IMG/VR virus record: IMGVR_UViG_3300043409_000928
Location: 221,305 to 285,304 of that record
Source: a virus
Reading direction: 5' to 3' (one strand)
Length of the DNA: 64,000 bases
The notes beneath the pieces were generated by a model. The model was not told the DNA's origin, did not search any database, and worked only from the letters and a program-made list of their open reading frames with translations. Positions within the stretch are counted from its first letter, which is position 1. Every line of letters starts with the position of its first letter. Of the stretch, positions 1 to 64,000 are shown one piece after another. The position numbers were made by a program, and so were the translations under genes.

Positions 1-374
1 AGCTTCCAAGTAATTGTATTGCCACCTATTTCAGGAATGGTACCGCATATGACGCCTTTGGTGGTGCAGGTGGCACCTTCTCCAAACAGGCTGTCAGTTA
101 ATTGTTTGGCCAACTGACTATAAATTCTACTTTCCAAGTTGGCAACAAATCTGGCAGTTGGCGTATTCAATGCGTCTGCTTCTGCTCGTTGTTTCAGCGC
201 ATCAACTAGATTTTTATTCTTTTCTTTTTGTTGATCTTCCAGTTGTTTGATAGTTAATACATGAGAAGAATATCCCACGCCACTGAATGCCGGGCTATTA
301 AATGAATGTTGTAGTTCTGCAGAAAGCACCGTTGCTGATGCAAAGATCAATACTACTGCCGTTATTGTTTTCAT
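1..374 (-). CDS. csgF: CsgF-like curli assembly protein (partial, C-terminus outside window)
   Basis: The gene runs off the left edge, leaving 124 N-terminal residues. They begin with a Sec signal peptide (MKTITAVVLIFASATVLSA). The mature part has the CsgF signature: an N-terminal LQHSFNSPAFSG segment like the CsgG-plugging peptide of CsgF, then a helical region ending in ESRIYSQLAKQLTDSLFG. In bacteria CsgF caps the CsgG outer-membrane pore that exports curli subunits. CsgG-like genes are known from some large phages, so a csgG partner may lie beyond the edge. The start is the first ATG and the gene follows a hairpin terminator. The family assignment is from recalled sequence similarity. Confidence 0.72.
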   Translation of the reverse strand, partial: MKTITAVVLIFASATVLSAELQHSFNSPAFSGVGYSSHVLTIKQLEDQQKEKNKNLVDALKQRAEADALNTPTARFVANLESRIYSQLAKQLTDSLFGEGATCTTKGVICGTIPEIGGNTITWK

Positions 375-432
375 AATTTAACCCATTAATAAATTCCATA
401 CAGCTATATTTAAATATAGGTATAGAACAGTA

Positions 433-457
433 AACAGCATAGTTAACCTATGCTGTT
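433..457 (-). terminator. Hairpin terminator between the 415-aa gene and csgF-like gene
   Basis: A perfect 10-bp stem (AACAGCATAG / CTATGCTGTT, 433-442 and 448-457) with a 5-nt loop lies 5 nt after the stop at 462. A short T-rich stretch follows on the minus strand. It probably ends the cargo operon before the CsgF-like gene. Confidence 0.6.
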
Positions 458-461
458 GGGT

Positions 462-1709
462 TTATTTCAACTGTCTAGGGCCGGAAGTGTTGGTAAGACG
501 TGTGCCAGATGGAGTCTTTTCAGCTTTGGCCTGTTGCTTGGCCGCTTTGGCTTGTTCTTTGTCTGCTTTGGCCTGTTGCTTGACCGCATCTTTTTCTGCT
601 TTGGCCGCGGCGTTGGCACCAAAAGTGGTGTCAACAATTTCCATCTGCGGATAAGGTAAACGCACATCTTTGGTACTGGTCAAGTATGCTGTGCCTGCAT
701 GTAAGCGAACACCGCTGGCTGAAAGTTCCTCAGCAGTTTTAAACCAGATGGAACTGATTGGGTCAGTGGTAAGATTCATGTACAATACACCATCATCATC
801 CTTCTTACTCATATAGTAGTTAAAGCTGGCCTGTGAGTATGATTGTAGTGCCGCACCTAGATTGCTTTGGTATATTCCATCTATAATGTCATTCACACTG
901 GCCGCATTTGCTGTGCCACTACCACCAAATATCAATGTGACAAGATTTTCTAACTGTGTGAAGAATGATTCATATTCTTCTTTCATTTCTGCGGCTTCAA
1001 AGTATTCTTTAATAGCAATGGCCTGCTTGATACTAAGACCACTGGCAGGCATTGTAATTTCGTTGCCCAATTTATCTTTAACAAACTTATTAAGTGCTGT
1101 AGCAGCCGCTTCAAATCCGTTGCCTGGTCGAACTTCTTGGTCAGTGAATCGACCTGCACCGCCATCAGTTGTTTTACATTCAACTTTTACTTTGCCTACC
1201 ATTAGGTCGCCCTTGTCTGGCTTGCTAATGCTCTTGCTCATGACATTAAGACCAAATTCGCCTTTGCCCTGTCCCAGTGCGGCCACACGCATTAGATCGT
1301 TGGCAATTTCTTTAATAGCAGGGTTAGTGCCATATGAAGTTACAATGTCAGCAAAGTTGTGTTTCTTGCCTTGGTCTAGCAGAACATTGTGCTTGATTAA
1401 CTTGTCACTACGCCACAATGTGAACAACTCATCACGCTGTGCTGGTTCCATATCAATGCTTAGGATATAACGAGCAATCAGTTTCTGTGCTTGATCCACT
1501 GCCGGATCTTTGATACTTGCTAGTTCATTGTTGATAATGCCCATCTTGCCACCGGCGTTGACATTCTTTAATAGATCTTCAATTTCTCTAAGAGCTTTGA
1601 TGGTGGCATCGTCTGCTGGCAAGCCTTTAATTTTACCAGAGATGATTGCTTTCAGTGCATCTAAGTCTGCTGTATCTGGTGCTTCTTTGAGTAATGATCT
1701 AAGTAACAT
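462..1709 (-). CDS. Putative virion-internal protein with PD-(D/E)XK nuclease-like core
   Basis: 415 residues. The middle contains GKGEFG, KGDL and VECK (E151, D168, E177-x-K179), the spacing of a PD-(D/E)XK nuclease core. No close family is recognised. The C-terminal 50 residues are an Ala/Lys/Gln-rich helix (KQQAKADKEQAKAAKQQ) followed by a basic tail, as in DNA-binding or scaffold-associated proteins. The N-terminus MLLRSLLKE/APD resembles the short capsid-targeting leader of T4 internal proteins (leader ending in x-x-E before A). The ATG overlaps the stop of the upstream nucleotidyltransferase-like gene by 1 nt, so the two are coupled. Nuclease activity is inference from three residues. 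Confidence 0.6.
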   Translation of the reverse strand: MLLRSLLKEAPDTADLDALKAIISGKIKGLPADDATIKALREIEDLLKNVNAGGKMGIINNELASIKDPAVDQAQKLIARYILSIDMEPAQRDELFTLWRSDKLIKHNVLLDQGKKHNFADIVTSYGTNPAIKEIANDLMRVAALGQGKGEFGLNVMSKSISKPDKGDLMVGKVKVECKTTDGGAGRFTDQEVRPGNGFEAAATALNKFVKDKLGNEITMPASGLSIKQAIAIKEYFEAAEMKEEYESFFTQLENLVTLIFGGSGTANAASVNDIIDGIYQSNLGAALQSYSQASFNYYMSKKDDDGVLYMNLTTDPISSIWFKTAEELSASGVRLHAGTAYLTSTKDVRLPYPQMEIVDTTFGANAAAKAEKDAVKQQAKADKEQAKAAKQQAKAEKTPSGTRLTNTSGPRQLK

Positions 1710-2425
1710 TATATTGTAATTCCGTCTCTGGCAAGTGTTTCGCGAGCATCTGCTAGTATAGCATCTGCATCTGGGTTACCATCCAGTCTTGATAGAATCT
1801 TTTCTACGCTGGTAATGTCCCCACGAGTTGCACCGTCACCTAACAGTGTTTGTGCAATTTCATCTGGGTCTGTACTGATAACCTGATTGGTTTCTCTGTT
1901 GATTAGTCCAGTGGTAGGACTCCACTTGAATCCTTTGTGCTTGGCCACTGCACTCATGACCACGTGCTTGTTGGCATCTTTGAAGTTGCTTTGTGGATCA
2001 GCGGCCATTGCAAATTTAGCAAACTCAAGGTTAGGTAGAAACATAAAGTCTGTTTGTACGTAACCTCGATCTGGGCTTCCACCAATTGGCGTAAGGAAGT
2101 GTACACTTACACCTGACTTCCTGATTGCTGACTTTGGATCAACATTGTGCTTACTGCACCATGCGCTGAGTTTAGCAATCAGCTCGTCTTTGGTGGCAAC
2201 TGGTGGCATGCCAATATCTAAGTCTCCACTGGTGGGCTTTTTACCAGTGGTACCCAGCATGTGTGGCAAATGCTCATAGTTGGTGATTGTTTCCAACCAA
2301 CGAACTGTGGGCTCAACATCAGCTTGGTTAATGCGTTGAGTGAGAATTTCCCCGTCCTTGCTTTTAAAGACATTGCCGCCTTCTTTGACAATTTGACGGA
2401 CCACTGTGAGTTCACGCAACAACAT
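1709..2425 (-). CDS. Pol-beta-superfamily nucleotidyltransferase-like protein
   Basis: 238 residues. The segment LGTTGKKPTSGDLDIGM (residues 57-73) matches the nucleotidyltransferase GS/GT...DxD metal-binding motif (D68, D70). D126 in VQTDFMF is a candidate third acidic residue. Such enzymes transfer NMP to protein, RNA or small molecules; the substrate is unknown. The N-terminus MLLRELTVVRQIVKE/GG starts like its downstream neighbour (MLLR) and ends in I-V-K-E before G, a candidate prohead-protease site. It lies in the block of putative cargo genes, seven bases downstream of a small basic protein. Confidence 0.65.
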   Translation of the reverse strand: MLLRELTVVRQIVKEGGNVFKSKDGEILTQRINQADVEPTVRWLETITNYEHLPHMLGTTGKKPTSGDLDIGMPPVATKDELIAKLSAWCSKHNVDPKSAIRKSGVSVHFLTPIGGSPDRGYVQTDFMFLPNLEFAKFAMAADPQSNFKDANKHVVMSAVAKHKGFKWSPTTGLINRETNQVISTDPDEIAQTLLGDGATRGDITSVEKILSRLDGNPDADAILADARETLARDGITI

Positions 2426-2431
2426 GATTGA

Positions 2432-2704
2432 TTATACTGCCTTTTTCTTTGGAGCTCTGGGCTTCTTTGTAGCGCCTGTAGTTTTGGCTTTTGCTGTAAC
2501 AGCTGGGGCAACTGCCGCTTCATCTGAAGCTTTGACCATTAATCCTGCAACAGGTATAAACAACGCTGGTGCCACTTCAGGAGCCATCGATACTATAACT
2601 GCCTCTTTTATAGTGCTTTCAACCTTGTATGGCACGGCCTCTACAGCATTTTCTACAGTAGTTTCAGCCTTTTTACCAAATAAATTCTTCAAAAATGATA
2701 ACAT
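2432..2704 (-). CDS. Small Ala-rich protein with histone-like basic tail
   Basis: 90 residues. An amphipathic start (MLSFLKNLFGKKAE) precedes an Ala/Val-rich middle and a C-terminal KKPRAPKKKAV tail like histone H1-type DNA-binding tails. A Shine-Dalgarno AGGA lies about 8 nt before ATG. A late-type CTAAATAT motif and a small hairpin lie in the 78-nt leader. An overlapping plus-strand frame is a shadow: it lacks a ribosome site and runs against all neighbours. A DNA-associated or membrane-active internal protein is plausible but not shown. Confidence 0.55.
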   Translation of the reverse strand: MLSFLKNLFGKKAETTVENAVEAVPYKVESTIKEAVIVSMAPEVAPALFIPVAGLMVKASDEAAVAPAVTAKAKTTGATKKPRAPKKKAV

Positions 2705-2750
2705 TTTAATTTCCTATTCTTTATCAAAGGCTGATGCCTTTTTGTGTAGT

Positions 2751-2760
2751 ATATTTAGTT
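2751..2760 (-). promoter_or_regulatory. Late-type promoter motif AACTAAATAT
   Basis: The motif reads AACTAAATAT on the minus strand, 47 nt before the small basic-tail gene and just after the 1898-residue gene. It matches the (A/G)CTAAATA word found upstream of at least six other genes here and resembles the T4 late promoter TATAAATA. Confidence 0.5.
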
Positions 2761-2782
2761 TTAATTAAATTAAACGGACGCT

Positions 2783-5700
2783 CTAATTAACCAATAATTT
2801 GGCTATCTCATTGCGATACTTAGCCAGCATGATTCGAGTTTTGTTTGCTTTTTCAACTGCACCAGGTGTAGCGGCTTTATCAAACTTGCTGGAATTGATT
2901 ACTTTGTCTAATTTTTCTGCGTATACACGGGAGATTTTCTGCATAAAGTCTTGACTGTTGGCAATGGAATCCAGTGCTCCTGTGCCAAATAGTTCAGCAG
3001 TTTCAAAGTCTGTGGCCATGGCATGAATTGTTTTGACAATGTCACTCAATCGCTGTTCGTCTTTGAGCCCACCGTGTTGCGCCAAGTTGCCCGGCACAAC
3101 GGGCTTGGTGCCGTGTGCCAATTGATAGTAATAGGAATACATGTCCCCGCCCCAATTGTGCGGATCAATGCTTACTGTGCTCAATTGCGTGTCTTTGCTT
3201 TGACGGAAGCTGACTGGTTGCCCGCCACGTGTCTTAACTTGTACGCCTTGTATGCCAAAGCTCATGTTTAATACTTCAGCAACGCTACTCATTAGGCTGG
3301 TGCTGATAACACCCTTGACACGATATTCTGGTGCTAGTGCTCGTGCCCAATCGGCATGTTCGTTATAGGTGTAAATTAAATCAACCTGTATGGGACCTGC
3401 GCTGGTATCCATGATAACATTGGTACCGTTGCTGGTATTGTATTCAGTGTGGCTGTCTGCAAACGACTTTACAGCATCTGCATACTCACTGGTGCGTCGG
3501 GCGGCACCTACACCCTCTCTGCTGTGAATATAGCACACAACATCTACATCACCGTATTCACGAGTAGGATCTGCTGTTAGGTCACGCTTGTAATAGGTAC
3601 CGGACCCAACAGGCTTGCCCATTCTAATTTCAACATCCAGTTCATTCTCAGCTTGCCAAGCATTAAATTCTCTTTCAAAGTGATCCAGCACATTGATTGC
3701 TTCTTCGATCACATGCGGAGTAATCACAGTATTTTGGGTGGCGGCACTGGCCCAGCCACCTTCTGTGATTGATTCGGTCTTCGGAGCCTGTTGTTCTTTA
3801 TACCATTCCCAAGCTTGATTGTTTATTTCTCTGCCAACTGTTCTTCTATAGTAACCTATAAGGCCCACTAGTTTTTGAGTTTCATCCCATACGGCTGAAG
3901 CGTCTTTACCAAACCACGGCTTGAAATCATCACTCTGCGCCCATTCTTTACAATGCTGTCTAAGTTTACTACCATCTGGATCATATGCTTGCCATGCTCT
4001 ACTGCCGGCCAACTCTACATCCAAGTTATCAAACAGGGTTTGTTCAATCAAGGCAGGTGTAATTACTCCTGATTCTTTTTTGTTGTCGATAGTCCGGAGT
4101 TGTTTGATAACTCTTGGATCTAATACTACACCCTGCGTTGGTTCATTGTAGGCAATCCAACCGTGGCCAGGGTCGAACACACTGGTAAAGCCCAAGTCTC
4201 TAAGCACCTTGTTCCAGCGAACAATATTGGTTTCATCACTCTTGCCTAATCTGCTTAAACAATCGTAGATGAACCAGTATGGTGTACCATCGAATTCATC
4301 TTCTTCAGCTGCCTGTTGCATTATTTCTTCTGAACAATACTGACTTAATGCTTGTTTTAATTTGGCACTATCAACTTGTGTTTCTTTTGTCATTTCACCT
4401 GAACGGTCATATTGAAACAACTGGATGTAGGGCATGTCTTCGCCCCATGGTAGTTTTTTACCACTGCGTGCCATGTCTACCGCATAGCCTAAAGGATAAA
4501 AGTAAATGCCTTTAGGAGTATCTTCACTAATACCTACTTGCGGGTTGATACCTAGCTTGGGTTCTGCTGTCATACTGATAGCCCAATTCTTAATGTCGCC
4601 CAAGGTCTTAGCAACAGCCTGCAACTCTTTCATACCTGACGCTGGCCGTGTATTTTGATCTGGATTAGCTCTTGCTTCTGGCAACTGTGCTGATTCATTT
4701 AGTGCAGAATCTGCAAACCAAGGGTCTATGATTACCAGCTGACCATTCTTTCTTTGCATTACATTTTCTGTATGCAAGTCCCAGCCAAACTTGTTTATCC
4801 TACCTGCCTTGTACAGTATCTGCATAACACCATACAATGTATGAAGCTCTTTGAACTTTGAATTATCATCTGCAAATGTCAAGTCTTGCCAGTACTTGGC
4901 CAGGTTGGCGGCCTGTCTTGGATTGTACTCCGTCCAGGTATCAGCCAACCCCAGTGCATGGTCAACTGCGTCCCAGGATTCATCGCCGGCTACAAAATCA
5001 CTAAAGAACCAGACCACACCTTCATTGAATGAATTTTTCTTGATAGGACTCAATCGTTCCATGTCAATTTGTGTGTACTCTCGGTCCAGTACGCTGATTT
5101 TATTATGTTCATTGATCACTGGCAAGCATTCCAAGTTCTGATGTGCCAGGCAGAATTCATAAAACTTGTTGAATACTTGTTCGGCTTGACTGCCAGGATC
5201 TGGCATTAATATTTTAATAATGTGACCTTTGTTTTTGGCCCACACAGTTGAATCGGCACCTGAGCCTACCTGCTTGTAACCCAATGCTGTAAATTCTTTT
5301 TCAATTTGGTCAGCATGTGCTGTGCCTGTTTCTGCTTCCGCCACACCTTGTGGGTTGCCTAATCTCCTAACAGGAATTTTATATTGTTGTATCAGGCTGT
5401 CAATCTCTGGCGGAATGTCGGCAGGCAATACAATTTCTTTAATTTTCCAATTGTCAACCAACACTTCGTGATGGGTTGACGTATCCATACTTAAAGTGGG
5501 ATCAATTTGCCCTGGTCGGCTAACATATTTTTGTTGTCCTCGTTGTCCTGCAGTCATTTTATATTGATCTGACCCCAAATCTGCACGCCCACCAATTGTA
5601 ATATGACCGTCGAGTACAATACCTACGGTTGGATTAGATCCGCCGCCCCACCTATTTTTTCCTAAAGATTCAGCGTTTGGTGCTAGGTAGGCGCTTAGTT

Positions 5701-8479
5701 CAATCTTGTTATTCACTTTTCCTTGCAAGAATGACTCTAATTGGTTCAATGGAGCCCAGTGTACTTTTAGCATTGCCGCGGCTTTTTTAGCATCCATTTT
5801 TTGTTGAAATAGTTGTTTAAGATATTTTTCAGCACTGTAAGATTTAGTATTCATATCTTTACCAGCATCAAGTGTAGATAATCTTTCATACTCGGCCTTT
5901 TCTTGAGGAGTCATCCAGGCATAATTGTTTAGTTCAGCATCTATTCTTCTTTGAAATTCGGTATTATATAAATTTTTCAATTCTGGATTTGTTTTATATA
6001 ATGCCAAACGATCCTTCATTGGCATTGCTGATATCTGGTCATAGTTGAAACTACCAGTGGTATCTTCCGCCACACCTTGCTTGGGAATCAACAACTCAGG
6101 CATGCGATATTCACTAACATCTACTGGATATGGCTGTAATGATGCTTTGTATGCCTCAGCATACTGTTGTTTTTCCACTGTGGTTTTGGCTCTGTAAAAC
6201 TTGTTGGCAATGGCCATGTCGCCCACCAAAGTTCCCGGTGGAATTGAAATCTTTTTTGGACCGTAGTATTTTAATTTGTCAGAATCTTTGTTGGTCAAAC
6301 TGTAAAAGGTTGATTCCCATTTGTCTGGGTGCAAGGCATATTGTGCAGTTGCTCGTTCTGGAACAAACTGTGCCAGTGTATCTGCACCGGGATGAAATTT
6401 ACCCAACTTGGATAAACTTATAGCAGTATCATTGCTTTCGCCTTCCGTCACACCTTGTTTTATTCTGCTTAATTCATATCTAACTATAGTACCAGTGTCT
6501 GCACGGAGAGGCCTATAGCCCCAAGCACGAGCATAACGAATCACCAGTCTATCATATAACTTGGCACGACTTTCACTGTTTTGGTCAGGCTCCACTTCTT
6601 TGCTGGCAGAGAATGTCAATCGTTTTGGATTGTGTTCTTTAATGTATTGCTGGATGGCGGACAATACTGTGGCAAATACTCGTTGAGCATCACCGTCACC
6701 AGTGACTTCTTGGCTGTTGTTTCTGTGGAACTCTACTTGTATGACTTCTTCACCTTCTTCATCATACTCCATGTTGAACATGATGCTGAGGTTAGAACCA
6801 TCTGGCAAGCGAGCTAGAGCATCCATAGAATCATCAGCTTCGCTCTTTTCCCATGACATGGGATAAGGTTGATCAAAAGCTTCGTCAAGACTTTCAGGAG
6901 TCCAGGCCATATTTTTAGCACCTTTCACTGTGGGTTTAAATCCTTGGCTCTTATAAAACTTGGTCAGCTTGGCCTGACTGACTTGCCCTTTGTCCCAGGG
7001 GAATAATGTCAATGCAATGCCTGCATCTTTGGCCAAGGCCTGCAGTTCTTGCATGGCACGACTGCCCACGCCTTGCCGCAATGGATACGCTTGAATCCAT
7101 TTGACTTCTACTGCGCCTCGTCGACTAAAACTTGGCGTCAGCTCAAACATGGCAAACTGTTGATCGTCACCTGTTCCGCCCAGGGGCATGACATGATTGT
7201 TTTGAAAAGTCTGAGGATATTTTGTATATACTGCGTCAATGAAATCTGTAACTTTAGTATCAGCTTCAGTTAAGTTTTCGTTAGTAGGAACTTCACCCAG
7301 GCCAATTTTACCCGGATACATTGCACCGTCTCGAACTCGTTCGCCGCCATCAAAGTAACGTATTTCAATGGGCATGTCTGGCCAGTTTAATCTGTATGCG
7401 GCCATGATGCGGTGATTGCCTTCGTTGACCCAAGCTTCGCCATTATAGGCCACCATGATATAAGGCAAGTATTCATCATCGGGATTGTTGCCTGGAGGTA
7501 GCTTGCCTGTGCGTTCCATATAGTCCATCAACCATTTCAAGTCATCTCGACGCACATTGGTTTGTTCGTTACGCATGCCTGGCAGTGACGCCAGTCGCAT
7601 TACACGCACTCTAGGCGGAGTACCACGCACACTTGCTGTGGTACTGCCCATGTAAGGCACGCCAAAACTGTTGCGACCCTTGCTCTTGGCATAGTCAATT
7701 TTGTCTTGTAGCCAGTCTTCGTTAGGCACATCTATACTCAGGGTGCCCTCTTCTATCACTGCTTCGTCTACAGGACCACGATCAGCGGCCACTGCACTGG
7801 CAATATCCCACCACTCGCCGGGAAAGTATTCTACTTGTAACATGCTGGCAGGTACTGTGCCGGGAACAATTATCTGTTCATCATCGCGCTCAATGCCGTT
7901 TTTATTTTCTGGGTATGCTCCAAACTTTGCCACCAGGTCAGCCCATTTGACACGGAACATGGTGGCTTGTTCTTTGTCGACATGATAGTAGCCACCTTCG
8001 GGATCGTATGCAAAATACACACCTGGACCAGCATATCCATCTGCACTGGGCAGTAATCCTTTACGCAATACGCTGTCTAGTCCACGGGGCATGTATCCTG
8101 CATGGTACACATACTCACCTGGGCCAGCACTTTCTTCTAACTGTAACACAGGTACAAATGCAGGGATAGTGGACATGCCCAGCTCTAGTGCCTTGGTTGC
8201 ACGGTGATTGCCATCTATAATATAACCTTGACTGTCAGCCACAATGGGGCGAGTAGCAATGTCATGGTCAGTAAGGTCGTCCACATAATCAAAATCAATG
8301 TCCAGCACACGATTATATGGGTCGGTCTTTTCGCCAAATTCATTTAGTTCAAGACTGTCAATGTCAATCTTTTTTAATTCCCATTGTGGAACACTGGCTA
8401 TCACGCTGTCTAATTTAAATCCTTTTTTATGGATCTTTTTAATGTAAGTCAATACTTGTGCGCTGGTAAATGTTTTCAT
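2783..8479 (-). CDS. Giant polyvalent multi-effector protein (ParB-like, ART, GNAT, kinase, nucleotidyltransferase)
   Basis: 1898 residues of joined effector-like domains. In order: ParB-like (about 60-112, IDGNHRATKA); ADP-ribosyltransferase-like (120-225, YHAG...GPGVYFAYD); second ParB-like (340-380, VNEGNHRIMAA); GNAT acetyltransferase (406-520, LRQGVGSRAM and LTKFYKSQGF); a second GNAT-like unit (545-670); unknown (680-805); possible ART-like (806-1040); protein-kinase-like (1055-1262, GSGADSTVW, IIKI, DLHTENV, IIDPW); ART-PolyVal-like (1320-1465, RDLGFTSVFDPG then EPTQGVVLDP); and nucleotidyltransferase (1590-1750, GSGTYY then DVDVV). Almost every junction carries (L/I/V)-x-E before A, G, S or D, including three QGV(A/T)E copies. 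Proteins of this 'polyvalent' type are thought to be injected with phage DNA. Individual activities are inferred from motifs. Confidence 0.8.
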   Translation of the reverse strand: MKTFTSAQVLTYIKKIHKKGFKLDSVIASVPQWELKKIDIDSLELNEFGEKTDPYNRVLDIDFDYVDDLTDHDIATRPIVADSQGYIIDGNHRATKALELGMSTIPAFVPVLQLEESAGPGEYVYHAGYMPRGLDSVLRKGLLPSADGYAGPGVYFAYDPEGGYYHVDKEQATMFRVKWADLVAKFGAYPENKNGIERDDEQIIVPGTVPASMLQVEYFPGEWWDIASAVAADRGPVDEAVIEEGTLSIDVPNEDWLQDKIDYAKSKGRNSFGVPYMGSTTASVRGTPPRVRVMRLASLPGMRNEQTNVRRDDLKWLMDYMERTGKLPPGNNPDDEYLPYIMVAYNGEAWVNEGNHRIMAAYRLNWPDMPIEIRYFDGGERVRDGAMYPGKIGLGEVPTNENLTEADTKVTDFIDAVYTKYPQTFQNNHVMPLGGTGDDQQFAMFELTPSFSRRGAVEVKWIQAYPLRQGVGSRAMQELQALAKDAGIALTLFPWDKGQVSQAKLTKFYKSQGFKPTVKGAKNMAWTPESLDEAFDQPYPMSWEKSEADDSMDALARLPDGSNLSIMFNMEYDEEGEEVIQVEFHRNNSQEVTGDGDAQRVFATVLSAIQQYIKEHNPKRLTFSASKEVEPDQNSESRAKLYDRLVIRYARAWGYRPLRADTGTIVRYELSRIKQGVTEGESNDTAISLSKLGKFHPGADTLAQFVPERATAQYALHPDKWESTFYSLTNKDSDKLKYYGPKKISIPPGTLVGDMAIANKFYRAKTTVEKQQYAEAYKASLQPYPVDVSEYRMPELLIPKQGVAEDTTGSFNYDQISAMPMKDRLALYKTNPELKNLYNTEFQRRIDAELNNYAWMTPQEKAEYERLSTLDAGKDMNTKSYSAEKYLKQLFQQKMDAKKAAAMLKVHWAPLNQLESFLQGKVNNKIELSAYLAPNAESLGKNRWGGGSNPTVGIVLDGHITIGGRADLGSDQYKMTAGQRGQQKYVSRPGQIDPTLSMDTSTHHEVLVDNWKIKEIVLPADIPPEIDSLIQQYKIPVRRLGNPQGVAEAETGTAHADQIEKEFTALGYKQVGSGADSTVWAKNKGHIIKILMPDPGSQAEQVFNKFYEFCLAHQNLECLPVINEHNKISVLDREYTQIDMERLSPIKKNSFNEGVVWFFSDFVAGDESWDAVDHALGLADTWTEYNPRQAANLAKYWQDLTFADDNSKFKELHTLYGVMQILYKAGRINKFGWDLHTENVMQRKNGQLVIIDPWFADSALNESAQLPEARANPDQNTRPASGMKELQAVAKTLGDIKNWAISMTAEPKLGINPQVGISEDTPKGIYFYPLGYAVDMARSGKKLPWGEDMPYIQLFQYDRSGEMTKETQVDSAKLKQALSQYCSEEIMQQAAEEDEFDGTPYWFIYDCLSRLGKSDETNIVRWNKVLRDLGFTSVFDPGHGWIAYNEPTQGVVLDPRVIKQLRTIDNKKESGVITPALIEQTLFDNLDVELAGSRAWQAYDPDGSKLRQHCKEWAQSDDFKPWFGKDASAVWDETQKLVGLIGYYRRTVGREINNQAWEWYKEQQAPKTESITEGGWASAATQNTVITPHVIEEAINVLDHFEREFNAWQAENELDVEIRMGKPVGSGTYYKRDLTADPTREYGDVDVVCYIHSREGVGAARRTSEYADAVKSFADSHTEYNTSNGTNVIMDTSAGPIQVDLIYTYNEHADWARALAPEYRVKGVISTSLMSSVAEVLNMSFGIQGVQVKTRGGQPVSFRQSKDTQLSTVSIDPHNWGGDMYSYYYQLAHGTKPVVPGNLAQHGGLKDEQRLSDIVKTIHAMATDFETAELFGTGALDSIANSQDFMQKISRVYAEKLDKVINSSKFDKAATPGAVEKANKTRIMLAKYRNEIAKLLVN
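5335..5350 (-). repeat. Linker repeat copy 1 (codes QGVAE)
   Basis: 16-nt sequence CTTCCGCCACACCTTG on the plus strand, in frame, encoding the QGVAE/A linker just before the kinase-like domain. Identical or one-mismatch copies occur at 6064, 6442 and 11153. Confidence 0.75.
6064..6079 (-). repeat. Linker repeat copy 2 (codes QGVAE)
   Basis: Exact copy of CTTCCGCCACACCTTG, in frame, encoding KQGVAE/D at residues 800-806 of the giant protein, between two domains of unknown function. Confidence 0.75.
6442..6457 (-). repeat. Linker repeat copy 3 (codes QGVTE)
   Basis: One-base variant (CTTCCGTCACACCTTG) encoding KQGVTE/G at residues 674-680, directly after the second GNAT-like unit. Confidence 0.7.
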
Positions 8480-8481
8480 AA

Positions 8482-9327
8482 TTACATTACCAATATTTTG
8501 CCTTCAAGATTGGACATTACATCGTTAAACATAAGTTCCATATCTCCGGACAGCATTTCAGTTGCATGAGTTCTACTGGCATCATCTCTGGCCTCAGGCT
8601 TTAAATTTAGATACTTGGAAGGTGAGCCCCAGGCCTGACGTCCGTAGCCCAAGTTACTGGGCAAGGGATTAAAAGTCACATGGCCTGTACCCAGGTATTG
8701 TGCAAATATTTCGTATAAGAATTCATAGGGTCTGCGAATCTGATTACTGCGACTACTTTTTTGTGTGCCTATAGCATTGAATAGGGCATTGTATTCAGGT
8801 GTCAACTCTGATTTTAAGTTGCCGCCACGCTCACCACTCTTACCATAGTATTCTTCCAGCATGGAATTAACCTGTCCAAAGAAATGATTTTCTGCCGACG
8901 GCCATGCACCTTCTCGATCTATTTTCCCGCCCCTGCGGTGACCTGCTTGCACAGCATGTCCAAACCTATGAGCCATAAGCCAGGGTGTAAGCATTTGCTT
9001 GGCGTCGCCTTTGTTGCCCACATACACTATGGTAATGGCATTTTCATGGCCAGCAACAATTTGCTCACCGTCATCTCCAAAGATGATTTTAACTGTCGCT
9101 GGGTCCATTGGGCCGTATTCACTGTATCGCCCTGTGCCTGAGATGTTGCTGAAAAACAGTCTGATATCGTAAGGAGTATTGGCAAAGAACTTTTCTGCTT
9201 TTAAACGATTCATTGGATGCGGAATCAGCTTTTTATCAGCACCACGAAATGGCCCAGGCTTGTCAAAGTCACCCAATGGCACATAATCTGCCATTGGGAC
9301 TTCGTTAATTAAATCGCGTATTTTCAT
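8482..9327 (-). CDS. Zincin-like putative metallopeptidase, cargo candidate
   Basis: 281 residues. LMAHRFGHAVQAGH (residues 117-130) has the HxxxH spacing of zincin metallopeptidases (H120, H124), but Arg replaces the usual catalytic Glu of HExxH. A later acidic helix (YEFLYEIFAQYLG) could supply a ligand. The N-terminus MKIRDLINE/V resembles a capsid-targeting leader. The stop lies 2 nt before the giant polyvalent gene and the start overlaps the upstream 2OG gene (ATGA), so these genes form one operon. It may be a degenerate metallopeptidase domain of the kind found in polyvalent proteins. Activity is uncertain. Confidence 0.55.
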   Translation of the reverse strand: MKIRDLINEVPMADYVPLGDFDKPGPFRGADKKLIPHPMNRLKAEKFFANTPYDIRLFFSNISGTGRYSEYGPMDPATVKIIFGDDGEQIVAGHENAITIVYVGNKGDAKQMLTPWLMAHRFGHAVQAGHRRGGKIDREGAWPSAENHFFGQVNSMLEEYYGKSGERGGNLKSELTPEYNALFNAIGTQKSSRSNQIRRPYEFLYEIFAQYLGTGHVTFNPLPSNLGYGRQAWGSPSKYLNLKPEARDDASRTHATEMLSGDMELMFNDVMSNLEGKILVM

Positions 9328-9932
9328 GCCATGTCGCCTATCTTTAGGTGATAGCCAAACTTTATACTATAGCGTACATCATTGGAACTGTTGCTGCCGC
9401 TGTGCCAACTACTTGCCCAATTGGCCGAGTACCAGCCTTGCCCAAACGCACAGGGCATTACATTTGGAAAATTGCCTGCACGATCGTTGTAGAATACAGT
9501 ACTTTTTTCTTCTATTTCATCTTTATTAAAGAACACCATGCCTGCAGTAACAATTGTACGATCATCAACATGTATGGTAGTGTCAAATCCTGGCAGATCC
9601 CTGCAGACTTCATGATATGGCAGTATGTGTAATTTCAGTTGTTCATAGGTAATATTGCTCCACTCCTGCTGGAAAAGTGAACTTTCCCACAACTTGGCCA
9701 ACAGTATTTCTTGAGCATCATCTAAACTCTTGGCAAATTTAGACAGTACAGGCAAATGGTCTATATCCCAAGCTGTTTGTCTAAATGACCATTTTGAATT
9801 CTCATTATCCCCTCCGGGAAGTTCAGAAGACTGCCGCCATGCCACCTGTTCAAATTCCAATCCGTTAGGCACTTCAAACTCTAGTAGATACAGCAGAGAT
9901 CTGTCCTCAGTAATAGATTTAATTATATCCAT
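9324..9932 (-). CDS. 2-oxoglutarate/Fe(II) oxygenase-like protein, cargo candidate
   Basis: 202 residues. The C-terminal half has the double-stranded beta-helix pattern of 2OG oxygenases: LPGFDTTIHVDDR (H121, D123), WHSGSN (H177) and VRYSIKFGYH (R187). This gives the HxD...H iron triad and a likely 2OG-binding Arg. Such phage proteins usually hydroxylate proteins or nucleobases; the substrate is unknown. The N-terminus MDIIKSITE/D ends in I-T-E like the proposed cargo leaders. It overlaps the zincin-like gene by 4 nt. Confidence 0.65.
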   Translation of the reverse strand: MDIIKSITEDRSLLYLLEFEVPNGLEFEQVAWRQSSELPGGDNENSKWSFRQTAWDIDHLPVLSKFAKSLDDAQEILLAKLWESSLFQQEWSNITYEQLKLHILPYHEVCRDLPGFDTTIHVDDRTIVTAGMVFFNKDEIEEKSTVFYNDRAGNFPNVMPCAFGQGWYSANWASSWHSGSNSSNDVRYSIKFGYHLKIGDMA

Positions 9933-9950
9933 GGTCTTAGATCTGCATTA

Positions 9951-12272
9951 TTAATGAAACAACAAATAGCTACCGATTACATCGTTGCGATTGGCACTGT
10001 TATCTCCATCGCCTGGCATTACAATGGTATTCCATTTTGGCTTGTCGCCAACAGGAGTCTTCATCATTTCATCATATGTTAAAATACTGTTCTTATCTAT
10101 AGCGTATTTCTGCGCCATAATTGATTTGAATTGGTCAAGATTTTCTGCGCTGGCAAACTGCATACGGCCTTTGGCATCTTTCTTTAAATTGTTACCATCA
10201 CGGGCAATTAGGTCAAAGAACATGTCTTTGGGAACTACCTTGCTGTGCTTGACACGCTGAAAATCAATTTTCTTTTCCTGACTGCTCAATGCGCCACCAG
10301 AGAAATTCATATTAAAGTTCTTTGGTCGTTGTCCTGTGGCAACATCGGCCATTTTAGTATAAGCATAAAAGCCCACGTCTGGGTTGGCCGTGGCCACACC
10401 ATAGGCCATGTCTAGATATTCAGCACTGAAGAAGTCACCTGCATCGTGCCAACGCACCACAACCTTGGCATTCTTTTTGGCCATTTTACTTTTGGCGGCA
10501 GCAATTTCTGCATTTAATTGACTTGCAAAGCCTTGGGGATCGTTCAACAAGAAGTTCAGCATACGAGCCAAGCCCATGCTGACTGCTTTGAACATCACAT
10601 AGCTACCTTTCATTGCGTAGCAGAATGTCTTACATGCGCCAGCACCTGGACAAGTGTCTACCACAACAAACTCTCCGGTCTTTTCATTTACAGCCAGACC
10701 TTTGAGTGCAGGCAAGCCAATGTCAAATATGGCTTCTGTGCCTGTTTCGCTGTGTTGCATCTTGGCATTTTGTCCAAGAATTCGTCCAGGACGAACCATA
10801 ATAGATTTCTTTAATGCTTCAGCGTCAAATGTTTTACCGCCTTCATCTTTGACTTGAATATTGCTACCGTGAATATATGGATAATCAAACTTGTCACGCT
10901 TGGTCTTTGTTTTGTTTTTACTGCGACCCATTAGGTCTTGCATTTCTGCATCTGGAACAGCACGGTAATTGGCACCTAGACCAAAGTCACCTGGCGCTTC
11001 TGCTATATTCTTTTTAATTTCACCGGTATTGGGATTTTCATGATCGCCACGCTTGACACCAGACTTATAAACTTTCTCACCTGTGCTTGGGCTTATATAG
11101 TAATCACCTTTAGAATCTGTACCAATGCTTTTCACTTTGTATTTCTCGCTGCCTTCCGCCACACCTTGGTTGACGCTTTCGTTTTGTCTGACCATTTTCA
11201 TTAGTTTATCATAATATGGTCTTGTTTTATTTTCTATTCGTCTGGCAATCTCTTTATCATTTCTAAATTTACGATCATACTCCCATGCCTGATCTTGTGT
11301 TAAGCCAGCGGCTTTACCAGTTGGATCAATTGGATAATTATTCAATCCTTTAATCTCGTTAATTGAGTCTCTTGCTGTCTTCGTTCCCTTATGATAAGAC
11401 ATTTCTAGGTTATCATTGTCACTGGATGCTACTTCTACTTTTGCTTGAGAATGTAAGTCAAACATTTCATTACTCCACTTTGACATTTCCGTGTTTGAAT
11501 TTAACATTAATCCAGATATCATATTATAAACATATCCAAGTAAAAAATACGCCTGTGTATTACTTGGCATTTGTAATTTAGAAGTTTTTTCTTTTTTGCC
11601 AATCTCGTAACCAACACCACCACCAGCCGCACCTGCCACAGCCGCCGCACCCAAGCCTTTTAAGAATCCTCTACGGTCTATTTCATCAATTTGACTTTCA
11701 TTTAAGTCACCAAATGGCAAGTACCAAAACCAATTTTCAAAGCCACCTGGATTGGTATCGTAGTCCTGGTGTGCGCTGTTACGGGCACTCATCATCATAC
11801 GCTTGAATTCACTCACAGCGCCATTCTTTTCAGCCACTGCTTCTAGTGCATCATATAATTGGCCAGCTTTAAAACTATCTCTATGCTTTTCAATTCCCGG
11901 TGCCAGCTCATCATACACATCAGCAAATTGCAAATGTAAGTCGCTCATTACACCTTCTTTGACTGTGTCTTCTACTGTGCCTACATAATTGTGATCGTGT
12001 ACTTGATAGCCTTGCTTCTTGTACCATTTGACGGCTGTGTCACAGGCCTGTTCGCGACCGTCTGCTGTGACAGAACACATTCTTTGTCGAGTTTCACCAC
12101 GCTGACTAACAGCAGTATGGTTAGGATCGCTTACTGTAACAGCAACCTTGTGTTTTTGGCGGCCTTCTACTGCTTCTTCGACTTCTTTTTCATCATCTTT
12201 AACAAAAGCATCCAAGCTCATTACAGTAAGTCCGTGTAGTTTGCCTACACCAGCCACTTCGAATATTTTCAT
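9951..12272 (-). CDS. Composite cargo protein: small domain, buried twin-arginine segment, Gp88-like Cys domain
   Basis: 773 residues. Residues 38-100 form a small domain (KHKVAVTVSDPNH...WYKKQGYQVHDH). Residues 199-222 read as a twin-arginine signal (DRRGFLKG followed by an Ala/Gly-rich hydrophobic stretch), although they lie far inside the protein. Residues 430-773 resemble the phage 'gene product 88' domain: CPGAGACKTFCYAMKGSY with three Cys, then VVVRWHDAGDFFS and FYAYTK. Candidate cleavage sites lie at 33 (VEE/A), 106 (VKE/G), 192 (LNE/S), 373 (QGVAE/G) and 425 (IAE/A). The 192 site would leave the twin-arginine motif eight residues from a new N-terminus. The gene sits downstream of a terminator and a late-type motif. 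Functions are unproven. Confidence 0.7.
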   Translation of the reverse strand: MKIFEVAGVGKLHGLTVMSLDAFVKDDEKEVEEAVEGRQKHKVAVTVSDPNHTAVSQRGETRQRMCSVTADGREQACDTAVKWYKKQGYQVHDHNYVGTVEDTVKEGVMSDLHLQFADVYDELAPGIEKHRDSFKAGQLYDALEAVAEKNGAVSEFKRMMMSARNSAHQDYDTNPGGFENWFWYLPFGDLNESQIDEIDRRGFLKGLGAAAVAGAAGGGVGYEIGKKEKTSKLQMPSNTQAYFLLGYVYNMISGLMLNSNTEMSKWSNEMFDLHSQAKVEVASSDNDNLEMSYHKGTKTARDSINEIKGLNNYPIDPTGKAAGLTQDQAWEYDRKFRNDKEIARRIENKTRPYYDKLMKMVRQNESVNQGVAEGSEKYKVKSIGTDSKGDYYISPSTGEKVYKSGVKRGDHENPNTGEIKKNIAEAPGDFGLGANYRAVPDAEMQDLMGRSKNKTKTKRDKFDYPYIHGSNIQVKDEGGKTFDAEALKKSIMVRPGRILGQNAKMQHSETGTEAIFDIGLPALKGLAVNEKTGEFVVVDTCPGAGACKTFCYAMKGSYVMFKAVSMGLARMLNFLLNDPQGFASQLNAEIAAAKSKMAKKNAKVVVRWHDAGDFFSAEYLDMAYGVATANPDVGFYAYTKMADVATGQRPKNFNMNFSGGALSSQEKKIDFQRVKHSKVVPKDMFFDLIARDGNNLKKDAKGRMQFASAENLDQFKSIMAQKYAIDKNSILTYDEMMKTPVGDKPKWNTIVMPGDGDNSANRNDVIGSYLLFH
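11153..11168 (-). repeat. Linker repeat copy 4 (codes QGVAE), in a different gene
   Basis: Exact CTTCCGCCACACCTTG copy in the 773-residue gene, encoding NQGVAE/G at residues 368-374. It is about 5 kb from the three copies in the giant polyvalent gene, and the flanking protein sequence is unrelated. Confidence 0.75.
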
Positions 12273-12312
12273 AATATTAATCCTAAATTAATTGCCAAAC
12301 AAAGGCTTCAGG

Positions 12313-12320
12313 ATATTTAG
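12313..12320 (-). promoter_or_regulatory. Late-type promoter motif CTAAATAT
   Basis: ACTAAATAT on the minus strand, 41 nt before the 773-residue gene and just after the hairpin terminator at 12331. This is a good position for a late promoter driving the 12.3-to-2.4 kb cargo operon. Confidence 0.5.
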
Positions 12321-12330
12321 TCATAATTAA

Positions 12331-12357
12331 AAGCCCACTGGTATTAGCAGTGGGCTT
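12331..12357 (-). terminator. Hairpin terminator between early and cargo units
   Basis: Perfect 10-bp stem AAGCCCACTG / CAGTGGGCTT with a 7-nt loop, followed on the minus strand by TTTTAATTAT. It lies 19 nt after the zinc-ribbon gene and separates the early small-gene units from the cargo operon. Confidence 0.75.
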
Positions 12358-12375
12358 ATTTCAATGAATATTAAA

Positions 12376-12576
12376 TCATTTTCCGTTTATTGCACGGAGA
12401 CGCTCGACCTTTTCATGCTGGTCACGACAGTCGGGACTGCAAAATGACCACTCAGTGGGTTCTTCGCATGTAAGGCAAAAGCCTGTGCGAATAGGTTTAA
12501 ATTGTTTGGCAACTGCACGGCGTAATTCTTCCGCGGCTTCCATTGCTTCTTGTGCGTCATCTACTATATCTGCCAT
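12376..12576 (-). CDS. Small zinc-ribbon protein
   Basis: 66 residues. An acidic helix is followed by CLTCEEP...FCSPDC, a C-x2-C...C-x3-C zinc ribbon reminiscent of DksA/TraR-type or DUF2116-like fingers, and a charged helix. The start at 12576 is chosen for an AGGAAG site 6-7 nt upstream; a longer frame needs a TTG codon without one. It probably shares the transcript started at 13010-13038. A regulatory role is only a guess. Confidence 0.6.
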   Translation of the reverse strand: MADIVDDAQEAMEAAEELRRAVAKQFKPIRTGFCLTCEEPTEWSFCSPDCRDQHEKVERLRAINGK

Positions 12577-12608
12577 TGTACTTCCTTTGATCAATAATGT
12601 AATTATGC

Positions 12609-12962
12609 CTAGTCGGCCTTAGAGTCAGGCTTTTCACCTGCTAATTTTTTAAGCATGGCACGGGCCCGAACATCATCTTCTTTTCTGGCTCGTTTAACAT
12701 CATCGCTCAACTTCAAATGACTATCATATTCTCTGGCCCATTCTACACCAGCTAGCCAGTGTTCAAGTCCTTCAATACTGCCCACAAACAACTCAGCGTC
12801 ACGACTGTAAATTGGTAGAGCCATGGCATCAATGGGCACCAGGCTTAGTGCGCCATGATCGTCAGTGAAACTACTGTGCCTTGATTGATTGAATTTAAAA
12901 CCAATTTTGGTAATTCGTTTCTCAAGCCTGCGAATGCGTTCAATTGTGTTCCAACCTGCCAT
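12609..12962 (-). CDS. Hypothetical protein
   Basis: 117 residues, not recognised. It has a basic, helix-rich start (ERIRRLEKRITKIG), a compact middle and a charged Lys/Arg/Asp C-terminal helix. The ATG at 12962 has GGAGAG close upstream. The -10/-35 promoter that drives it overlaps the end of the next gene upstream. Confidence 0.55.
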   Translation of the reverse strand: MAGWNTIERIRRLEKRITKIGFKFNQSRHSSFTDDHGALSLVPIDAMALPIYSRDAELFVGSIEGLEHWLAGVEWAREYDSHLKLSDDVKRARKEDDVRARAMLKKLAGEKPDSKAD

Positions 12963-13009
12963 TATACTCTCCAACTGTTGGTACCATTATTCAATATGGT
13001 GTATCGTAA

Positions 13010-13038
13010 ATTATACACTGGTTAATTCACAATGTCAA
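13010..13038 (-). promoter_or_regulatory. Sigma70-type early promoter for 12962 and 12576 genes
   Basis: Minus strand TTGACA, 17-nt spacer, TATAAT: a perfect consensus. It lies across the 3' end of the 13022 gene and 48 nt before the 12962 start. Confidence 0.85.
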
Positions 13039-13447
13039 TTATTTTATTAATATGAAATAAATCCACGCTTTCCGAATAATAACCATTGCTTTCCCCAAGC
13101 CAGCGAACGTCAACCCAGCCTTTGAATGTTGCAAACTTGTAAAAGGTCCAGGTGGAACTTTCGTGACACTGGTAAGATTCGGGAACGGTGCCAGCGACTT
13201 CTTCAGCTACCAGGATAGGCGTGCCAACCAGGTCCTGCAGGTCCCCTACAATGTCCTCTACAGTCACATGTTCACAGCAATCTTGCATGTGAGCAAACAC
13301 ATAGCTTTCGCGATCGTTGGACAACACAATTTGACCATGTCCCGGGTCTCCGGTAACTTGTGTAAACACCTTGCCAATCATGCTAGCCAGACCCTCGGAC
13401 GTTTTTACATGGTCGTCGTAGCCCACTGACACATAAACATTATTCAT
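13022..13447 (-). CDS. Conserved phage protein of unknown function (DUF7448-like)
   Basis: 141 residues. The arrangement EDIVGDLQDLVGTPILVAEE followed by WTFYKFATFKGWVDVRWLGESNGYYSESVDL resembles a small family common in large phages with no known role. It is acidic and soluble, without signal or membrane segments. It follows the 13741 gene by 9 nt and shares its promoter. Confidence 0.65.
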   Translation of the reverse strand: MNNVYVSVGYDDHVKTSEGLASMIGKVFTQVTGDPGHGQIVLSNDRESYVFAHMQDCCEHVTVEDIVGDLQDLVGTPILVAEEVAGTVPESYQCHESSTWTFYKFATFKGWVDVRWLGESNGYYSESVDLFHINKIIDIVN

Positions 13448-13456
13448 TTTTAAATC

Positions 13457-13741
13457 CTATTTTTTAGGTAAATCTTTTGCCATCTCGTACCACCTGGTGG
13501 CTTTTGTAAAATTAAAATTTGGGTGTCTGTACATGTAATCTCGCTTGCGCTCTGCCGCCTCTAGTGCGTCTAGCATACGCATTTTATCAAAAAATGGCAG
13601 GCCCATTAATACCCGGTTCATGTCTGTTATGTCTAACTGATATTCTACCCATTTTTCTGTAGCTTTTATATTATAAAAACTGCCATATGCTTTGCGATTA
13701 TTAGCACTTGTGTATTTGCTTATAAAGTTTTTAGCTTGCAT
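13457..13741 (-). CDS. Hypothetical protein
   Basis: 94 residues, basic and helical (AALEAAERKRDYMYRHPNF), with no recognised family. A strong GGAGA ribosome site and a consensus early promoter precede it, so it is very likely a real early gene. Confidence 0.6.
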   Translation of the reverse strand: MQAKNFISKYTSANNRKAYGSFYNIKATEKWVEYQLDITDMNRVLMGLPFFDKMRMLDALEAAERKRDYMYRHPNFNFTKATRWYEMAKDLPKK

Positions 13742-13771
13742 TTACTGTCTCCTTTTGTATAAAGAATAGTC

Positions 13772-13800
13772 AGTATAACACAAAACAATGCCCTTGTCAA
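13772..13800 (-). promoter_or_regulatory. Sigma70-type early promoter for 13741 gene
   Basis: Minus strand TTGACA, 17-nt spacer, TATACT, 30 nt before the start codon. Confidence 0.82.
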
Positions 13801-13826
13801 CAGCCGGGGTATTGTGTACTCAAGTA

Positions 13827-14078
13827 CTAGTCGCCTATGTGACGCATTTTCACATTCAAATGAGCCTGTTCATGTTCAACCAAGAATTTGTGGTTCTTCA
13901 CAGCTTCAGCTTCGGTGTCGTAAGTGGCCACAACATTGTTATCGCCATTGTCATAAAACAAGCAGGTTTCCCATCCACGGCCAGCAGAGTTCAATTTGAC
14001 AGTGGATATTTCAACGGTGCCCACTCGATCCAAGGCCACCTTTTCTGGCATTACAAAATTGTTTACAAAATCTTTCAT
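13827..14078 (-). CDS. Hypothetical protein
   Basis: 83 residues: MKDFVNNFVMPEKVALD, a beta-rich middle (WETCLFYDNGDNNVVATYDTE) and a C-terminal helix. The family is not recognised. The start has GGAG upstream and lies 12 nt after the zinc-finger gene stop, so they are cotranscribed. Confidence 0.55.
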   Translation of the reverse strand: MKDFVNNFVMPEKVALDRVGTVEISTVKLNSAGRGWETCLFYDNGDNNVVATYDTEAEAVKNHKFLVEHEQAHLNVKMRHIGD

Positions 14079-14090
14079 GCTAATTACTCC

Positions 14091-14732
14091 TTAACCCCAA
14101 GCCAAACCAAATCGTTTTGCACACACAGGACCATAACCCACTTGTGTGCTACGCTCGTCTTTCAAACCATGACTGCAAAAACTGCAACCACCTGTGAGTC
14201 TACCATAACGGCCTGCAGTTTCTGCAGGGTTTTCGCTGAACTCTTTGACCAGCTCACTCACTTCCTGCGTGGCACTACGGGTGGCAAAGAACTCACCAGT
14301 GACATCAACACGACCAAAGAACTTGTTCTGTCCAAAGGGCTGGCCGTCTGTGATCATGATTTGGCCTGCATACTTGCTCATTGAGCCTGCACGGTTAAAC
14401 ACCACTGGCTGACCCGCTGACGTCTGCAAGCGAACCTTGATACGCTTCATGGTCTGGCTGGCCACATCAAACAGGTCCTGGATGGCTTTAAAGTCCACAG
14501 TCACATAGGCAACTGGAGCAGGCTTAGGAGCCATGGCCCGCTGAGTCAAGGTATCAATCCAGGGCAATTGTTTGTCGCTGAGTTTGCCAAAGCGATTGAA
14601 GCCAGCAATCAGTGAACCAGCAAAAGCTTGATCACGTTGGCCCAGCTGATCCATCACAGCCACCAGAGCATCAACAGCGGCCTTTTGAACAGCATCAACA
14701 ACAACTGGATTACGGGTTTTGTATGCAAACAT
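14091..14732 (-). CDS. Protein with C-terminal DUF6011-like zinc finger
   Basis: 213 residues. The end, GGCSFCSHGLKDERSTQVGYGPVCAKRFG, matches the phage zinc-finger pattern C-x2-C-x-x-L-x-D...G-x-GPxC-A (DUF6011-like). A beta-rich middle contains FDVASQTMKRIKVRLQT. The start at 14732 is fixed by AAGGAACC 5 nt upstream and because the promoter -10/-35 occupies the longer frame. A nucleic-acid-related role is likely but unspecified. Confidence 0.7.
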   Translation of the reverse strand: MFAYKTRNPVVVDAVQKAAVDALVAVMDQLGQRDQAFAGSLIAGFNRFGKLSDKQLPWIDTLTQRAMAPKPAPVAYVTVDFKAIQDLFDVASQTMKRIKVRLQTSAGQPVVFNRAGSMSKYAGQIMITDGQPFGQNKFFGRVDVTGEFFATRSATQEVSELVKEFSENPAETAGRYGRLTGGCSFCSHGLKDERSTQVGYGPVCAKRFGLAWG

Positions 14733-14760
14733 TTTGGTTCCTTTTTGCTGGTATGTGTGT

Positions 14761-14789
14761 ATTATACTGGATCTGTCCCATTTGGTCAA
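14761..14789 (-). promoter_or_regulatory. Sigma70-type early promoter for 14732 gene
   Basis: Minus strand TTGACC, 17-nt spacer, TATAAT, 28 nt before the ATG. Confidence 0.85.
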
Positions 14790-14792
14790 CCG

Positions 14793-15071
14793 TTAATTGC
14801 ACCAGTAAGCTTCGCTGTCTACACGGCAAGCCCAGGGAGTGTCTGCATCAATCGTTACAGGCAAGCCAGTCATCAAATTCTTCACTGTGATCTTGGGTGC
14901 CGTGTATGTAGCACGGTCCACAATGTTCAGTTGGCTTTCAGTCCAACCTGCTTTGTTGCACAAGCGAGTTCTGGTAGCACGAGCGGCACCAAAAGTCTTG
15001 TAAGCACGGGTCTTGTTAGGACCATCTGTAACAATTAAACCAGTACCTTTTGCAACAATTACGTATGACAT
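14793..15071 (-). CDS. Hypothetical protein
   Basis: 92 residues, Thr/Ala-rich, with alternating beta and helix (YVIVAKGTGLIVTDG...FGAARATRTRLCNKAG). The family is not recognised. An AAGGAACTC ribosome site and a perfect early promoter precede it. The leader sequence is nearly the same as that of the 14732 gene (CAGCAAAAAGGAAC), suggesting duplicated control regions. Confidence 0.6.
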   Translation of the reverse strand: MSYVIVAKGTGLIVTDGPNKTRAYKTFGAARATRTRLCNKAGWTESQLNIVDRATYTAPKITVKNLMTGLPVTIDADTPWACRVDSEAYWCN

Positions 15072-15101
15072 TTTGAGTTCCTTTTTGCTGTTTATGTGTA
15101 T

Positions 15102-15130
15102 ATTATACTGTGGATTGGGCCTACTGTCAA
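15102..15130 (-). promoter_or_regulatory. Sigma70-type early promoter for 15071 gene
   Basis: Minus strand TTGACA, 17-nt spacer, TATAAT; perfect consensus, 30 nt before ATG. Confidence 0.87.
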
Positions 15131-15149
15131 CCGAAATTGTGTTGTATTT

Positions 15150-15347
15150 TTACAACGAATTTGTAACAGGATGAATTTCAAAGCGGTAGCCCAACTTCTT
15201 TGGATACAGTTGGTATTGCAGTTCACGCACTTCACGGCCCATTTCTGCTGAGTCACGATGTTGCCAAACTGAAGTTGAAACAATTCGCTCGCCAGACTTG
15301 CAACGGCGGTCCACTTTGTAAATGTACATGGTGTGTGACTGTTTCAT
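15150..15347 (-). CDS. Small basic hypothetical protein
   Basis: 65 residues (MKQSHTMYIYKVDRRCKSGERIVSTSVWQ in its first half), basic and beta-rich. A GGAGTT ribosome site lies before the ATG. It follows the GIY-YIG gene by 9 nt. An overlapping frame at 15092-15283 is a shadow of it. Confidence 0.5.
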   Translation of the reverse strand: MKQSHTMYIYKVDRRCKSGERIVSTSVWQHRDSAEMGREVRELQYQLYPKKLGYRFEIHPVTNSL

Positions 15348-15356
15348 GATAACTCC

Positions 15357-15689
15357 TTAAAGTGTATTGAGTGCTGGTTGCATGATTGCTGTCAGTTCAC
15401 GCTCGCGAGCATGAGCCGCTGTCTTGCCACGCACAACTTCCAACAAGTAAGGCGTAAAGCCTTCACGACCGTGTGTACGAAGTGCTTCGCACAGATTCCA
15501 GTTCTTGCTTTCTGTATTGGCACGGCTCAAGTGACGATTAAAACGTCCACGCACAGAGCTTAATGCAGAGCCATCAACCACTGTGATTCCGATGTAGCTT
15601 TCGCCTGTAACTTCGCAGAACAGCTCGTATATCGCATGGTTGCGATCTGTACGGCGCTTGCGTTGTGTTGGAGTGTTTTTGCAGTTCAT
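15357..15689 (-). CDS. GIY-YIG nuclease-like protein
   Basis: 110 residues, the size of a single GIY-YIG domain. HAIYELFCEVTGESYIGIT gives the degenerate GIY...YIG pair, followed by an Arg/His helix (VRGRFNRHLSRA) and a late Glu (ARERELTAIMQPALN). No separate DNA-recognition domain is visible. It may be a homing-type or host-DNA-degrading nuclease. The ATG lies only 6 nt after the -10 box, so the mRNA should be leaderless. Confidence 0.7.
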   Translation of the reverse strand: MNCKNTPTQRKRRTDRNHAIYELFCEVTGESYIGITVVDGSALSSVRGRFNRHLSRANTESKNWNLCEALRTHGREGFTPYLLEVVRGKTAAHARERELTAIMQPALNTL

Positions 15690-15695
15690 GTTATT

Positions 15696-15724
15696 ATTAT
15701 AGCACTCTGGACCACTTTGGTCAA
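15696..15724 (-). promoter_or_regulatory. Sigma70-type promoter, leaderless transcript (GIY-YIG gene)
   Basis: Minus strand TTGACC, 17-nt spacer, TATAAT. The ATG begins 6 nt after TATAAT, so transcription should start at or next to the start codon. Confidence 0.83.
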
Positions 15725-15910
15725 CCGTTTTCTGGCGTTTTAAGCCGGATTTCTGAGCCTATTTTTGTTGTTTTTTAGCAACAAACTGGGATATGCACTG
15801 GATTAAGCTGGATTAGTATTTTTGTGGGGTTTTTGCAACAAAAAGTAGTGGATTTTGTGGTGAAAGGTGACCCAATAATTGAAGCATTGAATAAATATGT
15901 TTGTGCAAAT

Positions 15911-15932
15911 GAAACACCCTTAGGGGTGTTTC
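15911..15932. terminator. Bidirectional-type hairpin terminator
   Basis: 9-bp stem GAAACACCC / GGGTGTTTC with TTAG loop and TTTTT on the plus side. It lies 15 nt after the lipoprotein gene stop on the minus strand. The surrounding 15725-15946 region shows no supported gene. Confidence 0.65.
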
Positions 15933-15946
15933 TTTTTGGCTTTAGT

Positions 15947-16276
15947 TTAACGACCCAGTCCCGAACGGTATGCTTCATTTTCTCTGCGGCGTTGTTCTTC
16001 ATAGTATCGCTGACGAGTACCACGAGCACAGGCATCACGTTCACTTGAGCTGTAAAAGCGGTTGCATTGTTCGTTAACAATGACCACTTGTTCTTGCCTG
16101 ATTACACGAACTGGCGTTGCATCCTGCACTATTACTGTTCTAGGTTGAGCAAGTGCTGAACCAACGATTAGGCCAGTGGCACCACCGATCAACATGCCAG
16201 TACCGTAGCGACTGGCACACCCTGTTGTTAAAAGTGTCAATGCAACGATTGGGATTAAAATAAGCTTTTTCATCAT
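15947..16276 (-). CDS. Small glycine-zipper lipoprotein
   Basis: 110 residues from the first of two tandem ATGs. A signal peptide ends in the lipobox LTTGC, so the protein should be lipid-anchored in the envelope. GTGMLIGGATGLIVGSAL is a glycine-zipper segment. The C-terminus is Arg/Glu-rich with two Cys. AGGAG lies 3-6 nt before the ATGs; longer frames lack a signal peptide. It may act in the outer membrane during infection or exclusion. This is inference from topology. Confidence 0.7.
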   Translation of the reverse strand: MMKKLILIPIVALTLLTTGCASRYGTGMLIGGATGLIVGSALAQPRTVIVQDATPVRVIRQEQVVIVNEQCNRFYSSSERDACARGTRQRYYEEQRRRENEAYRSGLGR

Positions 16277-16295
16277 GTGCTCCTTTGCACTATAT

Positions 16296-16694
16296 TTACC
16301 TACGCATTTTACTAATTGCTTCAGCTTCTTCGCTACTAAAAATTGGGACTGCATTACTCTTGTGCATGGTTCCAATTCCCAGTATCTTAGTTCCAGTATA
16401 ACACTGAACGGGCTTTGTTGCAACCGGACCTAGTATTGTATCAGACCTGCTGGGCCTGCGCGGCCCTGTATCCCGTATATGTGGTCGAGTAACAACAGGC
16501 CCATTAAAAGACTTGGTAGTGGTCTTAATTTTACCATCAGAAAATGGTTTAAACTTGGTCCAAGACTCTTTGGTCTGTTCCCATTGTTCTTCAAGTTCGC
16601 GGGCCTTACGAGCATGTTCGGCACTGGCAAACTTGCGCTTGGTTTTCTTTTTGCCTGTAGTACTAAGCCACGGGCCTTCTAGATGCATGGTCAT
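16296..16694 (-). CDS. Hypothetical basic protein
   Basis: 132 residues, strongly basic N-terminal third (GKKKTKRKFASAEHARKARE), Trp-containing helix and a low-complexity middle. The ATG is 5 nt after a TATAAT box with no ribosome site, implying a leaderless mRNA. The family is not recognised. Confidence 0.6.
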   Translation of the reverse strand: MTMHLEGPWLSTTGKKKTKRKFASAEHARKARELEEQWEQTKESWTKFKPFSDGKIKTTTKSFNGPVVTRPHIRDTGPRRPSRSDTILGPVATKPVQCYTGTKILGIGTMHKSNAVPIFSSEEAEAISKMRR

Positions 16695-16699
16695 GCTTT

Positions 16700-16728
16700 A
16701 TTATAGCACCATGCAACAGCTTTGTCAA
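16700..16728 (-). promoter_or_regulatory. Sigma70-type promoter, leaderless transcript (16694 gene)
   Basis: Minus strand TTGACA, 17-nt spacer, TATAAT, 5 nt before ATG. The rest of 16729-16864 holds two small stems (GGACC/GGTCC and AACGC/GCGTT) but no gene. Confidence 0.83.
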
Positions 16729-16864
16729 CGGATTAAATGCAGTATGCAATAGTCAAAAGAAAATGCTCACTTTCGTAAAAATCGGGCACGACTCCTATTC
16801 TACGGACCAGCAGCCGGTCCACACTTATGATAACGCAAAGCGTTCCTAAGGTAGTGTGTTCTTA

Positions 16865-17065
16865 TTAAGCCTGTTGCCTTGTTGCGTCAGTTGTATTAAT
16901 CCAAGCCATGAAAAGTGATTCCATATCTGCTTTGTCACCAGCCTGCCAGTTTTTTGATGCAACTTCAAATTCTTCAGCAAATTTGCTAACAACCCATTCG
17001 TCAAAATTTTGTTTGCCGTCTTGCAGTTGCCAAATAGTTCCTTCTTGATCTGTCCATGTAGTCAT
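16865..17065 (-). CDS. Small acidic protein, tandem paralogue A
   Basis: 66 residues, MTTWTDQEGTIWQLQDGKQN start, very similar to the neighbouring 85-residue protein over its whole length. Unknown family. Its leader repeats that of paralogue B almost base for base, so gene and control region were duplicated together. Confidence 0.65.
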   Translation of the reverse strand: MTTWTDQEGTIWQLQDGKQNFDEWVVSKFAEEFEVASKNWQAGDKADMESLFMAWINTTDATRQQA

Positions 17066-17118
17066 AATATTTAATTCCTTAAATTAAGTAGGGAATTTTC
17101 TACTCCCATTAATTTTAT
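17066..17118 (-). repeat. Duplicated leader, copy A
   Basis: This leader and the one at 17401-17455 share a nearly identical sequence: AAATAAA-type late-like box, GTAGAAAATTCCCTACTTAAT core and GGAATTAA before ATG. The downstream 3' flank GGTAGTGTGTTCTTATTAAG is also repeated (near 16850 and 17131). Confidence 0.75.
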
Positions 17119-17142
17119 TTATCTTACGGTAGTGTGTTCTTA

Positions 17143-17400
17143 TTAAGCCCGGCCGCCTGCTGCCACTCGTGCCGCTGCCGCTTCTGCTTCGTTGCGAGCA
17201 ATTCTTGTTTGATTTACCGCGTCGGTGGTGTTGGCCCAAGCAGAAAAAAGTGATTCCATATCTGTTTTGTCGCCAGCATTCCATTTGGTTGATGCAACAG
17301 TAAACTCGTCAGCAAATTTGCTAACAACCCATTCGTCAAAATTTTGTTTACCTTCTTGCAGTTCCCAGACTGAACCTTCTGCGTCTGTCCATGTAGTCAT
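17143..17400 (-). CDS. Small acidic protein, tandem paralogue B
   Basis: 85 residues, aligned with paralogue A through NTTDA, then a private Ala/Arg-rich tail (ARNEAEAAAARVAAGGRA). Unknown function. Both copies keep QNFDEWVVSKFA and GDK-DMESLF, so both look functional. Confidence 0.65.
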   Translation of the reverse strand: MTTWTDAEGSVWELQEGKQNFDEWVVSKFADEFTVASTKWNAGDKTDMESLFSAWANTTDAVNQTRIARNEAEAAAARVAAGGRA

Positions 17401-17455
17401 GTGTTTAATTCCTTATATTAAGTAGGGAATTTTCTATCCCATCAACTTTATTTAT
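17401..17455 (-). repeat. Duplicated leader, copy B
   Basis: Partner of 17066-17118. On the minus strand it carries CATAAATAAAG, closer to the T4 late box TATAAATA than other motifs here, then the shared GAAAATTCCCTACTTAAT. Confidence 0.7.
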
Positions 17456-17456
17456 G

Positions 17457-17543
17457 TTAGACCGGGCTATAAGGGTTTCTTGGACGGTCTGTGCCGTCAT
17501 CTTCCGGATAAACCGGGTATTGGTTTTCGTTTTCTGGTTCCAT
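17457..17543 (-). CDS. Mini-protein, 28 residues
   Basis: 28 codons (MEPENENQYPVYPEDDG then TDRPRNPYSPV), Pro- and acid-rich. It starts 2 nt after the stop of the membrane mini-protein in a tightly packed operon. Unknown; supported only by context. Confidence 0.35.
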   Translation of the reverse strand: MEPENENQYPVYPEDDGTDRPRNPYSPV

Positions 17544-17545
17544 GA

Positions 17546-17680
17546 TTATTTCACAATAGGCAGTTTTACAGCTACCTGTGCAATAGAGTCATATAGCCAT
17601 GATACATATATGCAATTAGATATTGATAACACGGCCACAAAAAAGGTTATTGCAAATAACCAAAATAGATATCTTGTCAT
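17546..17680 (-). CDS. Single-span membrane mini-protein, 44 residues
   Basis: MTRYLFWLFAITFFVAVLSI begins an N-terminal transmembrane helix, followed by a short outer segment. An AGGAG site lies about 10 nt upstream and the ATG overlaps the stop of the upstream 67-residue gene (ATGA), which supports real coupling. Confidence 0.55.
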   Translation of the reverse strand: MTRYLFWLFAITFFVAVLSISNCIYVSWLYDSIAQVAVKLPIVK

Positions 17681-17880
17681 ATTGATTTTTCTCCTGTTAG
17701 ACCCGGACGAGAAAACCAAAGTTTAAACCATTCTTCTGTGCCCGGACGAATGTTATGTTTTTTCATATATTCGCCCTTCTCTGTTCCACCATGCGTTAGT
17801 GGACTGGCACTTTCAGCAGGTACAGTACTGTCAATCCCAGCAAGCTTTTTCAAACGCTCTAGATCAACTATATCTTGCAT
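17677..17880 (-). CDS. Hypothetical protein with LKKLAGI motif
   Basis: 67 residues. MQDIVDLERLKKLAGI shares the (R/K)KLAG(I/L) helix with the next gene upstream (RIRKLAGL), a motif repeated in putative virion proteins. The C-terminus has EEWFKLWFSRPGL. Possibly scaffold- or head-associated. Confidence 0.5.
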   Translation of the reverse strand: MQDIVDLERLKKLAGIDSTVPAESASPLTHGGTEKGEYMKKHNIRPGTEEWFKLWFSRPGLTGEKSI

Positions 17881-17884
17881 ATTC

Positions 17885-18283
17885 TTATTCTTCCTCGCCG
17901 CCTTCAGCGTATTCTCTTAGATCTTCAATTAGGCCTTCAATGGACTTGCTCATACGGTCAACGTAACCATAACCACCCAGGCTGGTTTTAATGTGTGCAA
18001 ATGTGTAAGCTTCCATTGAGCGATACTCGTTGGGCAAATGGTGTTTCACCAGTGATTCAACACTTTCCAATGCCACACCCATTTCCTGTAACAGTTGCTC
18101 CAGATCATTGGCCAGTTCAGTGGCTTCTTCATTTGACATGCCAGTGCTGAGCTGTTCTTCAACTTGGGTGCCTGTTGCGGTGGAACTGTTGGCCAGGCCT
18201 GCCAATTTGCGAATGCGGCTAACATCATATGACTGATCAATGTTAATACTGCCCATTCCTTCTACTATCTGCTTCTTATCCAT
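17885..18283 (-). CDS. Helical protein with capsid-leader-like N-terminus
   Basis: 132 residues. MDKKQIVE/GMG ends in I-V-E before G, like the proposed cargo leaders. It continues with VSRIRKLAGLAN and long acidic helices. The ATG at 18283 has GGAAAG upstream; longer frames lie in the preceding gene. It overlaps the 162-residue gene by 8 nt. A head-internal or scaffold protein is plausible. Confidence 0.55.
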   Translation of the reverse strand: MDKKQIVEGMGSINIDQSYDVSRIRKLAGLANSSTATGTQVEEQLSTGMSNEEATELANDLEQLLQEMGVALESVESLVKHHLPNEYRSMEAYTFAHIKTSLGGYGYVDRMSKSIEGLIEDLREYAEGGEEE

Positions 18284-18764
18284 GTTGCTTTCCTTTGTGA
18301 GATTTGGTACGTTTGGCTGTCTTTTTACCATGTCTTCTGACTTTCTTTGGATGTGCTCTACCAAACCGTACCTTAATTATTTTTCCAGTGTCCGAATCCC
18401 TAATGTACAAGTAGAATTTTTTGCTACCTTTGTAATGATAGGGCTTTCCTAACACAACTTCTTTACCTTGATATTCAGCTTCTTTAATTTGTTCTTGCCC
18501 ATCTACAGGTGCGGCAGTTGGGAAAAACACCGCCAACTGCTTTCGCATTGTATCGGTTTGAACATCTACAGTAAGACTTGCACTCCATCTTGGATCTTTG
18601 GCTTCTTGTGAATTTCTAGCAATATACCCACTGGATTCATCTAGCATTTCAACTACTAAATCCTGCCCGTTGGCTTCGATTACTCTACCATATGTTTTAA
18701 CACCTGGTGCAATGAGTTCGATTACATCGCCTACAGTTGGGGAATCTAACTCCCAGATCTTCAT
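18276..18764 (-). CDS. Putative head-associated protein with basic C-terminus
   Basis: 162 residues. An N-terminal beta-barrel-like part (GDVIELIAPGVKTYGRVIEANG, here described as 5-26) is joined through IKE/A (95/96) to a C-terminal domain GKEVVLGKPYHYKGSKKFYLYI. That domain resembles a C-terminal unit of marine T4-like phage structural proteins, and it ends in a very basic tail (KKVRRHGKKTAKRTKSHKGK). GGAGG lies 6 nt before the ATG, inside a hairpin that also contains a late-type motif. Confidence 0.6.
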   Translation of the reverse strand: MKIWELDSPTVGDVIELIAPGVKTYGRVIEANGQDLVVEMLDESSGYIARNSQEAKDPRWSASLTVDVQTDTMRKQLAVFFPTAAPVDGQEQIKEAEYQGKEVVLGKPYHYKGSKKFYLYIRDSDTGKIIKVRFGRAHPKKVRRHGKKTAKRTKSHKGKQHG

Positions 18765-18765
18765 A

Positions 18766-18797
18766 AAAAACCTCCACAGTATTTAGCAGAGGCTTTT
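18766..18797 (-). promoter_or_regulatory. Terminator-like hairpin enclosing late motif and Shine-Dalgarno
   Basis: Stem 18766-18774 with 18789-18797 (9 bp including one G-U), 14-nt loop, then T6 directly before the ATG at 18764. GCTAAATA (18780-18787) is in the loop. The 3' arm contains GGAGG at perfect spacing. Read-through RNA should terminate or hide the ribosome site, while RNA started in the loop lacks the 5' arm. Confidence 0.6.
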
Positions 18798-18816
18798 GGT
18801 TATTGATATGAATATA

Positions 18817-18930
18817 TCAAGCCATAGTAATAGCAATGAACGCCAACATAAACATCAGTACAGCACCCACAATAGGTAGCACAACATGTATGTGTTTGAC
18901 CACTGACTCTACTGGATCAGGCTGGTGCAT
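18817..18930 (-). CDS. Membrane mini-protein, 37 residues
   Basis: MHQPDPVESVVKHIHVVLPI leads into one hydrophobic helix (VGAVLMFMLAFIAITMA). It overlaps the upstream 41-residue gene by 14 nt in another frame. Unknown function. Size and topology recall small phage inner-membrane proteins. Confidence 0.5.
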   Translation of the reverse strand: MHQPDPVESVVKHIHVVLPIVGAVLMFMLAFIAITMA

Positions 18931-19042
18931 TGTACACAGCCTTGGCTTCTTCTACTCGGCCTTGACGAGCAAGACTTGCGGCCGCACGGGCTTGACCAAA
19001 TGCTTGTAAAAATGACCAGATTGCGTTGGTAAATGTTTTCAT
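18917..19042 (-). CDS. Small amphipathic protein, 41 residues
   Basis: MKTFTNAIWSFLQAFGQARA then a helix (ARQGRVEEAKAVYNAPA). AAGGAAACG precedes the ATG, which overlaps the stop of the DUF3563-like gene (ATGA). A different frame at 18909-19100 is a shadow. Confidence 0.5.
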   Translation of the reverse strand: MKTFTNAIWSFLQAFGQARAAASLARQGRVEEAKAVYNAPA

Positions 19043-19200
19043 TGATACGTTTCCTTTTGATAGTTAAATTGTCGGATGTAGTTTTCCAACTGTGCGGCAT
19101 CGGTAATGCCTTTGTCTGCTAGATAAGCGTCTAGGCGGCTTTGGTAGTTAGAGCTGGGAAACATTTCTGCTAACCTTTCTAACATTCTTTCTAATAACAT
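19039..19200 (-). CDS. DUF3563-like small protein
   Basis: 53 residues. A Met/Leu/Glu-rich N-terminal helix is followed by SRLDAYLADKGITDAAQLEN, resembling the short DUF3563 family found mainly in Burkholderiales. AAGGACAC precedes the start. It heads a three-gene overlapping mini-operon (19200 to 18817). The match is weak but the lineage fits other host-like genes here. Confidence 0.5.
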   Translation of the reverse strand: MLLERMLERLAEMFPSSNYQSRLDAYLADKGITDAAQLENYIRQFNYQKETYQ

Positions 19201-19276
19201 TGTGTGTCCTTATAAGTGAGAAACGGCATCAGCTTTTGGCCGACACCGTTATAAAATTAAATTTTAGACGAGCTTC

Positions 19277-19504
19277 TTACTCGGCTGTTTTTTTAGTTGT
19301 TTTAGCCACGGTGTCGTATCCTGGAAGCTTGAATGCTTCTAGGCTTTTGTAAGCTTCTGTGGCCTGTGTTTTAACAGTCTCAGCAAAGCGAGTGTTGACA
19401 TCGGTAATAGTTTTTGTAAATTCAACTGATGCGGCTGTTAACTGCGTAGCGAATTCTTGTGTCAACTTGGCGTTGGCTTGAAATGATTTGTATAAATCGA
19501 ACAT
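19277..19504 (-). CDS. Phasin-like small protein
   Basis: 75 residues, one long amphipathic helix (FATQLTAASVEFTKTITDVN) ending in KTTKKTAE. Composition, size and the Lys/Thr-rich tail recall phasins, which coat polyhydroxyalkanoate granules in betaproteobacteria. A phage phasin could bind granules or the membrane, but any helical coat protein would look similar. It has AGGAAA upstream, a 5'-UTR hairpin (AAACGC/GCGTTT at 19566-19582) and its own promoter. Confidence 0.45.
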   Translation of the reverse strand: MFDLYKSFQANAKLTQEFATQLTAASVEFTKTITDVNTRFAETVKTQATEAYKSLEAFKLPGYDTVAKTTKKTAE

Positions 19505-19587
19505 TTTGTTTTCCTTTAATAAGCAAATGTTTAGTAGCCTCTAATGAGCACTACCTACTAAGTAGAAACGCTATCAGCGTTTGTACT

Positions 19588-19618
19588 AGTATAACATATA
19601 TATGTTGCGGTGCAACAT
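19588..19618 (-). promoter_or_regulatory. Promoter with operator-like dyad for phasin-like gene
   Basis: TATACT (19588-19593) with TTGCAC about 16 nt upstream. A perfect 7-bp inverted repeat ATGTTGC-GGT-GCAACAT (19602-19618) covers the -35 box, a position typical of a repressor site. Confidence 0.45.
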
Positions 19619-19652
19619 CATTGTAGCCCGTTTTAAAGGATTTTACGGGATT

Positions 19653-20666
19653 TTAGTGACCATTCACTAATTTTGCAAATAGACCACTGGCCAGGTTCTT
19701 GCCTTTGCTTTCACACTGAATATCAAAGCGGTCAGCAAATGTGGCGGCCCAATCGTTCACTGCTGAGTTCCAGTAAAAGTCTGAGTGTGCTCTGAGCTTT
19801 TGTTTCTTATAACCCTGAGCCAATAAATTGGCCATGTCCGGCATAGTGTCTGAGTCATGCCCAACCAAATAATCTTCCCTACTCACACTATAATGCATGG
19901 CAGGTCGGACACCACGCCAGCTATCAATCACACGTGACACTCTATCGTTGGTGGGCTGAATGTATTCACCTGTACGAATCCAGTGATGGTGTATGTCAAG
20001 CACCAGGGCACAATGCTTGGCCAGCTCAAGGCTTGAGTCAATGCCCCAGGCATTTTCATCGTTTTCAATGGTGATGCAGTTGCGGGCTTCTGGCGACAAT
20101 CGTTCAAGGGCTGATACAATGCCGGCAGGTCCTTGCTTGCCTGAGATGTGTACATTGATCTTAAAGTCCTGGAACGACTTTCCGTATCCCATCCAGCGAA
20201 CCAAGTCTGCATGATATTCAAACTCCAAAATACTACGCTCAACAATGCCAGGATTCTCACTGGCCAATACACAAAACTGACCTGGGTGAAAACTTAGACG
20301 CACGTCTAATCTACGTGCGGCTTCACCTACAGGAGCAAAGATTCTAGCACAATGATCCTGCACGTCTGTTTGCTTCCAAAAAGGAATCCATTCTTCGTGT
20401 GTGTAGCCCTGTAACATTTCACTACCCAGGCGCACCATGCGTCTATGTTCAGGCAAAGTGGCCACACGTTCAACTAACAGCAGAGCCGCTCTAGCATTGT
20501 GGTTCATGATGTCCCACTGACGTTGTTCAGCTTCACTTTTGTGTTCACGTAGCCAGCGCATGGTGGTGCTACGTCCGTTTAAGTCTCGATCCACAGCACT
20601 GACTTTCATGCCAGCCACTTCACTAGGATCATTGATCCACTTACAACAAAAACCCACACGACCCAT
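19653..20666 (-). CDS. uvsE: UV-damage endonuclease (UvdE/UvsE)
   Basis: 337 residues, a TIM-barrel DNA-repair enzyme that nicks 5' to UV photoproducts and starts light-independent repair. MGRVGFCCKW opening, RLSFHPGQFCVLASENPGI, EYHADLVRWMGY, NVHISGK and ITIENDE are family hallmarks with the metal-binding His/Glu residues. Length is normal and the gene is intact. AAGGAGAA precedes the ATG. A dedicated early promoter suggests repair of phage DNA on entry. Confidence 0.92.
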   Translation of the reverse strand: MGRVGFCCKWINDPSEVAGMKVSAVDRDLNGRSTTMRWLREHKSEAEQRQWDIMNHNARAALLLVERVATLPEHRRMVRLGSEMLQGYTHEEWIPFWKQTDVQDHCARIFAPVGEAARRLDVRLSFHPGQFCVLASENPGIVERSILEFEYHADLVRWMGYGKSFQDFKINVHISGKQGPAGIVSALERLSPEARNCITIENDENAWGIDSSLELAKHCALVLDIHHHWIRTGEYIQPTNDRVSRVIDSWRGVRPAMHYSVSREDYLVGHDSDTMPDMANLLAQGYKKQKLRAHSDFYWNSAVNDWAATFADRFDIQCESKGKNLASGLFAKLVNGH

Positions 20667-20688
20667 ACATTCTCCTTATGTGTATGTT

Positions 20689-20717
20689 ATTGTAAATGAA
20701 AACAGCGGTTATGTCAA
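20689..20717 (-). promoter_or_regulatory. Sigma70-type early promoter for uvsE
   Basis: Minus strand TTGACA, 17-nt spacer, TACAAT, 22 nt before the ATG. Confidence 0.78.
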
Positions 20718-20805
20718 CTGCTGTGTATAGTGCCACGAAGCAGGGACGAAATGAAAATAGTCAAACAGCAAACGTCAAATAGCTAATATCAAACATGGGT
20801 CTTTT

Positions 20806-20852
20806 GTTTAGGCATCACATCAAACATCAAAGTATTTTTTTGATGCCTAAAC
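20806..20852. other. Long perfect inverted repeat in intergenic region
   Basis: 12-bp perfect arms GTTTAGGCATCA / TGATGCCTAAAC, 23-nt AT-rich loop, with a few further pairs outside. It lies in the 281-nt gap between uvsE and the 191-residue gene, which has no supported gene. It could be a terminator stem, an operator or a small RNA. Confidence 0.5.
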
Positions 20853-20947
20853 AAGACAATTTGGAATTAGTTGTTCAAACTAAGCCATAGGTTCATCAAT
20901 TAAGATGATGTATTTTCATTCCCCACCCTGGACTAAGTGTGGCAGTC

Positions 20948-21523
20948 TTAGTCTAGCCCAAGTTCAGAAAGCACAAGTGCAATCTGTTCGGGTACTTCAA
21001 ACTCTGTACGGACATTGATACTGACCATCTCGTCCTTGATCTTGCGTCGACGTCGACGAATCGTTTCAAGACTGCGCTTGGCTTCATCCAGCAGTTCCTG
21101 TGTGGCAACATTCACTGTTACTTCATATGTGCGACCATAGATACTGCGCTCACTGTCTTTGGATTCTCGGCGAGATGCAATTTCTTGTGTGAGTGAATCC
21201 ATGACAGGACGAACTTCAAGTTCGGTAATAGTTTTGACACGACTCTCTGCACTGGCCAACATTGCTTCTTCTGCAAGGTAGTCAGTGATGCCAATTTCGG
21301 CATTTTTCTTGGCAACCATGGCACGAATGAAACGGTTTGCTTCAAGCAAGCGGCCCACCCGCTGGTTGTTTTCACGGACCAGTTGTAATTGGCTGTTCAA
21401 CTTTGCCTCAATGTCAGTATCAAAAAGACTGATGCTTAATGCAGACTTTTCTGTGCCTAGACGCTTGATTTCGTCGATGATTGTTTGCTGGACCACACTG
21501 GCCTTGCGTAGATTAATCTTCAT
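20948..21523 (-). CDS. Conserved coiled-coil phage protein
   Basis: 191 residues, helical with charged heptads, containing ANRFIRAMVAKKNAEIGI and a basic patch (ETIRRRRRKIKDEM). No domain is recognised. It has its own consensus promoter and an AAGGACAA ribosome site. The stop lies inside a short stem GACTAAG/CTTAGTC. Confidence 0.55.
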   Translation of the reverse strand: MKINLRKASVVQQTIIDEIKRLGTEKSALSISLFDTDIEAKLNSQLQLVRENNQRVGRLLEANRFIRAMVAKKNAEIGITDYLAEEAMLASAESRVKTITELEVRPVMDSLTQEIASRRESKDSERSIYGRTYEVTVNVATQELLDEAKRSLETIRRRRRKIKDEMVSINVRTEFEVPEQIALVLSELGLD

Positions 21524-21561
21524 TTGTTTGTCCTTTAAGTTGTAATTTGCTCTATGTGATA

Positions 21562-21590
21562 ATTATATAGGTATTACACTGTGGTGTCAA
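21562..21590 (-). promoter_or_regulatory. Sigma70-type early promoter for 21523 gene
   Basis: Minus strand TTGACA, 17-nt spacer, TATAAT, overlapping the 3' end of the thioesterase-like gene. Confidence 0.8.
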
Positions 21591-22032
21591 TGTCTTTTGG
21601 ACATCTTGGCAAAGTAAATTTGCCGTAGCTTTTCATAATAAGAAGTCCATTGGTATCATTGGCTCGAATGGTACCATTTAATTCAATACAGTCATGAAGA
21701 ACAGTGGGAATCACCTGTGCAAACAGCCACCTGTCAATTCGTGCCGCTCGAACAAACTCGTTGTTCAACTGCAAGGTGTACGAATTATTACCGCCTGACA
21801 AGTCCCATATTGCGGCAGACATTGCATAATCCATATAGGTCATAAGTGCTCCGCCGTGTGTGACATTCATCACATTACGATGGCCCTTATGAGCATACCA
21901 GGCAAAATCACTTACACCGTGATCAGGAGAGAACCGATACCAAGCATGTAGTGTATGTGTGGCAAAGTCGTCCCAATGCTTGCTTCTAAGATTATAATTG
22001 AGTAATCTTAGGCCTGCCTGCGTGTATTTCAT
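21574..22032 (-). CDS. Hotdog-fold thioesterase, PaaI-like
   Basis: 152 residues. NVTHGGALMTYMDYAMSAAI is the PaaI/YbgC-type hotdog helix and catalytic segment, followed by LNNEFVRAARIDRWLFAQV. Such enzymes hydrolyse acyl-CoA thioesters in the cytoplasm. It abuts the upstream gene with no gap. As an auxiliary metabolic gene its substrate is unknown. Confidence 0.75.
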   Translation of the reverse strand: MKYTQAGLRLLNYNLRSKHWDDFATHTLHAWYRFSPDHGVSDFAWYAHKGHRNVMNVTHGGALMTYMDYAMSAAIWDLSGGNNSYTLQLNNEFVRAARIDRWLFAQVIPTVLHDCIELNGTIRANDTNGLLIMKSYGKFTLPRCPKDIDTTV

Positions 22033-22413
22033 TTAACCCTTCAGAATATTTCTGAAATAGGCCACAGCGGCTTCTTCAACCTGTTCGGGTGTGGCATCGT
22101 CAGGTACATCCAACTCTACATCGTCTGTGCTGGCTTCAACTTCCCAATTGAGTCCATCAGGCAGGACCTGATCAATTTCATAGCTGATCAAATCGCCTGC
22201 GGCTGATCCTTGCTCACTGTTGACAATATCAGTACCAAGTTGGAACATATAACAAATTTTTCCTTTGTCGTTCATGTGTTCTAGTACATCATCACTAATG
22301 ACAATGTCACCAATTTCATCTTCAATGATTTCGGTAATGTCTTCAAATTCAGTTTCGGTAAGTTCTCTGTCTACACAGATTCTTACATAGTGTTTAGGTT
22401 CAAGCGTTTCCAT
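22033..22413 (-). CDS. Acidic hypothetical protein
   Basis: 126 residues, very acidic (DITEIIEDEIGDIVISDDV and DDVELDVPDDATPEQVEEAA). No family recognised. The ATG at 22413 has GGATGG upstream; a longer TTG frame is less likely. It sits between the nitroreductase and thioesterase genes in one operon. Confidence 0.5.
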   Translation of the reverse strand: METLEPKHYVRICVDRELTETEFEDITEIIEDEIGDIVISDDVLEHMNDKGKICYMFQLGTDIVNSEQGSAAGDLISYEIDQVLPDGLNWEVEASTDDVELDVPDDATPEQVEEAAVAYFRNILKG

Positions 22414-22423
22414 AATTCCATCC

Positions 22424-23269
22424 TTAATCAAAATTGAATCCCATTTGCCTTAGACTACTACTTACATTAGTTTTAGTCCATGATACTGCCATCCGTTCTA
22501 CCAGTCTCGTTGAGTAGCTGTAATTGCTATTGCCATCAAAGTAAACTTTATCATAATCTACAAATTCATCAAATTTTGTAGGCTCATATTTGCCGTTATG
22601 TAAAATGACCTTTGTTTGTATTCTCGGTTTGACCTTCCTCTGATGCACGGGCCATACTGGATGACCAACTGCCATGCCAAAAATTGGAAATGTTAGTTTG
22701 GGAAAACCAAACTCTTTTTCAAATAGTTCAACTGGTATTTGTCTAATTGCACCACAATACATTATGCCCAATTTCATTGATTCTGCCGCACTGGCAAAGG
22801 CCTGCGCGGCAATTGTTGCATCAATGATTGCCTTTAAATGATATTCGGCTCTGCTTGTTTGTTTTAAAATCTCACTACTAAAAGGAGTTGTTTTATGAAT
22901 TTCATGTAATAAAAAATCTATCCTGGACAGGTCAGCAATCCATATCAAGAAAACTGGAGCAGTCTTGATTACCCCAACATTGTAAGAATCAACTGCACCA
23001 ATGGCCTCTCTGGCCAGTCTTGTTGAAAATAATTTTTCTTTGTCTTCTGCGGTAGTTAAAGCCAAGACACTATAGGTCTGCAACATGCCACTGGTTGAAG
23101 CACTTTGCGCCACTGCCAATAAAACTTCTAATGTTCCAGCATCCAACGGTTGTGTTTTAAAATCTCTAACGGTAGACCTTGACAGTTGAGATTGAATATA
23201 GTCATTTAATGGAATGTTGGGAGTGTCCAATGGCAGGCCAAACCTACGCTGATATAAATTTAAATCCAT
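22424..23269 (-). CDS. Nitroreductase-family flavoprotein
   Basis: 281 residues. SRSTVRDFKTQPLD and LLAVAQSASTSGMLQTYSV match the FMN-binding N-terminus of NfsA/NfsB-like nitroreductases. IGAVDSYNVGV, AAESMKLGIMYCGAIRQIP and FGMAVGHP complete the fold. The enzyme would use NAD(P)H to reduce quinones or nitro compounds. Intact, with an unusual C-terminal extension of about 45 residues. An auxiliary redox gene. Confidence 0.8.
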   Translation of the reverse strand: MDLNLYQRRFGLPLDTPNIPLNDYIQSQLSRSTVRDFKTQPLDAGTLEVLLAVAQSASTSGMLQTYSVLALTTAEDKEKLFSTRLAREAIGAVDSYNVGVIKTAPVFLIWIADLSRIDFLLHEIHKTTPFSSEILKQTSRAEYHLKAIIDATIAAQAFASAAESMKLGIMYCGAIRQIPVELFEKEFGFPKLTFPIFGMAVGHPVWPVHQRKVKPRIQTKVILHNGKYEPTKFDEFVDYDKVYFDGNSNYSYSTRLVERMAVSWTKTNVSSSLRQMGFNFD

Positions 23270-23270
23270 A

Positions 23271-24821
23271 TTAACTTGTTATACTGCCTCTCAATGAGCT
23301 CTTAAATGGCTGGTGCAAGACTCTATTATTACCACCTTGTAGATAATAGTTGTTGGTGTATGTTGCACCGCCGCCAGGCAAACCACTGGGATTTTCATTA
23401 AGAGCATTGAGAGTACTGTTTTCAATTAGCCAAGCCAAGCAATCTGCGGCTGTTGCTGTGGGCCGTAGTTGCAAGACGCAAGCCAGAACTCCAGTAACTT
23501 GCGGACATGCCATACTGGTTCCTGATACTTTATTAAGATAAAATGAGCCGTTTCTTGGATCAGGTACAGCATTAGTTGCATACGGTTTGTTGGCATAGGC
23601 ACCCATGACCATGCTACCGGGAGCATAGATATTAACCCTAGGACCAGTTTCGCTGAAGTTGCTTTTTCTTTCCAAGGCTGGATTAGTTTGTATGGTATCA
23701 ACAGCACCAACATTGATAAAGCCTGTGGCACGAGTTGGACTGCTTCCACGATGATAGTAGGTCACGCCATAGTATGAATTGTAATAGTTGTCATAGTCTA
23801 TTCCGCCAGGTATGTCTGCTTTGTGATAATAGTTGCCGGCTGCACCAACTAGAATAACTCCAGCATTGATACAGTTCGTTGCACTGACATCTAGGTAGTT
23901 GACCACATACGGGTGGAGAGAGCTGACTTGGCCATAAGTGGAATTCCTGCTGGTTGTGGTATATGTTGTTCCGCGCCATACAGTAGAACTGATTCCGCTG
24001 TAGCTAGAACGATACCCCCAGCTGTTGGTACAGATGGTGGGTCTGGCGTTACCAGCGGCAATCTTGGCCAGGTGAAATGCTCTAACTAGGTCAAAGGCAA
24101 TGTCTGAGTCGATGGCTCCTAGATAAGCACCAGTCCGAATGTTGTTGCCGCTGAAGATACGAATTGAATAGATGGCGGCACCGCTAGCCCAGCCTTGTGT
24201 ATTACCACAGCTTACGCTGGCACAGTGACTACCGTGTCCGTCGCTGTCACCAAGATAGCCACCAATGCTGGCGGAACTGGCAGTACCTGGAACACCAAGA
24301 CTTGCCCAGTTAAAATCCACTACACGACTGCCACCAGTGCCATCAGCATTGACAGCAAACTCAGGATGGTCGGGTTCTACACCTGCATCCATGACAATGA
24401 CATCAACGCCAGTACCATCTAGGTTGTAAGGAAATTCGGCAGTGACTGAGGTATTAGTACCATAAGGGTCAGCTTGATTTATACATCGATGTAACCCCCA
24501 ATTTTTCATCGAATTAGTTGTTGATCCTGGATGTCGATTATAATTGTAACTGGCACGAACTGCTGAGAATCCTTTTTCAACGCCTTCTTGTAAGTCGGCC
24601 TGCAATTCAACAAACGCTATTCTGCTGTCTTGTCTAATTTCTACAGCTTCTTCTTCTGTTAAATTAAAGTGAGCACAAAGATCATTGAATGGACGCTCGT
24701 TTAAAACCTGCAGGCTCCTTGAGGGAATAAAGTTATCGCCTAGTCCATCTGTTGTTAGTTCGTTCCACAATCCGCTGTCCCAGGATGCTGGATCTTTTAC
24801 GGTGATGATATATTCTTTCAT
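23271..24821 (-). CDS. Subtilisin-like serine protease (S8), virion-associated candidate
   Basis: 516 residues. Catalytic triad visible: D145 in VMDAGVEPDHPEF, H196 in DGHGSHCAS and S436 in SGTSMACPQ, with N330 in GAAGN as oxyanion residue. An N-terminal 100-residue prodomain-like part is present but there is no signal peptide, so it is probably not secreted on its own. It is the last gene of the tail-fibre operon, suggesting tail assembly, maturation of fibres or digestion of a surface layer. Confidence 0.85.
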   Translation of the reverse strand: MKEYIITVKDPASWDSGLWNELTTDGLGDNFIPSRSLQVLNERPFNDLCAHFNLTEEEAVEIRQDSRIAFVELQADLQEGVEKGFSAVRASYNYNRHPGSTTNSMKNWGLHRCINQADPYGTNTSVTAEFPYNLDGTGVDVIVMDAGVEPDHPEFAVNADGTGGSRVVDFNWASLGVPGTASSASIGGYLGDSDGHGSHCASVSCGNTQGWASGAAIYSIRIFSGNNIRTGAYLGAIDSDIAFDLVRAFHLAKIAAGNARPTICTNSWGYRSSYSGISSTVWRGTTYTTTSRNSTYGQVSSLHPYVVNYLDVSATNCINAGVILVGAAGNYYHKADIPGGIDYDNYYNSYYGVTYYHRGSSPTRATGFINVGAVDTIQTNPALERKSNFSETGPRVNIYAPGSMVMGAYANKPYATNAVPDPRNGSFYLNKVSGTSMACPQVTGVLACVLQLRPTATAADCLAWLIENSTLNALNENPSGLPGGGATYTNNYYLQGGNNRVLHQPFKSSLRGSITS

Positions 24822-24830
24822 TTGTTATCC

Positions 24831-25655
24831 TTATAGCGCCGGCAATGTAGGCAGTAGTTCTTTTATTCTTGCATAATTAACTTCGTCAAGAAGAATTAAC
24901 CATTTTGTATCTACCCAAACTTTTACTTTTTTCTTTGTGGTATCAAAATACAATGTGCCATTATCTAGTGGACCAAGTGGTGGCACTGGAGGAACATCGT
25001 CCTTTTTAATCTGTGTAAATGCCAGTAACACTTCGGCATCGTTTGGATAGGCTGGCAATCTAGGAAATCCATTTTTAACTTCCTTGGTAGCGTACTTGTA
25101 AATTAATGCATTGCCATCCTTGACAGTTGTTGGCACTACATCTCGATCGTCATCTTTCCTAATAGGATCAATGTATAAGCCTTTGTTCTTCGCAACAATT
25201 TCTGTGTTACTGGTAGTGATAATAATGCTGTACGCTGGTTGATTGTTTTTCCCAGCTATATCACCAATGGCAATAGATCGGGCACCCTGTAGGGTGTTAC
25301 CAGCTTGGTCACCAATGGCAATGGCCTTGACGCCTTGTGTGCTGTTGCCGGCCTGATCTCCGATTGCAATGGCATTGATGCCTTGGGTTGTTTTCCCAGC
25401 TTGGTCACCAATGGCAATAGCATGAGTACCTTGTGTGAACTGCCCGGCTTGTGGACCAATGGCAATACCGTAAGTTGATTGATTGTTTTCACCTGCTTGA
25501 TCGCCAATGGCAATGGCATACGCACCAATTGGCCCATTGTTGCCAGCCTTGCGACCAACAGAAACTGAATAATTGTCTACTACTAAATCTTCGCTGGCAA
25601 ATCTGCCAATGGATACAGTATCATGTAGTAATCGATGTCGTGCTCTACTGGCCAT
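24831..25655 (-). CDS. YadA-like repeat tail-fibre protein, short
   Basis: 274 residues. Residues about 30-150 are 16-residue repeats of AIAIGDQAG-xxTQGxx, the left-handed beta-roll repeat of YadA-type trimeric adhesin heads. The C-terminal half has a fibre tip-like NGTLYFDTTKKKVKVWVD unit. Probably a trimeric adhesin on the tail. It sits immediately after the longer YadA-like gene and shares its repeat type. Confidence 0.75.
   Translation of the reverse strand: MASRARHRLLHDTVSIGRFASEDLVVDNYSVSVGRKAGNNGPIGAYAIAIGDQAGENNQSTYGIAIGPQAGQFTQGTHAIAIGDQAGKTTQGINAIAIGDQAGNSTQGVKAIAIGDQAGNTLQGARSIAIGDIAGKNNQPAYSIIITTSNTEIVAKNKGLYIDPIRKDDDRDVVPTTVKDGNALIYKYATKEVKNGFPRLPAYPNDAEVLLAFTQIKKDDVPPVPPLGPLDNGTLYFDTTKKKVKVWVDTKWLILLDEVNYARIKELLPTLPAL
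25256..25545 (-). repeat. 48-bp coding repeats (YadA-like roll)
   Basis: Tandem units of 48 bp encode 16-residue AIAIGDQAG repeats; the shared core on the plus strand is CACCAATGGCAATGGC-like. They are protein repeats, not CRISPR: units abut without spacers and stay in frame. Confidence 0.7.
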
Positions 25656-25665
25656 ACACGAATCC

Positions 25666-27573
25666 TTATAATGCCGCTATACGAGCTTGAAAATCTGCAA
25701 AGTTTGTGGATGCGGCAACAATTGATTTCAATTGGGTCTTAGTAATTGCTTCACTGCCATTGAATGTAATTGCGCCTGCGGCCACAAAGTTTAAATCATT
25801 TCCGCTTGTAAATGTACATGGACCTGCGCCAGTGAGTGTTACATTCTGAACATTTAAGTTGGTTGTGGTTACACTGGTATATGTTGGTGCAGTTGGTTTA
25901 TCAGTTAAGTCATTGTAGCTACCGCTAAAAGATTCAATGGCACTGGTCTGACTATCAACGTAGCCTTTTGTTGCCGCATGATCTGCACTTGTTGGTTCAG
26001 CCGGTAATGTTAACTTACCATCTGCTGAAAACAGCCAATCTTTGTAAGTGTTTGGTAATGTAGTTGTACGAATTCTAATGTTGCCACCAGTGTACGAATC
26101 CATATGAAGCGCACCAAGAGTGTCGCTTGGATCATACCCGATATAGGTACTGTTTACTGCATCTGTAATTCCATAACCATTTCCAGTGCCGGATCCGTAA
26201 TCATAAAGTTGTGCGCCATTTACCAATCTTATGTAACCATTTGATTGAAGGATAACCTGTTTACTTCCGTTAATCAATCTATCAGCAAAGCCACCGGCAC
26301 CACTTGGTGCCGGACCGTATGTTACTTCTTTGGTCTCTGGGTCGTAGTATGCTATATAATATGTAGGTTCTGCGCTTCTAATTGGGTCAATATACAAGCC
26401 AGCAACACTACCATTTAATTCATTGCCACTTGCGTTGATTACAATAGAGCCAGCAGGTTGATTAGTCACCCCAGCCGCCGTACCAATTGCTACAGCATAG
26501 TCGCCTTGGGCGTTTGAACCAGCCGCCGTACCAACAGCCACTGAGTAGTTGCCTTGTATGGTTCGGCCAGCATTGCGGCCAATGGCCACTGCATTGGAGC
26601 CTTGTGAGGTTTGGCCGGCACTTTCGCCAACTGCAACTGCCGCCGTCCCTTGATACTCGCTACCTGCTGTAAAACCGACAGCAACTGCGTTCTCGCCTTG
26701 ATCAATATAACCAGTGGCCACACCAATGGAAACTGCCGCGCCGCCTTGATTTGTTCTACCTGAACTATTACCAATAGCAATAGCAAATGAGGAGCCACCG
26801 TATGCCCCATATCCGCCATATCCGCCAGCATCAGTGACGCCACCTGCATTGCGACCCAATGCGATTCGAGTTGGTCCTAAATTATTACTAATGTTGGCTA
26901 TGCTGTTCCATGATAGGGTGGGTATGGAACTTACTTTCCAATCAACATAGGCCTTGGTTGTTGCATGGTTTGGATTTGTTATAGGACCTGAAACAATAAC
27001 TGAGTTGTATGTTGGATTTGTTGGTTTGTCTATCAGGTCATTATAACTAACACCACGAGGTGGAATAGAATCCAGCACATCATGCACACGCTGTTCTGTA
27101 AAATATAAATTACTACCTTCTGCGATATGGAAAGTATTCTTTGCCGCAAGTGCTGTGTCAAATCTTTCTTGTGTCCAGTATAAATTAATACCTTCGGCAA
27201 TATGGTAGGTGTTGACCTGTGCCAACTCTTCCCAAAATCTTAAACCAAAGTCGCCACTGGCCAATTTTGTATTGACAATGGTAGTAATTGTACCGGCAAA
27301 GTTTGCATCATCATTTAGTGCAGTGGCAAGTTCGTCCAGTGTGTCTAGTATACCAGGTGCGCCATCAATCAGCGCAGTAATTGCGCTATCTACATATGGC
27401 TTGTTGGCTAAGTTGCCAATGCTGATCACGCTGTCTGTGATATCAAGGCCGGTAGTCTTTAGTGTAACGCCATTTTGTACAAGAACAAATTCGTCTTCAG
27501 CGGCAAATCCAACCGTGGGATCCAGTTCGCTAATCTTTACAAAGACTTTACCTTCAAGTAGATTTGATGCCAT
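25666..27573 (-). CDS. YadA-like repeat tail-fibre protein, long
   Basis: 635 residues. N-terminal third holds phage-fibre units (HIAEGINLYWTQERFD, HIAEGSNLYFTEQRVHD, YNDLIDKPTNPTY). The middle (about 245-400) has YadA-like AVAVGxxAGxxxQG repeats. The C-terminal part has YNDLTDKPTAPTYTS and ends DFQARIAAL. It shares YNDLT(D/N)KPT with the 1164-residue fibre, pointing to module exchange. Likely a distal receptor-binding fibre. Confidence 0.75.
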   Translation of the reverse strand: MASNLLEGKVFVKISELDPTVGFAAEDEFVLVQNGVTLKTTGLDITDSVISIGNLANKPYVDSAITALIDGAPGILDTLDELATALNDDANFAGTITTIVNTKLASGDFGLRFWEELAQVNTYHIAEGINLYWTQERFDTALAAKNTFHIAEGSNLYFTEQRVHDVLDSIPPRGVSYNDLIDKPTNPTYNSVIVSGPITNPNHATTKAYVDWKVSSIPTLSWNSIANISNNLGPTRIALGRNAGGVTDAGGYGGYGAYGGSSFAIAIGNSSGRTNQGGAAVSIGVATGYIDQGENAVAVGFTAGSEYQGTAAVAVGESAGQTSQGSNAVAIGRNAGRTIQGNYSVAVGTAAGSNAQGDYAVAIGTAAGVTNQPAGSIVINASGNELNGSVAGLYIDPIRSAEPTYYIAYYDPETKEVTYGPAPSGAGGFADRLINGSKQVILQSNGYIRLVNGAQLYDYGSGTGNGYGITDAVNSTYIGYDPSDTLGALHMDSYTGGNIRIRTTTLPNTYKDWLFSADGKLTLPAEPTSADHAATKGYVDSQTSAIESFSGSYNDLTDKPTAPTYTSVTTTNLNVQNVTLTGAGPCTFTSGNDLNFVAAGAITFNGSEAITKTQLKSIVAASTNFADFQARIAAL

Positions 27574-27587
27574 TTTGTTATTCTCTC

Positions 27588-27986
27588 TTATTCAATTCTT
27601 TGTAGTGCAATATAGATACTATAAGTTGCACTGGTTGCGGATCCAATTTTACAGCTCATCGTAACTGTATTGGCATTCAAGGTCAATACAATTGCACCAT
27701 TGAAACCTTCTTCAAATGTATCTTCAATCTTAGTTATGCCAGATCCAACAGTGATGGTTCCACGCAATTGTTTAGTAACTCTGTTGCCTAAGTTGTCTGT
27801 ACCAAATAATTTTAACTCATAAAATTCTGTTCCTGCCACTGATAGTTGATTGCCATTACGATCCAGTGCGTTTGAATCAGCGCCGGCACATACAGCACCA
27901 AACACCATTTGTCTTACACTGACTGCACCTTCGCCAATGCTAAATTCACTTGAGGTTGTACCTGCTATGTTGTTATATGTTTTCAT
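27588..27986 (-). CDS. Small tail-associated structural protein
   Basis: 132 residues, beta-rich, Gly/Thr/Ala-rich (FSIGEGAVSVRQMVFGAV, NANTVTMSCKIGSATSATYS). The family is not recognised, but composition and place within the fibre operon suggest a virion protein. It overlaps the next gene by 1 nt. Confidence 0.5.
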   Translation of the reverse strand: MKTYNNIAGTTSSEFSIGEGAVSVRQMVFGAVCAGADSNALDRNGNQLSVAGTEFYELKLFGTDNLGNRVTKQLRGTITVGSGITKIEDTFEEGFNGAIVLTLNANTVTMSCKIGSATSATYSIYIALQRIE

Positions 27987-29971
27987 TATATGTATGTTAC
28001 CTCAACTCTTACCTGTCCAGTTGCACTATTACTAGGAATGTCAACAACAATATCTTTTCTAGCAGAAGTCACCAAGTCACTTTCAATTGAATATGTGCCT
28101 GTTTTATCAGACCCGTGTAAACTAAACTGCCAAACTGTATCGCTTCCAACATTTACAGCAAAGTCTGGAGCATCTACTAGAGCTTGCAATACTGTTACAC
28201 TTACATTTAAAACTCGACGATCTTCAGAGATAGTACCAATTGTAGTGGTTGTGCCTGGCAATGAAACTGTTTCTTTGATTGTTTTTGCATCGACTGCTAC
28301 ACTTCGTTCACCACCAACTTTGGTCCACGCAGATCCATCATATGTAAATGTGGCCCATTCGCCATTGCCATCATTGATGACATAGCACTGGTCACCAACC
28401 AAGGCATTTAATGCATCGCGGGCTACTATGTTTGCAACAACCGCAGTACCGCTTGATCTGATACCTTGCTCAATATTTAGACCCAGTGCATAGCGTCCGT
28501 TTTGTCCACTCAATACACCTGCCGTGTCTAAGAACGAACCAGCAAAGTCTCTGATAGTTAATGGGCCACCATCTACTCGAATTAAACGTAGCGCACTTGT
28601 TGTTGTATTTGCGGCTGTACTTAAAGGCAAGCTTGACAAAGAACTAGCACCAGCAAAATTATTGCTGTTGGCATCTGCTGTGACATTTACAATAGTAATT
28701 GCACCACCAGCATTGTGTCTTAGTTTAATATCACTGCCATTTACCAGGCTGGCAACAATGTCAGGAATCTTTGCGGCATTGATATCTGCTACCATGTCGT
28801 TTTGATCAGCAACAACCGGATCGCCATAAGCGGCACTACCACTGGTGGTTGTTGTAAAGTTAACAACGACTCCGTTAATGCTTGCACTGAACGGAGTATA
28901 GCCAGCAATAATACCATAAGCACTGCCTTGTCCGGCAATGTCACTGAATACTTCAGTGGCCGCGCCAACTTTTACTGCTGTAATTTTATGTGTAGGAGTA
29001 TCTACATTGATTAATGCCACTGCTTCGTCTACACTGTATGTACCTGTACCGCTGTACAGCGTAACCTGTGTTCTATTAATTTCAACAATGTCGCCATCTG
29101 TACCAACTGGGTCAATACCAGTACCGGTTGTTGATGTAGTAATAGCATCAGCAACCTTCATGTAGATAGGACGTCGACTGTTATCGTTGGTTGTTAAATC
29201 GCCCGAGCCATCCAAGCTGGGATATAGGTAATCACCTACTGCTCCTGGCAAACCTGGCACAAAGTCAACAATGCCGTTGGCTGGCCGCAGAATGAATTGA
29301 TCAGGACCTGGACCTGGATGAACCACAGTACCAAGGAATTTGCTGATGTTGTTGGAATTACTTAAAGAAAATGTACCTGCTTCAATACAAACTGCATCAC
29401 CTTGTTCAAAGCCATGATTAGTTTTTTCTAACAAGTAATTTGTCAAGGGGTTCATATACTGGAAGCGACTCATTACGTTGGTAAAGAAGTCTGTGGCCGC
29501 TTCACCTGGCAACGGGTCCAACATTGGAAAACCTAGTTCATTAATTTGAAAGAAGATGACAGGACCCGGAGTACCAAATAAACCAAAACCAGCAGGATCT
29601 CTAAATGTATTGTAACGCAGTCTATCTTCTACCACTGCTACCACTTCACTATTGGTCTTGGAAAGAACACTGATAATTTGTAAAACTTTACCGTCGCTGG
29701 CACCAGCAACAAAATCGCCTACTTCAATATCTTGTGCATCAAATTTAAATGGAGTTCTTGTTAAGTTACTACCATGCGTCTTTTCTGATACAGTAAAAGA
29801 AACTTCCCAGCGATAGGATTTGGGATTAAGACCACCGCTCCAATAAGGATCGTCAGCACCATTTGCATAGGGCCAAAGACTCAATGCTGTCACCGAATCG
29901 GCTGTGCCAGAAAGTACTTTGGCCGGCTTGTTTAATCCAATGAAGCTGGTTTTCCAAGCATTGATAGTCAT
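27986..29971 (-). CDS. Large tail structural / fibre protein
   Basis: 661 residues, beta-rich and Thr/Ser/Gly/Asp-rich without signal or membrane segments. Features include YRWEVSFTVSEKTHG, GDFVAGASDGKVLQI and a late unit DQCYVINDGNGEWATFTYDG typical of phage fibre modules that read out parameters. It lies between the collagen-like fibre and the 132-residue gene. Probably tail fibre or baseplate-proximal protein. Confidence 0.6.
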   Translation of the reverse strand: MTINAWKTSFIGLNKPAKVLSGTADSVTALSLWPYANGADDPYWSGGLNPKSYRWEVSFTVSEKTHGSNLTRTPFKFDAQDIEVGDFVAGASDGKVLQIISVLSKTNSEVVAVVEDRLRYNTFRDPAGFGLFGTPGPVIFFQINELGFPMLDPLPGEAATDFFTNVMSRFQYMNPLTNYLLEKTNHGFEQGDAVCIEAGTFSLSNSNNISKFLGTVVHPGPGPDQFILRPANGIVDFVPGLPGAVGDYLYPSLDGSGDLTTNDNSRRPIYMKVADAITTSTTGTGIDPVGTDGDIVEINRTQVTLYSGTGTYSVDEAVALINVDTPTHKITAVKVGAATEVFSDIAGQGSAYGIIAGYTPFSASINGVVVNFTTTTSGSAAYGDPVVADQNDMVADINAAKIPDIVASLVNGSDIKLRHNAGGAITIVNVTADANSNNFAGASSLSSLPLSTAANTTTSALRLIRVDGGPLTIRDFAGSFLDTAGVLSGQNGRYALGLNIEQGIRSSGTAVVANIVARDALNALVGDQCYVINDGNGEWATFTYDGSAWTKVGGERSVAVDAKTIKETVSLPGTTTTIGTISEDRRVLNVSVTVLQALVDAPDFAVNVGSDTVWQFSLHGSDKTGTYSIESDLVTSARKDIVVDIPSNSATGQVRVEVTYI

Positions 29972-29980
29972 GTTGTTCCT

Positions 29981-32900
29981 TTATACACTACTTAATAAAA
30001 ATTGTACTACACAGTGAGTTGTTTGTCCCACACCAGCACTGGCACCAGTGATAGCTTTAGTCAAACCAATTGTCATTGTGTTAACTGCTGGATCAAATGC
30101 ACTGAATGCACTTGGACTACCACTTGTGCCGCCACCTGCAAGTGTTCTACCTGCAGTAAATGTGCTTGAAACTGCTGTCAACACATAGGAGTTACTTGCT
30201 CGTTGATAAGAGTATACTTGAGTATTCAATGGAGCACATACACTGCCTGTAAATGTAAATGTAACTGTGGCAACAGTAGAAGTTGCAGTAGCAATAACAG
30301 CACTGATGCCGCCATTTAATACGCTGACACTTGACAAGTTACCAGACGCATCGTATTCGACCTGTACGCTAGCACGGAATACACCTGAGCTTGAGCCGGT
30401 GCCGCCGGATCCACCGCTTACTGTACTTGGTGCCCATGAACTACCATTCCAAACAAGTGCTTGACCTGTTGTTGGTGTTGTGGCCGCCACGTCGGCAAAT
30501 TGATTTAAATTACTTTGTCCTAGACGTGTATCAAAACGTGATGACGTATAATATAAGTTTGAGCTACCTTCAGTGACATTGTCTGTGGTAGCATTTAAAC
30601 TAATTGTACCTGTACCGCTGTTGTAGCTGATACCAGTACCAGCGCCAAATGCTCCACGAGCCAGCGTGTCAGTAAAGTATTTGTTAATGCTACCTTGAGT
30701 TAAATTGTCAGTGGTCTTGGTACCTAGTCTTGTATCCCAACGAGCATTTGTATAATATTGATTGGCTGACCCTTCGCTTACGCTGTCAGTGTTCAGAGTT
30801 ACTGCGCCAGTTAAGCCGTTGACACTGGCAACAGCGCCACTGCCGCCACTAACAGTGCTAGGAGTCCAAGCACTACCTGTCCAAGTCAATACTTGTCCGT
30901 TAGTAGGAGCCGCCGTAATTGTGTCAACGTCTGATAGTGCGTTGATACTACTTGCCGCAATACGTACATCAGCACGAGCATCAGCTCGAGTATTTGTAAA
31001 GAACAAGTTACTACCTTCTGTAATGTAACTTGTATTGGCACGATATTTAATTTGACCAGTGACATCATCATAACTGATCAAGCTAGTGATATTACTATCA
31101 CTGATAGAACTTAGTGCTGATCTTGCTCTGGCATCTGTGTAGTATAATCTAGTGCCTTCAGTAACATCACTAGATGTCACTCCACTCAACGCTGTAGTAA
31201 CACTAACATTAGCACTACCATCAAAACTAACCAAACCAGTTACTTTACCAGTTAAGGTAAGTGTTCTAGCAGTTGTCCATTTATTTGCCTTGTTGGCTAA
31301 ATCAACTTCTAAATCATAGCCAGATTGTGTTGTATTTTGTACACCATAAATCTGTACACTACCAGCCTTGCCGTTGACTGTATAACTTGTACCAGTATCG
31401 CCCTTGGCTCCTTGTGGGATTACAAAGTTCAATGTGGCCGCAGAACTTGTGCCGGCATTTGTAATACTTGCGCTACTGCCAGCGGCACCTGTTGTTACAC
31501 TACCCACTGCAATAGTACCCGCATTACCTTGCGTACCTTGATCACCCTGTGGTCCACGTACATCACCGGCATTTAATACAGTAGAGTCAGATAGTGTAAT
31601 GTTTAAATCATTACCACTTACTGCGGCATTGGTAACAGACACGCCAGCATTTCCTGTATTACCTTTGTCACCTTTTGGTCCAACAATGCTACCAGTATCA
31701 ATTGTACTGGCATCGTCTAATGTAAGTATTAAATTACCATCACCGTTGACTACTGCGCTGAAAACGCCGACACCAGTGTCACCTTTTGGAATAGTAAAGT
31801 TTAATAGTGCCGCACTGGCAGTACCAGTATTTGTAATAACTACGTCTGTACCTGCGGCACCAGTTGCCACAGCATTGATAGTAATGGTACCAGCATCGCC
31901 AGCATCGCCTTTGTCACCCTGTGTACCAACTACACTACCAGCATCAACTGTCGAGCTGTCTGTTTTGGTAATAATTAAATTGCCGCTGCCATTGACAGTG
32001 GCTGAACTGACACCAACACCGGCATTACCTGTGTCGCCCTTAGCACCCTGCGGGATACTAAAGTTTAATGTTACTGCACTGGCAGTACCAGAATTTGCCA
32101 CAGTTGCCGCTGAACCGGCCGCCCCTGTTGTTACACTACCCACTGCAATAGTTGCCGCTGTACCTGTGTCACCTTTGGTACCAACTACGCTACCAGCGTT
32201 GATTGTTGTATTATCTTGCTTTGTTAATATTAATTCGCCACTGCCGTTTATTGCGGCAGTTTTAATACCTGATACATTACCAGCATCAACAATGCTGTTG
32301 TCTGTTAATGTTAATTGTAAACGACCTAACAATGTTACTGTGGCGGCGCTGATACTTAGACCTGCTGAGCCTGCGGCACCAGCCGCACCTGTATCACCTG
32401 TATCACCTTTGGCTCCACTATTAGCAACTGGTACAAAATTTGTACCATCAAAACCTAGGATTTGCCCTGCACTAATTGCACTTACGTTTACACCAGAAAG
32501 TGAATTTAGTGTTACTTGACTTGCAACTGCATTGGCAAATGTAGGATTGACTGATGAAGATACATTGGCTGTAAATTGGTCATCAACATATTTCTTGGTT
32601 GCGGCTTGTAAATCAGCAGTAGGAGCACCTGACAATGTCAATGCACCTGTCATTGTGCCACCTGACAAGTTTACCTTGCCAGCCAGAGTACTTGTAAGGT
32701 CTGTTGCAAAACTTGGATTGCTGGCAATTGCCGCGGCCAACTCGTTTAGTGTGTTTAACGCACCAGGAGCTCCATTGATTAAATTATCTACTTGGCCTGT
32801 AACATAAGTTTGTGTGGCATATCCGTTGTTGTTTAGGTATGTGCCTACATCACTTAATGTTACGCCACCGCCTGTGCCACCTACAGAACTGATAACTCCA

Positions 32901-33475
32901 TTGGTAATAGTAATCGTTGAACCGTCAACTTTGACACCACCCAGTACTGAAGTTGATGCAGTTGGTAATGTGTATGCAGAAGGAATAGTAGGCTTGTTTG
33001 TTAAATCATTGTAGTTGCCACTAAAATTACCACTGCCGCCAGTGATACTGACATTTGCTGTGCCATCAAGAACTGTAACAGTTGCGCCACTTACAAAGTT
33101 AATGCTGGTAAAATTACCACGGTTTGCGGTGTTCTCGTAAATTGAAACACTGTCAAGTCCACCTGTAATAGTGGCAATGTTGTCTTGTACTGCAACATTT
33201 GGCCCAACAAAATTCAATACAGTAGCAGTTCCACGGGCTGTACCATTTTCTTTAACAGCAATACTTCCCGACCCGCCACTGTTGCCACTGCCACCAGCTA
33301 GACTGATCATCAGTTTGCCAGTCACATCATCGTATGATGTTTGTAGTCCGATGTTAATATCGGTGCCTACTTCAATTTGTTCGGCTACAATGTCTTGAAC
33401 ATCTTCTTCTGTGAGGCCTCCGCCACCACCTGTTCCGCCTTGTAGTTGTCCTCCTGAAGATGCATTAATTGCCAT
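29981..33475 (-). CDS. Collagen-like modular tail fibre
   Basis: 1164 residues. N-terminal 150 residues are Gly-rich (GGTGGGGGLTEEDV). YNDLTNKPTIPSAY (155-168) and a HEPN-like 'LINGAPGALNTLNELAAAI' fibre unit follow. Residues 350-700 alternate collagen-like Gly-x-Asp/Gln runs (GAKGDTGDTGAAG, GTQGDKGDAGDAG, GPKGDKGNTG) with a repeated GSVTTGAAGS...GTxSAxxLNFxIPQG block. The last third has TEGTRLYYTDARARSALS units. Collagen-like triplets imply a trimeric fibre. 'HEPN-like' is used only for shape of the helix, not homology. Confidence 0.78.
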   Translation of the reverse strand: MAINASSGGQLQGGTGGGGGLTEEDVQDIVAEQIEVGTDINIGLQTSYDDVTGKLMISLAGGSGNSGGSGSIAVKENGTARGTATVLNFVGPNVAVQDNIATITGGLDSVSIYENTANRGNFTSINFVSGATVTVLDGTANVSITGGSGNFSGNYNDLTNKPTIPSAYTLPTASTSVLGGVKVDGSTITITNGVISSVGGTGGGVTLSDVGTYLNNNGYATQTYVTGQVDNLINGAPGALNTLNELAAAIASNPSFATDLTSTLAGKVNLSGGTMTGALTLSGAPTADLQAATKKYVDDQFTANVSSSVNPTFANAVASQVTLNSLSGVNVSAISAGQILGFDGTNFVPVANSGAKGDTGDTGAAGAAGSAGLSISAATVTLLGRLQLTLTDNSIVDAGNVSGIKTAAINGSGELILTKQDNTTINAGSVVGTKGDTGTAATIAVGSVTTGAAGSAATVANSGTASAVTLNFSIPQGAKGDTGNAGVGVSSATVNGSGNLIITKTDSSTVDAGSVVGTQGDKGDAGDAGTITINAVATGAAGTDVVITNTGTASAALLNFTIPKGDTGVGVFSAVVNGDGNLILTLDDASTIDTGSIVGPKGDKGNTGNAGVSVTNAAVSGNDLNITLSDSTVLNAGDVRGPQGDQGTQGNAGTIAVGSVTTGAAGSSASITNAGTSSAATLNFVIPQGAKGDTGTSYTVNGKAGSVQIYGVQNTTQSGYDLEVDLANKANKWTTARTLTLTGKVTGLVSFDGSANVSVTTALSGVTSSDVTEGTRLYYTDARARSALSSISDSNITSLISYDDVTGQIKYRANTSYITEGSNLFFTNTRADARADVRIAASSINALSDVDTITAAPTNGQVLTWTGSAWTPSTVSGGSGAVASVNGLTGAVTLNTDSVSEGSANQYYTNARWDTRLGTKTTDNLTQGSINKYFTDTLARGAFGAGTGISYNSGTGTISLNATTDNVTEGSSNLYYTSSRFDTRLGQSNLNQFADVAATTPTTGQALVWNGSSWAPSTVSGGSGGTGSSSGVFRASVQVEYDASGNLSSVSVLNGGISAVIATATSTVATVTFTFTGSVCAPLNTQVYSYQRASNSYVLTAVSSTFTAGRTLAGGGTSGSPSAFSAFDPAVNTMTIGLTKAITGASAGVGQTTHCVVQFLLSSV

Positions 33476-33498
33476 TTTTATTTCTCCTGTTTATTCTT

Positions 33499-33867
33499 TT
33501 ATAAGCTTAGAACTACTCGTTCGCAGGTGCCTAATGCCGAAATTGGCTGACCTAAATGGCTTCTCTGAATCTTTGCTCTTAAGTAAACAAAGTTTCCTAC
33601 CAAGTTAAATGTTTCTATTTTTGATTCCGCACTTTCTACATTGAAGTAGCCTGTCCCGTTTCCTAATCCTATAGGAAACCAGTCATTTTCGCTTGGGTTA
33701 TCACTGATACTGGCTTCTATGAACAGCTTACCTTTAAAGTTTTTTAAGTAAAATGCAACAGTATGTAAACCGTCTGCAAATCCATAATATCCGTCAGCAC
33801 GGGTTGCAAGCCCAACTTGATCCAAGTTGCCATTTGCCACCATCATGTTTGAGTTACGCATACTCAT
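33499..33867 (-). CDS. Tail-associated beta-sandwich protein
   Basis: 122 residues, MSMRNSNMMVANGNLDQVG start, then TVAFYLKNFKGKLFIEASIS and FNLVGNFVYLRAKIQRSH. The pattern matches small carbohydrate-binding-like proteins encoded beside fibre genes in marine T4-like phages. It follows the 54-residue gene by 3 nt. Confidence 0.55.
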   Translation of the reverse strand: MSMRNSNMMVANGNLDQVGLATRADGYYGFADGLHTVAFYLKNFKGKLFIEASISDNPSENDWFPIGLGNGTGYFNVESAESKIETFNLVGNFVYLRAKIQRSHLGQPISALGTCERVVLSL

Positions 33868-33870
33868 GGG

Positions 33871-34035
33871 TTATTCCTTAATAATTTCCACAATTGCACC
33901 ATCGCCAACCAACTGTTGAGCCACTGCTTCTAGGTTAGAAACGGTTTCTTCGCTCAAAATTGGACTTGCAACTTCACCTTCTTTGTGTAGTTTGCTGACT
34001 TTGATTACAAGTAGTTCTTCGTGTATTTTTGCCAT
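33871..34035 (-). CDS. Small conserved fibre-operon protein, 54 residues
   Basis: MAKIHEELLVIKVSKLHKEG, then an acidic helix ending AIVEIIKE. Similar short proteins occur in front of fibre genes in T4-like phages. It is the first gene of the fibre operon. Its GGAGG ribosome site, 7 nt before ATG, lies in the 3' arm of a terminator-like hairpin. Confidence 0.7.
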   Translation of the reverse strand: MAKIHEELLVIKVSKLHKEGEVASPILSEETVSNLEAVAQQLVGDGAIVEIIKE

Positions 34036-34036
34036 T

Positions 34037-34069
34037 AAAAAGCCTCCATCACTATTTAGCGTGGAGGCT
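34037..34069 (-). promoter_or_regulatory. Terminator hairpin enclosing late motif and Shine-Dalgarno
   Basis: Perfect 8-bp stem AGCCTCCA / TGGAGGCT (34041-34048, 34062-34069), 13-nt loop holding GCTAAATA (34053-34060), then T5 before the ATG at 34035. On the minus strand the 3' arm is the ribosome site GGAGG. It ends the 34718 gene and starts the fibre operon in 33 nt. Confidence 0.7.
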
Positions 34070-34088
34070 CAGTTTAGGCTTTAGCTTT

Positions 34089-34718
34089 TTACGGTTTTCT
34101 TATGCGTTCAAAGCGTTCTATACAGTCGCCAACTTGCAATCTAAGCATGGCGGCATCATCAGCAGAACGAAGATATAAATGCATTGGTTGTCCCCACGCA
34201 TTTAACTTGGGGGCTGACTCTTTTGTAATAATATCTTTAAGTACGCCTGCACAATGCCAGTCATTTGGATCCATTGCACGAACGGCTGTTTTAAAACTGT
34301 CAACTTTAGTGCTCTTGAACTCACTGGAGTATAGGATTCTAGCACGGATTGAATACTTGCCGTACCATGGTTTGCTACGGATAATGTCTGAGGAATGCAA
34401 CATCAAAAGCTCTTTGGCTCTATCGTTTTCTGGTTTCCAAATTTCTAGTATTTTATGGGACCAAGTTTCTAACAGTTCCTCAAGTTCTTCTTCAGTATTT
34501 AAAAACAAACTTAAATTATTTTCTTTACGCATTCCTGCGTTTGAAAACTTTTCTTTACACCATTTACTCAAAAGTCGAAATTCTTGAACTCGGGCCGCTC
34601 TGGAACTTGGGTCAGTGCGCCAATTATTGCTTCTACATTGGCTATTGGGAGTAATTTCAATGACTGCTTTTATTGGCCACTGTTTCCAAAATAACCGTTG
34701 TGTGTTATGTATTTTCAT
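34089..34718 (-). CDS. Hypothetical phage protein
   Basis: 209 residues, helical middle (TEEELEELLETWSHKILEIW), basic N-terminus with RTDPSSRAARVQEF, and C-terminal DDAAMLRLQVGDCIERFERI. No domain recognised. It starts 1 nt after the ClpA stop and is therefore in the ClpA-to-IF-1 operon. Confidence 0.55.
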   Translation of the reverse strand: MKIHNTQRLFWKQWPIKAVIEITPNSQCRSNNWRTDPSSRAARVQEFRLLSKWCKEKFSNAGMRKENNLSLFLNTEEELEELLETWSHKILEIWKPENDRAKELLMLHSSDIIRSKPWYGKYSIRARILYSSEFKSTKVDSFKTAVRAMDPNDWHCAGVLKDIITKESAPKLNAWGQPMHLYLRSADDAAMLRLQVGDCIERFERIRKP

Positions 34719-34719
34719 T

Positions 34720-36933
34720 TTAACTAATTTTTAATTCAGTACCATCGCTTGAAACATGGTGTGTATTCAACTCTTCTTTGATGATGCGTTTGGCAATAGG
34801 CAAACGAATTTGTTCATTTATTAATCTCTTCATTGGACGAGCACCCATTGTATCACTATAACCATGTACTGCCAAATAGTCCAATGCACTATCGTCATAT
34901 TCAATACTTTGCTTTTGTTCCGCAAGTTGAGCACGAATTTGTTGCATAAACTTGTCAGCAACACGTCGAATTACTTCCTTGTCTAATCGATTAAACTTAA
35001 CAGTTGCGTCTAAGCGATTGCGGAATTCTGGACTAAAGAACTTCTTAACTGCTTCTTCGTTTGCATCGTTATTCAATGCGCTACCAAAACCAATTACATT
35101 CCGTTCGCTGTCTACTGCACCCAAGTTGCTGGTCATAATAACAAACGCATTGCGGGCACTGGCCTGTTTATTATCACTGCCGGTAATAATACCATTATCC
35201 ATTAAGCCCAGCAAGACCTGGATCACATCTGGGTGAGCTTTTTCAATTTCGTCAAACAGCAATACACAGTTGGGCACACGCTCAAGTTCATTGATAAGCT
35301 TACCAGAGCCAGCTTTGCCTTCGCCGTATCCAACATAGCCTGGCGGACTACCAATCAAGCTGGCAATTTTGTGCGGTTCACGATATTCGCTCATATCAAA
35401 TCGTACAAGTTCCATTCCCAGTCCCAATGCCAATTGTTGGGCAAGTTCTGTTTTACCAGTACCAGTTGGGCCTACAAACAAGAAGTTGGCCATTGGGCGA
35501 TTCACTTCTTTCAATCCTGACTTGGCAATATACACCATGTTCATCAAGCGTTCAATTGCATTGTCTTGACCAAACACATTTGTACGCATACGGCTTTCTA
35601 ATTCTGTGACTGCAACGCCTTTTTGCTCACCCAGTTGTTCCAAAGGAACACGAGTCAAGTCGCTAATTTCTCTGCGAACATGTTCTGCTGTCAGCATTGT
35701 ACCTGCTTCAGTATTTGTGACACGGAGATAAGACATAGCAGAATCGATAATATCAATTGCCTTATCTGGAAGCTTGCGATCTAACATGTACTTCATTGAC
35801 AAGTCAATTGCCAAGTCAATGGTTTCCTCATTGATATCAAGTTTATGGTATTTGGCATACAATGGAGCAATTCGACGCAACATCAATTTGGTTTCTTCAA
35901 CTGTGGGTTCGTTAATGTCAATCTTAGTGAAGCGGCGCAGTAGGGCACGGTCTTTCTCAAAGTGTTCGCGGAACTCTTCGTAGGTGGTACTGCCAACGCA
36001 ACGTAGCTTGCCTTTTTCCAAGCTGGGCTTGAGCATGTTTGCTACATCCATACTGCCTTGGCCACCTGCGCCCGCACCCATGATCATATGAATTTCATCA
36101 ATGAATAAAATTGCATCTTCACGATCTTCAAGAGCTTCCAACACCTGTTGCATACGTTCTTCAAAGTCTCCTCTGTATCGTGTACCAGCCAGTAACTTGC
36201 CAAGGTCTAAACTGTAAATTGTTTTCTTTTTAAGTACTTCCGGGACTTCACCTTTGATGATGGCAACAGCAAGACCTTCTACAATGGCAGTCTTACCAAC
36301 GCCTGGTTCGCCAACCATGATAGCATTGTTTTTCTTCTTGCGAGTAAGTGTCTGTGCAAGACGAAACACTTCTTTTTCTCTGCCAATTAACGGATCAATT
36401 AACGCACTTTCTGCACTCTTATTCAAGTTAGTTGTATACTTGCTAAGAATCTTTTCTCCGCCACGCTGTTTGGCCACTTTGCTTTCTTTACTACGACCAT
36501 CTTTTAGACGACCAATATAGTTAATCAATATTTCTTTTGTAATGCCATTCTTTGCTAAGAAAAAATTGGCATGGCTATTTTTTTCGCTGGAGATGCTGAT
36601 CAGCAGATCCAATGGTTCCATATGACCACGACCTGTAAAGATGGCCTGCGTATAAGCACGATTGAAACAACGCTCTAAGGTTGCAGTTTTGCGTGGCTTG
36701 GTAATACCTTCAACGCGAATGTCTTCTTGCTCTCTTAACCATAGGTCAATGTCATCTTTAAGAGAGTTTACATCAACCTCTAATTCTGTCAAGGCATCTT
36801 TGATTTCATCCTCGTCCAGCATGACTCTAAGTATATGCTCAAGGGTTACATATTCGTGTTCCCTGTTAAGGGCTTCCTGAAATGCCTTGGCAATGACTTC
36901 GTTAATGCGATTGTTGTTTTCTTCTTGACTCAT
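34720..36933 (-). CDS. clpA: ClpA-like AAA+ unfoldase
   Basis: 737 residues, close to bacterial ClpA. It has a Clp N-domain (about 1-145), AAA-1 with Walker A GEPGVGKT (208-215) and Walker B LFIDE (276-280), AAA-2 with GPTGTGKT (488-495) and LLFDE (558-562), and a C-terminal sensor-2 part with GARPMKRLI. At 612-617 NVIGFG aligns with the IGL loop of ClpA that docks ClpP, so it could use host ClpP; no clpP is in the window. It would redirect host proteolysis or aid virion assembly. Confidence 0.9.
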   Translation of the reverse strand: MSQEENNNRINEVIAKAFQEALNREHEYVTLEHILRVMLDEDEIKDALTELEVDVNSLKDDIDLWLREQEDIRVEGITKPRKTATLERCFNRAYTQAIFTGRGHMEPLDLLISISSEKNSHANFFLAKNGITKEILINYIGRLKDGRSKESKVAKQRGGEKILSKYTTNLNKSAESALIDPLIGREKEVFRLAQTLTRKKKNNAIMVGEPGVGKTAIVEGLAVAIIKGEVPEVLKKKTIYSLDLGKLLAGTRYRGDFEERMQQVLEALEDREDAILFIDEIHMIMGAGAGGQGSMDVANMLKPSLEKGKLRCVGSTTYEEFREHFEKDRALLRRFTKIDINEPTVEETKLMLRRIAPLYAKYHKLDINEETIDLAIDLSMKYMLDRKLPDKAIDIIDSAMSYLRVTNTEAGTMLTAEHVRREISDLTRVPLEQLGEQKGVAVTELESRMRTNVFGQDNAIERLMNMVYIAKSGLKEVNRPMANFLFVGPTGTGKTELAQQLALGLGMELVRFDMSEYREPHKIASLIGSPPGYVGYGEGKAGSGKLINELERVPNCVLLFDEIEKAHPDVIQVLLGLMDNGIITGSDNKQASARNAFVIMTSNLGAVDSERNVIGFGSALNNDANEEAVKKFFSPEFRNRLDATVKFNRLDKEVIRRVADKFMQQIRAQLAEQKQSIEYDDSALDYLAVHGYSDTMGARPMKRLINEQIRLPIAKRIIKEELNTHHVSSDGTELKIS

Positions 36934-36934
36934 A

Positions 36935-37429
36935 TTACCCTTTGATTTTCCTTAATTTCTTTTGTTGACGTGTTCGTGCAAGTTGCAATCCCAACGCAGA
37001 ACTTTGACTTGTAAATAATACTCCGTTTAAATGGTCTAGCTCATGTATGTAACACCTTGCCAACAAACCTTCAAACTTCTTCTCTATCACTTGACCGTCA
37101 AGTGTAGCATATCTTGCTTGCACCCATAGTGGCCTCTTGATATTTAACCAGAGAGCTGGGTACGATAAACACCCTTCTAAGGCAATATGTTGATCTTCGC
37201 TTGTTTCAACTATTTCAGGATTGATACACACATAGTTTGGGCCCTCTTGTGGTCCCATTACAAACATGCGTACAGACATCCCAACTTGCGGTGCCGCTAA
37301 CCCAATGCCTCCATTGAGCCACATAATCATAAACATCTCTTTGCTTAGGTGTTCTAGGTCAGTGGCAGAGTCAATTGGTGGTATTGTAATTGATAGAATG
37401 GGATGAGTTTCGTTTACAAGTTCAAGCAT
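36935..37429 (-). CDS. def: Peptide deformylase
   Basis: 164 residues with all three family motifs: GIGLAAPQVG (41-50), EGCLS (85-89, metal Cys87) and HELDH (129-133, metal His129 and His133). It removes the formyl group from nascent N-terminal Met. Phage deformylases are known from cyanophages. Here it stands with IF-1, DnaJ and ClpA in one operon, 1 nt from clpA. Confidence 0.93.
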   Translation of the reverse strand: MLELVNETHPILSITIPPIDSATDLEHLSKEMFMIMWLNGGIGLAAPQVGMSVRMFVMGPQEGPNYVCINPEIVETSEDQHIALEGCLSYPALWLNIKRPLWVQARYATLDGQVIEKKFEGLLARCYIHELDHLNGVLFTSQSSALGLQLARTRQQKKLRKIKG

Positions 37430-37438
37430 GTTATTATT

Positions 37439-38239
37439 TTACAGTTTTTCATTGCAAAGGTCAACTACTCGTTTCTCCGCATCAGCCTGGGTCAATGCAG
37501 GGATTTCTACGGCAACTACAATGTATGCATTTCCTCTACGGGTTGATCCTCGTATGTTGAAACCTCTGTTACGTAACCTTATCTGACCACCATGTTGGGT
37601 ACCAGGTGGAATGGCAACTTCTAACAATGTCCCGTCAATGTCAGTTATTTTAATTGACTTGCCTAGCATGGCCTCCCATATTGATATTTTTTTACCAGCA
37701 TACAACTCACCATTGCGCTGATGCCAAATTGGATGCTCTTGTATGTTTACGGTAACATATATGTCTCCGGGCGGTCGGTTTGGGGTCATTGATGTACCTT
37801 CACCTGCGTATCTGATTTTGATATCTTTGGTTGTGCCAGGTGGGAATTTTACAATAAGTTTTTTGTCAATTCCCTCGGGCAGTGAAAATTCAATGGTCTT
37901 GACAAAGCCAGCATGTGCTTCTTCTAGCGAGCACGGAACGCTGAGATTTACATCTGGGTTTCGTATTGCGGCAGGCTCAAAGTGAAAATCAAAATTACCG
38001 GCTCTCCTGCCCATACTAAAGATATCACTTAAATCGGGATGATGTCCAAATCCTTTAGGTTGATTTATTTCGGTAACAATAGTGTCGTATGCTGTTTGTA
38101 TTTCTTGGAATTTTTTAGTGTCACCGCCTTTGTCGGGGTGATGGATTGATGCTAACTTGCGATAAGCTTTTTTTATTTCTTCTTCACTGGCACCTGGATT
38201 TACTCCAAGTATCTTATAATGTTGTATGCCCATGTGCAT
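37439..38239 (-). CDS. DnaJ/CbpA-type Hsp40 co-chaperone
   Basis: 266 residues. J-domain at 5-70 with HPD at 34-36 (IHHPDKGGD), short linker, then the two-part C-terminal substrate-binding domain ([38 protein letters not shown]). It lacks the Cys-rich zinc domain, so it is type II like CbpA. It would stimulate host DnaK. Start is either of two nearby ATGs (38239 or 38233). Confidence 0.9.
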
Positions 38240-38248
38240 ACTTACCCA

Positions 38249-38533
38249 TTACTTGACCAGGTCAAAAGCCTTCTTTTGTTCAATGTACCATTCATTCCAT
38301 GCATCTAGCTTTGCTGAGCATTCGTGATACTTTGAATAGTTTGAATTGACAATGGTCAGTAGTTCACTCAATTTGACTTCGGGCTTACCAATAATTGTCA
38401 ATGGGCCACACTCCTTTGATATTTCTGCAGGTACTTCGGGAAAATGTCTGCTCACTGGTGTAGTAGTTGAGCAAGCACCCAACATGGACAGCAATGCTGT
38501 GGATAACATTATTTTGGTAAGTATTCTCGCCAT
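38249..38533 (-). CDS. Outer-membrane spanin lipoprotein (Rz1-like)
   Basis: 94 residues. Signal peptide with lipobox MLGAC makes it a lipoprotein. The mature part (PAEISKEC...LLTIVNSNYSKYHECSAKLDAWNEWY) matches the Rz1-like o-spanin pattern common in large phages. It overlaps the i-spanin gene by 25 nt in another frame, the usual spanin arrangement. Spanins fuse inner and outer membranes in the last step of lysis; endolysin and holin are not in view. Confidence 0.75.
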   Translation of the reverse strand: MARILTKIMLSTALLSMLGACSTTTPVSRHFPEVPAEISKECGPLTIIGKPEVKLSELLTIVNSNYSKYHECSAKLDAWNEWYIEQKKAFDLVK

Positions 38534-39042
38534 GATTTCTTAGGTTTAGGTTCTGCGGCCTTGTCGATGTCGCTTGGATTAATTTTTGTACCTGGAGTTA
38601 CTATTGTATCGCCCAGTGCTAGATTTTGTGCTGATGCATCGTGCGCGGTAATAACCGCTGTTGGAATTTTACAAGTGGCATCCGCAGATTTTACTTCTCT
38701 ATCTATGTATTGTACTACAGTATCGCCTTTTTCTTTTATTACTCGTGTTTTAGTTACTACTTTAGTAACAATCTGAGTATTGACTTGTGCAGACTTGGCT
38801 TCAGCCTGTGCCACTTTAATTTCAAGTTCGGCTACTCGAGCTTTCCATTCGGCATCTTTGGCAATGCCGCCTTCATACCATACGCCTACTATTGTTAGTA
38901 AAATACCGGCTACTTGTATGGGCAATGAATACTTGTTGATAACCGGTATCATGCGTAATGCCCAACCAGCCAAGAGGGCCAGCACACCTACAATTAAGAT
39001 TAGGTGAAAAACAGCATCAGGTAACCAGTTCAGTATCCACAT
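38509..39042 (-). CDS. Inner-membrane spanin (Rz-like)
   Basis: 177 residues. Two hydrophobic segments (about 10-30 and 40-58) are followed by a coiled coil (AEWKARVAELEIKVAQAEAK) and a periplasmic tail with CKIPTAVITAHDASAQN, a motif often seen in phage Rz-like proteins. With the overlapping lipoprotein it forms a two-component spanin. It lies downstream of IF-1 by 7 nt. Confidence 0.72.
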   Translation of the reverse strand: MWILNWLPDAVFHLILIVGVLALLAGWALRMIPVINKYSLPIQVAGILLTIVGVWYEGGIAKDAEWKARVAELEIKVAQAEAKSAQVNTQIVTKVVTKTRVIKEKGDTVVQYIDREVKSADATCKIPTAVITAHDASAQNLALGDTIVTPGTKINPSDIDKAAEPKPKKSWREYLPK

Positions 39043-39049
39043 ACCACTT

Positions 39050-39271
39050 CTATCCTTTGTGCCTAAATGTAATGCGACCTTTAGTCACATCATATGGGCT
39101 CATTTCTACTTCTACATTATCCCCTGGGATAATGGTAATTCTATTTACTCTTAGCTTCCCTGCTAAGTGTCCTAATATTTCCTGTCCCGTTTCCAACTTA
39201 ATAAGGAACTGTGCATTAGGTAATGCTTCGGTCACTTGACCTTTTATCTTAAAACTATCTTCTTTGGCCAC
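39050..39271 (-). CDS. infA: Translation initiation factor IF-1
   Basis: 73 residues, the exact size of bacterial IF-1, aligned end to end: MAKEDSFKIKGQVTEALPNA, then GQEILGHLAGKLRVNRI, GDNVEVEMSPYD and KGRITFRHKG. It is one OB fold binding the ribosomal A site during initiation. Intact, so probably active. IF-1 genes are rare in phages. Here it is cotranscribed with deformylase, DnaJ and ClpA, forming a protein-synthesis and quality-control unit. Confidence 0.92.
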   Translation of the reverse strand: MAKEDSFKIKGQVTEALPNAQFLIKLETGQEILGHLAGKLRVNRITIIPGDNVEVEMSPYDVTKGRITFRHKG

Positions 39272-39273
39272 TA

Positions 39274-39762
39274 TTAATACTTAGTTAAATTCTTCATTCT
39301 TGTATAATATTCCCTGCTTTCGGGCGGCAATGCATAAAGCTGTGGGTCTTGTATGATTCTAGCAGAAAGTTCACCAATTGTCAAGTCTGCCCGTTTACCA
39401 TCCATACCAACAAACTTCCATTGTTGTGAGCCTGTTGCATGTTCAACATCCTCAACAATAGTCAGTATTTTTTCACAAACTCCTGGTAACCTTTTTAGTT
39501 CAATGTATACATGAAATTTACCATCTTTATCGCTGGCATCACTTACTTCAACATCGTCAATGCCTGCACCAGACCATTCTAAATAGGCACCTAAATCTTT
39601 GGCTGAAGTGTCTGTGCTTGCTTTGAAACAGACTACTATTGTATCTGCTTCTGCGCCAAGCTTTGGCTTATAGCGGTCAATCTCAATCAGCGGATTAATT
39701 GTATCCTGTAAGTCGCCTGCCCGAAGGCTTTCTTTAAGCTGGTACTTGTGGTGCTTGATCAT
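39274..39762 (-). CDS. Conserved T4-like phage protein of unknown function
   Basis: 162 residues from the ATG at 39762. LKESLRAGDLQDTINPLIEIDRYKPKLG (near the start) and VYIELKRLPGVCEKILTIVEDVE recall a conserved protein of marine T4-like phages. The start overlaps the upstream gene by 29 nt. Possibly structural. Confidence 0.6.
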   Translation of the reverse strand: MIKHHKYQLKESLRAGDLQDTINPLIEIDRYKPKLGAEADTIVVCFKASTDTSAKDLGAYLEWSGAGIDDVEVSDASDKDGKFHVYIELKRLPGVCEKILTIVEDVEHATGSQQWKFVGMDGKRADLTIGELSARIIQDPQLYALPPESREYYTRMKNLTKY

Positions 39763-40297
39763 CAGTTGGATTCTGTGTAGTATTAGCGTCTTCGCTATTG
39801 GTAGAGAGGCCCTGTTCACCATCTAGTTCTTCGCCATATGCTTCATCAACGCTGTCATAGTCAACATCGTCTGTGTCTTTGATTTCTTCACTAACATCAA
39901 GCAGTTGTTTTGGAATACGCAATGTAACCAACCACACAGACTTTTTAACTGTGCGTGGTACTCGCTCTCCTTTGGAGTTGGTTACAATATCTTCTGGGTT
40001 CTCTACTTTGGCAAAGGTATCTAATATATCCTTGCCAAATTTAACTTTACAGCCATTTTTTACCAAACGCATTGCGGCGTCTGGATTGGGCATCATCTTT
40101 GCAGGATACATCAGTGTTAATTCTACCCAATGGCGCTCTACAAATGGCCCGTCTACAATTTCACCCCTAATCCAGTTTTCATAGGCGTACACATCCATGC
40201 GATCAAGGATACGATCAATTTCTATCAATGTGTCAATAACATTGGGACTAGTGTGTGCTCTATCTAGATTTTTATAAATTAAGTCTTGTGTTGGCAT
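39734..40297 (-). CDS. Conserved phage protein with acidic tail
   Basis: 187 residues. A folded N-terminal part (YAYENWIRGEIVDGPFVERHW, VELTLMYPAKMMPNPDAA) resembles a conserved T4-like family. The last 45 residues are disordered and acidic (DDVDYDSVDEAYGEELDGEQ). It heads the 40.3-to-34 kb operon, with a late-type motif before it and no clear ribosome site. Confidence 0.6.
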   Translation of the reverse strand: MPTQDLIYKNLDRAHTSPNVIDTLIEIDRILDRMDVYAYENWIRGEIVDGPFVERHWVELTLMYPAKMMPNPDAAMRLVKNGCKVKFGKDILDTFAKVENPEDIVTNSKGERVPRTVKKSVWLVTLRIPKQLLDVSEEIKDTDDVDYDSVDEAYGEELDGEQGLSTNSEDANTTQNPTDDQAPQVPA

Positions 40298-40304
40298 AGT
40301 CAGA

Positions 40305-40312
40305 TATTTAGC
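40305..40312 (-). promoter_or_regulatory. Late-type promoter motif GCTAAATA
   Basis: GCTAAATATCTGAC on the minus strand ends a few bases before the ATG at 40297. It would start the operon running to ClpA. Confidence 0.5.
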
Positions 40313-40378
40313 CTTTTATAGCCATCCGCCTGCCCAAGTTGGACTGGTTAGTTAAATACTTTTGGTTCAGCGATGAAT

Positions 40379-40402
40379 CAACCCAAGAGAACAGTTGGGT
40401 TG
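40379..40402 (+). other. Stem-loop in phoH leader
   Basis: Perfect 8-bp arms CAACCCAA / TTGGGTTG with 8-nt loop, 67 nt before the phoH start. A TATAAC box follows directly. It could be an operator or a leader structure. The divergent gap 40298-40469 has no gene. Confidence 0.45.
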
Positions 40403-40469
40403 TATAACATGCAAATCTAAACAATTTAATGAAATCAGCCCAACAATACACTTATTGTCAAGGAGCAAG

Positions 40470-41225
40470 ATGAGAAAACAACAAAAACGAGTCCAACAGG
40501 ACCGTAAAGTAGCGTTTGACGGAAACGCAGTCATCGATTTAAATAATTTCAGGGACCGAGAAGAAACTAAACCTTCAAAATACAAACGAGTTGAAATTAC
40601 ACCCCGTAATCTACGCCAAGAAGATTACCTTGCACATTTAGAAAATCCACATAAAGACATGGTGTTTGCACTAGGACCTGCTGGTACTGGTAAAACACTC
40701 ATTGCCACATTGTGGGCTGTTAAACAGCTAAAATCGGGCAGGGCTGAACGCATTGTAATTACCAGACCAGCAGTCAGTGTTGATGAGCAACACGGCTTCC
40801 TACCAGGTGATCTAATGAGTAAAATGGCGCCGTGGACTCGTCCTGTATTTGATGTGTTTCGTGAATACTGGAATGCAAAACAAATAGAAGGTATGATAAC
40901 CGAAGGCACAATAGAAGTTGCTCCTCTAGCCTACATGCGTGGTCGTACATTCAAAGACAGTATTGTTATCGCTGACGAAATGCAAAACGCTACACAAAGT
41001 CAAATGAAAATGTTGCTGACAAGAATCGGTGATAACAGTAAATTTGTTATTACCGGAGATCTTGAACAACACGACCGTGGGTTTGAACAGAATGGACTTA
41101 AAGATTTCTTAGAAAAGATTCTTGATAGTAATCAATCAAACCGTTTGGCAGTTGTTAAGTTTGAGATTGGCCATGTTGAAAGACACCCGGCCGTTGCCCA
41201 AGTTCTAGGAATTTACGGAGATTAA
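40470..41225 (+). CDS. phoH: PhoH-like ATPase
   Basis: 251 residues on the plus strand. Walker A GPAGTGKT (69-76), IVITRPAVSVDEQHGFLPGD, DSIVIADEMQNATQSQMKML (Walker B) and FVITGDLEQHD are PhoH family signatures. PhoH is a cytoplasmic NTPase with helicase or RNA-related roles and is a marker gene of many marine and freshwater phages. The ATG at 40470 has AAGGAGC 6 nt upstream; a longer TTG frame is rejected. Confidence 0.93.
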   Translation: MRKQQKRVQQDRKVAFDGNAVIDLNNFRDREETKPSKYKRVEITPRNLRQEDYLAHLENPHKDMVFALGPAGTGKTLIATLWAVKQLKSGRAERIVITRPAVSVDEQHGFLPGDLMSKMAPWTRPVFDVFREYWNAKQIEGMITEGTIEVAPLAYMRGRTFKDSIVIADEMQNATQSQMKMLLTRIGDNSKFVITGDLEQHDRGFEQNGLKDFLEKILDSNQSNRLAVVKFEIGHVERHPAVAQVLGIYGD

Positions 41226-41229
41226 AAAT

Positions 41230-41249
41230 AAGGGGGAGAAATCCCCCTT
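41230..41249. terminator. Bidirectional terminator between phoH and HAD gene
   Basis: 8-bp stem AAGGGGGA / TCCCCCTT with a GAAA loop between two convergent genes. A TTTTT run follows on the minus strand. Confidence 0.85.
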
Positions 41250-41261
41250 ACTACACAGGTT

Positions 41262-41849
41262 CTAAACTGTTGTGTCATTTATAATTTTGTATGCCTCGTT
41301 CCAGGCATTTACCCTAGACACTAGACCATAGTATGACAAATTATGATTGTTTGTCATTATTAATGGGCGTAATCCATACTTAAATCCAAGCTCGGCATTG
41401 CTGGGTTTGTCTTCAATCCAATACAAGTTTGAATCTGCATAGTCAACCAGCTTTATACCCTTATCACCGTGCAAAGGCAAAATGTGTAGCTCGTCAATGG
41501 CATCTTGTCCAAATACTTGGTCTAAATTACTCTTCCGAAGGCCATAGGTCCAAGGATGATCTCCAGCAGTTGTAATAACAACAATCTTCCAATTCTCATT
41601 TTTCAATCGTGTAATATACTCAACACTATCTTTAAATGGAGTTAGCGATTCAAAGTCACTGGAAGCATTGAACTTGGCAATTAATGCAGATCCTTCTGCT
41701 TGACTAATGTCATATTGTTCACTGGTACTGTACGCATTGACCGCAGTATCTCTTAATCGATATCCTAGTCGTTTTGCAAATGCTCTAAACTTGGTTTCCC
41801 AGTCTAACAGCACACCATCACAATCTGTCAACAGAATCTTATTCGCCAC
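41262..41849 (-). CDS. HAD-superfamily phosphatase
   Basis: 195 residues from a GTG start at 41849. Motif I ILLTDCDGVLLDWE (nucleophile and acid Asp), motif II IVVITTAGD and motif III-IV WIEDKPSNAELG match HAD hydrolases, probably 5'-nucleotidase-like. The GTG overlaps the clamp-loader stop by 11 nt with GGAGAG upstream, so they are coupled. Upstream in-frame codons lie inside the previous gene. Confidence 0.75.
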   Translation of the reverse strand: MANKILLTDCDGVLLDWETKFRAFAKRLGYRLRDTAVNAYSTSEQYDISQAEGSALIAKFNASSDFESLTPFKDSVEYITRLKNENWKIVVITTAGDHPWTYGLRKSNLDQVFGQDAIDELHILPLHGDKGIKLVDYADSNLYWIEDKPSNAELGFKYGLRPLIMTNNHNLSYYGLVSRVNAWNEAYKIINDTTV

Positions 41850-42765
41850 GATACAATCTCTCCAATTCAACAAATGTTGCACTGAGATTAATTTCTGGAT
41901 CACTTGCAAGTCCATGATTTACCATACCTTTACGAATTAGTAATAGTGCTTGGTCTTGTGCATTTTCATCTTTGCCCCACAAGTCTAAATTACGGTACAT
42001 AAAGCGAAACATATCTTGATACTCTTCCAGGCTAATTTGCTTGATGATCAGGTTGCGGGCTTCTCGCAACCTGCCCTGACGGAACAGGTCTACCATTGCA
42101 ATTTTGTAATCACTTTCAGCATCATCCTGCTGTGGCGCATTTAGTTTGCCACTGGTACTACGCATCTGTACAGTATTAATTGCCTTACGTAAATCTGGAT
42201 AACATGCTTTTACATACAGGCTCAATGTGTCAGCGTCAAGGTCAACCCCTTCTGTCACTAAGATTTCTGCCAAGCGTCTAGTGTACTGTGTTTCATCCAG
42301 TGTTCTAAATGCAATAGTTTGTACCCTGCTATGCAACGCTGGAATAATTTTATTTGGGTAGTTACAGGTAAGAATAAATCTAACACCTTCATGGTACTGT
42401 TCCATCATGCCACGCAAGATACCCTGTGCTGGCGGAGTAATGTAATCGGCTTCGTCTAACAGCACTACCTTGAATGGTCCATTGGACATGGTAGTACAGA
42501 AATTGTTGATCCTGTTACGCAAAAAGTCTACACCGTTGTCACGACTTGCATTAATGTGCATGAACTCTGCTAGATCAATTCCTAATTCGTTTACAAGCAC
42601 TTTGGCCAATGTAGTTTTACCTGCGCCAGCACTACCAGCCAATAGCAAGTGCGGAATGTAACCATCCTTAATCCAAGTCTCAACCATATGCTTGGTATCT
42701 TTGTCAATCCACACATAGTCTTGGGTTGACTTAGGACGATATTTTTCTACCCAGATTTCTTTCAT
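41839..42765 (-). CDS. Clamp-loader large subunit, T4 gp44-like
   Basis: 308 residues, AAA+ protein. IWVEKYRPKSTQDYV opening, Walker A GSAGAGKT, Walker B VVLLDEADY and a sensor-1 ILTCNYPNKI are shared with T4 gp44 and RFC subunits. It loads the sliding clamp at the phage replication fork. gp45 and gp62 homologues are not seen here. ATG overlaps the upstream stop (TAATG). Confidence 0.88.
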   Translation of the reverse strand: MKEIWVEKYRPKSTQDYVWIDKDTKHMVETWIKDGYIPHLLLAGSAGAGKTTLAKVLVNELGIDLAEFMHINASRDNGVDFLRNRINNFCTTMSNGPFKVVLLDEADYITPPAQGILRGMMEQYHEGVRFILTCNYPNKIIPALHSRVQTIAFRTLDETQYTRRLAEILVTEGVDLDADTLSLYVKACYPDLRKAINTVQMRSTSGKLNAPQQDDAESDYKIAMVDLFRQGRLREARNLIIKQISLEEYQDMFRFMYRNLDLWGKDENAQDQALLLIRKGMVNHGLASDPEINLSATFVELERLYRGE

Positions 42766-42965
42766 TACCAATTACTCACATCTGTTATATCGATCACTGT
42801 GTCTTCTGGATCAAAGGTTTGAAATTTTACCAACAAGCCCAGACCGATTCCAGACTCTGACATCCAACTAAGTTTAAAATCTTGAACTTCTGGATGCAAC
42901 TGCAATAATTCGTTTAACTTTTCAATTTGTTCTCTAGTTAAAACAATTGAGTCTCTCATGCTCAT
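42765..42965 (-). CDS. Small hypothetical protein
   Basis: 66 residues (VLTREQIEKLNELLQLHPEV, then a beta hairpin). Both ends overlap neighbours by 1-4 nt, so it belongs to the clamp-loader operon. Unknown. Confidence 0.55.
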   Translation of the reverse strand: MSMRDSIVLTREQIEKLNELLQLHPEVQDFKLSWMSESGIGLGLLVKFQTFDPEDTVIDITDVSNW

Positions 42966-43186
42966 ACTGTCTCCTCATTGTTATTTTCTTTTGCGGCCTC
43001 TAGCAGGCGTATAAGCGAGTCTACGCCGGCTTCTGACATGGTCAATGTGGTATATCCCATACGCAGGGTGACGGAACCATCAAGTGTTTTACCAACTTGA
43101 TATACTGGATCATCGTTGTGCTTGGGAGTTTCAACTGTCTTGATCTCTGGCATAGTATATTCTGGCTTTTTAAAAAAATCAAACAT
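42962..43186 (-). CDS. Small hypothetical protein
   Basis: 74 residues. MFDFFKKPEYTMPE start, then a C-terminal helix TMSEAGVDSLIRLLEAAKEN. AAGGATA lies upstream. First gene after a weak internal promoter. Unknown function. Confidence 0.55.
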   Translation of the reverse strand: MFDFFKKPEYTMPEIKTVETPKHNDDPVYQVGKTLDGSVTLRMGYTTLTMSEAGVDSLIRLLEAAKENNNEETV

Positions 43187-43190
43187 TGAA

Positions 43191-43424
43191 TTAATATCCT
43201 TTCAGCTTGTCTATTATAACAGTTTCTTTGTGTTCTTGCAACCAGGCGTCTTCTCCATAGAACTCCGAACACTTGTTTAATTGTCTCTGAGTTTCCCAAA
43301 GTATCTCATATAGTTTTTGTTTTTGACCCCATTGGTAATAACCATCCATGCGCGGGTCAGTACAGTTATATCCAAGTTTCTGAATATCCCAGATTATGTC
43401 AGTGAGGCCTACTTCTGAAGACAT
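43191..43424 (-). CDS. Small hypothetical protein
   Basis: 77 residues, charged and helical (KQKLYEILWETQRQLNK). It overlaps the zinc-binding gene upstream by 26 nt. Unknown. Confidence 0.5.
   Translation of the reverse strand: MSSEVGLTDIIWDIQKLGYNCTDPRMDGYYQWGQKQKLYEILWETQRQLNKCSEFYGEDAWLQEHKETVIIDKLKGY
43213..43241 (-). promoter_or_regulatory. Possible internal promoter for clamp-loader operon
   Basis: Minus strand TTGCAA, 17-nt spacer, TATAAT, 27 nt before the 43186 start, inside the upstream gene. Confidence 0.5.
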
Positions 43425-43584
43425 TTTTAATTGCGTTAAAAAGATTAAGGAACCTGGCCTTGTAAGGATCGTTTAGAATTTGATCCACCATGCTAGGGTG
43501 ATGAGGACAGCGGCCTTGCCGCCAATTGCATTGCGGCGAATATATGTCACCGCAGACTGTACAACGAGTAGTTTTAGTTTCCAT
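43399..43584 (-). CDS. Small zinc-binding protein
   Basis: 61 residues. CTVCGDIYSPQCNWRQGRCPHH gives four Cys and two His in a short finger. C-terminal helix. The ATG lies 6 nt after a -10 box, so the mRNA should be leaderless. Unknown function. Confidence 0.55.
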   Translation of the reverse strand: METKTTRCTVCGDIYSPQCNWRQGRCPHHPSMVDQILNDPYKARFLNLFNAIKNVFRSRPH

Positions 43585-43590
43585 ACTCTA

Positions 43591-43619
43591 AGTGTAACAC
43601 CTTACGATTAAAAAGTCAA
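43591..43619 (-). promoter_or_regulatory. Sigma70-type promoter, leaderless transcript (43584 gene)
   Basis: Minus strand TTGACT, 17-nt spacer, TACACT, 6 nt before ATG. Confidence 0.65.
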
Positions 43620-43620
43620 C

Positions 43621-43995
43621 TTATCTTGCGCCGAAATCTTCCGCAGTGGCCGCATTTGGAGTGGTATCAATTCCAACCCCGACAAATTCATCCTGTGGAT
43701 CTTCATCGGATACAGCCAGTACTTCTTTATTGTCTAGGTGTACCAATTTAAGTGTTTCACCGTTGTGCTCGCATTCAAACTGTCGGCTCCAGCGGCCATG
43801 TGATACCAACACATACTGTCCGGGTGTGACCCAATCAATACCCTCACCTACCAAGCGTACTCTGGCCCAGCGAGGACGAATGCCGCGGTCCTTACCATTT
43901 TCACTTTGAATAATAATTCCACTGGCTGTTACTCGTTGTTCCAATCCCAGCAATTCAGCCAGGACACGTTCTTTCAATGGTCTAATAGTTTTCAT
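43621..43995 (-). CDS. GroES/gp31-like co-chaperonin
   Basis: 124 residues. IRPLKERVLAELLG, TASGIIIQ, ARVRLVGEGIDWVTPGQYVLVSHG and HLDNKEVLAVSD follow the GroES fold in order. A C-terminal extension of about 25 residues is private. T4 gp31 replaces GroES so that GroEL can fold the major capsid protein, so a similar job is likely. It overlaps the 132-residue gene by 1 nt. Confidence 0.82.
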   Translation of the reverse strand: MKTIRPLKERVLAELLGLEQRVTASGIIIQSENGKDRGIRPRWARVRLVGEGIDWVTPGQYVLVSHGRWSRQFECEHNGETLKLVHLDNKEVLAVSDEDPQDEFVGVGIDTTPNAATAEDFGAR

Positions 43996-44393
43996 TATAG
44001 GCTTGTTGGGTTTGTTGGAGTTTTTGGGGCGACTTGTATACTTCCGTCACTGTATTCGGTTTCTATTGATTCAAGCCCATCAACTGTGTTCACTTCTCTA
44101 GTGGCCACTACAGTTGGTTTAAAATTATCTGCTGGAGGACTTGTATTTTGTACAGGGGCAATTGTTTCATCTGCCTTTAGGCTGACTCTTTTACTTTCGT
44201 TGTTTTGTAAATTTGAAACAGCTCTGCTAATAGATTGAGTAGGAATTTTTACATTGCCTTTGGCATCAATCACATCTCCTCGGGCATTCATAGATGTATT
44301 ACCAACTGCTCGAGTATCTCCGTGTTGTTCAGCAAAGGCACTCATGTTAAATTCTCGACCCTTGTGTGTCTTATATCTCGAATTTGCACTCAT
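43995..44393 (-). CDS. Hypothetical disordered protein
   Basis: 132 residues, polar, low in hydrophobics (HGDTRAVGNTSMNARGDVID, PVQNTSPPADNF). It lies between the co-chaperonin and DnaE-like genes, with overlaps on both sides. Perhaps a structural or scaffold partner. Not recognised. Confidence 0.5.
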   Translation of the reverse strand: MSANSRYKTHKGREFNMSAFAEQHGDTRAVGNTSMNARGDVIDAKGNVKIPTQSISRAVSNLQNNESKRVSLKADETIAPVQNTSPPADNFKPTVVATREVNTVDGLESIETEYSDGSIQVAPKTPTNPTSL

Positions 44394-44899
44394 CTAATAA
44401 ACTCCTTAATATCTAACTTGTACTTAATCGGATTGATCTGGTGAAGTCCTACCAAGAATAGTAAAAACGAGCTAACTGAACTGCCTCGACCAACTCCCCA
44501 AACAATTTTATTTTCTTTCATTGCATCTACCAGGTAAATCATAAATCTTAGCATGACATCCATATTTCTTTCCCGAAATAAGGCCAACTCATCTGACACT
44601 CGAACAGCCTCTTCTATGGTATTGACTTTTTGAGCAAAGTAAGTGTCTAAATCTAATTCTTTGTAGTAATTTGGCATGGACCAATTGCCAACTGCTTCTT
44701 CTATTGAATCTGGCAGTTCTTTTACTTTAAAAATAGCAGGTTGACCAATATCTGCACAGCCTTCCGTATATCGGGCAAGCAATACTGCACCAACTGTCAA
44801 TTCGCCAGCTTTGTCTTGGTACAGTAATTCTACCAAGTCGTGTTCTGATAAACTAGTTGTTGGCATATTAAACAATGCTGTCTTTAAATTGGTCGCCAT
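44390..44899 (-). CDS. Stand-alone fragment related to DNA polymerase III alpha (DnaE)
   Basis: 169 residues. IVWGVGRGSSVSSFLLFLVG followed by INPIKYKLDIKEFI matches the DnaE palm segment (G-x-GRGS-A-x-G-S-L...DPL...L-x-F-E-R-F-L). The catalytic DxD region and the PHP and finger domains are absent, so it cannot polymerise alone. It may bind nucleotides or DNA, or mimic the polymerase. Similar short proteins occur in T4-like cyanophages. Confidence 0.65.
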   Translation of the reverse strand: MATNLKTALFNMPTTSLSEHDLVELLYQDKAGELTVGAVLLARYTEGCADIGQPAIFKVKELPDSIEEAVGNWSMPNYYKELDLDTYFAQKVNTIEEAVRVSDELALFRERNMDVMLRFMIYLVDAMKENKIVWGVGRGSSVSSFLLFLVGLHQINPIKYKLDIKEFIR

Positions 44900-45071
44900 C
44901 TTGATTCACTTTAAATGATTCCTTGTATCCAAGTTCCCACATGGCATTTCTGATAGCATCCATATGTCCTAACATTTGGTTCATAACTTCATGGCTGGCA
45001 CCGCCATTATAAGCGGCATTGTATTTTTTAGTAATCATACGCTGTCGCTCCATAAGTTCATCAAATGTCAT
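44868..45071 (-). CDS. Small hypothetical protein
   Basis: 67 residues from the ATG at 45071 (MTFDELMERQRMITKKYNAA, then MDAIRNAMWELGYKE). A promoter -10 lies 12 nt upstream, so upstream in-frame codons are not transcribed. It overlaps the DnaE-like gene by 32 nt. Confidence 0.55.
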   Translation of the reverse strand: MTFDELMERQRMITKKYNAAYNGGASHEVMNQMLGHMDAIRNAMWELGYKESFKVNQDGDQFKDSIV

Positions 45072-45083
45072 TGTCAAGTAGTT

Positions 45084-45112
45084 AGAATACACGATTTTCT
45101 CTCTATTGTCAA
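45084..45112 (-). promoter_or_regulatory. Sigma70-type promoter for 45071 gene
   Basis: Minus strand TTGACA, 17-nt spacer, TATTCT, 12 nt before ATG. Confidence 0.6.
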
Positions 45113-45438
45113 CCAGGACTAAAACTACTTCCACAACCACATGTTGATTGAGCCTGTGGATTGGTGATTACAAAGCTGGCACCCATTTCATTTTCCTTAT
45201 AATCAATTGAAGCACCTTGGAGATATTGCATACTCATAGCATCAACTAAAATAACATGACCACCATCTAGCGGAATCTGAAAGTCATCTTCATTAATTTC
45301 TTCGTCAAATGTAAACCCATAACTCATTCCAGAGCATCCGCCGCCCTGTACAAAGGTCCTTAGATTAAGTTTGGGATTGTTTTCCTCTGCCAATAAATCG
45401 GCAACTTTTACTTTGCATTCTACTGTTAATTCTATCAT
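45109..45438 (-). CDS. erpA: Iron-sulfur cluster insertion protein ErpA (A-type carrier)
   Basis: 109 residues. [33 protein letters not shown] and [15 protein letters not shown] place the three cluster-binding Cys (C-x63-65-C-G-C) exactly as in bacterial ErpA/IscA. It carries Fe-S clusters to target enzymes. Virus-borne copies may support host or phage Fe-S proteins such as the radical SAM enzyme encoded close by. Confidence 0.92.
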
Positions 45439-45439
45439 A

Positions 45440-45658
45440 TTATGACCTCAAAATAATTTCTATTAGCTCTTCCTTCTTCTTGCGGGAATTGATTGCAATG
45501 CTGTTGGCATGTGCAAATGCTATTACCTCTTTCTTAGTTAGCTGATTTAATGCATTATAATCATATCTTGGACTGACAATCAAGGGTTCGCTGACCAAAG
45601 ATGCATTTTCATCCACTTGCTTGCCTAAAAATGATTTAATTGTACTCATTGCTGACAT
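45440..45658 (-). CDS. Small protein with SAP-like C-terminal helix pair
   Basis: 72 residues from the ATG at 45658 (GGAGAAA upstream). [20 protein letters not shown] followed by [10 protein letters not shown] resembles SAP or Rho-N helix-hairpin domains that bind nucleic acid. It is followed at 1 nt by erpA. Confidence 0.55.
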
Positions 45659-45926
45659 TTTCTCCGACATGTATTTTTGCAAATAATGCATCTTCCTTGT
45701 CCTCAAATAATAAAAAAGCCCGTTCTTGACCAATCATTCCAAATCCCCAACCACACCAATAATTTGATATCTCTGACATTTTACTCAATACGTCATGTGG
45801 AATACCTTGTACCGCTTCCAACTGTCCATCTTCCCTTAGCACCGGAATGGCCCAAAACTGTTTAGGTTTTTCGTCCTGACTATGACTGTAAACTTGATGA
45901 AGATCGGAATGTGTTAATAAACGCAT
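45636..45926 (-). CDS. Hypothetical protein
   Basis: 96 residues, MRLLTHSDLHQVYSHSQDEK, WAIPVLREDGQLEAVQG, then GFGMIGQERAFLLFEDKED. It overlaps the SAP-like gene by 23 nt. Unknown. Confidence 0.5.
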   Translation of the reverse strand: MRLLTHSDLHQVYSHSQDEKPKQFWAIPVLREDGQLEAVQGIPHDVLSKMSEISNYWCGWGFGMIGQERAFLLFEDKEDALFAKIHVGENVSNEYN

Positions 45927-45941
45927 GTTAATGGCTTGCTC

Positions 45942-47078
45942 TCAAACAAGTGCTTTTAGCCTATCAATAAAACTTAGATAGTATGGTGGTAAGGACTGCA
46001 CCTTGGCCAGTTGATTGTATTTTGTGATCCAATCTAACAAATTTTGAATCCTAATTTTGTCTGGTGGGTGAGACGTTGTAATTTGCGGCTTGATAAATTC
46101 TTCAAATTTGATGAAATAAGTTTTCCAGTGATGATCAAGTGAACTTGGCCAATTTGGTAGGAACTGATGTATGCTGTTACCAAAATTTGCAACACTGAAC
46201 ATCTGGGGTTGATTGACCATGTTAATTTTTAGTTTTACTTTAGCCAATAATCCTTCTTGATCCAACCAATGCAATATATTGATATGGTTTTCTATGTTCA
46301 ACATGCTTATACTGATAGATATAGTTACATCGGCATTTTTTGCAACCATTGCTTTTAGATTAGAACCAAATCTTTCAAAATTCAATCCGCCTCGAATAAA
46401 TTCACCTTCTTCACCAATGGCATCTAAACTGAATATTAAATTTATTACAAGCGGCGTATTAGCCTTAAGTCTGTCAATGTTTGATTCAAATTTGGTCTTG
46501 AAGTTACCTGAATAATTGCCATTGGTTATTACGCGGAGAGTAATTGCATTTGTCAATCCAATTGTTAGCATTGAATCAACAATTTTATTGAATGCTGGAT
46601 CAACACTAGGTTCGCCGCCATGTAGGTTGATATGATGTAGTGTATTTTGATGTTGTAAGATGAACGCCGAAAGTTTCCCCCAACTCACATCAAATAAATC
46701 TTCCTTGAAGGGATACTTGTTTGTCATTGATTGCCATACCGTACTTGAATATTCGCTACAAATGATGCAATGCATATTGCAGGTATCACCAAAGTCAATA
46801 TCAACTATGCCAGGTGGCTTTGGTTTTGTACGTAACATTTCAATAGTTGTTACACCCCCGTCAGTTAAGCGAAATGAAGTGCCGCCCATGGCTTCTTCTC
46901 TCCAACAAGAGCTACATGCTAGATGTTTTTTATTTTCTAGGAACGATTTCTTTACATCTTCAACTCGAACAATATTTGTTTCATATTTATTATATGTTGT
47001 TTTGCAACAGAACTTCCAGTCGTCAGTCCTAAGTCTAACAAATGTTTCTTCCCACGGATATAAACATGAATGATCCAT
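45942..47078 (-). CDS. Radical SAM protein
   Basis: 378 residues. DIDFGDTCNMHCIICSEYS holds the [4Fe-4S] motif C100-x3-C104-x2-C107. The N-terminal CLYPWE, CCKTT and ACSSCWREEAMGG Cys resemble the SPASM/twitch-like N-terminal part of a family frequent in large phages. HINLHGGEPSVDPAF is the SAM GGE motif. The substrate is unknown; peptide or nucleotide modification is possible. Fe-S delivery by the neighbouring ErpA would fit. Confidence 0.85.
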   Translation of the reverse strand: MDHSCLYPWEETFVRLRTDDWKFCCKTTYNKYETNIVRVEDVKKSFLENKKHLACSSCWREEAMGGTSFRLTDGGVTTIEMLRTKPKPPGIVDIDFGDTCNMHCIICSEYSSTVWQSMTNKYPFKEDLFDVSWGKLSAFILQHQNTLHHINLHGGEPSVDPAFNKIVDSMLTIGLTNAITLRVITNGNYSGNFKTKFESNIDRLKANTPLVINLIFSLDAIGEEGEFIRGGLNFERFGSNLKAMVAKNADVTISISISMLNIENHINILHWLDQEGLLAKVKLKINMVNQPQMFSVANFGNSIHQFLPNWPSSLDHHWKTYFIKFEEFIKPQITTSHPPDKIRIQNLLDWITKYNQLAKVQSLPPYYLSFIDRLKALV

Positions 47079-47079
47079 T

Positions 47080-47919
47080 TTAGTTTACTTGTATGCCGGC
47101 CAATAACCAACCACCAGAGGATTTTGACTTGGTCATGTTCCAAACTTCTTCGAATGCCTCAGCTTCTGCCCCCACGGTGTCTTGTATTGTGCCTGTAAAT
47201 TCCACACTGGCTATGTAATTGACATCAGTTTCTTCTATGCCCAACATTTTCACTGTCAATGATATCACCGCTGTTCTATATACCTGGGTAGCATCGCGAG
47301 ATGCAATTTGTTGTTGGATCTCCGTCAACATGGTATCTGTCATCATACTGCCTAGGGTGGTGATATCTGCCCGGTCCCATGCGCCTTGTAACAACACGAA
47401 GTTTTGTTTGGCGGCAGATTCGAAACCTGCTACATCAAACCCTGCAGGAATGGTCCAAGTGGGGGCCAGCGCAGATCCAATCATTGAACCACCTGAGAAC
47501 CGTGTGGGTTGATCAATTACAGCATTGGTGCCAGCGCCTTGATAAGCAAGGTCAGGTGAACTGGCCATCATACGCCGACGCATGAACCAACCTATTGCTC
47601 CTAACACCACAGCACCAATCAACAGCGCCATCATAATATTGCCAAATGCCTCACCCATGCCCAGACTGCTGGCTAACCAAGCCAGACCCAAGCCTGCCGC
47701 CAGTCCACCCAACATTGCACCCCATGGACGACTAGGTGTTGGTGCAGGTGCCGCGGTTGGTGGTGTAGCTTGTGCCGGAGGTGCGGCCTGTTTTTTAGTC
47801 ACATTAGAACTTTGTTGGCCCACGCTTTTGCCGCCGCCCATGCGTTTATTACCGGCTTCGGCAATCACACTGGCAAACCCCACGATGCTTATTAATAAAA
47901 TTGCAATAAACTTTTTCAT
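47080..47919 (-). CDS. Tim44-like domain membrane protein, Burkholderiales-type
   Basis: 280 residues. Signal peptide (MKKFIAILLISIVGFASVIA), RMGGGKSVGQQSSNVTKK, a Pro/Ala linker, two hydrophobic segments (AMLGGLAAGLGLAWLASSL, NIMMALLIGAVVLGAIGW) and a C-terminal Tim44-like domain (FESAAKQNFVLLQGAWDRAD, LTEIQQQIASRD). This order is characteristic of a chromosomal protein of Burkholderiales. It looks captured from the host and complete. AAGGAGAT precedes the ATG at 47919. Role in infection unknown. Confidence 0.82.
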   Translation of the reverse strand: MKKFIAILLISIVGFASVIAEAGNKRMGGGKSVGQQSSNVTKKQAAPPAQATPPTAAPAPTPSRPWGAMLGGLAAGLGLAWLASSLGMGEAFGNIMMALLIGAVVLGAIGWFMRRRMMASSPDLAYQGAGTNAVIDQPTRFSGGSMIGSALAPTWTIPAGFDVAGFESAAKQNFVLLQGAWDRADITTLGSMMTDTMLTEIQQQIASRDATQVYRTAVISLTVKMLGIEETDVNYIASVEFTGTIQDTVGAEAEAFEEVWNMTKSKSSGGWLLAGIQVN

Positions 47920-47920
47920 A

Positions 47921-48568
47921 TTATCTCCTTGATGCAAGTACTATCTTGCAAATATGCTCCAATCGCTCTATGTGTTCATAGGCTCTCCATGGACTTGTGT
48001 CAATGGCAACTACTCCATGTCCCTTTATGCCCACAATATCAAAAGCAATATTGCCAGCCGTATCCAATTGCAACTGCCGATGACATTGATCCGCAAGCTC
48101 TTGACTAATAGGAGGCACATCGCCTACATTGGGTGCTACCCGAGTATATCTATTTAATTCTGGAAAGTCTGCACTCACTGTGCTTAGATCAATGCCGGCG
48201 TGCATGGCCGCAATACAGTAAGTGGGGTGAACATGTACAACCACACGAACCTCTCCGGTGTGTTGTCCCATTTCTTTTTGCAATCCAAAATGCAATGGCA
48301 GTTCTCCACTGGGCTTGAGGTTGGCACTGATATCAGTATATGTCAACTCAGTGCTGGCATGATACAGCCTAGGAGGTTGATCATAATAACCTTTCTCAAT
48401 GCCAATCTTCTTAAACTGATCTGGCTGTAGAGTTTGTTTACGAACACCACTTGGAGTGATATAGAAGTGATCACGGTCGTGATGTCGTATGCTAACATTG
48501 CCATCACGACTGGTAATCCAATTACGCTTATAAGCGTCTTCTAATACTTCACAAATGGTTTCTAACAT
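47921..48568 (-). CDS. Class II aldolase/adducin-family protein
   Basis: 215 residues. SRDGNVSIR, PSGELPLHFGL, VVHVHPTYCIAAMHA and IKGHGVVAIDTSPWRAYEHI match class II aldolases (zinc His at HVHP and GHG). E. coli relatives are fuculose-1-P aldolase and ribulose-5-P 4-epimerase. In phages such genes may feed sugar nucleotide or nucleotide pathways. Start overlaps queD stop by 1 nt. Confidence 0.82.
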   Translation of the reverse strand: MLETICEVLEDAYKRNWITSRDGNVSIRHHDRDHFYITPSGVRKQTLQPDQFKKIGIEKGYYDQPPRLYHASTELTYTDISANLKPSGELPLHFGLQKEMGQHTGEVRVVVHVHPTYCIAAMHAGIDLSTVSADFPELNRYTRVAPNVGDVPPISQELADQCHRQLQLDTAGNIAFDIVGIKGHGVVAIDTSPWRAYEHIERLEHICKIVLASRR

Positions 48569-49077
48569 TATGCAAACAAGTCCTCATTCCATTCACGGTG
48601 TCCTTCACGGAACGCCATGTTACTTTGTGTTTCACGAACTTCTACACGATAGCACCAAAGTCGTTGTGCTTCACCGTGCCCTAGGTAATCTGGAATATAC
48701 ACACCGTTGACATACTTGTAAAGCTGATCTGCTAATCCTTCACAACCCAGTTTGGGCAGGATTGTCAGTTTGGCCAACTTGCGCTGTTCCATCTCTTTGT
48801 AAAAGGCCAGTTCAGGATCGTCCTCTGCTACCAGTAGGGTGTGATCAAATTGGCTTTCCAATACACCTTTGAGTTCTTTGAGGCCACCATAATCGGCCGC
48901 CCAGTTGCGAGCATCCAGATAGTCGGTACCAAAGTAAAACTTCATACTAAAACTGTATCCATGAATTAAATTACAGTGACTATCGGCCCTCCACTGTCTG
49001 TACGCACATGGAAATGCGTCATGATACTCTTTGGTGCTGGTGTACTTGTATTGTACGGGTTGTAATAAATTTGCCAT
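48568..49077 (-). CDS. queD: 6-carboxytetrahydropterin synthase / PTPS-like (QueD family)
   Basis: 169 residues. CNLIHGYSFSMKFYF, WAADYGGLKELKGVLESQFDHTLL and a late LWCYRVEVRET match QueD, which makes the pterin precursor of 7-deazaguanines. The zinc pair usually written HGH reads HGY here (His39, Tyr41), an odd ligand change. QueC/QueE/QueF are not in the window. ATG at 49077 with AAAGGAGAT upstream; a longer frame is rejected. Confidence 0.78.
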   Translation of the reverse strand: MANLLQPVQYKYTSTKEYHDAFPCAYRQWRADSHCNLIHGYSFSMKFYFGTDYLDARNWAADYGGLKELKGVLESQFDHTLLVAEDDPELAFYKEMEQRKLAKLTILPKLGCEGLADQLYKYVNGVYIPDYLGHGEAQRLWCYRVEVRETQSNMAFREGHREWNEDLFA

Positions 49078-49091
49078 TGTTATCTCCTTTA

Positions 49092-49099
49092 GATTTAGC
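49092..49099 (-). promoter_or_regulatory. Weak late-like motif GCTAAATC
   Basis: Minus strand GCTAAATC, 14 nt before the queD ATG. One base differs from the GCTAAATA word. Confidence 0.3.
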
Positions 49100-49166
49100 A
49101 ATGACATGCAGAATATTTAAAGAGGGATGAATGCCGAAAAGTCCTCTAACTATACTTATCAAAGCG

Positions 49167-49751
49167 TTAGCGTGTCTTTAACTCTTTAATACCTAGTTTG
49201 GAAAAGGATCGTTGTACTCCAATGAGTTGACTCCAACAATCCCATAATGCATGGTGTGCCGCACCTTGTGGTCTCTCTAGTCCAGGCACCAATGCATATA
49301 GTGTACGAGCGTCACGGGCTTGCCAGTAACTCCAGGCCACTCCTCGCTTGAGTTCACGACTAAAGTGCTCAAGTATGTTCAAGTCAAAGCCTGTACCGTT
49401 GGCCCAGATAGCATCAACGCCGCCACACCACTTGTGAAAGTCTCGTAGCACATCGCGAATATCATGCCTGTCATCTTCTGCAAATGCTTCAGCACGAACT
49501 TCTTCACTCTGATTGCCCCACCAAGCAAGGGTGTCGTCGTCAATGATATGATCAAGCCCTTCAAAACTTTCAAAACTGACACGTCGATAAAATGTGTCCA
49601 TCTTTTCCATTGGGTTGTTGACATCATCTGCCCATGGATTAAAACGAATAGCGCCAATAGTAAGCATTAGGCTATTTGGTTTAGTGCCAAGTGTTTCAAG
49701 GTCAACCATAATATGGTTGCCAGGTTTACCAAAATTAAAAGTCGTTGCCAT
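49167..49751 (-). CDS. DEDDh 3'-5' exonuclease, RNase T / Rv2179c-like
   Basis: 194 residues from the ATG at 49751. HIMVDLETLGTKPNSLMLTIGAI (D and E of motif I), GTGFDLNILEHF (motif II) and HHALWDCWSQ (His and Asp of motif III) form a DEDDh active site. Likely a small exoribonuclease or proofreading-like exonuclease in the cytoplasm. It overlaps the AbrB-like gene by 17 nt. Confidence 0.82.
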   Translation of the reverse strand: MATTFNFGKPGNHIMVDLETLGTKPNSLMLTIGAIRFNPWADDVNNPMEKMDTFYRRVSFESFEGLDHIIDDDTLAWWGNQSEEVRAEAFAEDDRHDIRDVLRDFHKWCGGVDAIWANGTGFDLNILEHFSRELKRGVAWSYWQARDARTLYALVPGLERPQGAAHHALWDCWSQLIGVQRSFSKLGIKELKTR

Positions 49752-49920
49752 CGGTAACATCCTTTTTCTTTGAAAGAGCCCAACTTCCATTACCGTTATC
49801 GTGCCACTCAAGAGTGTCGCCTTCTTTCCAACCAGTTTGTGCCAATAGATCATCGGGAAACTGTAGAATGCATTCACCTGTTGCAGGATCTTCTTCGACT
49901 GTGAGCGTCCAAGCTGTCAT
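49735..49920 (-). CDS. AbrB/SpoVT-type small DNA-binding-like protein
   Basis: 61 residues. ECILQFPDDLLAQTGWKEGDTLEWHDNG is the swapped-hairpin pattern of AbrB-like transition regulators or MazE-type antitoxins. No toxin partner is visible; it is followed by the RNase T-like gene. Often single in phages. Confidence 0.65.
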   Translation of the reverse strand: MTAWTLTVEEDPATGECILQFPDDLLAQTGWKEGDTLEWHDNGNGSWALSKKKDVTDGNDF

Positions 49921-50159
49921 TGTACTAATCCTAATAATTGTGCGGAAAGAGATTTAACATCGTTGTCAGACAAGAAGAAGTTATAGGTACTTGTATCTGT
50001 TACTGCGCCGTCTGCCCGCAATGACTCATTGATAAACTCAATTGAGTTGATATCTTTGGGAGCCAATGGCTTCCAGCTTCGAATACGCAAGCGGTAACCA
50101 GTATCTTCTTTTGCAACAAATTCTTTAACTTCAAGGTCAGGGTGTAAAGTGTTAATCAT
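49917..50159 (-). CDS. Hypothetical protein
   Basis: 80 residues, beta-rich start (KEFVAKEDTGYRLRIRSW) and a C-terminal helix (DVKSLSAQLLGLVQ). Overlaps on both sides by 4 nt. Unknown. Confidence 0.55.
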   Translation of the reverse strand: MINTLHPDLEVKEFVAKEDTGYRLRIRSWKPLAPKDINSIEFINESLRADGAVTDTSTYNFFLSDNDVKSLSAQLLGLVQ

Positions 50160-50377
50160 TTTATTTTGTGTCCGTTAAAATCTTTAGTTGAAAGTCGGTC
50201 TGGTGCTTTTTGTGCTAGTCGTTCAAAGTCAGAGGCACTTGGATAATGTCGCATGATCCAACGTGCCCGTTCTCGTATATTACCAGGTACTCTGGGTGTT
50301 ACCTGCGGTATTAAAAGGTCTTCGATAAGACGCATGCCTTCGACCAGGGCACGGTATCTCTCATCAGGCATTGTCAT
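50156..50377 (-). CDS. BPSL0761-like small protein
   Basis: 73 residues. MTMPDERYRALVEGMRLIED followed by TPRVPGNIRERARWIMRHYP resembles the BPSL0761 family of Burkholderia and relatives. Function unknown. Another hint of a betaproteobacterial host. Confidence 0.6.
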   Translation of the reverse strand: MTMPDERYRALVEGMRLIEDLLIPQVTPRVPGNIRERARWIMRHYPSASDFERLAQKAPDRLSTKDFNGHKIK

Positions 50378-50431
50378 AATTTTGTTCCATATTCAAATTT
50401 TAACATCTCTTAGAAGTAAATGCAACCACCA

Positions 50432-51265
50432 TTATGTCCAAAGTGATTGACGAATCTTAATAAGACGGATCATCATTGCTTCATCTTCTTTTTCGTACGC
50501 GGCTTCTATTTTTTGCAACAGCTTGTGAGCCTTGTCACTCTGCTTTTTCATTTCGGGTGTCTTGTCAGCACTGAAACTTAGTTTACCACCATTGGCTATT
50601 CTGCTGGCTTCACAATACTCAGTCCAACCGCTGGCATCGTATGCATCTGGGCGAGCACGATAGGTAACAGTCCACCATGTGTAAAGTTCTTTCATTTCCT
50701 TGGCGGCCAATGCTTGACTAGTTGGTACTGCTTCACCTTTTTTATCTTCTTCTAACCACTCTTCGTTGGTCAGAGTCATTGCCCAGTCAAGATGATCCAG
50801 TCCGGCTTGTGGACAGCGCCACACACGCCAGCGCCACCAACCCGAAGCCCAGAATGGAGGATTGTACTTGGCACGGTCTTCTTTCTCGCCCCAGGCAATG
50901 TGGCTCCATGCTGTTTCTATCTCAACAAAATCCACCAGTTCATTGAATAGGCAAGGCAAAAAGCGGTTGCCTACATCCTGCCACTGGCCTGGCTTGATGT
51001 CCTGGGCATGGGCAGTAAGACTATGAGTGCGAGTAACCCAGCGGTTGTTGATGTAGTACTTGACAGAATGAATTTGATCAGGAATAAAATAAACAGCTTT
51101 TTGTAAGTAATCTAATCCTTCTTCGGCCAACCAGTAGCGGAAGTTGTGTTTCATTTGAGCGCGAGTGGTCCACTCATCCCATTCTTCACTGGTGCCAGCA
51201 CCAAGCTTGGCAGTTCCTCGAATCCAATCAGCAAATTTGCTACATGTCCAATAGTGACTTCTCAT
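50432..51265 (-). CDS. Conserved phage protein of unknown function
   Basis: 277 residues, Trp-rich (HYWTCSKFADWIRGT, EWDEWTTRAQMKHNFRYW, ASGWWRWRVWRCP). The YWTCSKFADWxRG opening is widespread in tailed phages but has no known function. The start overlaps the 48-residue gene (ATGA). Confidence 0.65.
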   Translation of the reverse strand: MRSHYWTCSKFADWIRGTAKLGAGTSEEWDEWTTRAQMKHNFRYWLAEEGLDYLQKAVYFIPDQIHSVKYYINNRWVTRTHSLTAHAQDIKPGQWQDVGNRFLPCLFNELVDFVEIETAWSHIAWGEKEDRAKYNPPFWASGWWRWRVWRCPQAGLDHLDWAMTLTNEEWLEEDKKGEAVPTSQALAAKEMKELYTWWTVTYRARPDAYDASGWTEYCEASRIANGGKLSFSADKTPEMKKQSDKAHKLLQKIEAAYEKEDEAMMIRLIKIRQSLWT

Positions 51266-51408
51266 TCTTCAACTCCGGTTAATGGTGTGTGGGGCCTGTT
51301 AATACAGTACTCGCACGTTGGATCATCACACTTGTCTTCCGTCCATTCATTGGTTTTTTCATTATAATAAGCATCATATTTTTCAGAGTATACAATATCT
51401 TTGTTCAT
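51262..51408 (-). CDS. Small Cys-containing protein, 48 residues
   Basis: MNKDIVYSEKYDAYYNEKTN then CDDPTCEYC, a likely metal site. Start overlaps the dCMP deaminase stop by 1 nt and its stop overlaps the next start. Coupling on both sides supports it. Confidence 0.6.
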   Translation of the reverse strand: MNKDIVYSEKYDAYYNEKTNEWTEDKCDDPTCEYCINRPHTPLTGVEE

Positions 51409-51938
51409 TATTCTACTTGGTTTACAATTACACCAGCCTGCTTTAGGAAATCAGTTCCTGTTGTATTTCTATAGTTATCACGATAAAATACCTGTTTGAT
51501 GCCGCTTTGGAATACCAATTTGGCACACTCAATACACGGAGCATGAGTAATAAAAATTACAGCACCTTCTGAACTTTCTGGACTACGGGCCACCTTGGCA
51601 ATGGCATTGGCTTCTGCGTGAAGTACTTCAGGTTTGGTTTTAAGACAATAACGCCTTGTTATTTCAAAACTTTCATTGTCATTGGCAACAACAGCAATTT
51701 CCGTGAAGGGCCAGCGGTTATAAATCTCATTGGGGTCAAGCCATCCACCTGTATCAACACTCATATAATCTTTGTCTTCGCAATTGTTATCCCAGCCACT
51801 GGGCATACCATTGTAGCCAATACTGATGATTCTATCATCTTTTACAATAAGGGCACCAACTTGAAGTCGTCGGGCTGTACTTAATTTGGCATAGGTTTCT
51901 GCAACCTGCATGTGTGCCTTAATATACTTTGGTTTCAT
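51408..51938 (-). CDS. dCMP deaminase
   Basis: 176 residues. HAEANAI (zinc His and catalytic Glu) and APCIECAK (PCxxC zinc Cys) are the deaminase signature; LSTARRLQVGALIVKDDRI opens the fold. It converts dCMP to dUMP for dTTP synthesis. An insertion of about 35 residues holds extra Cys/Asp and may form a second metal or allosteric site. The start lies 6 nt after a -10 box; leaderless. Confidence 0.9.
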   Translation of the reverse strand: MKPKYIKAHMQVAETYAKLSTARRLQVGALIVKDDRIISIGYNGMPSGWDNNCEDKDYMSVDTGGWLDPNEIYNRWPFTEIAVVANDNESFEITRRYCLKTKPEVLHAEANAIAKVARSPESSEGAVIFITHAPCIECAKLVFQSGIKQVFYRDNYRNTTGTDFLKQAGVIVNQVE

Positions 51939-51944
51939 GATATA

Positions 51945-51973
51945 AGTATAACACACTGATTAGCAGGTGTCAA
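51945..51973 (-). promoter_or_regulatory. Sigma70-type promoter, leaderless transcript (dCMP deaminase)
   Basis: Minus strand TTGACA, 17-nt spacer, TATACT, 6 nt before ATG. Confidence 0.8.
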
Positions 51974-51980
51974 TGGAAAT

Positions 51981-52580
51981 ATGGAAATTATGATAATTTA
52001 TATTCACGGTGCAAGTGCCACTGGGGAAAGTTTTACCCACATTAGAGAGCATGTTGGTGGTGCTGATAAGGTCCTGGAATATTCCAGTGCCAACGGATTT
52101 TATAATAACCTGGAAACAATGAAAGAAGAAATAGAGTCTGTGGATCGGTTATTTTTTGTGGCTCATAGTTTAGGTGGCATCTATGCCTTGCATCTGGCAG
52201 AACATTATCGAAATCGAGTGCAGGGTGGTGTAACACTTAGTACTCCATATGGTGGTTGTGTCCAGGCCGACTATGCTCAATACTTCTTGCCATTCAGTAG
52301 GCTAATGCGTGATGTTGGTACAATGAGTAAACCAATGACTGACTCAACAAAAATACCGGCACCGCGGAACTGGACCAATATTGTTACCACAGTTGGTGAC
52401 AGTCCCTGGATACACGAACCAAACGATGGTGTGGTTACAATTGAAAGTATGCGTTCAAAAACAGATATGGAACTGATTGAAATTAAATTGAACCATTACG
52501 AAGTTGTTATTAGTAATCGCGTGGTTGAACTTATCAAGGAACGAACTAAACAATTATCGCCTTTTCCTTCGCGTATTTAA
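51981..52580 (+). CDS. Alpha/beta-hydrolase
   Basis: 199 residues on the plus strand. IIYIHGASATGESF (oxyanion region), FVAHSLGGIYAL (nucleophile elbow with Ser), GDSPWIHEPNDGVVTIESM (Asp) and LNHYEVV (His) give a full lipase/esterase-like triad. No signal peptide, so cytoplasmic. It may act as a lipase or acyl hydrolase; substrate unknown. Its 3' end overlaps the convergent 52546 gene by 35 nt. Start may be the ATG at 51990. Confidence 0.82.
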   Translation: MEIMIIYIHGASATGESFTHIREHVGGADKVLEYSSANGFYNNLETMKEEIESVDRLFFVAHSLGGIYALHLAEHYRNRVQGGVTLSTPYGGCVQADYAQYFLPFSRLMRDVGTMSKPMTDSTKIPAPRNWTNIVTTVGDSPWIHEPNDGVVTIESMRSKTDMELIEIKLNHYEVVISNRVVELIKERTKQLSPFPSRI

Positions 52581-52875
52581 AAAGGTTGGTTCCCCGATCT
52601 CTAACCGAGTCAGCAACCACTTGTGGCGAGGCCTCCCACATCTTCCTCATTTCTTCATACTCATAATCTTCAGCAGTATCATAGGCCCATACTTCTGGAA
52701 AGCGTTGGTGGTTGGCCTGAGCTCGCAGTACCATCAGGCTGACACGCTGACCAACTCGGTCCTTTGGCTTTTTACCCGACAGCACAGTCAACATATCTTC
52801 TCCCTTGAGGTCATCCCAAGGTAATAGTGTGTCAACGCCCAATGTATCAAATAAGACTACCCATTGCTTGGCCAT
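52546..52875 (-). CDS. Hypothetical protein
   Basis: 109 residues. KQWVVLFDTLGVDTLLPWDD, MVLRAQANHQRFPEVWAYDT, then acidic helix. Convergent overlap with the hydrolase gene. Unknown. Confidence 0.55.
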   Translation of the reverse strand: MAKQWVVLFDTLGVDTLLPWDDLKGEDMLTVLSGKKPKDRVGQRVSLMVLRAQANHQRFPEVWAYDTAEDYEYEEMRKMWEASPQVVADSVRDRGTNLFKYAKEKAIIV

Positions 52876-53073
52876 TTAAAAATCTCCCGAATCGATACCT
52901 TTAAGAACTCGAATCGCCCGTTCTAGATTTTCTAAGTTGCATTCCACTGGACGTAGTAAAGTGTTTCCGGTTAACTCGTTGTATACTGCAAAACCAAACT
53001 TATCCTTTTCCATTTCAACACACAAAAATTGCTTATCTTCGTGATTTAAAATTTTAAAAACAGTAAACATCAT
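52876..53073 (-). CDS. Hypothetical protein
   Basis: 65 residues, beta-rich (FTVFKILNHEDKQFLCVEME) and C-terminal helix. Stop abuts the next gene and start overlaps the membrane gene by 4 nt. Unknown. Confidence 0.55.
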   Translation of the reverse strand: MMFTVFKILNHEDKQFLCVEMEKDKFGFAVYNELTGNTLLRPVECNLENLERAIRVLKGIDSGDF

Positions 53074-53372
53074 TTTGACTTCTCCTCATCATTGGGTTCA
53101 ACAATAATTCCTCTTCGATCAGGAAAGCGCAAACCAAACTGCACATTTAAATCATCTATATTTTTGCCCTGACAAATAAATTCTTCATTTGTTGCATTGT
53201 AAGCATACATTACATCTGCGTGAGTTTCAATACGCATGAATACAATTTTTTGCATTACTCCGGTTATTTCTTTATGGATGTTGTTTACTTCTCGTTGAAT
53301 TTTACGAGACCATAGCCAGGCCACAAAAAGAAATATTGCTAACAGCCACCATATAAAAGGGTAATCTTCCAT
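53070..53372 (-). CDS. Single-span membrane protein
   Basis: 100 residues. IWWLLAIFLFVAWLWS (residues 7-22) is a membrane helix, followed by a short coiled segment and a soluble C-terminal domain (RIETHADVMYAYNATNEEFI). No family recognised. Confidence 0.6.
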   Translation of the reverse strand: MEDYPFIWWLLAIFLFVAWLWSRKIQREVNNIHKEITGVMQKIVFMRIETHADVMYAYNATNEEFICQGKNIDDLNVQFGLRFPDRRGIIVEPNDEEKSK

Positions 53373-53373
53373 A

Positions 53374-53691
53374 TTACTCTCTAATCAATGGTACTACACT
53401 GATAACATTTTCAACACGGAAGCTTCGCCACTCGTGCTTGTCTGTACAAAACACACTCATAACAGTGGGATTGAATTTTTTGACTTTGGGAAAGACAACG
53501 GGACTATCTGTATTGGTAAAGTGAGGAGCAGGGACAGGATCAGGTATGAATTCTGCCTTGAGTGTGCAAGGCATAGTGCGTAAAGTACCGTCAACCTTGG
53601 TGAAGGTAACTTCTGCTATACCCTTGCTCAGCGCCTCGGTCAGTACATCTCTGCGTTGCTGTAAACTTTCTTTGTCAAATTCAATCATCAT
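53374..53691 (-). CDS. WYL-like small domain protein
   Basis: 105 residues. KGIAEVTFTKVDGTLRTMPC, then WRSFRVENVISVVPL. The last part (R-S-F-R-x-x-x-I) is like the beta strands of WYL/SH3-type proteins that adjust transcription, but the match is weak. Confidence 0.5.
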   Translation of the reverse strand: MMIEFDKESLQQRRDVLTEALSKGIAEVTFTKVDGTLRTMPCTLKAEFIPDPVPAPHFTNTDSPVVFPKVKKFNPTVMSVFCTDKHEWRSFRVENVISVVPLIRE

Positions 53692-54008
53692 TGTTCCTTT
53701 ATAATGTTATACAATACATCAAACTCTCGTTTAGCTTCTGCAAGATTTGGATAGTTCTTACACAGTTCAGCAACCTGTTGCTCCTCGGCTTTTTTGATTT
53801 CAAACCAAGCCACCATCTCTTTCAATTTAGATCCAACTGTAATATTGGCCGAGCTTTGTGGTACAGCCTGAGCATTGCCACTGATGTCAACAATTTTATG
53901 TTGCCTAACGCTTGCGTCCCAATAAAGTGCTCCACTGGTGTAGGCACCATTGTTGTAATAAGATACCGCAATGATATCTGGATCTGAACTTACAATATTA
54001 TCAATCAT
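53688..54008 (-). CDS. Hypothetical protein
   Basis: 106 residues. DPDIIAVSYYNNGAYTSGAL then helix EMVAWFEIKKAEEQQVAEL. Overlaps both neighbours by 4 nt. Unknown. Confidence 0.5.
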   Translation of the reverse strand: MIDNIVSSDPDIIAVSYYNNGAYTSGALYWDASVRQHKIVDISGNAQAVPQSSANITVGSKLKEMVAWFEIKKAEEQQVAELCKNYPNLAEAKREFDVLYNIIKEQ

Positions 54009-54547
54009 GATTTAAAATAGTCAAAGTGGTCAGCCAGTGACCACACAGTAGGATCAATTGCTTGGCCATCATGCGTGGCAATTGCATCTGTAAAAATATT
54101 GTAGCGTTCAAAGAATATCCATAAGTTTGATGTTGAGCTGACTCTACCACTCTTGTTCAATGCTAGATCTTGTTTCTTAGAAACAAAACAAGTGGGCATA
54201 TTAATTGCCTGTTCTGCTGTCAATATGCCTTGTAACAACAGGTCCCGAGTCTTGCTGGCAGGTACCACATGCTCAAAGATCCTGGCCTTTGAACTGGCGC
54301 TTTCCTTTGTAGCATAATGGCTACCAATGCTACCACGAATTGCATAACCGTGATACCTGCGTAACCAGTGATCAATTGCATCGCGGATTAAACGCAATCG
54401 TTGAGCACCGGTAGTTGTCCGATACAAATCGACCAGTCGGTCCAATTCAATTACAGTAATCTCAATGGACTCTGTGTAACTGTCTGGACCGCGCCGAACT
54501 TTTGTATAAGGCGCGGCAACATAATTAGCAATGTTTTCTTTTAACAT
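54005..54547 (-). CDS. Hypothetical phage protein
   Basis: 180 residues from the ATG at 54547. Helix RLVDLYRTTTGAQRLRLIRD, then KARIFEHVVPASKTRDLLLQ and WIFFERYNIFTDAIATHDGQ. EHVVPASKTRD recalls nuclease-like phage proteins, but no metal motif is clear. Confidence 0.5.
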   Translation of the reverse strand: MLKENIANYVAAPYTKVRRGPDSYTESIEITVIELDRLVDLYRTTTGAQRLRLIRDAIDHWLRRYHGYAIRGSIGSHYATKESASSKARIFEHVVPASKTRDLLLQGILTAEQAINMPTCFVSKKQDLALNKSGRVSSTSNLWIFFERYNIFTDAIATHDGQAIDPTVWSLADHFDYFKS

Positions 54548-54577
54548 AACCTGAAGGTCAGTTACACACAAGCGGCA

Positions 54578-54757
54578 TTATGAATTTACAGTTTCAAACG
54601 GACTGTACTGCTCGCCGCCTTGACGGGTAGCAAGAACCCAGTTGTGCATGACACGCTGGAGCTCTTCATAATTGAAGGCCTGTGCCGAAGGGCGCACCTT
54701 GGCATCTTGACGAGCTTCGTGTGCAGTATTCTTTTCGCGGTTGGTAAGAGTTGTCAT
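54578..54757 (-). CDS. Small hypothetical protein, 59 residues
   Basis: MTTLTNREKNTAHEARQDAK, then FNYEELQRVMHNWVLATRQG. AAGGAAAC lies upstream. Intact small gene between two coding regions. Unknown. Confidence 0.55.
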   Translation of the reverse strand: MTTLTNREKNTAHEARQDAKVRPSAQAFNYEELQRVMHNWVLATRQGGEQYSPFETVNS

Positions 54758-54766
54758 TGTGTTTCC

Positions 54767-54955
54767 TTAGAGTGATTTAATGTAATTGATAACTTCAATT
54801 GCTTGTTTATACCTGCTTGCTTCAACTGCGGCTTCAACTGCGGCTTCAATGTAACCTTGTTGCATTTCGTGCAGTTGATTTACAAACTCAGTAATCTGTT
54901 CTCGCTTCAATGTATACCGAACAGTATACAGGTGTTGTGGCTTGTCAGGATGCAT
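54767..54955 (-). CDS. Small helical protein
   Basis: 62 residues. A short in-frame repeat (EAAVEAAVEA) is encoded by two direct copies of a 12-nt unit. The start overlaps the stop of the 56-residue gene (TAATG). Confidence 0.55.
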   Translation of the reverse strand: MHPDKPQHLYTVRYTLKREQITEFVNQLHEMQQGYIEAAVEAAVEASRYKQAIEVINYIKSL

Positions 54956-55125
54956 TATACCTCCCAGTCAGTGCTACGAAGTTCAAATTGTGATTGCATT
55001 TCGTCAACCACTTTGTCTAATTTTTCAATTAGTTTATCAACAATTGGCTCAGGCAAACCAAGGTCTGATATACGACCAATTAAGTCATCAAGTTCTTCTA
55101 ACCATTGATCGCGTCTATTAGCCAT
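54955..55125 (-). CDS. Small helical acidic protein, 56 residues
   Basis: MANRRDQWLEELDDLIGRIS then ELRSTDWEV end. AAGGAAACTG upstream. Overlaps neighbours by 1 and 8 nt, an operon arrangement. Unknown. Confidence 0.6.
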   Translation of the reverse strand: MANRRDQWLEELDDLIGRISDLGLPEPIVDKLIEKLDKVVDEMQSQFELRSTDWEV

Positions 55126-55294
55126 TTACAGTTTCCTTTTTAACTTCGTTTTCAAGTTGTTCATATCGTGTTCGACTAATTGCACCAATTGCTCTGAGTA
55201 TACGGGCCTGCTCTGCCGCAGATATATCTGCATCTTTAAGACGAGCAAGTCCAAACTCAATGCGATCAATTACTTCCATTGTAGTAATGTTCAT
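55118..55294 (-). CDS. Small helical protein
   Basis: 58 residues from the ATG at 55294 (MNITTMEVIDRIEFGLARLK). The longer frame lies in the upstream gene. Unknown. Confidence 0.5.
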   Translation of the reverse strand: MNITTMEVIDRIEFGLARLKDADISAAEQARILRAIGAISRTRYEQLENEVKKETVNG

Positions 55295-55295
55295 T

Positions 55296-55496
55296 TTAAT
55301 CTTTCGTGATGCTTGTCTTGAACAAGATACCAAACAGCACATTCAGTCCCCAGGCCTGTAGCCAGGTAACTTCCCTAACTCCATCAATTGCGCCTACCAA
55401 ACAACCATTCCACAGCCACATGACTGGCAAGCTGAATAGCAATCCCAGTGCAATTACAAGGCCAACAATACCAACAAGCGCCAATAAGATTTTCAT
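55296..55496 (-). CDS. Small inner-membrane protein
   Basis: 66 residues from the ATG at 55496. Two hydrophobic segments (ILLALVGIVGLVIALGLLFS and a weaker WLQAWGLNVLFGILF). AAGGAG lies upstream. Such phage proteins may change the host membrane or block superinfection; unproven. Confidence 0.6.
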   Translation of the reverse strand: MKILLALVGIVGLVIALGLLFSLPVMWLWNGCLVGAIDGVREVTWLQAWGLNVLFGILFKTSITKD

Positions 55497-55633
55497 GCAT
55501 CCACTCCTTGCGAATCCAACCAGGCCAATACAATGGCAATTGGACATTCAAGTTCGCTTGCAATTTGTTTTGGGCTCATACCATCAATGTACAATTGCTC
55601 AATGTCGTATGCCAGTTCTACTATCTTGCTCAT
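55493..55633 (-). CDS. Helix-turn-helix mini-protein, 46 residues
   Basis: MSKIVELAYDIEQLYIDGMS, then PKQIASELECPIAIVLAWLD, a compact HTH of the resolvase/sigma-4 type. Both ends overlap neighbours (ATGA). Possibly a DNA-binding regulator of early genes. Confidence 0.6.
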   Translation of the reverse strand: MSKIVELAYDIEQLYIDGMSPKQIASELECPIAIVLAWLDSQGVDA

Positions 55634-56091
55634 GATGTTTCCTTTTGTTCTGTTAATGCTTCTGTTAGTTCCACCAGTCGGCTACCCTTAGCAGGACAAC
55701 CTGTGTACCAAACGCCGTCACGCATTATGTAGTAATATTCTGCACCACAATTGTCACATTGTTCCAGGAACTTTGCAAATGTGTGTGCCACTTTAAACTC
55801 TGTACCCGTCTCGCCACGGTCACGACCGTAAAAGGTACACATGTTCTCAGTCAACAGTTTGAAGCCTGCAACTTCTTCGGCCCGTAGTTCAAACTGGCTA
55901 AAGGCATGCTTCTCACCAATCTCAGACTGCAGGCTGGACAAGTCACCCAGTGCTACCAAGTTATTGGCCTTGGCACTGCCATAATGCTCCTGCAAGATAG
56001 CACCATTGTGTTCCAGATAGCCATCCCAATGACAGTAAACACTTTTAACAATGTCACCGTGCATGACTCCAATGCGACTTCGTGTACCCAT
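55630..56091 (-). CDS. Conserved phage protein (MGTRSRIG family)
   Basis: 153 residues. MGTRSRIGVMHGDIVKSVYC then HWDGYLEHNGAILQ is a widespread signature of tailed-phage proteins of unknown function. It has CDNCG and TGCPAKG Cys near the end. AAGGAGTC and a promoter precede it. Confidence 0.7.
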   Translation of the reverse strand: MGTRSRIGVMHGDIVKSVYCHWDGYLEHNGAILQEHYGSAKANNLVALGDLSSLQSEIGEKHAFSQFELRAEEVAGFKLLTENMCTFYGRDRGETGTEFKVAHTFAKFLEQCDNCGAEYYYIMRDGVWYTGCPAKGSRLVELTEALTEQKETS

Positions 56092-56117
56092 TTTTGACTC
56101 CTTGTTGCTAAGTGTTA

Positions 56118-56146
56118 ATTATAATGCAATTTGTCCAAACCGTCAA
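56118..56146 (-). promoter_or_regulatory. Sigma70-type early promoter for 56091 operon
   Basis: Minus strand TTGACG, 17-nt spacer, TATAAT, 26 nt before ATG. Confidence 0.82.
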
Positions 56147-56169
56147 CCAATAACCCTTATGGTCACAGG

Positions 56170-56442
56170 TTATACAGTTTCCAACATTGAAGCAGGAACA
56201 TTGTAACGGCCCTGTGGTGTGTTTACCAGCACAAATTTGATTTTGATTTTATCAACTGTGCCCAGGTAAGTCATACCATTGCGATTGCTGGTGAACTTGA
56301 CCTTAGAACCAATTGTGAGCTGGCGTTTGGTTTGACGAACCAAATTGGCACGAGCGAATCGGATCGCATCGCCAATGCTGGCCAGTTGATCATTTGTAAA
56401 ATTTCCAGACATGATTGCTGAGTTGATTTCTTGTATGGTCAT
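56170..56442 (-). CDS. Hypothetical protein with SH3-like C-terminus
   Basis: 90 residues. Helical N-terminus, then LTIGSKVKFTSNRNGMTYLG and KIKFVLVNTPQGRYNVPASM, like a KOW/SH3-type barrel. Role unknown, perhaps nucleic-acid binding. Confidence 0.55.
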   Translation of the reverse strand: MTIQEINSAIMSGNFTNDQLASIGDAIRFARANLVRQTKRQLTIGSKVKFTSNRNGMTYLGTVDKIKIKFVLVNTPQGRYNVPASMLETV

Positions 56443-56451
56443 AATATTTCC

Positions 56452-56676
56452 TTAGAAGTAAAAATTTGTGTCAAAGTTCAATGCAGAATACACCTGTTCA
56501 CGAACTTCAGTGTCCATTGCTTCGCCGTATAATTCTGGGTTTGCATTGGCCAGCTTACGCATTGCATCGTATGCCTCGGGCCAAGTCAAATTGGCAACAC
56601 GAGCATAATTTACAAGGGCCTCAACGGCTGTATTACCTTGTTCGCTAAACATTCCAAACTCTTTATATGCTACCAT
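56452..56676 (-). CDS. Hypothetical protein
   Basis: 74 residues, helical (TAVEALVNYARVANLTWPEA). AGGAGTT upstream and a strong promoter. Cotranscribed with the SH3-like gene. Confidence 0.55.
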   Translation of the reverse strand: MVAYKEFGMFSEQGNTAVEALVNYARVANLTWPEAYDAMRKLANANPELYGEAMDTEVREQVYSALNFDTNFYF

Positions 56677-56709
56677 TTTGAACTCCTATTTGTTGCTGTC
56701 TATGTATGT

Positions 56710-56738
56710 ATTATAGCACCGAACCAATAACCCGTCAA
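56710..56738 (-). promoter_or_regulatory. Sigma70-type early promoter for 56676 gene
   Basis: Minus strand TTGACG, 17-nt spacer, TATAAT, 33 nt before ATG. Confidence 0.82.
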
Positions 56739-56779
56739 CCAGGTGGGTTATTGTTTGTTGTTTTTAAACAACAGTGTGT

Positions 56780-57019
56780 TTAAGCAGGCTGACGAGCTTC
56801 CATCATTTCTGACAGTATAAATTTGGCAACGTTCATTTGTTTGCGAACATACTCCACTGAACGAGGACCAGTGCCCATGGCCATCATTTCTTGACAATCG
56901 CTTAGGATGCCCATGGCAACCATTTCAAGTCCAGAAAACTTGGCAGTGATGCCATTCATGTATTGTTCACGGATTGCTTGCTCGGACATACCGTAGCAGT
57001 TCTTTTCAAATTCTGTCAT
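56780..57019 (-). CDS. Hypothetical protein
   Basis: 79 residues, helical (MTEFEKNCYGMSEQAIREQY; VRKQMNVAKFILSEMMEA). AAGGAGTT upstream. Single-gene early unit. The 57020-57168 stretch holds its promoter and an AT-rich, gene-free part. Confidence 0.55.
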   Translation of the reverse strand: MTEFEKNCYGMSEQAIREQYMNGITAKFSGLEMVAMGILSDCQEMMAMGTGPRSVEYVRKQMNVAKFILSEMMEARQPA

Positions 57020-57049
57020 CTTTAACTCCTTTTCGTTTACTGTACATAC

Positions 57050-57078
57050 AGTATAAGCGATCTTGAGCCTGCTGTCAA
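57050..57078 (-). promoter_or_regulatory. Sigma70-type early promoter for 57019 gene
   Basis: Minus strand TTGACA, 17-nt spacer, TATACT. The -10 overlaps a short palindrome CTGTACATACAG (57041-57052). Confidence 0.8.
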
Positions 57079-57168
57079 CCGTTTTCTGCTGATTTTTGGG
57101 CTTGTAAGTTGTTGATTTTGCTGGTATTTTAAAAAAAGTGTTAAAAATACCGCAGAATTTGCAGTATT

Positions 57169-57441
57169 TTACCGCCGGACTTGGCTTTTAATGTCTTTAA
57201 TTTTTAAAACTTGTGGCAATACTTTTCGTTTTCTGGCGAATTCAGTATTCAGATAAAAATTAACAATCTTCTTCTCAATGCTATGCACGACACTGATACA
57301 GTCGTCATCAATGATCCATTGATGAGGGCAATTTTTCCAGGAATGCAATTTTAGGAATTGCTGGTAACATCTACGGTGTTCTTCATTTGTTGGATCAAAT
57401 ACAGCAAATGGTCTTGCCTGAGTGTGAAGTGATTTAAGCAT
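57169..57441 (-). CDS. Hypothetical protein
   Basis: 90 residues. MLKSLHTQARPFAVFDPTNE, HSWKNCPHQWIIDDDCISVV, then a basic tail. A late-type motif lies directly before its ATG. Unknown. Confidence 0.5.
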   Translation of the reverse strand: MLKSLHTQARPFAVFDPTNEEHRRCYQQFLKLHSWKNCPHQWIIDDDCISVVHSIEKKIVNFYLNTEFARKRKVLPQVLKIKDIKSQVRR

Positions 57442-57449
57442 GTCTGTCC

Positions 57450-57457
57450 TATTTAGT
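57450..57457 (-). promoter_or_regulatory. Late-type promoter motif ACTAAATA
   Basis: ACTAAATAGGACAGAC on the minus strand, ending just before the 57441 start. Confidence 0.45.
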
Positions 57458-57524
57458 ACGTATTATTGCATTAATTGCTTAGAAAGTCAACTGGGATGTC
57501 AGCCAGAAAAAAGCCCCGGTGGCA

Positions 57525-57725
57525 TCAGTTGTAGTTGTTGTAGTCCGGATAGTCAAAGAAGTGCTCAACTATATTTGAAATATTTCCATAAACCAGTGCT
57601 TCCAAGTGTTCTTGATCTTCTGCACACAGGCTCACATCAGACTCTATGCGCTGATGCAACTCTGAGAGCCAGGAGTTTATCAAGTCCATATGTACTGCAT
57701 TCTTTTCCAGTTTCGTCTTGCTCAT
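57525..57725 (-). CDS. Acidic hypothetical protein
   Basis: 66 residues from the ATG at 57725 (MSKTKLEKNAVHMDLINSWL). Longer frames run through the promoter. Leaderless by promoter position. Unknown. Confidence 0.55.
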   Translation of the reverse strand: MSKTKLEKNAVHMDLINSWLSELHQRIESDVSLCAEDQEHLEALVYGNISNIVEHFFDYPDYNNYN

Positions 57726-57731
57726 TGTGTA

Positions 57732-57760
57732 ATTATATAGTAAAATAGCTGAGCTGTCAA
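57732..57760 (-). promoter_or_regulatory. Sigma70-type promoter, leaderless transcript (57725 gene)
   Basis: Minus strand TTGACA, 17-nt spacer, TATAAT, 6 nt before ATG. Nearly back to back with the plus-strand HNH promoter. Confidence 0.82.
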
Positions 57761-57766
57761 ATCCCA

Positions 57767-57795
57767 TTGATAAGTAACAATAACAGTAGTAAAAT
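57767..57795 (+). promoter_or_regulatory. Sigma70-type promoter, leaderless transcript (HNH gene)
   Basis: Plus strand TTGATA, 17-nt spacer, TAAAAT, 5 nt before ATG at 57801. Confidence 0.65.
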
Positions 57796-57800
57796 CCCAT

Positions 57801-58358
57801 ATGATACAAGAAGGCCAATATCCAGCATTATTGCTAAACGCAGACTGGCAACCAGTACAGATGCATCCTCTCAGCACGGTTCCGTGGCAAGACTCAATGA
57901 AAGCTGTTGTAATGGATCGTGTGGTAGTGGTTGAAGAATACAACATACGTATCCATAGTGGCCATCAGGAATGGAAATTGCCAAGTGTAATTGCGTTAAA
58001 AGAATATGTAAAACGCGAACAACATGCTACATTTAGTAGATACAATGTATTTCTGCGTGACAATTATACTTGCCAATATTGTGGAGGTGAATTTGAAACA
58101 CGACAGTTGACCTTTGACCATGTGATTCCACGGGCACATGGTGGTAAGAGTAGCTGGACCAATGTGGTATCTGCATGTGGACCATGCAATCATCGCAAGG
58201 GTTCACTGTTGCCTGCCAGTGCAAATATGTTTCCAATAGTTGCTCCAAAGGAACCTAACAGTTGGGAATTATATATTCGAGCAAAGAAAATCCCTCATAA
58301 CAATCTGCATGAAACTTGGAGAGATTATCTATACTGGGATACTGAGCTAGACGCTTAA
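57801..58358 (+). CDS. HNH endonuclease
   Basis: 185 residues. CQYCGGEFETRQLTFDHVIP, then RAHGGKSSWTNVVSACGPCN, is a McrA-type HNH domain: D-H-V-I-P-R catalytic strand, N at WTN, HR at NHRKGS, with two CxxC zinc pairs. The N-terminal half (YPALLLNADWQPVQMHPLST) is typical of free-standing HNH proteins of this group. It could nick DNA or act as a homing enzyme. Convergent with the 58359 gene, stops adjacent. Confidence 0.88.
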   Translation: MIQEGQYPALLLNADWQPVQMHPLSTVPWQDSMKAVVMDRVVVVEEYNIRIHSGHQEWKLPSVIALKEYVKREQHATFSRYNVFLRDNYTCQYCGGEFETRQLTFDHVIPRAHGGKSSWTNVVSACGPCNHRKGSLLPASANMFPIVAPKEPNSWELYIRAKKIPHNNLHETWRDYLYWDTELDA

Positions 58359-59027
58359 TTACCAATCACTTGCAATGGTAATTTTTGGTCGATGAACATC
58401 CTGCACAGGCCATGTCTGTGCATGTGATCTAAGTGCAGATTTTTTAATATCAAACGATATCATAATTCTGTCCGCTGTCCCTTGATTTCGAGTACCATGA
58501 AATACGTTAGCATCATCAAACCCAAATATTTCACCGGTTATCCACTCGTGTATTTCGTTTTCAATATTAAATTCACAGCCTTTGACACCTACCAGCACCA
58601 AATGCAACCTTAGGTAATTATTGTCTAATCCATAATGATGATTTAATTTAGAACCAGGTGTTGCTATGTTAAAAGTTACACCACCAATTATATCTAAATG
58701 TTGCGTGACCCACTTTGCAATTGTTGGCATTTTATCAAGCCTTGCTGGCCAGAATCTAATTTTTTCATCGGCACCCCAATTCAAAGCCTTTGCTTCATGT
58801 CGGTCTATTAGACAGTCTCGCAGTATCAGTGGTAGGCATTTGAGTTTACCGGTATATAACGGCGCATTAAACGAGTCAGTGATATAATTAGCTTTTGTTC
58901 CGTTCAGTGGGTACTGTGACAATTCGGCCTGAATACTTACAAGAAACTCATCGCGTATACTTGTAAAATTATCGTTAAGATAATCTAATATTTCACAATT
59001 GTTAAAATAGATATAGTGGCTTTCCAT
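58359..59027 (-). CDS. Aspartyl/asparaginyl beta-hydroxylase-like oxygenase
   Basis: 222 residues. PGSKLNHHYGLDNNYLRLHL, GEIFGFDDANVFHGTRNQG and ADRIMISFDI follow the AspH pattern: iron His, substrate/2OG Arg, second His, final Arg. Substrate unknown; could modify a protein side chain. A late-type motif precedes the ATG. Confidence 0.75.
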   Translation of the reverse strand: MESHYIYFNNCEILDYLNDNFTSIRDEFLVSIQAELSQYPLNGTKANYITDSFNAPLYTGKLKCLPLILRDCLIDRHEAKALNWGADEKIRFWPARLDKMPTIAKWVTQHLDIIGGVTFNIATPGSKLNHHYGLDNNYLRLHLVLVGVKGCEFNIENEIHEWITGEIFGFDDANVFHGTRNQGTADRIMISFDIKKSALRSHAQTWPVQDVHRPKITIASDW

Positions 59028-59032
59028 ATTTT

Positions 59033-59040
59033 ATATTTAG
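59033..59040 (-). promoter_or_regulatory. Late-type promoter motif CTAAATAT
   Basis: ACTAAATATAAAAT on the minus strand, directly before the 59027 start and 1 nt beyond the TauD-like stop. Confidence 0.4.
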
Positions 59041-59898
59041 TTAAGCATTGATAAACTCTATTGTTAAATCAACGTCGTGATCAATATTGGCACGCCACAT
59101 TAACCGCTCTTCACCTTCTTTTAGGTTTGGGGCGGTTCTTCTATGTACAAAAGGCCAGTTGTCATACAGTACAATGTCGTTTGGTTGCCAACGCATTTCA
59201 TATACACAATCCTTAACCTCTGACATTGCTTCCATTAATTCTTCTAAAATACCTGTGCCTCTGCTGTTGCCCAACGAGTCTTTGGTATCAAGGATCCAAC
59301 TATTTTTAATGCCATGATAGTTACAGCGGGGACTCCATTTGCCTGTGATAGGATGCTGTTTCATTGCACTAGTTTCAACAACATCTCGACCCGGGTGGTG
59401 CCAGTTTTGTTGGAGGATAGTTCTTGATTCCCAACGCTTACGCAGGATAGGATGCACATGATAATAGGCTTCTTCCATATCTAACCAATAGGTAAATCCT
59501 GCTTCTGGATTTGGGACTGTTTTCATGTAGATGCAACGGTGAGGAAAATTGATACCAGCAACTCGATTAGCAATATCTGCATGCCATGGCATTTTATAAT
59601 CAACCAAACGCTTACTCAGTTTGTTGCTCATCCATGTAATGTATCGCATTTGGCCAGATTCGGGATCTGGGACTTCTCGCCAACGCTCAGTGCTTTTAAT
59701 GTATTCTTCTCGGTCCCACGGATTGCCCCATAATGCAAGAAATTTCCAATAGGTCAATTGATCCCAATCCGGAGCATGGAACACCAGCATCTTTCGCTGA
59801 TATAATATTTTTCTAAGTTCGCGTACATCCTGCTGAAGCAAGTCGGAGATGTCGGTGAATTCAGTACCCCAGTGTGTATAAATGTCTTTATATTGCAT
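59041..59898 (-). CDS. TauD/TfdA-family 2OG dioxygenase
   Basis: 285 residues. MPWHADIANRVAG gives the HxD pair and DNWPFVHRRT the distal His, with RANIDHDVDL near the end as for TauD relatives. Full length for the family. It would hydroxylate a small substrate such as a sulfonate or amino acid derivative. It follows a short unknown gene. Confidence 0.82.
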   Translation of the reverse strand: MQYKDIYTHWGTEFTDISDLLQQDVRELRKILYQRKMLVFHAPDWDQLTYWKFLALWGNPWDREEYIKSTERWREVPDPESGQMRYITWMSNKLSKRLVDYKMPWHADIANRVAGINFPHRCIYMKTVPNPEAGFTYWLDMEEAYYHVHPILRKRWESRTILQQNWHHPGRDVVETSAMKQHPITGKWSPRCNYHGIKNSWILDTKDSLGNSRGTGILEELMEAMSEVKDCVYEMRWQPNDIVLYDNWPFVHRRTAPNLKEGEERLMWRANIDHDVDLTIEFINA

Positions 59899-59905
59899 CT
59901 GGTAT

Positions 59906-60172
59906 TTAACTGGATAACTTATCCATCATTAGCTTTTCTGCTAACTCTTTGGTATGTTTCCGTTGTGCTTCTACCAGCATGGGTATTAGCATTTTAATTG
60001 TATCAATCATTAACTTTTCACCTGGCGCTTTGAGCTCACAGTATTTTGCACTTCCCCCAATATAAGCATATTCTGAATTCCTGAGTAACTCTTTTAAAGT
60101 ACCCATTAAAATTATTGCAACATTATTTTCTTCTTCTTCTATCATATTAGATTCCATCATCGGATCAACCAT
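59906..60172 (-). CDS. Hypothetical helical protein
   Basis: 88 residues: acidic start (MVDPMMESNMIEEEENNVAI) then helices AIILMGTLKELLRNSEYAYI and AQRKHTKELAEKLM. It overlaps the fibre-chaperone gene by 16 nt. Unknown. Confidence 0.5.
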   Translation of the reverse strand: MVDPMMESNMIEEEENNVAIILMGTLKELLRNSEYAYIGGSAKYCELKAPGEKLMIDTIKMLIPMLVEAQRKHTKELAEKLMMDKLSS

Positions 60173-60732
60173 TCTTCTACTTCTGAACCAGCTACATCTT
60201 TTAATTTTATCCAGGATGGATTACATACACTTCCTTTTCGTATAACTGCTCTGCCTACCACAACCACAATGCCCCATTCGTTTCTTTCCCAGCGGGGAAG
60301 GTATGGCTCAACTGCTTTGACAGGATTTTTATATTCTTCTGACAGTATCTCACGTTTCAATTTATGGCCGTTCCATTCGCCTTTATAATAGGTAGCATTG
60401 GCAGGCACTGCAATTCCCGCAGGAATCCGATCTGCTTCATACCAATGACGGTATCCATTTTCAATCCACTCCACCATGCTTTGTGGTTCCCACAGCAGAC
60501 GATTGTAAGCATCACGCAGGTGCTTGCTGTGCCACTCCTGGGGGCTGGCATTGCTGATCGCCGCGCAACTGGTATTGTCTCCACCAACCACGCCAATGGG
60601 TACATCATTGGCGTGAGCCGCCCTAATTTTATCTCCATCATAAAGTGCAACTGTTAGTCCAACCCGATCTTCTTTATTGGGGTTACCATCTGCCCACTCA
60701 AACATTTCTGCAAAGCCTGTTGCTGTACTCAT
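60157..60732 (-). CDS. Peptidase G2-like fibre C-terminal chaperone domain
   Basis: 191 residues. GFAEMFEWADGNPNKEDRVG, IRAAHANDVPIGVVGG and WGIVVVVGRAVIRKG match the intramolecular chaperone/auto-peptidase (G2) that trims phage fibres after trimerisation. Here it stands alone, without a fibre stalk. It may be a tip protein or act in trans. An Ala/Ser after G2 sites cannot be judged. Confidence 0.65.
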   Translation of the reverse strand: MSTATGFAEMFEWADGNPNKEDRVGLTVALYDGDKIRAAHANDVPIGVVGGDNTSCAAISNASPQEWHSKHLRDAYNRLLWEPQSMVEWIENGYRHWYEADRIPAGIAVPANATYYKGEWNGHKLKREILSEEYKNPVKAVEPYLPRWERNEWGIVVVVGRAVIRKGSVCNPSWIKLKDVAGSEVEEWLIR

Positions 60733-61280
60733 ACTAATTTTGCTCCAATTTGTTCTAGCACTTGTCTATAAAAAGGTTCACCTGCGGCCACTTGTTCTTT
60801 CCAAGTTTTTCCTGCGCCAGCATCTGCTGGGTCACTGATGTACTTCCATATCTCAATATCAAGGCCAAGACGGTTTGCCACCTTGGCCACACTATACGCT
60901 TCCATATCAACTAGATCACATTCGACTCTGATCTTATTGGGCTCTGTGATAAAAATGTCGCCGGATGCACAGGTCTTGCCTACACCGGGCATGATGATCA
61001 TGCTTTCTGGATCATTGAAATGTATTCCCGGCTTCATGCCTAATGCCATCAAGTTCACATCATGTTGCCATACTGTATTAATACGATGGATACCGTGGCC
61101 CAACCTAATACCGCCAGCTGTACCCATGTTGACAATACGTTTTGGGTGATACATGTGACATAATCGCATTGTGTTAATTGCGGCATTGACCTTACCTACT
61201 CCAATGCAATGCACATTAGCGTATTCTTTAAATAAGTTTGGTGCTTCATCTTCTAGTGCAAATACAATTAGATCACGCAT
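60729..61280 (-). CDS. 5'-methylthioadenosine/SAH nucleosidase-like enzyme
   Basis: 183 residues. CIGVGKVNAAINT, IVNMGTAGGIRLG, CASGDIFI, DLVDMEAYSVAKVA and WKYISDPADAG are nucleosidase motifs (catalytic Asp in SDxAD-type loop, Met-Glu for ribose). It cuts MTA or SAH, giving adenine. It overlaps the APRT gene, which would turn adenine into AMP. Confidence 0.85.
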   Translation of the reverse strand: MRDLIVFALEDEAPNLFKEYANVHCIGVGKVNAAINTMRLCHMYHPKRIVNMGTAGGIRLGHGIHRINTVWQHDVNLMALGMKPGIHFNDPESMIIMPGVGKTCASGDIFITEPNKIRVECDLVDMEAYSVAKVANRLGLDIEIWKYISDPADAGAGKTWKEQVAAGEPFYRQVLEQIGAKLV

Positions 61281-61818
61281 TGATTAGCCCTTTCACATTG
61301 ATGTTTTTACTTTTAAGCAAAGACTCTCCAGGAAGGAATGTAAGGTTAACCAATACTGCAACAGTAATGCTAGAAGGCGCAATGCCAAGTTTTTCTATTA
61401 GTAATTTACAAATTGCTTCTGCGGTGCCGCCGGTGGCCAGCACATCATCAATGATCATTACATTACGATCACCTGACGGTATCTTTGCTGACATTTCAAG
61501 AGTGTCAGTTCCATATTCCAGTGTGTACGATTGTTTGTGTACTGTGCCTGGTAACTTGCCTGGCTTACGAACAACATGCATTGGAATGCCAAGTGCGGTG
61601 GCTGTTGGAGCACCCCATATAAATCCACGGGCATCAGCGGCAAATATATCCTTGGTCATGACTGATCTGCCTTGGGCGGCAAACCAAGTGATGCTGTCAT
61701 AAAATGCTCGGGGATTGGAGCATAATTCAACAGTATTCATATACTGTATACCTGTCTTGGGCCAATCGTTATAGATTGGAATAGCAGATTTTATAAAGTC
61801 AATGGTAGTGTCGTTCAT
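61273..61818 (-). CDS. apt: Adenine phosphoribosyltransferase
   Basis: 181 residues. KDIFAADARGFIWGAPTATA, RKPGKLPG, YTLEYGTDTLEM and the PRPP loop VMIIDDVLATGGTAEA are clear APRT hallmarks. It makes AMP from adenine and PRPP. The start at 61818 is the second of two near ATGs. Overlap of 8 nt with the nucleosidase gene. Confidence 0.9.
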   Translation of the reverse strand: MNDTTIDFIKSAIPIYNDWPKTGIQYMNTVELCSNPRAFYDSITWFAAQGRSVMTKDIFAADARGFIWGAPTATALGIPMHVVRKPGKLPGTVHKQSYTLEYGTDTLEMSAKIPSGDRNVMIIDDVLATGGTAEAICKLLIEKLGIAPSSITVAVLVNLTFLPGESLLKSKNINVKGLINA

Positions 61819-61857
61819 ATACAATTAATTAGCGTATGCAACCAATTGCTGTTTATT

Positions 61858-62556
61858 CTAAAAAACGATTTTAACTCGTGTAAGTCTTGTTTCTGGCCGG
61901 TTTTCTCTATCAAGACCATGTGCCTTAATCACTCCAACTACTTCAAACTCTTCAGGAGCATCGGGCCACATGTCAATCATTTTGCTACTGGTCCAAAAAT
62001 ACAAGTTGGTACCGTCCGTGGCACGAACAACAGATCCAGGAAATGCTTTGCCTTCATATTTTGCAATTACAAATACTTTTGCTCTCAGGTGTTGACCTAT
62101 GCTTCCTTGGTGAGTACTGGTTGATCCAAGTTTTAAGAATAAATCGGACTTGGTCTCTTTTTCGATTTCGCGTCGATAACGCACTGCCATACATGCAAGA
62201 TAGGCCATTCCAAGTCCAGCATCAACTTCGTCATGCGTGATAAAGTTAAGTATCTTTTGATCAAAGTCGTTTAGCTTTTCTGACAATGCTTTAAATGCAA
62301 TACCTTGAAAGTGTTCAGCCATTTGGCTGGCAACTATGCGATCTGCTTCTGTAATATTAGTCAGTCCAAGTGAAATTTCATCTTTAATAATTTCTCTATT
62401 TGGTCGTATACTAACTTTGCCAGTTTCTTGATCAAACTCAGGAAATTTAACATAGCCACCAGCATTGATTCGGTCCGCCATTGCAACCAATGACCAAGCA
62501 TCTTTCAATGGCAGTTTCTTATGCCGTATCAGCTGTTTCTTTTCATCTGCGGTCAC
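61858..62556 (-). CDS. Phage protein with C-terminal OB-fold-like domain
   Basis: 232 residues from GTG at 62556. Helical N-terminus, then LRAKVFVIAKYEG, SVVRATDGTNLYFWTSSKMI and VVGVIKAHGLDRENRPETRL, a pattern seen in many phage proteins of unknown role that look like OB folds. Possibly nucleic-acid binding. AGGAAA upstream. Confidence 0.6.
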   Translation of the reverse strand: MTADEKKQLIRHKKLPLKDAWSLVAMADRINAGGYVKFPEFDQETGKVSIRPNREIIKDEISLGLTNITEADRIVASQMAEHFQGIAFKALSEKLNDFDQKILNFITHDEVDAGLGMAYLACMAVRYRREIEKETKSDLFLKLGSTSTHQGSIGQHLRAKVFVIAKYEGKAFPGSVVRATDGTNLYFWTSSKMIDMWPDAPEEFEVVGVIKAHGLDRENRPETRLTRVKIVF

Positions 62557-62564
62557 TGCATTTC

Positions 62565-63140
62565 CTATTCAGGTTTATAGAATTGGTGTACTTCTTCAAA
62601 TGTTCTTGCAAAGCCATAGGTAAACAAATACCTTGGTTGATCATTCACAGCTATAACTCTGTGTAAACGACTGGTATCCAACAGGTAAGCATACCCGTCT
62701 TGACAAACATGCGACACAGCAACATCTTCAAATATTGCATGGTCTAATGTAGATGAAGTTTTAGTGACGGCCCCGGTTGAATTCTTAATTCCAATATTAA
62801 TACAGCACTTTCGATTATTTTCATCTTTATGCACACGTATACTACCGCAGGTCTTTAATAAATTAATACGTCTATAATCCAGCGGTAAGTTAGGGAAAAA
62901 GGAAGTTATGTAATTGGCAACATACTGTGCTGTATCGGGATATTGTAAAAATAAAGCCCTTGCAAAACTAATGGTTCCGTCACCTGCTTGGAATGGCTGA
63001 TACTCTGTCCAGTACAGACTGCTTGCAGTTTCTTCCATTGGTTGTCCATAATGGTGCTTACGAATAGGAAGGGTGTCTAACAGCTCAGTGGTAAACCCTT
63101 CTGGGAGTCTGAAGTCATTGTTAATTTCAAAAAAGTTCAT
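62565..63140 (-). CDS. 2OG/Fe(II) oxygenase-like protein
   Basis: 191 residues. GSIRVHKDENNRKCCINIGI gives HxD and DGYAYLLDTSRLHRVIAV the distal His, then RYLFTYGFA with the likely 2OG Arg. It resembles small phage oxygenases. Substrate unknown. AAGGATAA precedes the ATG. Confidence 0.65.
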   Translation of the reverse strand: MNFFEINNDFRLPEGFTTELLDTLPIRKHHYGQPMEETASSLYWTEYQPFQAGDGTISFARALFLQYPDTAQYVANYITSFFPNLPLDYRRINLLKTCGSIRVHKDENNRKCCINIGIKNSTGAVTKTSSTLDHAIFEDVAVSHVCQDGYAYLLDTSRLHRVIAVNDQPRYLFTYGFARTFEEVHQFYKPE

Positions 63141-63143
63141 TTG

Positions 63144-63215
63144 TTATCCTTTATAATATTGCACAATGCTCAGTGACCATTCGGTGGCAAGCACTATTTT
63201 AATTGCCTTTTTCAT
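63144..63215 (-). CDS. Possible mini-protein, 23 residues
   Basis: MKKAIKIVLATEWSLSIVQY then YKG. The ATG overlaps the stop of the 63466 gene (ATGA). Support is only position; it could be a leader peptide or noise. Confidence 0.3.
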   Translation of the reverse strand: MKKAIKIVLATEWSLSIVQYYKG

Positions 63216-63466
63216 TCGTCTACTCCAAAATGTTCTTTAATAGTTTCTACTGCTTGTGTTAGTCCATCATCATAACCAATGTCATAAACATCGGTTCTAT
63301 ATTCATTTACTTTGACTGATTCGAGTTCTGCAATACATTCTCGCACAATCAACTCGGCGAACCTGTCAGCAAATTTAGTCAAGTCTTGCATGTCCATTAC
63401 AGACCATGTGCCGGAGAATTTCTCATCTAGAGTTTGCCCCATCAATTGTTTAATTCGTTTGTTCAT
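63212..63466 (-). CDS. Tandem small phage protein, paralogue 3
   Basis: 84 residues, MNKRIKQLMGQTLDEKFSGT, then DLTKFADRFAELIVRECIAE and KEHFGVDE at the end. It belongs to a very common phage family (MNERI-x-EL...FAELIVRE...HFGVEE) of unknown function; three tandem copies stand here. ATGA overlap with copy 2. Confidence 0.7.
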   Translation of the reverse strand: MNKRIKQLMGQTLDEKFSGTWSVMDMQDLTKFADRFAELIVRECIAELESVKVNEYRTDVYDIGYDDGLTQAVETIKEHFGVDE

Positions 63467-63774
63467 TCTTCAACTCCAAACTGTTTCTTTGCACCTTCGA
63501 TAGTAAACAACTTGCTAGATGCAATTCCAGCAAATAGTGCCTGCTCATCAGCAGACAAAATCGGAATAGCACGGTCTTCAACTCCGAAATGTTGTTTAAT
63601 CTGCTCACCGATCATTCGACCTGTCCAAACAGGATGATCCTCACAAGTCTGCAACATTTCTCGAACAATCAACTCGGCGAACTTTTCGTACTGAAAATCA
63701 TCATAGTGAACACCATGAAGAAATTCAAATCTTGCTCCAGCCTCGATCATAAGTTCATCAATTCGTTCGTTCAT
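63463..63774 (-). CDS. Tandem small phage protein, paralogue 2
   Basis: 103 residues, MNERIDELMIEAGARFEFLH, KFAELIVREMLQTCED, IKQHFGVED, then an extra tail (RAIPILSADEQALFAGI...KKQFGVEE). The tail repeats the FGVE ending, so this copy seems to carry the end of a second unit, perhaps by fusion. Confidence 0.7.
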   Translation of the reverse strand: MNERIDELMIEAGARFEFLHGVHYDDFQYEKFAELIVREMLQTCEDHPVWTGRMIGEQIKQHFGVEDRAIPILSADEQALFAGIASSKLFTIEGAKKQFGVEE

Positions 63775-64000
63775 TCTTCAACTCCGAAATATTGTTTAAT
63801 ACGATTCTGAACCTGTGTTGCCGCAGGATAAGTCAAATCTGAATTTTCCTCACGCAGAACATCACGCACACATTCTGTAGCATGAGCAACAATCAACTGG
63901 GCGAACTTTTCTGTATAATAATCCATCCAAACTACCGGCTCATCACCAGTAAAATGCTTGGTATCCTCAGTAGCATACACTTTAGCACGTTCACATAATT
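63771..64000 (-). CDS. Tandem small phage protein, paralogue 1 (partial, N-terminus outside window)
   Basis: At least 76 residues, open to the right edge (LCERAKVYATEDTKHFTGDE then YTEKFAQLIVAHATECVRDV, ending IKQYFGVEE). A GTG at 63980 would start a shorter form, but the family begins with MNERI-like residues, so the true start probably lies past the edge. Confidence 0.65.
   Translation of the reverse strand, partial: LCERAKVYATEDTKHFTGDEPVVWMDYYTEKFAQLIVAHATECVRDVLREENSDLTYPAATQVQNRIKQYFGVEE

Follow-up and report, generated by a model that had tools for sequence, protein, structure and literature searches.

The window (the whole stretch of DNA analysed, 64,000 nucleotides) is the final 64 kb of a 285,304-bp IMG/VR virus record. 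The whole analysis was sequence-based, and start codons were assigned by a simple rule. A fibre operon is encoded on the minus strand, and a hairpin is located directly before its first gene (Table 1). The run of genes upstream of the hairpin comprises two virion proteins, spanin-like genes, dnaJ, def, clpA and the 209-aa gene; its first gene encodes a virion protein (39734-40297). An overlapping spanin-like pair was found in this clpA operon at window positions 38249-39042 (PHROG Rz-like spanin).

Table 1. Features of the fibre operon, the hairpin and related sites (window coordinates).
Feature	Position	Strand	Basis or remark
TAAATA ahead of the upstream run, 13 nt from its first gene	40305..40310	-	same spacing in G001-G004
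209-aa gene adjoining the hairpin upstream	34089..34718	-	kept there in relatives
Hairpin 5' arm AGCCTCCA	34062..34069	-	sequence, fold; arms pair in all 13 homologues
TAAATA core (GCTAAATA) in the loop	34053..34058	-	T4-type late -10 element, Aeh1-like CTAAATA form; start-upstream enrichment, gp55 homologue (PMC1524935)
Predicted late +1, on or 1 base before the first G of GGAGG	34047..34048	-	predicted from the T4 -13 to -6 rule and in-genome calibration
3' arm TGGAGGCT including SD GGAGG (34047-34043)	34041..34048	-	sequence, fold, accessibility
T5 following the stem as in an intrinsic terminator, between SD and ATG	34037..34041	-	sequence
54-aa gene, predicted to be translated from the nested SD	33871..34035	-	no match in PHROG or Pfam
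122-aa gene, second in the operon	33499..33867	-	match to a virion structural PHROG
1164-aa tail-fibre-like gene, third in the operon	29981..33475	-	matches to tail fibre and tail PHROGs
661-aa gene, fourth in the operon, no assigned function	27986..29971	-	ORF list
Second nested element GCCTCTGCTAAATACTGTGGAGGTTTTTT before the 162-aa gene at 18764	18764..18795	-	related copies in G001, G002

On the minus strand, the element reads AGCCTCCA-CGC-TAAATA-GTGA-TGGAGGCTTTTTAATG and is located 20 nt past the stop of the 209-aa gene (full sequence AGCCTCCACGCTAAATAGTGATGGAGGCTTTTTAATG). Within about 35 nt it holds the core of a T4-type late promoter and a ribosome site (Shine-Dalgarno sequence, SD), together with a stem that resembles a terminator. 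The GGAGG of the SD is separated by seven bases from the ATG of the 54-aa gene (at 34035). In the RNA fold, the stem consists of 13 pairs with -25.4 kcal/mol (z = -4.9), and 0 of 200 shuffles were equally good. An earlier note had described the nesting of terminator, late promoter and SD at this site, with coordinates that were correct to within a base. The stem is longer than given there because CGCT and AGTG pair too, and the hairpin does not directly end clpA, the last gene before it being the 209-aa ORF. The nesting itself was borne out by the shuffles and by 13 homologues: a stem of 7 or more perfect pairs that encloses TAAATA and is followed by a T-rich tail was found once in the window and in 0 of 150 dinucleotide shuffles. 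A chance origin of the hairpin was ruled out by the shuffles and the conservation. The element has a single occurrence in the whole 285,304-bp record. No Rfam families were detected in the window, and the 45-nt element gave no match in a comparison with named phages.

T4 late promoters have the form TATAAATA at -13 to -6, and the Aeh1 form is CTAAATA (PMC1524935; PMC2988020). A late sigma factor of the gp55 type is encoded at record positions 126496-127515 (phrog_12791, 6e-90; phrog_234, 5e-24). The phage also has a clamp-loader gene, by which its nearest cultured relatives are the PA5oct-type Pseudomonas jumbo phages (52.6% identity). Genome-wide, no hexamer was more enriched than TAAATA in the stretch 13-60 nt ahead of starts that have an SD (7.8-fold), with 26 copies in sense and 6 in reverse orientation. 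A simple enrichment of TAAATA in the window was ruled out, with 29 seen against 53 expected. At 20 of 134 TAAATA sites, an ATG that opens a reading frame of 60 codons or more was located 10-11 nt from the start of the motif; about 1 such site was expected, and the reversed motif (TATTTA), used as control, gave 0. According to the T4 rule, this spacing (TAAATA-N4/5-ATG) places the +1 on or beside the AUG, so that about 20 genes look leaderless, and these genes calibrate the predicted position of the late start. At the focal site and in 12 homologues, the gap between TAAATA and GGAGG is 4-5 nt, and the predicted late RNA would therefore begin on the SD. The gp55 homologue and the enrichment of TAAATA at promoter positions agree with the late-promoter reading of the earlier note and support TAAATA in the loop as a putative gp55-type late promoter core.

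The predicted mRNAs of the roughly 20 genes with TAAATA-N4/5-ATG leave no room for an SD leader, and these are apparently leaderless late genes. In G000 coordinates they are located at 4491+, 7756+, 14740+, 3720-, 34528-, 65260-, 83863-, 119927+, 127556+, 133706+, 145910+, 164899+, 172901-, 172202-, 168295-, 164868-, 187409-, 214309-, 211747- and 281212-. The last corresponds to window positions 59044-59898, and its TAAATA-ATG spacing is kept in G001 and G002. Some of the genes encode virion or baseplate proteins. Little or none of this spacing was found in T4, Aeh1, Syn9 and PA5oct.

TAAATA sits 3' of the 5' arm, and an RNA starting at the predicted +1 would not contain the 5' strand. The consequence for the SD was calculated for the focal site and 11 other homologues. 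In these thermodynamic predictions, which do not model co-transcriptional folding, the unpaired fraction of the SD was 0.00 in the read-through RNA of all 12; with the predicted late start it rose to 0.5-0.87. The proposal that the SD is hidden in read-through RNA and freed in late-start RNA thus held in silico, with pairing retained through register shifts. RNA had also been expected to start in or after the loop; the predicted late RNA does lack the 5' arm, and its start falls on the SD, where the loop ends on its 3' side, rather than within the loop. Promoter activity, the exact start, termination and the translational block at this hairpin are inferred.

Strong burial of the SD as a general rule for late genes was ruled out, since most late starts in the focal genome are open: the SD was closed (0.02 or less) at 7 of its late-promoter starts and at 0.31 or more at 23. 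In T4 and Aeh1, late SDs are buried about twice as often as controls (0.32 versus 0.145 and 0.28 versus 0.127, respectively). None of the Syn9 late starts was below an SD accessibility of 0.1, and burial in PA5oct was at the control level.

Among the relatives collected for the 122-aa and 54-aa genes, 13 distinct sequences, the focal one counted, keep the element. The 5' arm is located 2, 3, 4 or 5 nt before TAAATA, and the upper stem has been rebuilt between homologues (CGCT/AGTG, GCT/AGC, AAG/CTT, GC/GC). In L024, a G-C pair is replaced by A-T with both sides changed. Despite the register shifts of the 5' arm, pairing with GGAGG is kept in all 13 sequences; TAAATA and its spacing to GGAGG are invariant, and the flanks shift. 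Native hairpin halves folded better than swapped halves, 0 of 20,000 permutations being as good, a count that is not an independent-sample probability for these mutually related homologues.

A GC-rich stem followed by a U-tract, as in intrinsic terminators, is present at the focal site and in 10 of the 13 homologues in all. L020, L021 and L025 keep the stem, promoter and SD, but their stem is followed by T3 only in place of a U-tract. Termination is therefore the dispensable and least conserved function, and its addition to the T4-like scheme, as put forward in the earlier note, applies to 10 of the 13 sequences. The three homologues also bear on the idea that the hairpin serves in RNA processing or stabilises the 3' end, the cleaved RNA then being translated. 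A stable GC-rich stem close to a gene end would suit such a role, but the stem persists in them without a U-tract, and the fixed spacing between promoter and SD and the kept pairing of the SD are left unexplained; processing is hence very improbable.

At the same clpA-122-aa junction, PA5oct has TAAATA and no hairpin. The promoter may therefore predate the hairpin at this junction. Among distant homologues of the 54-aa gene without the element, L449 and L450 are near-leaderless, L443 has no nearby TAAATA, and L447 and L448 have weak pairing only. Upstream of the 54-aa homologue in L038, L041, L043 and L045, mini-hairpins of the form TAAATACTC...GAGTAT were seen, with a 5' arm that overlaps the promoter end. 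The predicted start would again split the hairpin holding the SD, and the release of the SD is weaker.

Viral contigs were scanned for TAAATA-N2-8-GGAGG-N-T5 without prior bias, which gave at least 120 matches. CCTCC was present within 14 nt upstream in 39 of the 120 matches listed; an ATG followed directly in 38 of these 39, versus 35 of the 81 without the CCTCC arm. In the reverse scan, hairpins that join terminator and SD but have no TAAATA proved common among viral contigs (98 such loops, several with TTCG). That half of the design is therefore ordinary, and the promoter inside is not. Such hairpins speak for a plain terminator, its 3' arm doubling as SD for compactness and the TAAATA in the loop being due to chance or irrelevant. 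We consider this unlikely at the focal site, where TAAATA and its 4-5-nt spacing stay fixed among shifting flanks, where the operon would be left with no visible promoter, and in a genome that has only two T-tailed GGAGG stems of the focal kind, both with TAAATA. In the scan, the terminator-SD hairpin loops of L273, L331, L349, L352 and L354 share CTACATAC or ATACATAC and contain no TAAATA; these loops are possibly the promoter of another phage group in the same design.

A cyanophage form of the element was found in 26 cyanophage records by similarity and was read directly in ACG-2014e, Syn1, S-WAM2 and S-RSM4. In these four phages it follows gp43-uvsX-gp41-mazG on the same strand and precedes a gene without an assigned function; MazG and thioredoxin families are located directly upstream of the cyanophage element. 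The Kyanoviridae element after mazG (ACG-2014e, Syn1, S-RSM4, S-WAM2, S-CAM4, S-RIM44) has the part order of the focal one, CCTCC..TAAATA..GGAGG-T6-ATG, but differs in its TAAATA-GGAGG gap of 7-8 nt and in its downstream families (phrog_1462 and others). No description of it was found in the open-licence literature. The predicted late RNA of the cyanophage copies frees the SD partly (0.31-0.54). S-H9-2 keeps CTAAATA, and the hairpin is absent.

Leaders that sequester the SD are known from T4 late genes (e, soc, 49; I-TevI, I-TevII, segB) and Aeh1 mobE (PMC3014915, PMC2988022). As predicted for the focal site, the long upstream RNA of these genes pairs the SD, and a late promoter is so placed that late RNA is made without the 5' strand. 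The focal element differs in that its promoter core is placed in the loop of a terminator-like stem, its U-tract lies between SD and ATG, and its late RNA would begin on the SD. An immediate U-tract was seen at none of the surveyed T4 late starts whose SD is buried. Tandem arrangements of terminator and late promoter in T4 and Aeh1 likewise couple upstream termination to the late promoter of the next gene; there the terminator precedes the promoter and contains no SD, whereas the focal hairpin holds all three. In pieces of T4 and Aeh1 (L361, L365, L367, L363, L372), terminators also adjoined late promoters, and single hairpins were shared by divergent late promoters. The CTAAATA late promoters of Aeh1 (PMC1524935) have the same core as the focal one, with C before TAAATA, although Aeh1 is a distant phage and the focal phage is nearest to the PA5oct-type jumbo phages. 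The class of mechanism is thus already known (T4 e, 49, I-TevI); for the nested-terminator form, with a promoter inside a terminator and a start on the SD, no description was found in the open-licence literature.

The logic of T4 e and I-TevI (PMC3014915, PMC2988022) would make the hairpin a gate between early and late expression, with early or middle RNA blocked and late RNA translated. This version fits the cyanophage copies better, because those come after the replication operon (gp43-uvsX-gp41-mazG) in the same orientation. At the focal site the blocked RNA need not be early, since the upstream run contains virion and spanin-like genes and begins with a conserved late promoter. TAAATA is located exactly 13 nt before the ATG of the virion gene (40297-40310) in five phages, which predicts a 2-nt leader. 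The upstream run therefore opens with its own conserved TAAATA, and read-through RNA can itself be late. With this spacing kept in four relatives, the description of the upstream RNA as early in the earlier note is unsupported as stated; the RNA arriving at the hairpin would often be late rather than early. For the focal operon, an early/late gate is a tentative second reading that we hold to be less probable than not.

The conserved late promoter and the spanin-like genes of the upstream run favour an insulation of one late operon from another. The hairpin is probably an insulated late promoter, in which it would isolate the fibre operon from upstream transcription. RNA polymerase coming from the upstream operon would copy both arms, and the hairpin would form; it would end most incoming transcripts where the U-tract is present and keep the SD of the fibre operon paired in any read-through RNA. 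A late polymerase of the gp55 type would use GCTAAATA in the loop and start about 5 nt downstream on GGAGG. With this start, late RNA is proposed never to have the 5' arm, and its SD would be open. The fibre operon would thus be made only from its own late promoter, regardless of upstream transcription.

About as likely as not is a broader claim, that T4-type phages whose hosts are unrelated (PA5oct-like jumbo phages and marine cyanophages) reuse as a module one hairpin with the three roles of terminator, late promoter and ribosome site conditional on the start site, which makes a late operon independent of upstream transcription; the late mRNA would begin on the SD, in a phage that also has apparently leaderless mRNAs for about 20 late genes. 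Sites of this kind would be labelled by terminator and promoter predictors as one or the other. The design would be testable at once in isolated cyanophages and would provide a small part for genetic engineering. If the claim is true, phages build insulated promoters in one piece, in which stop, start and ribosome site are merged and the gene is expressed from its own promoter only.
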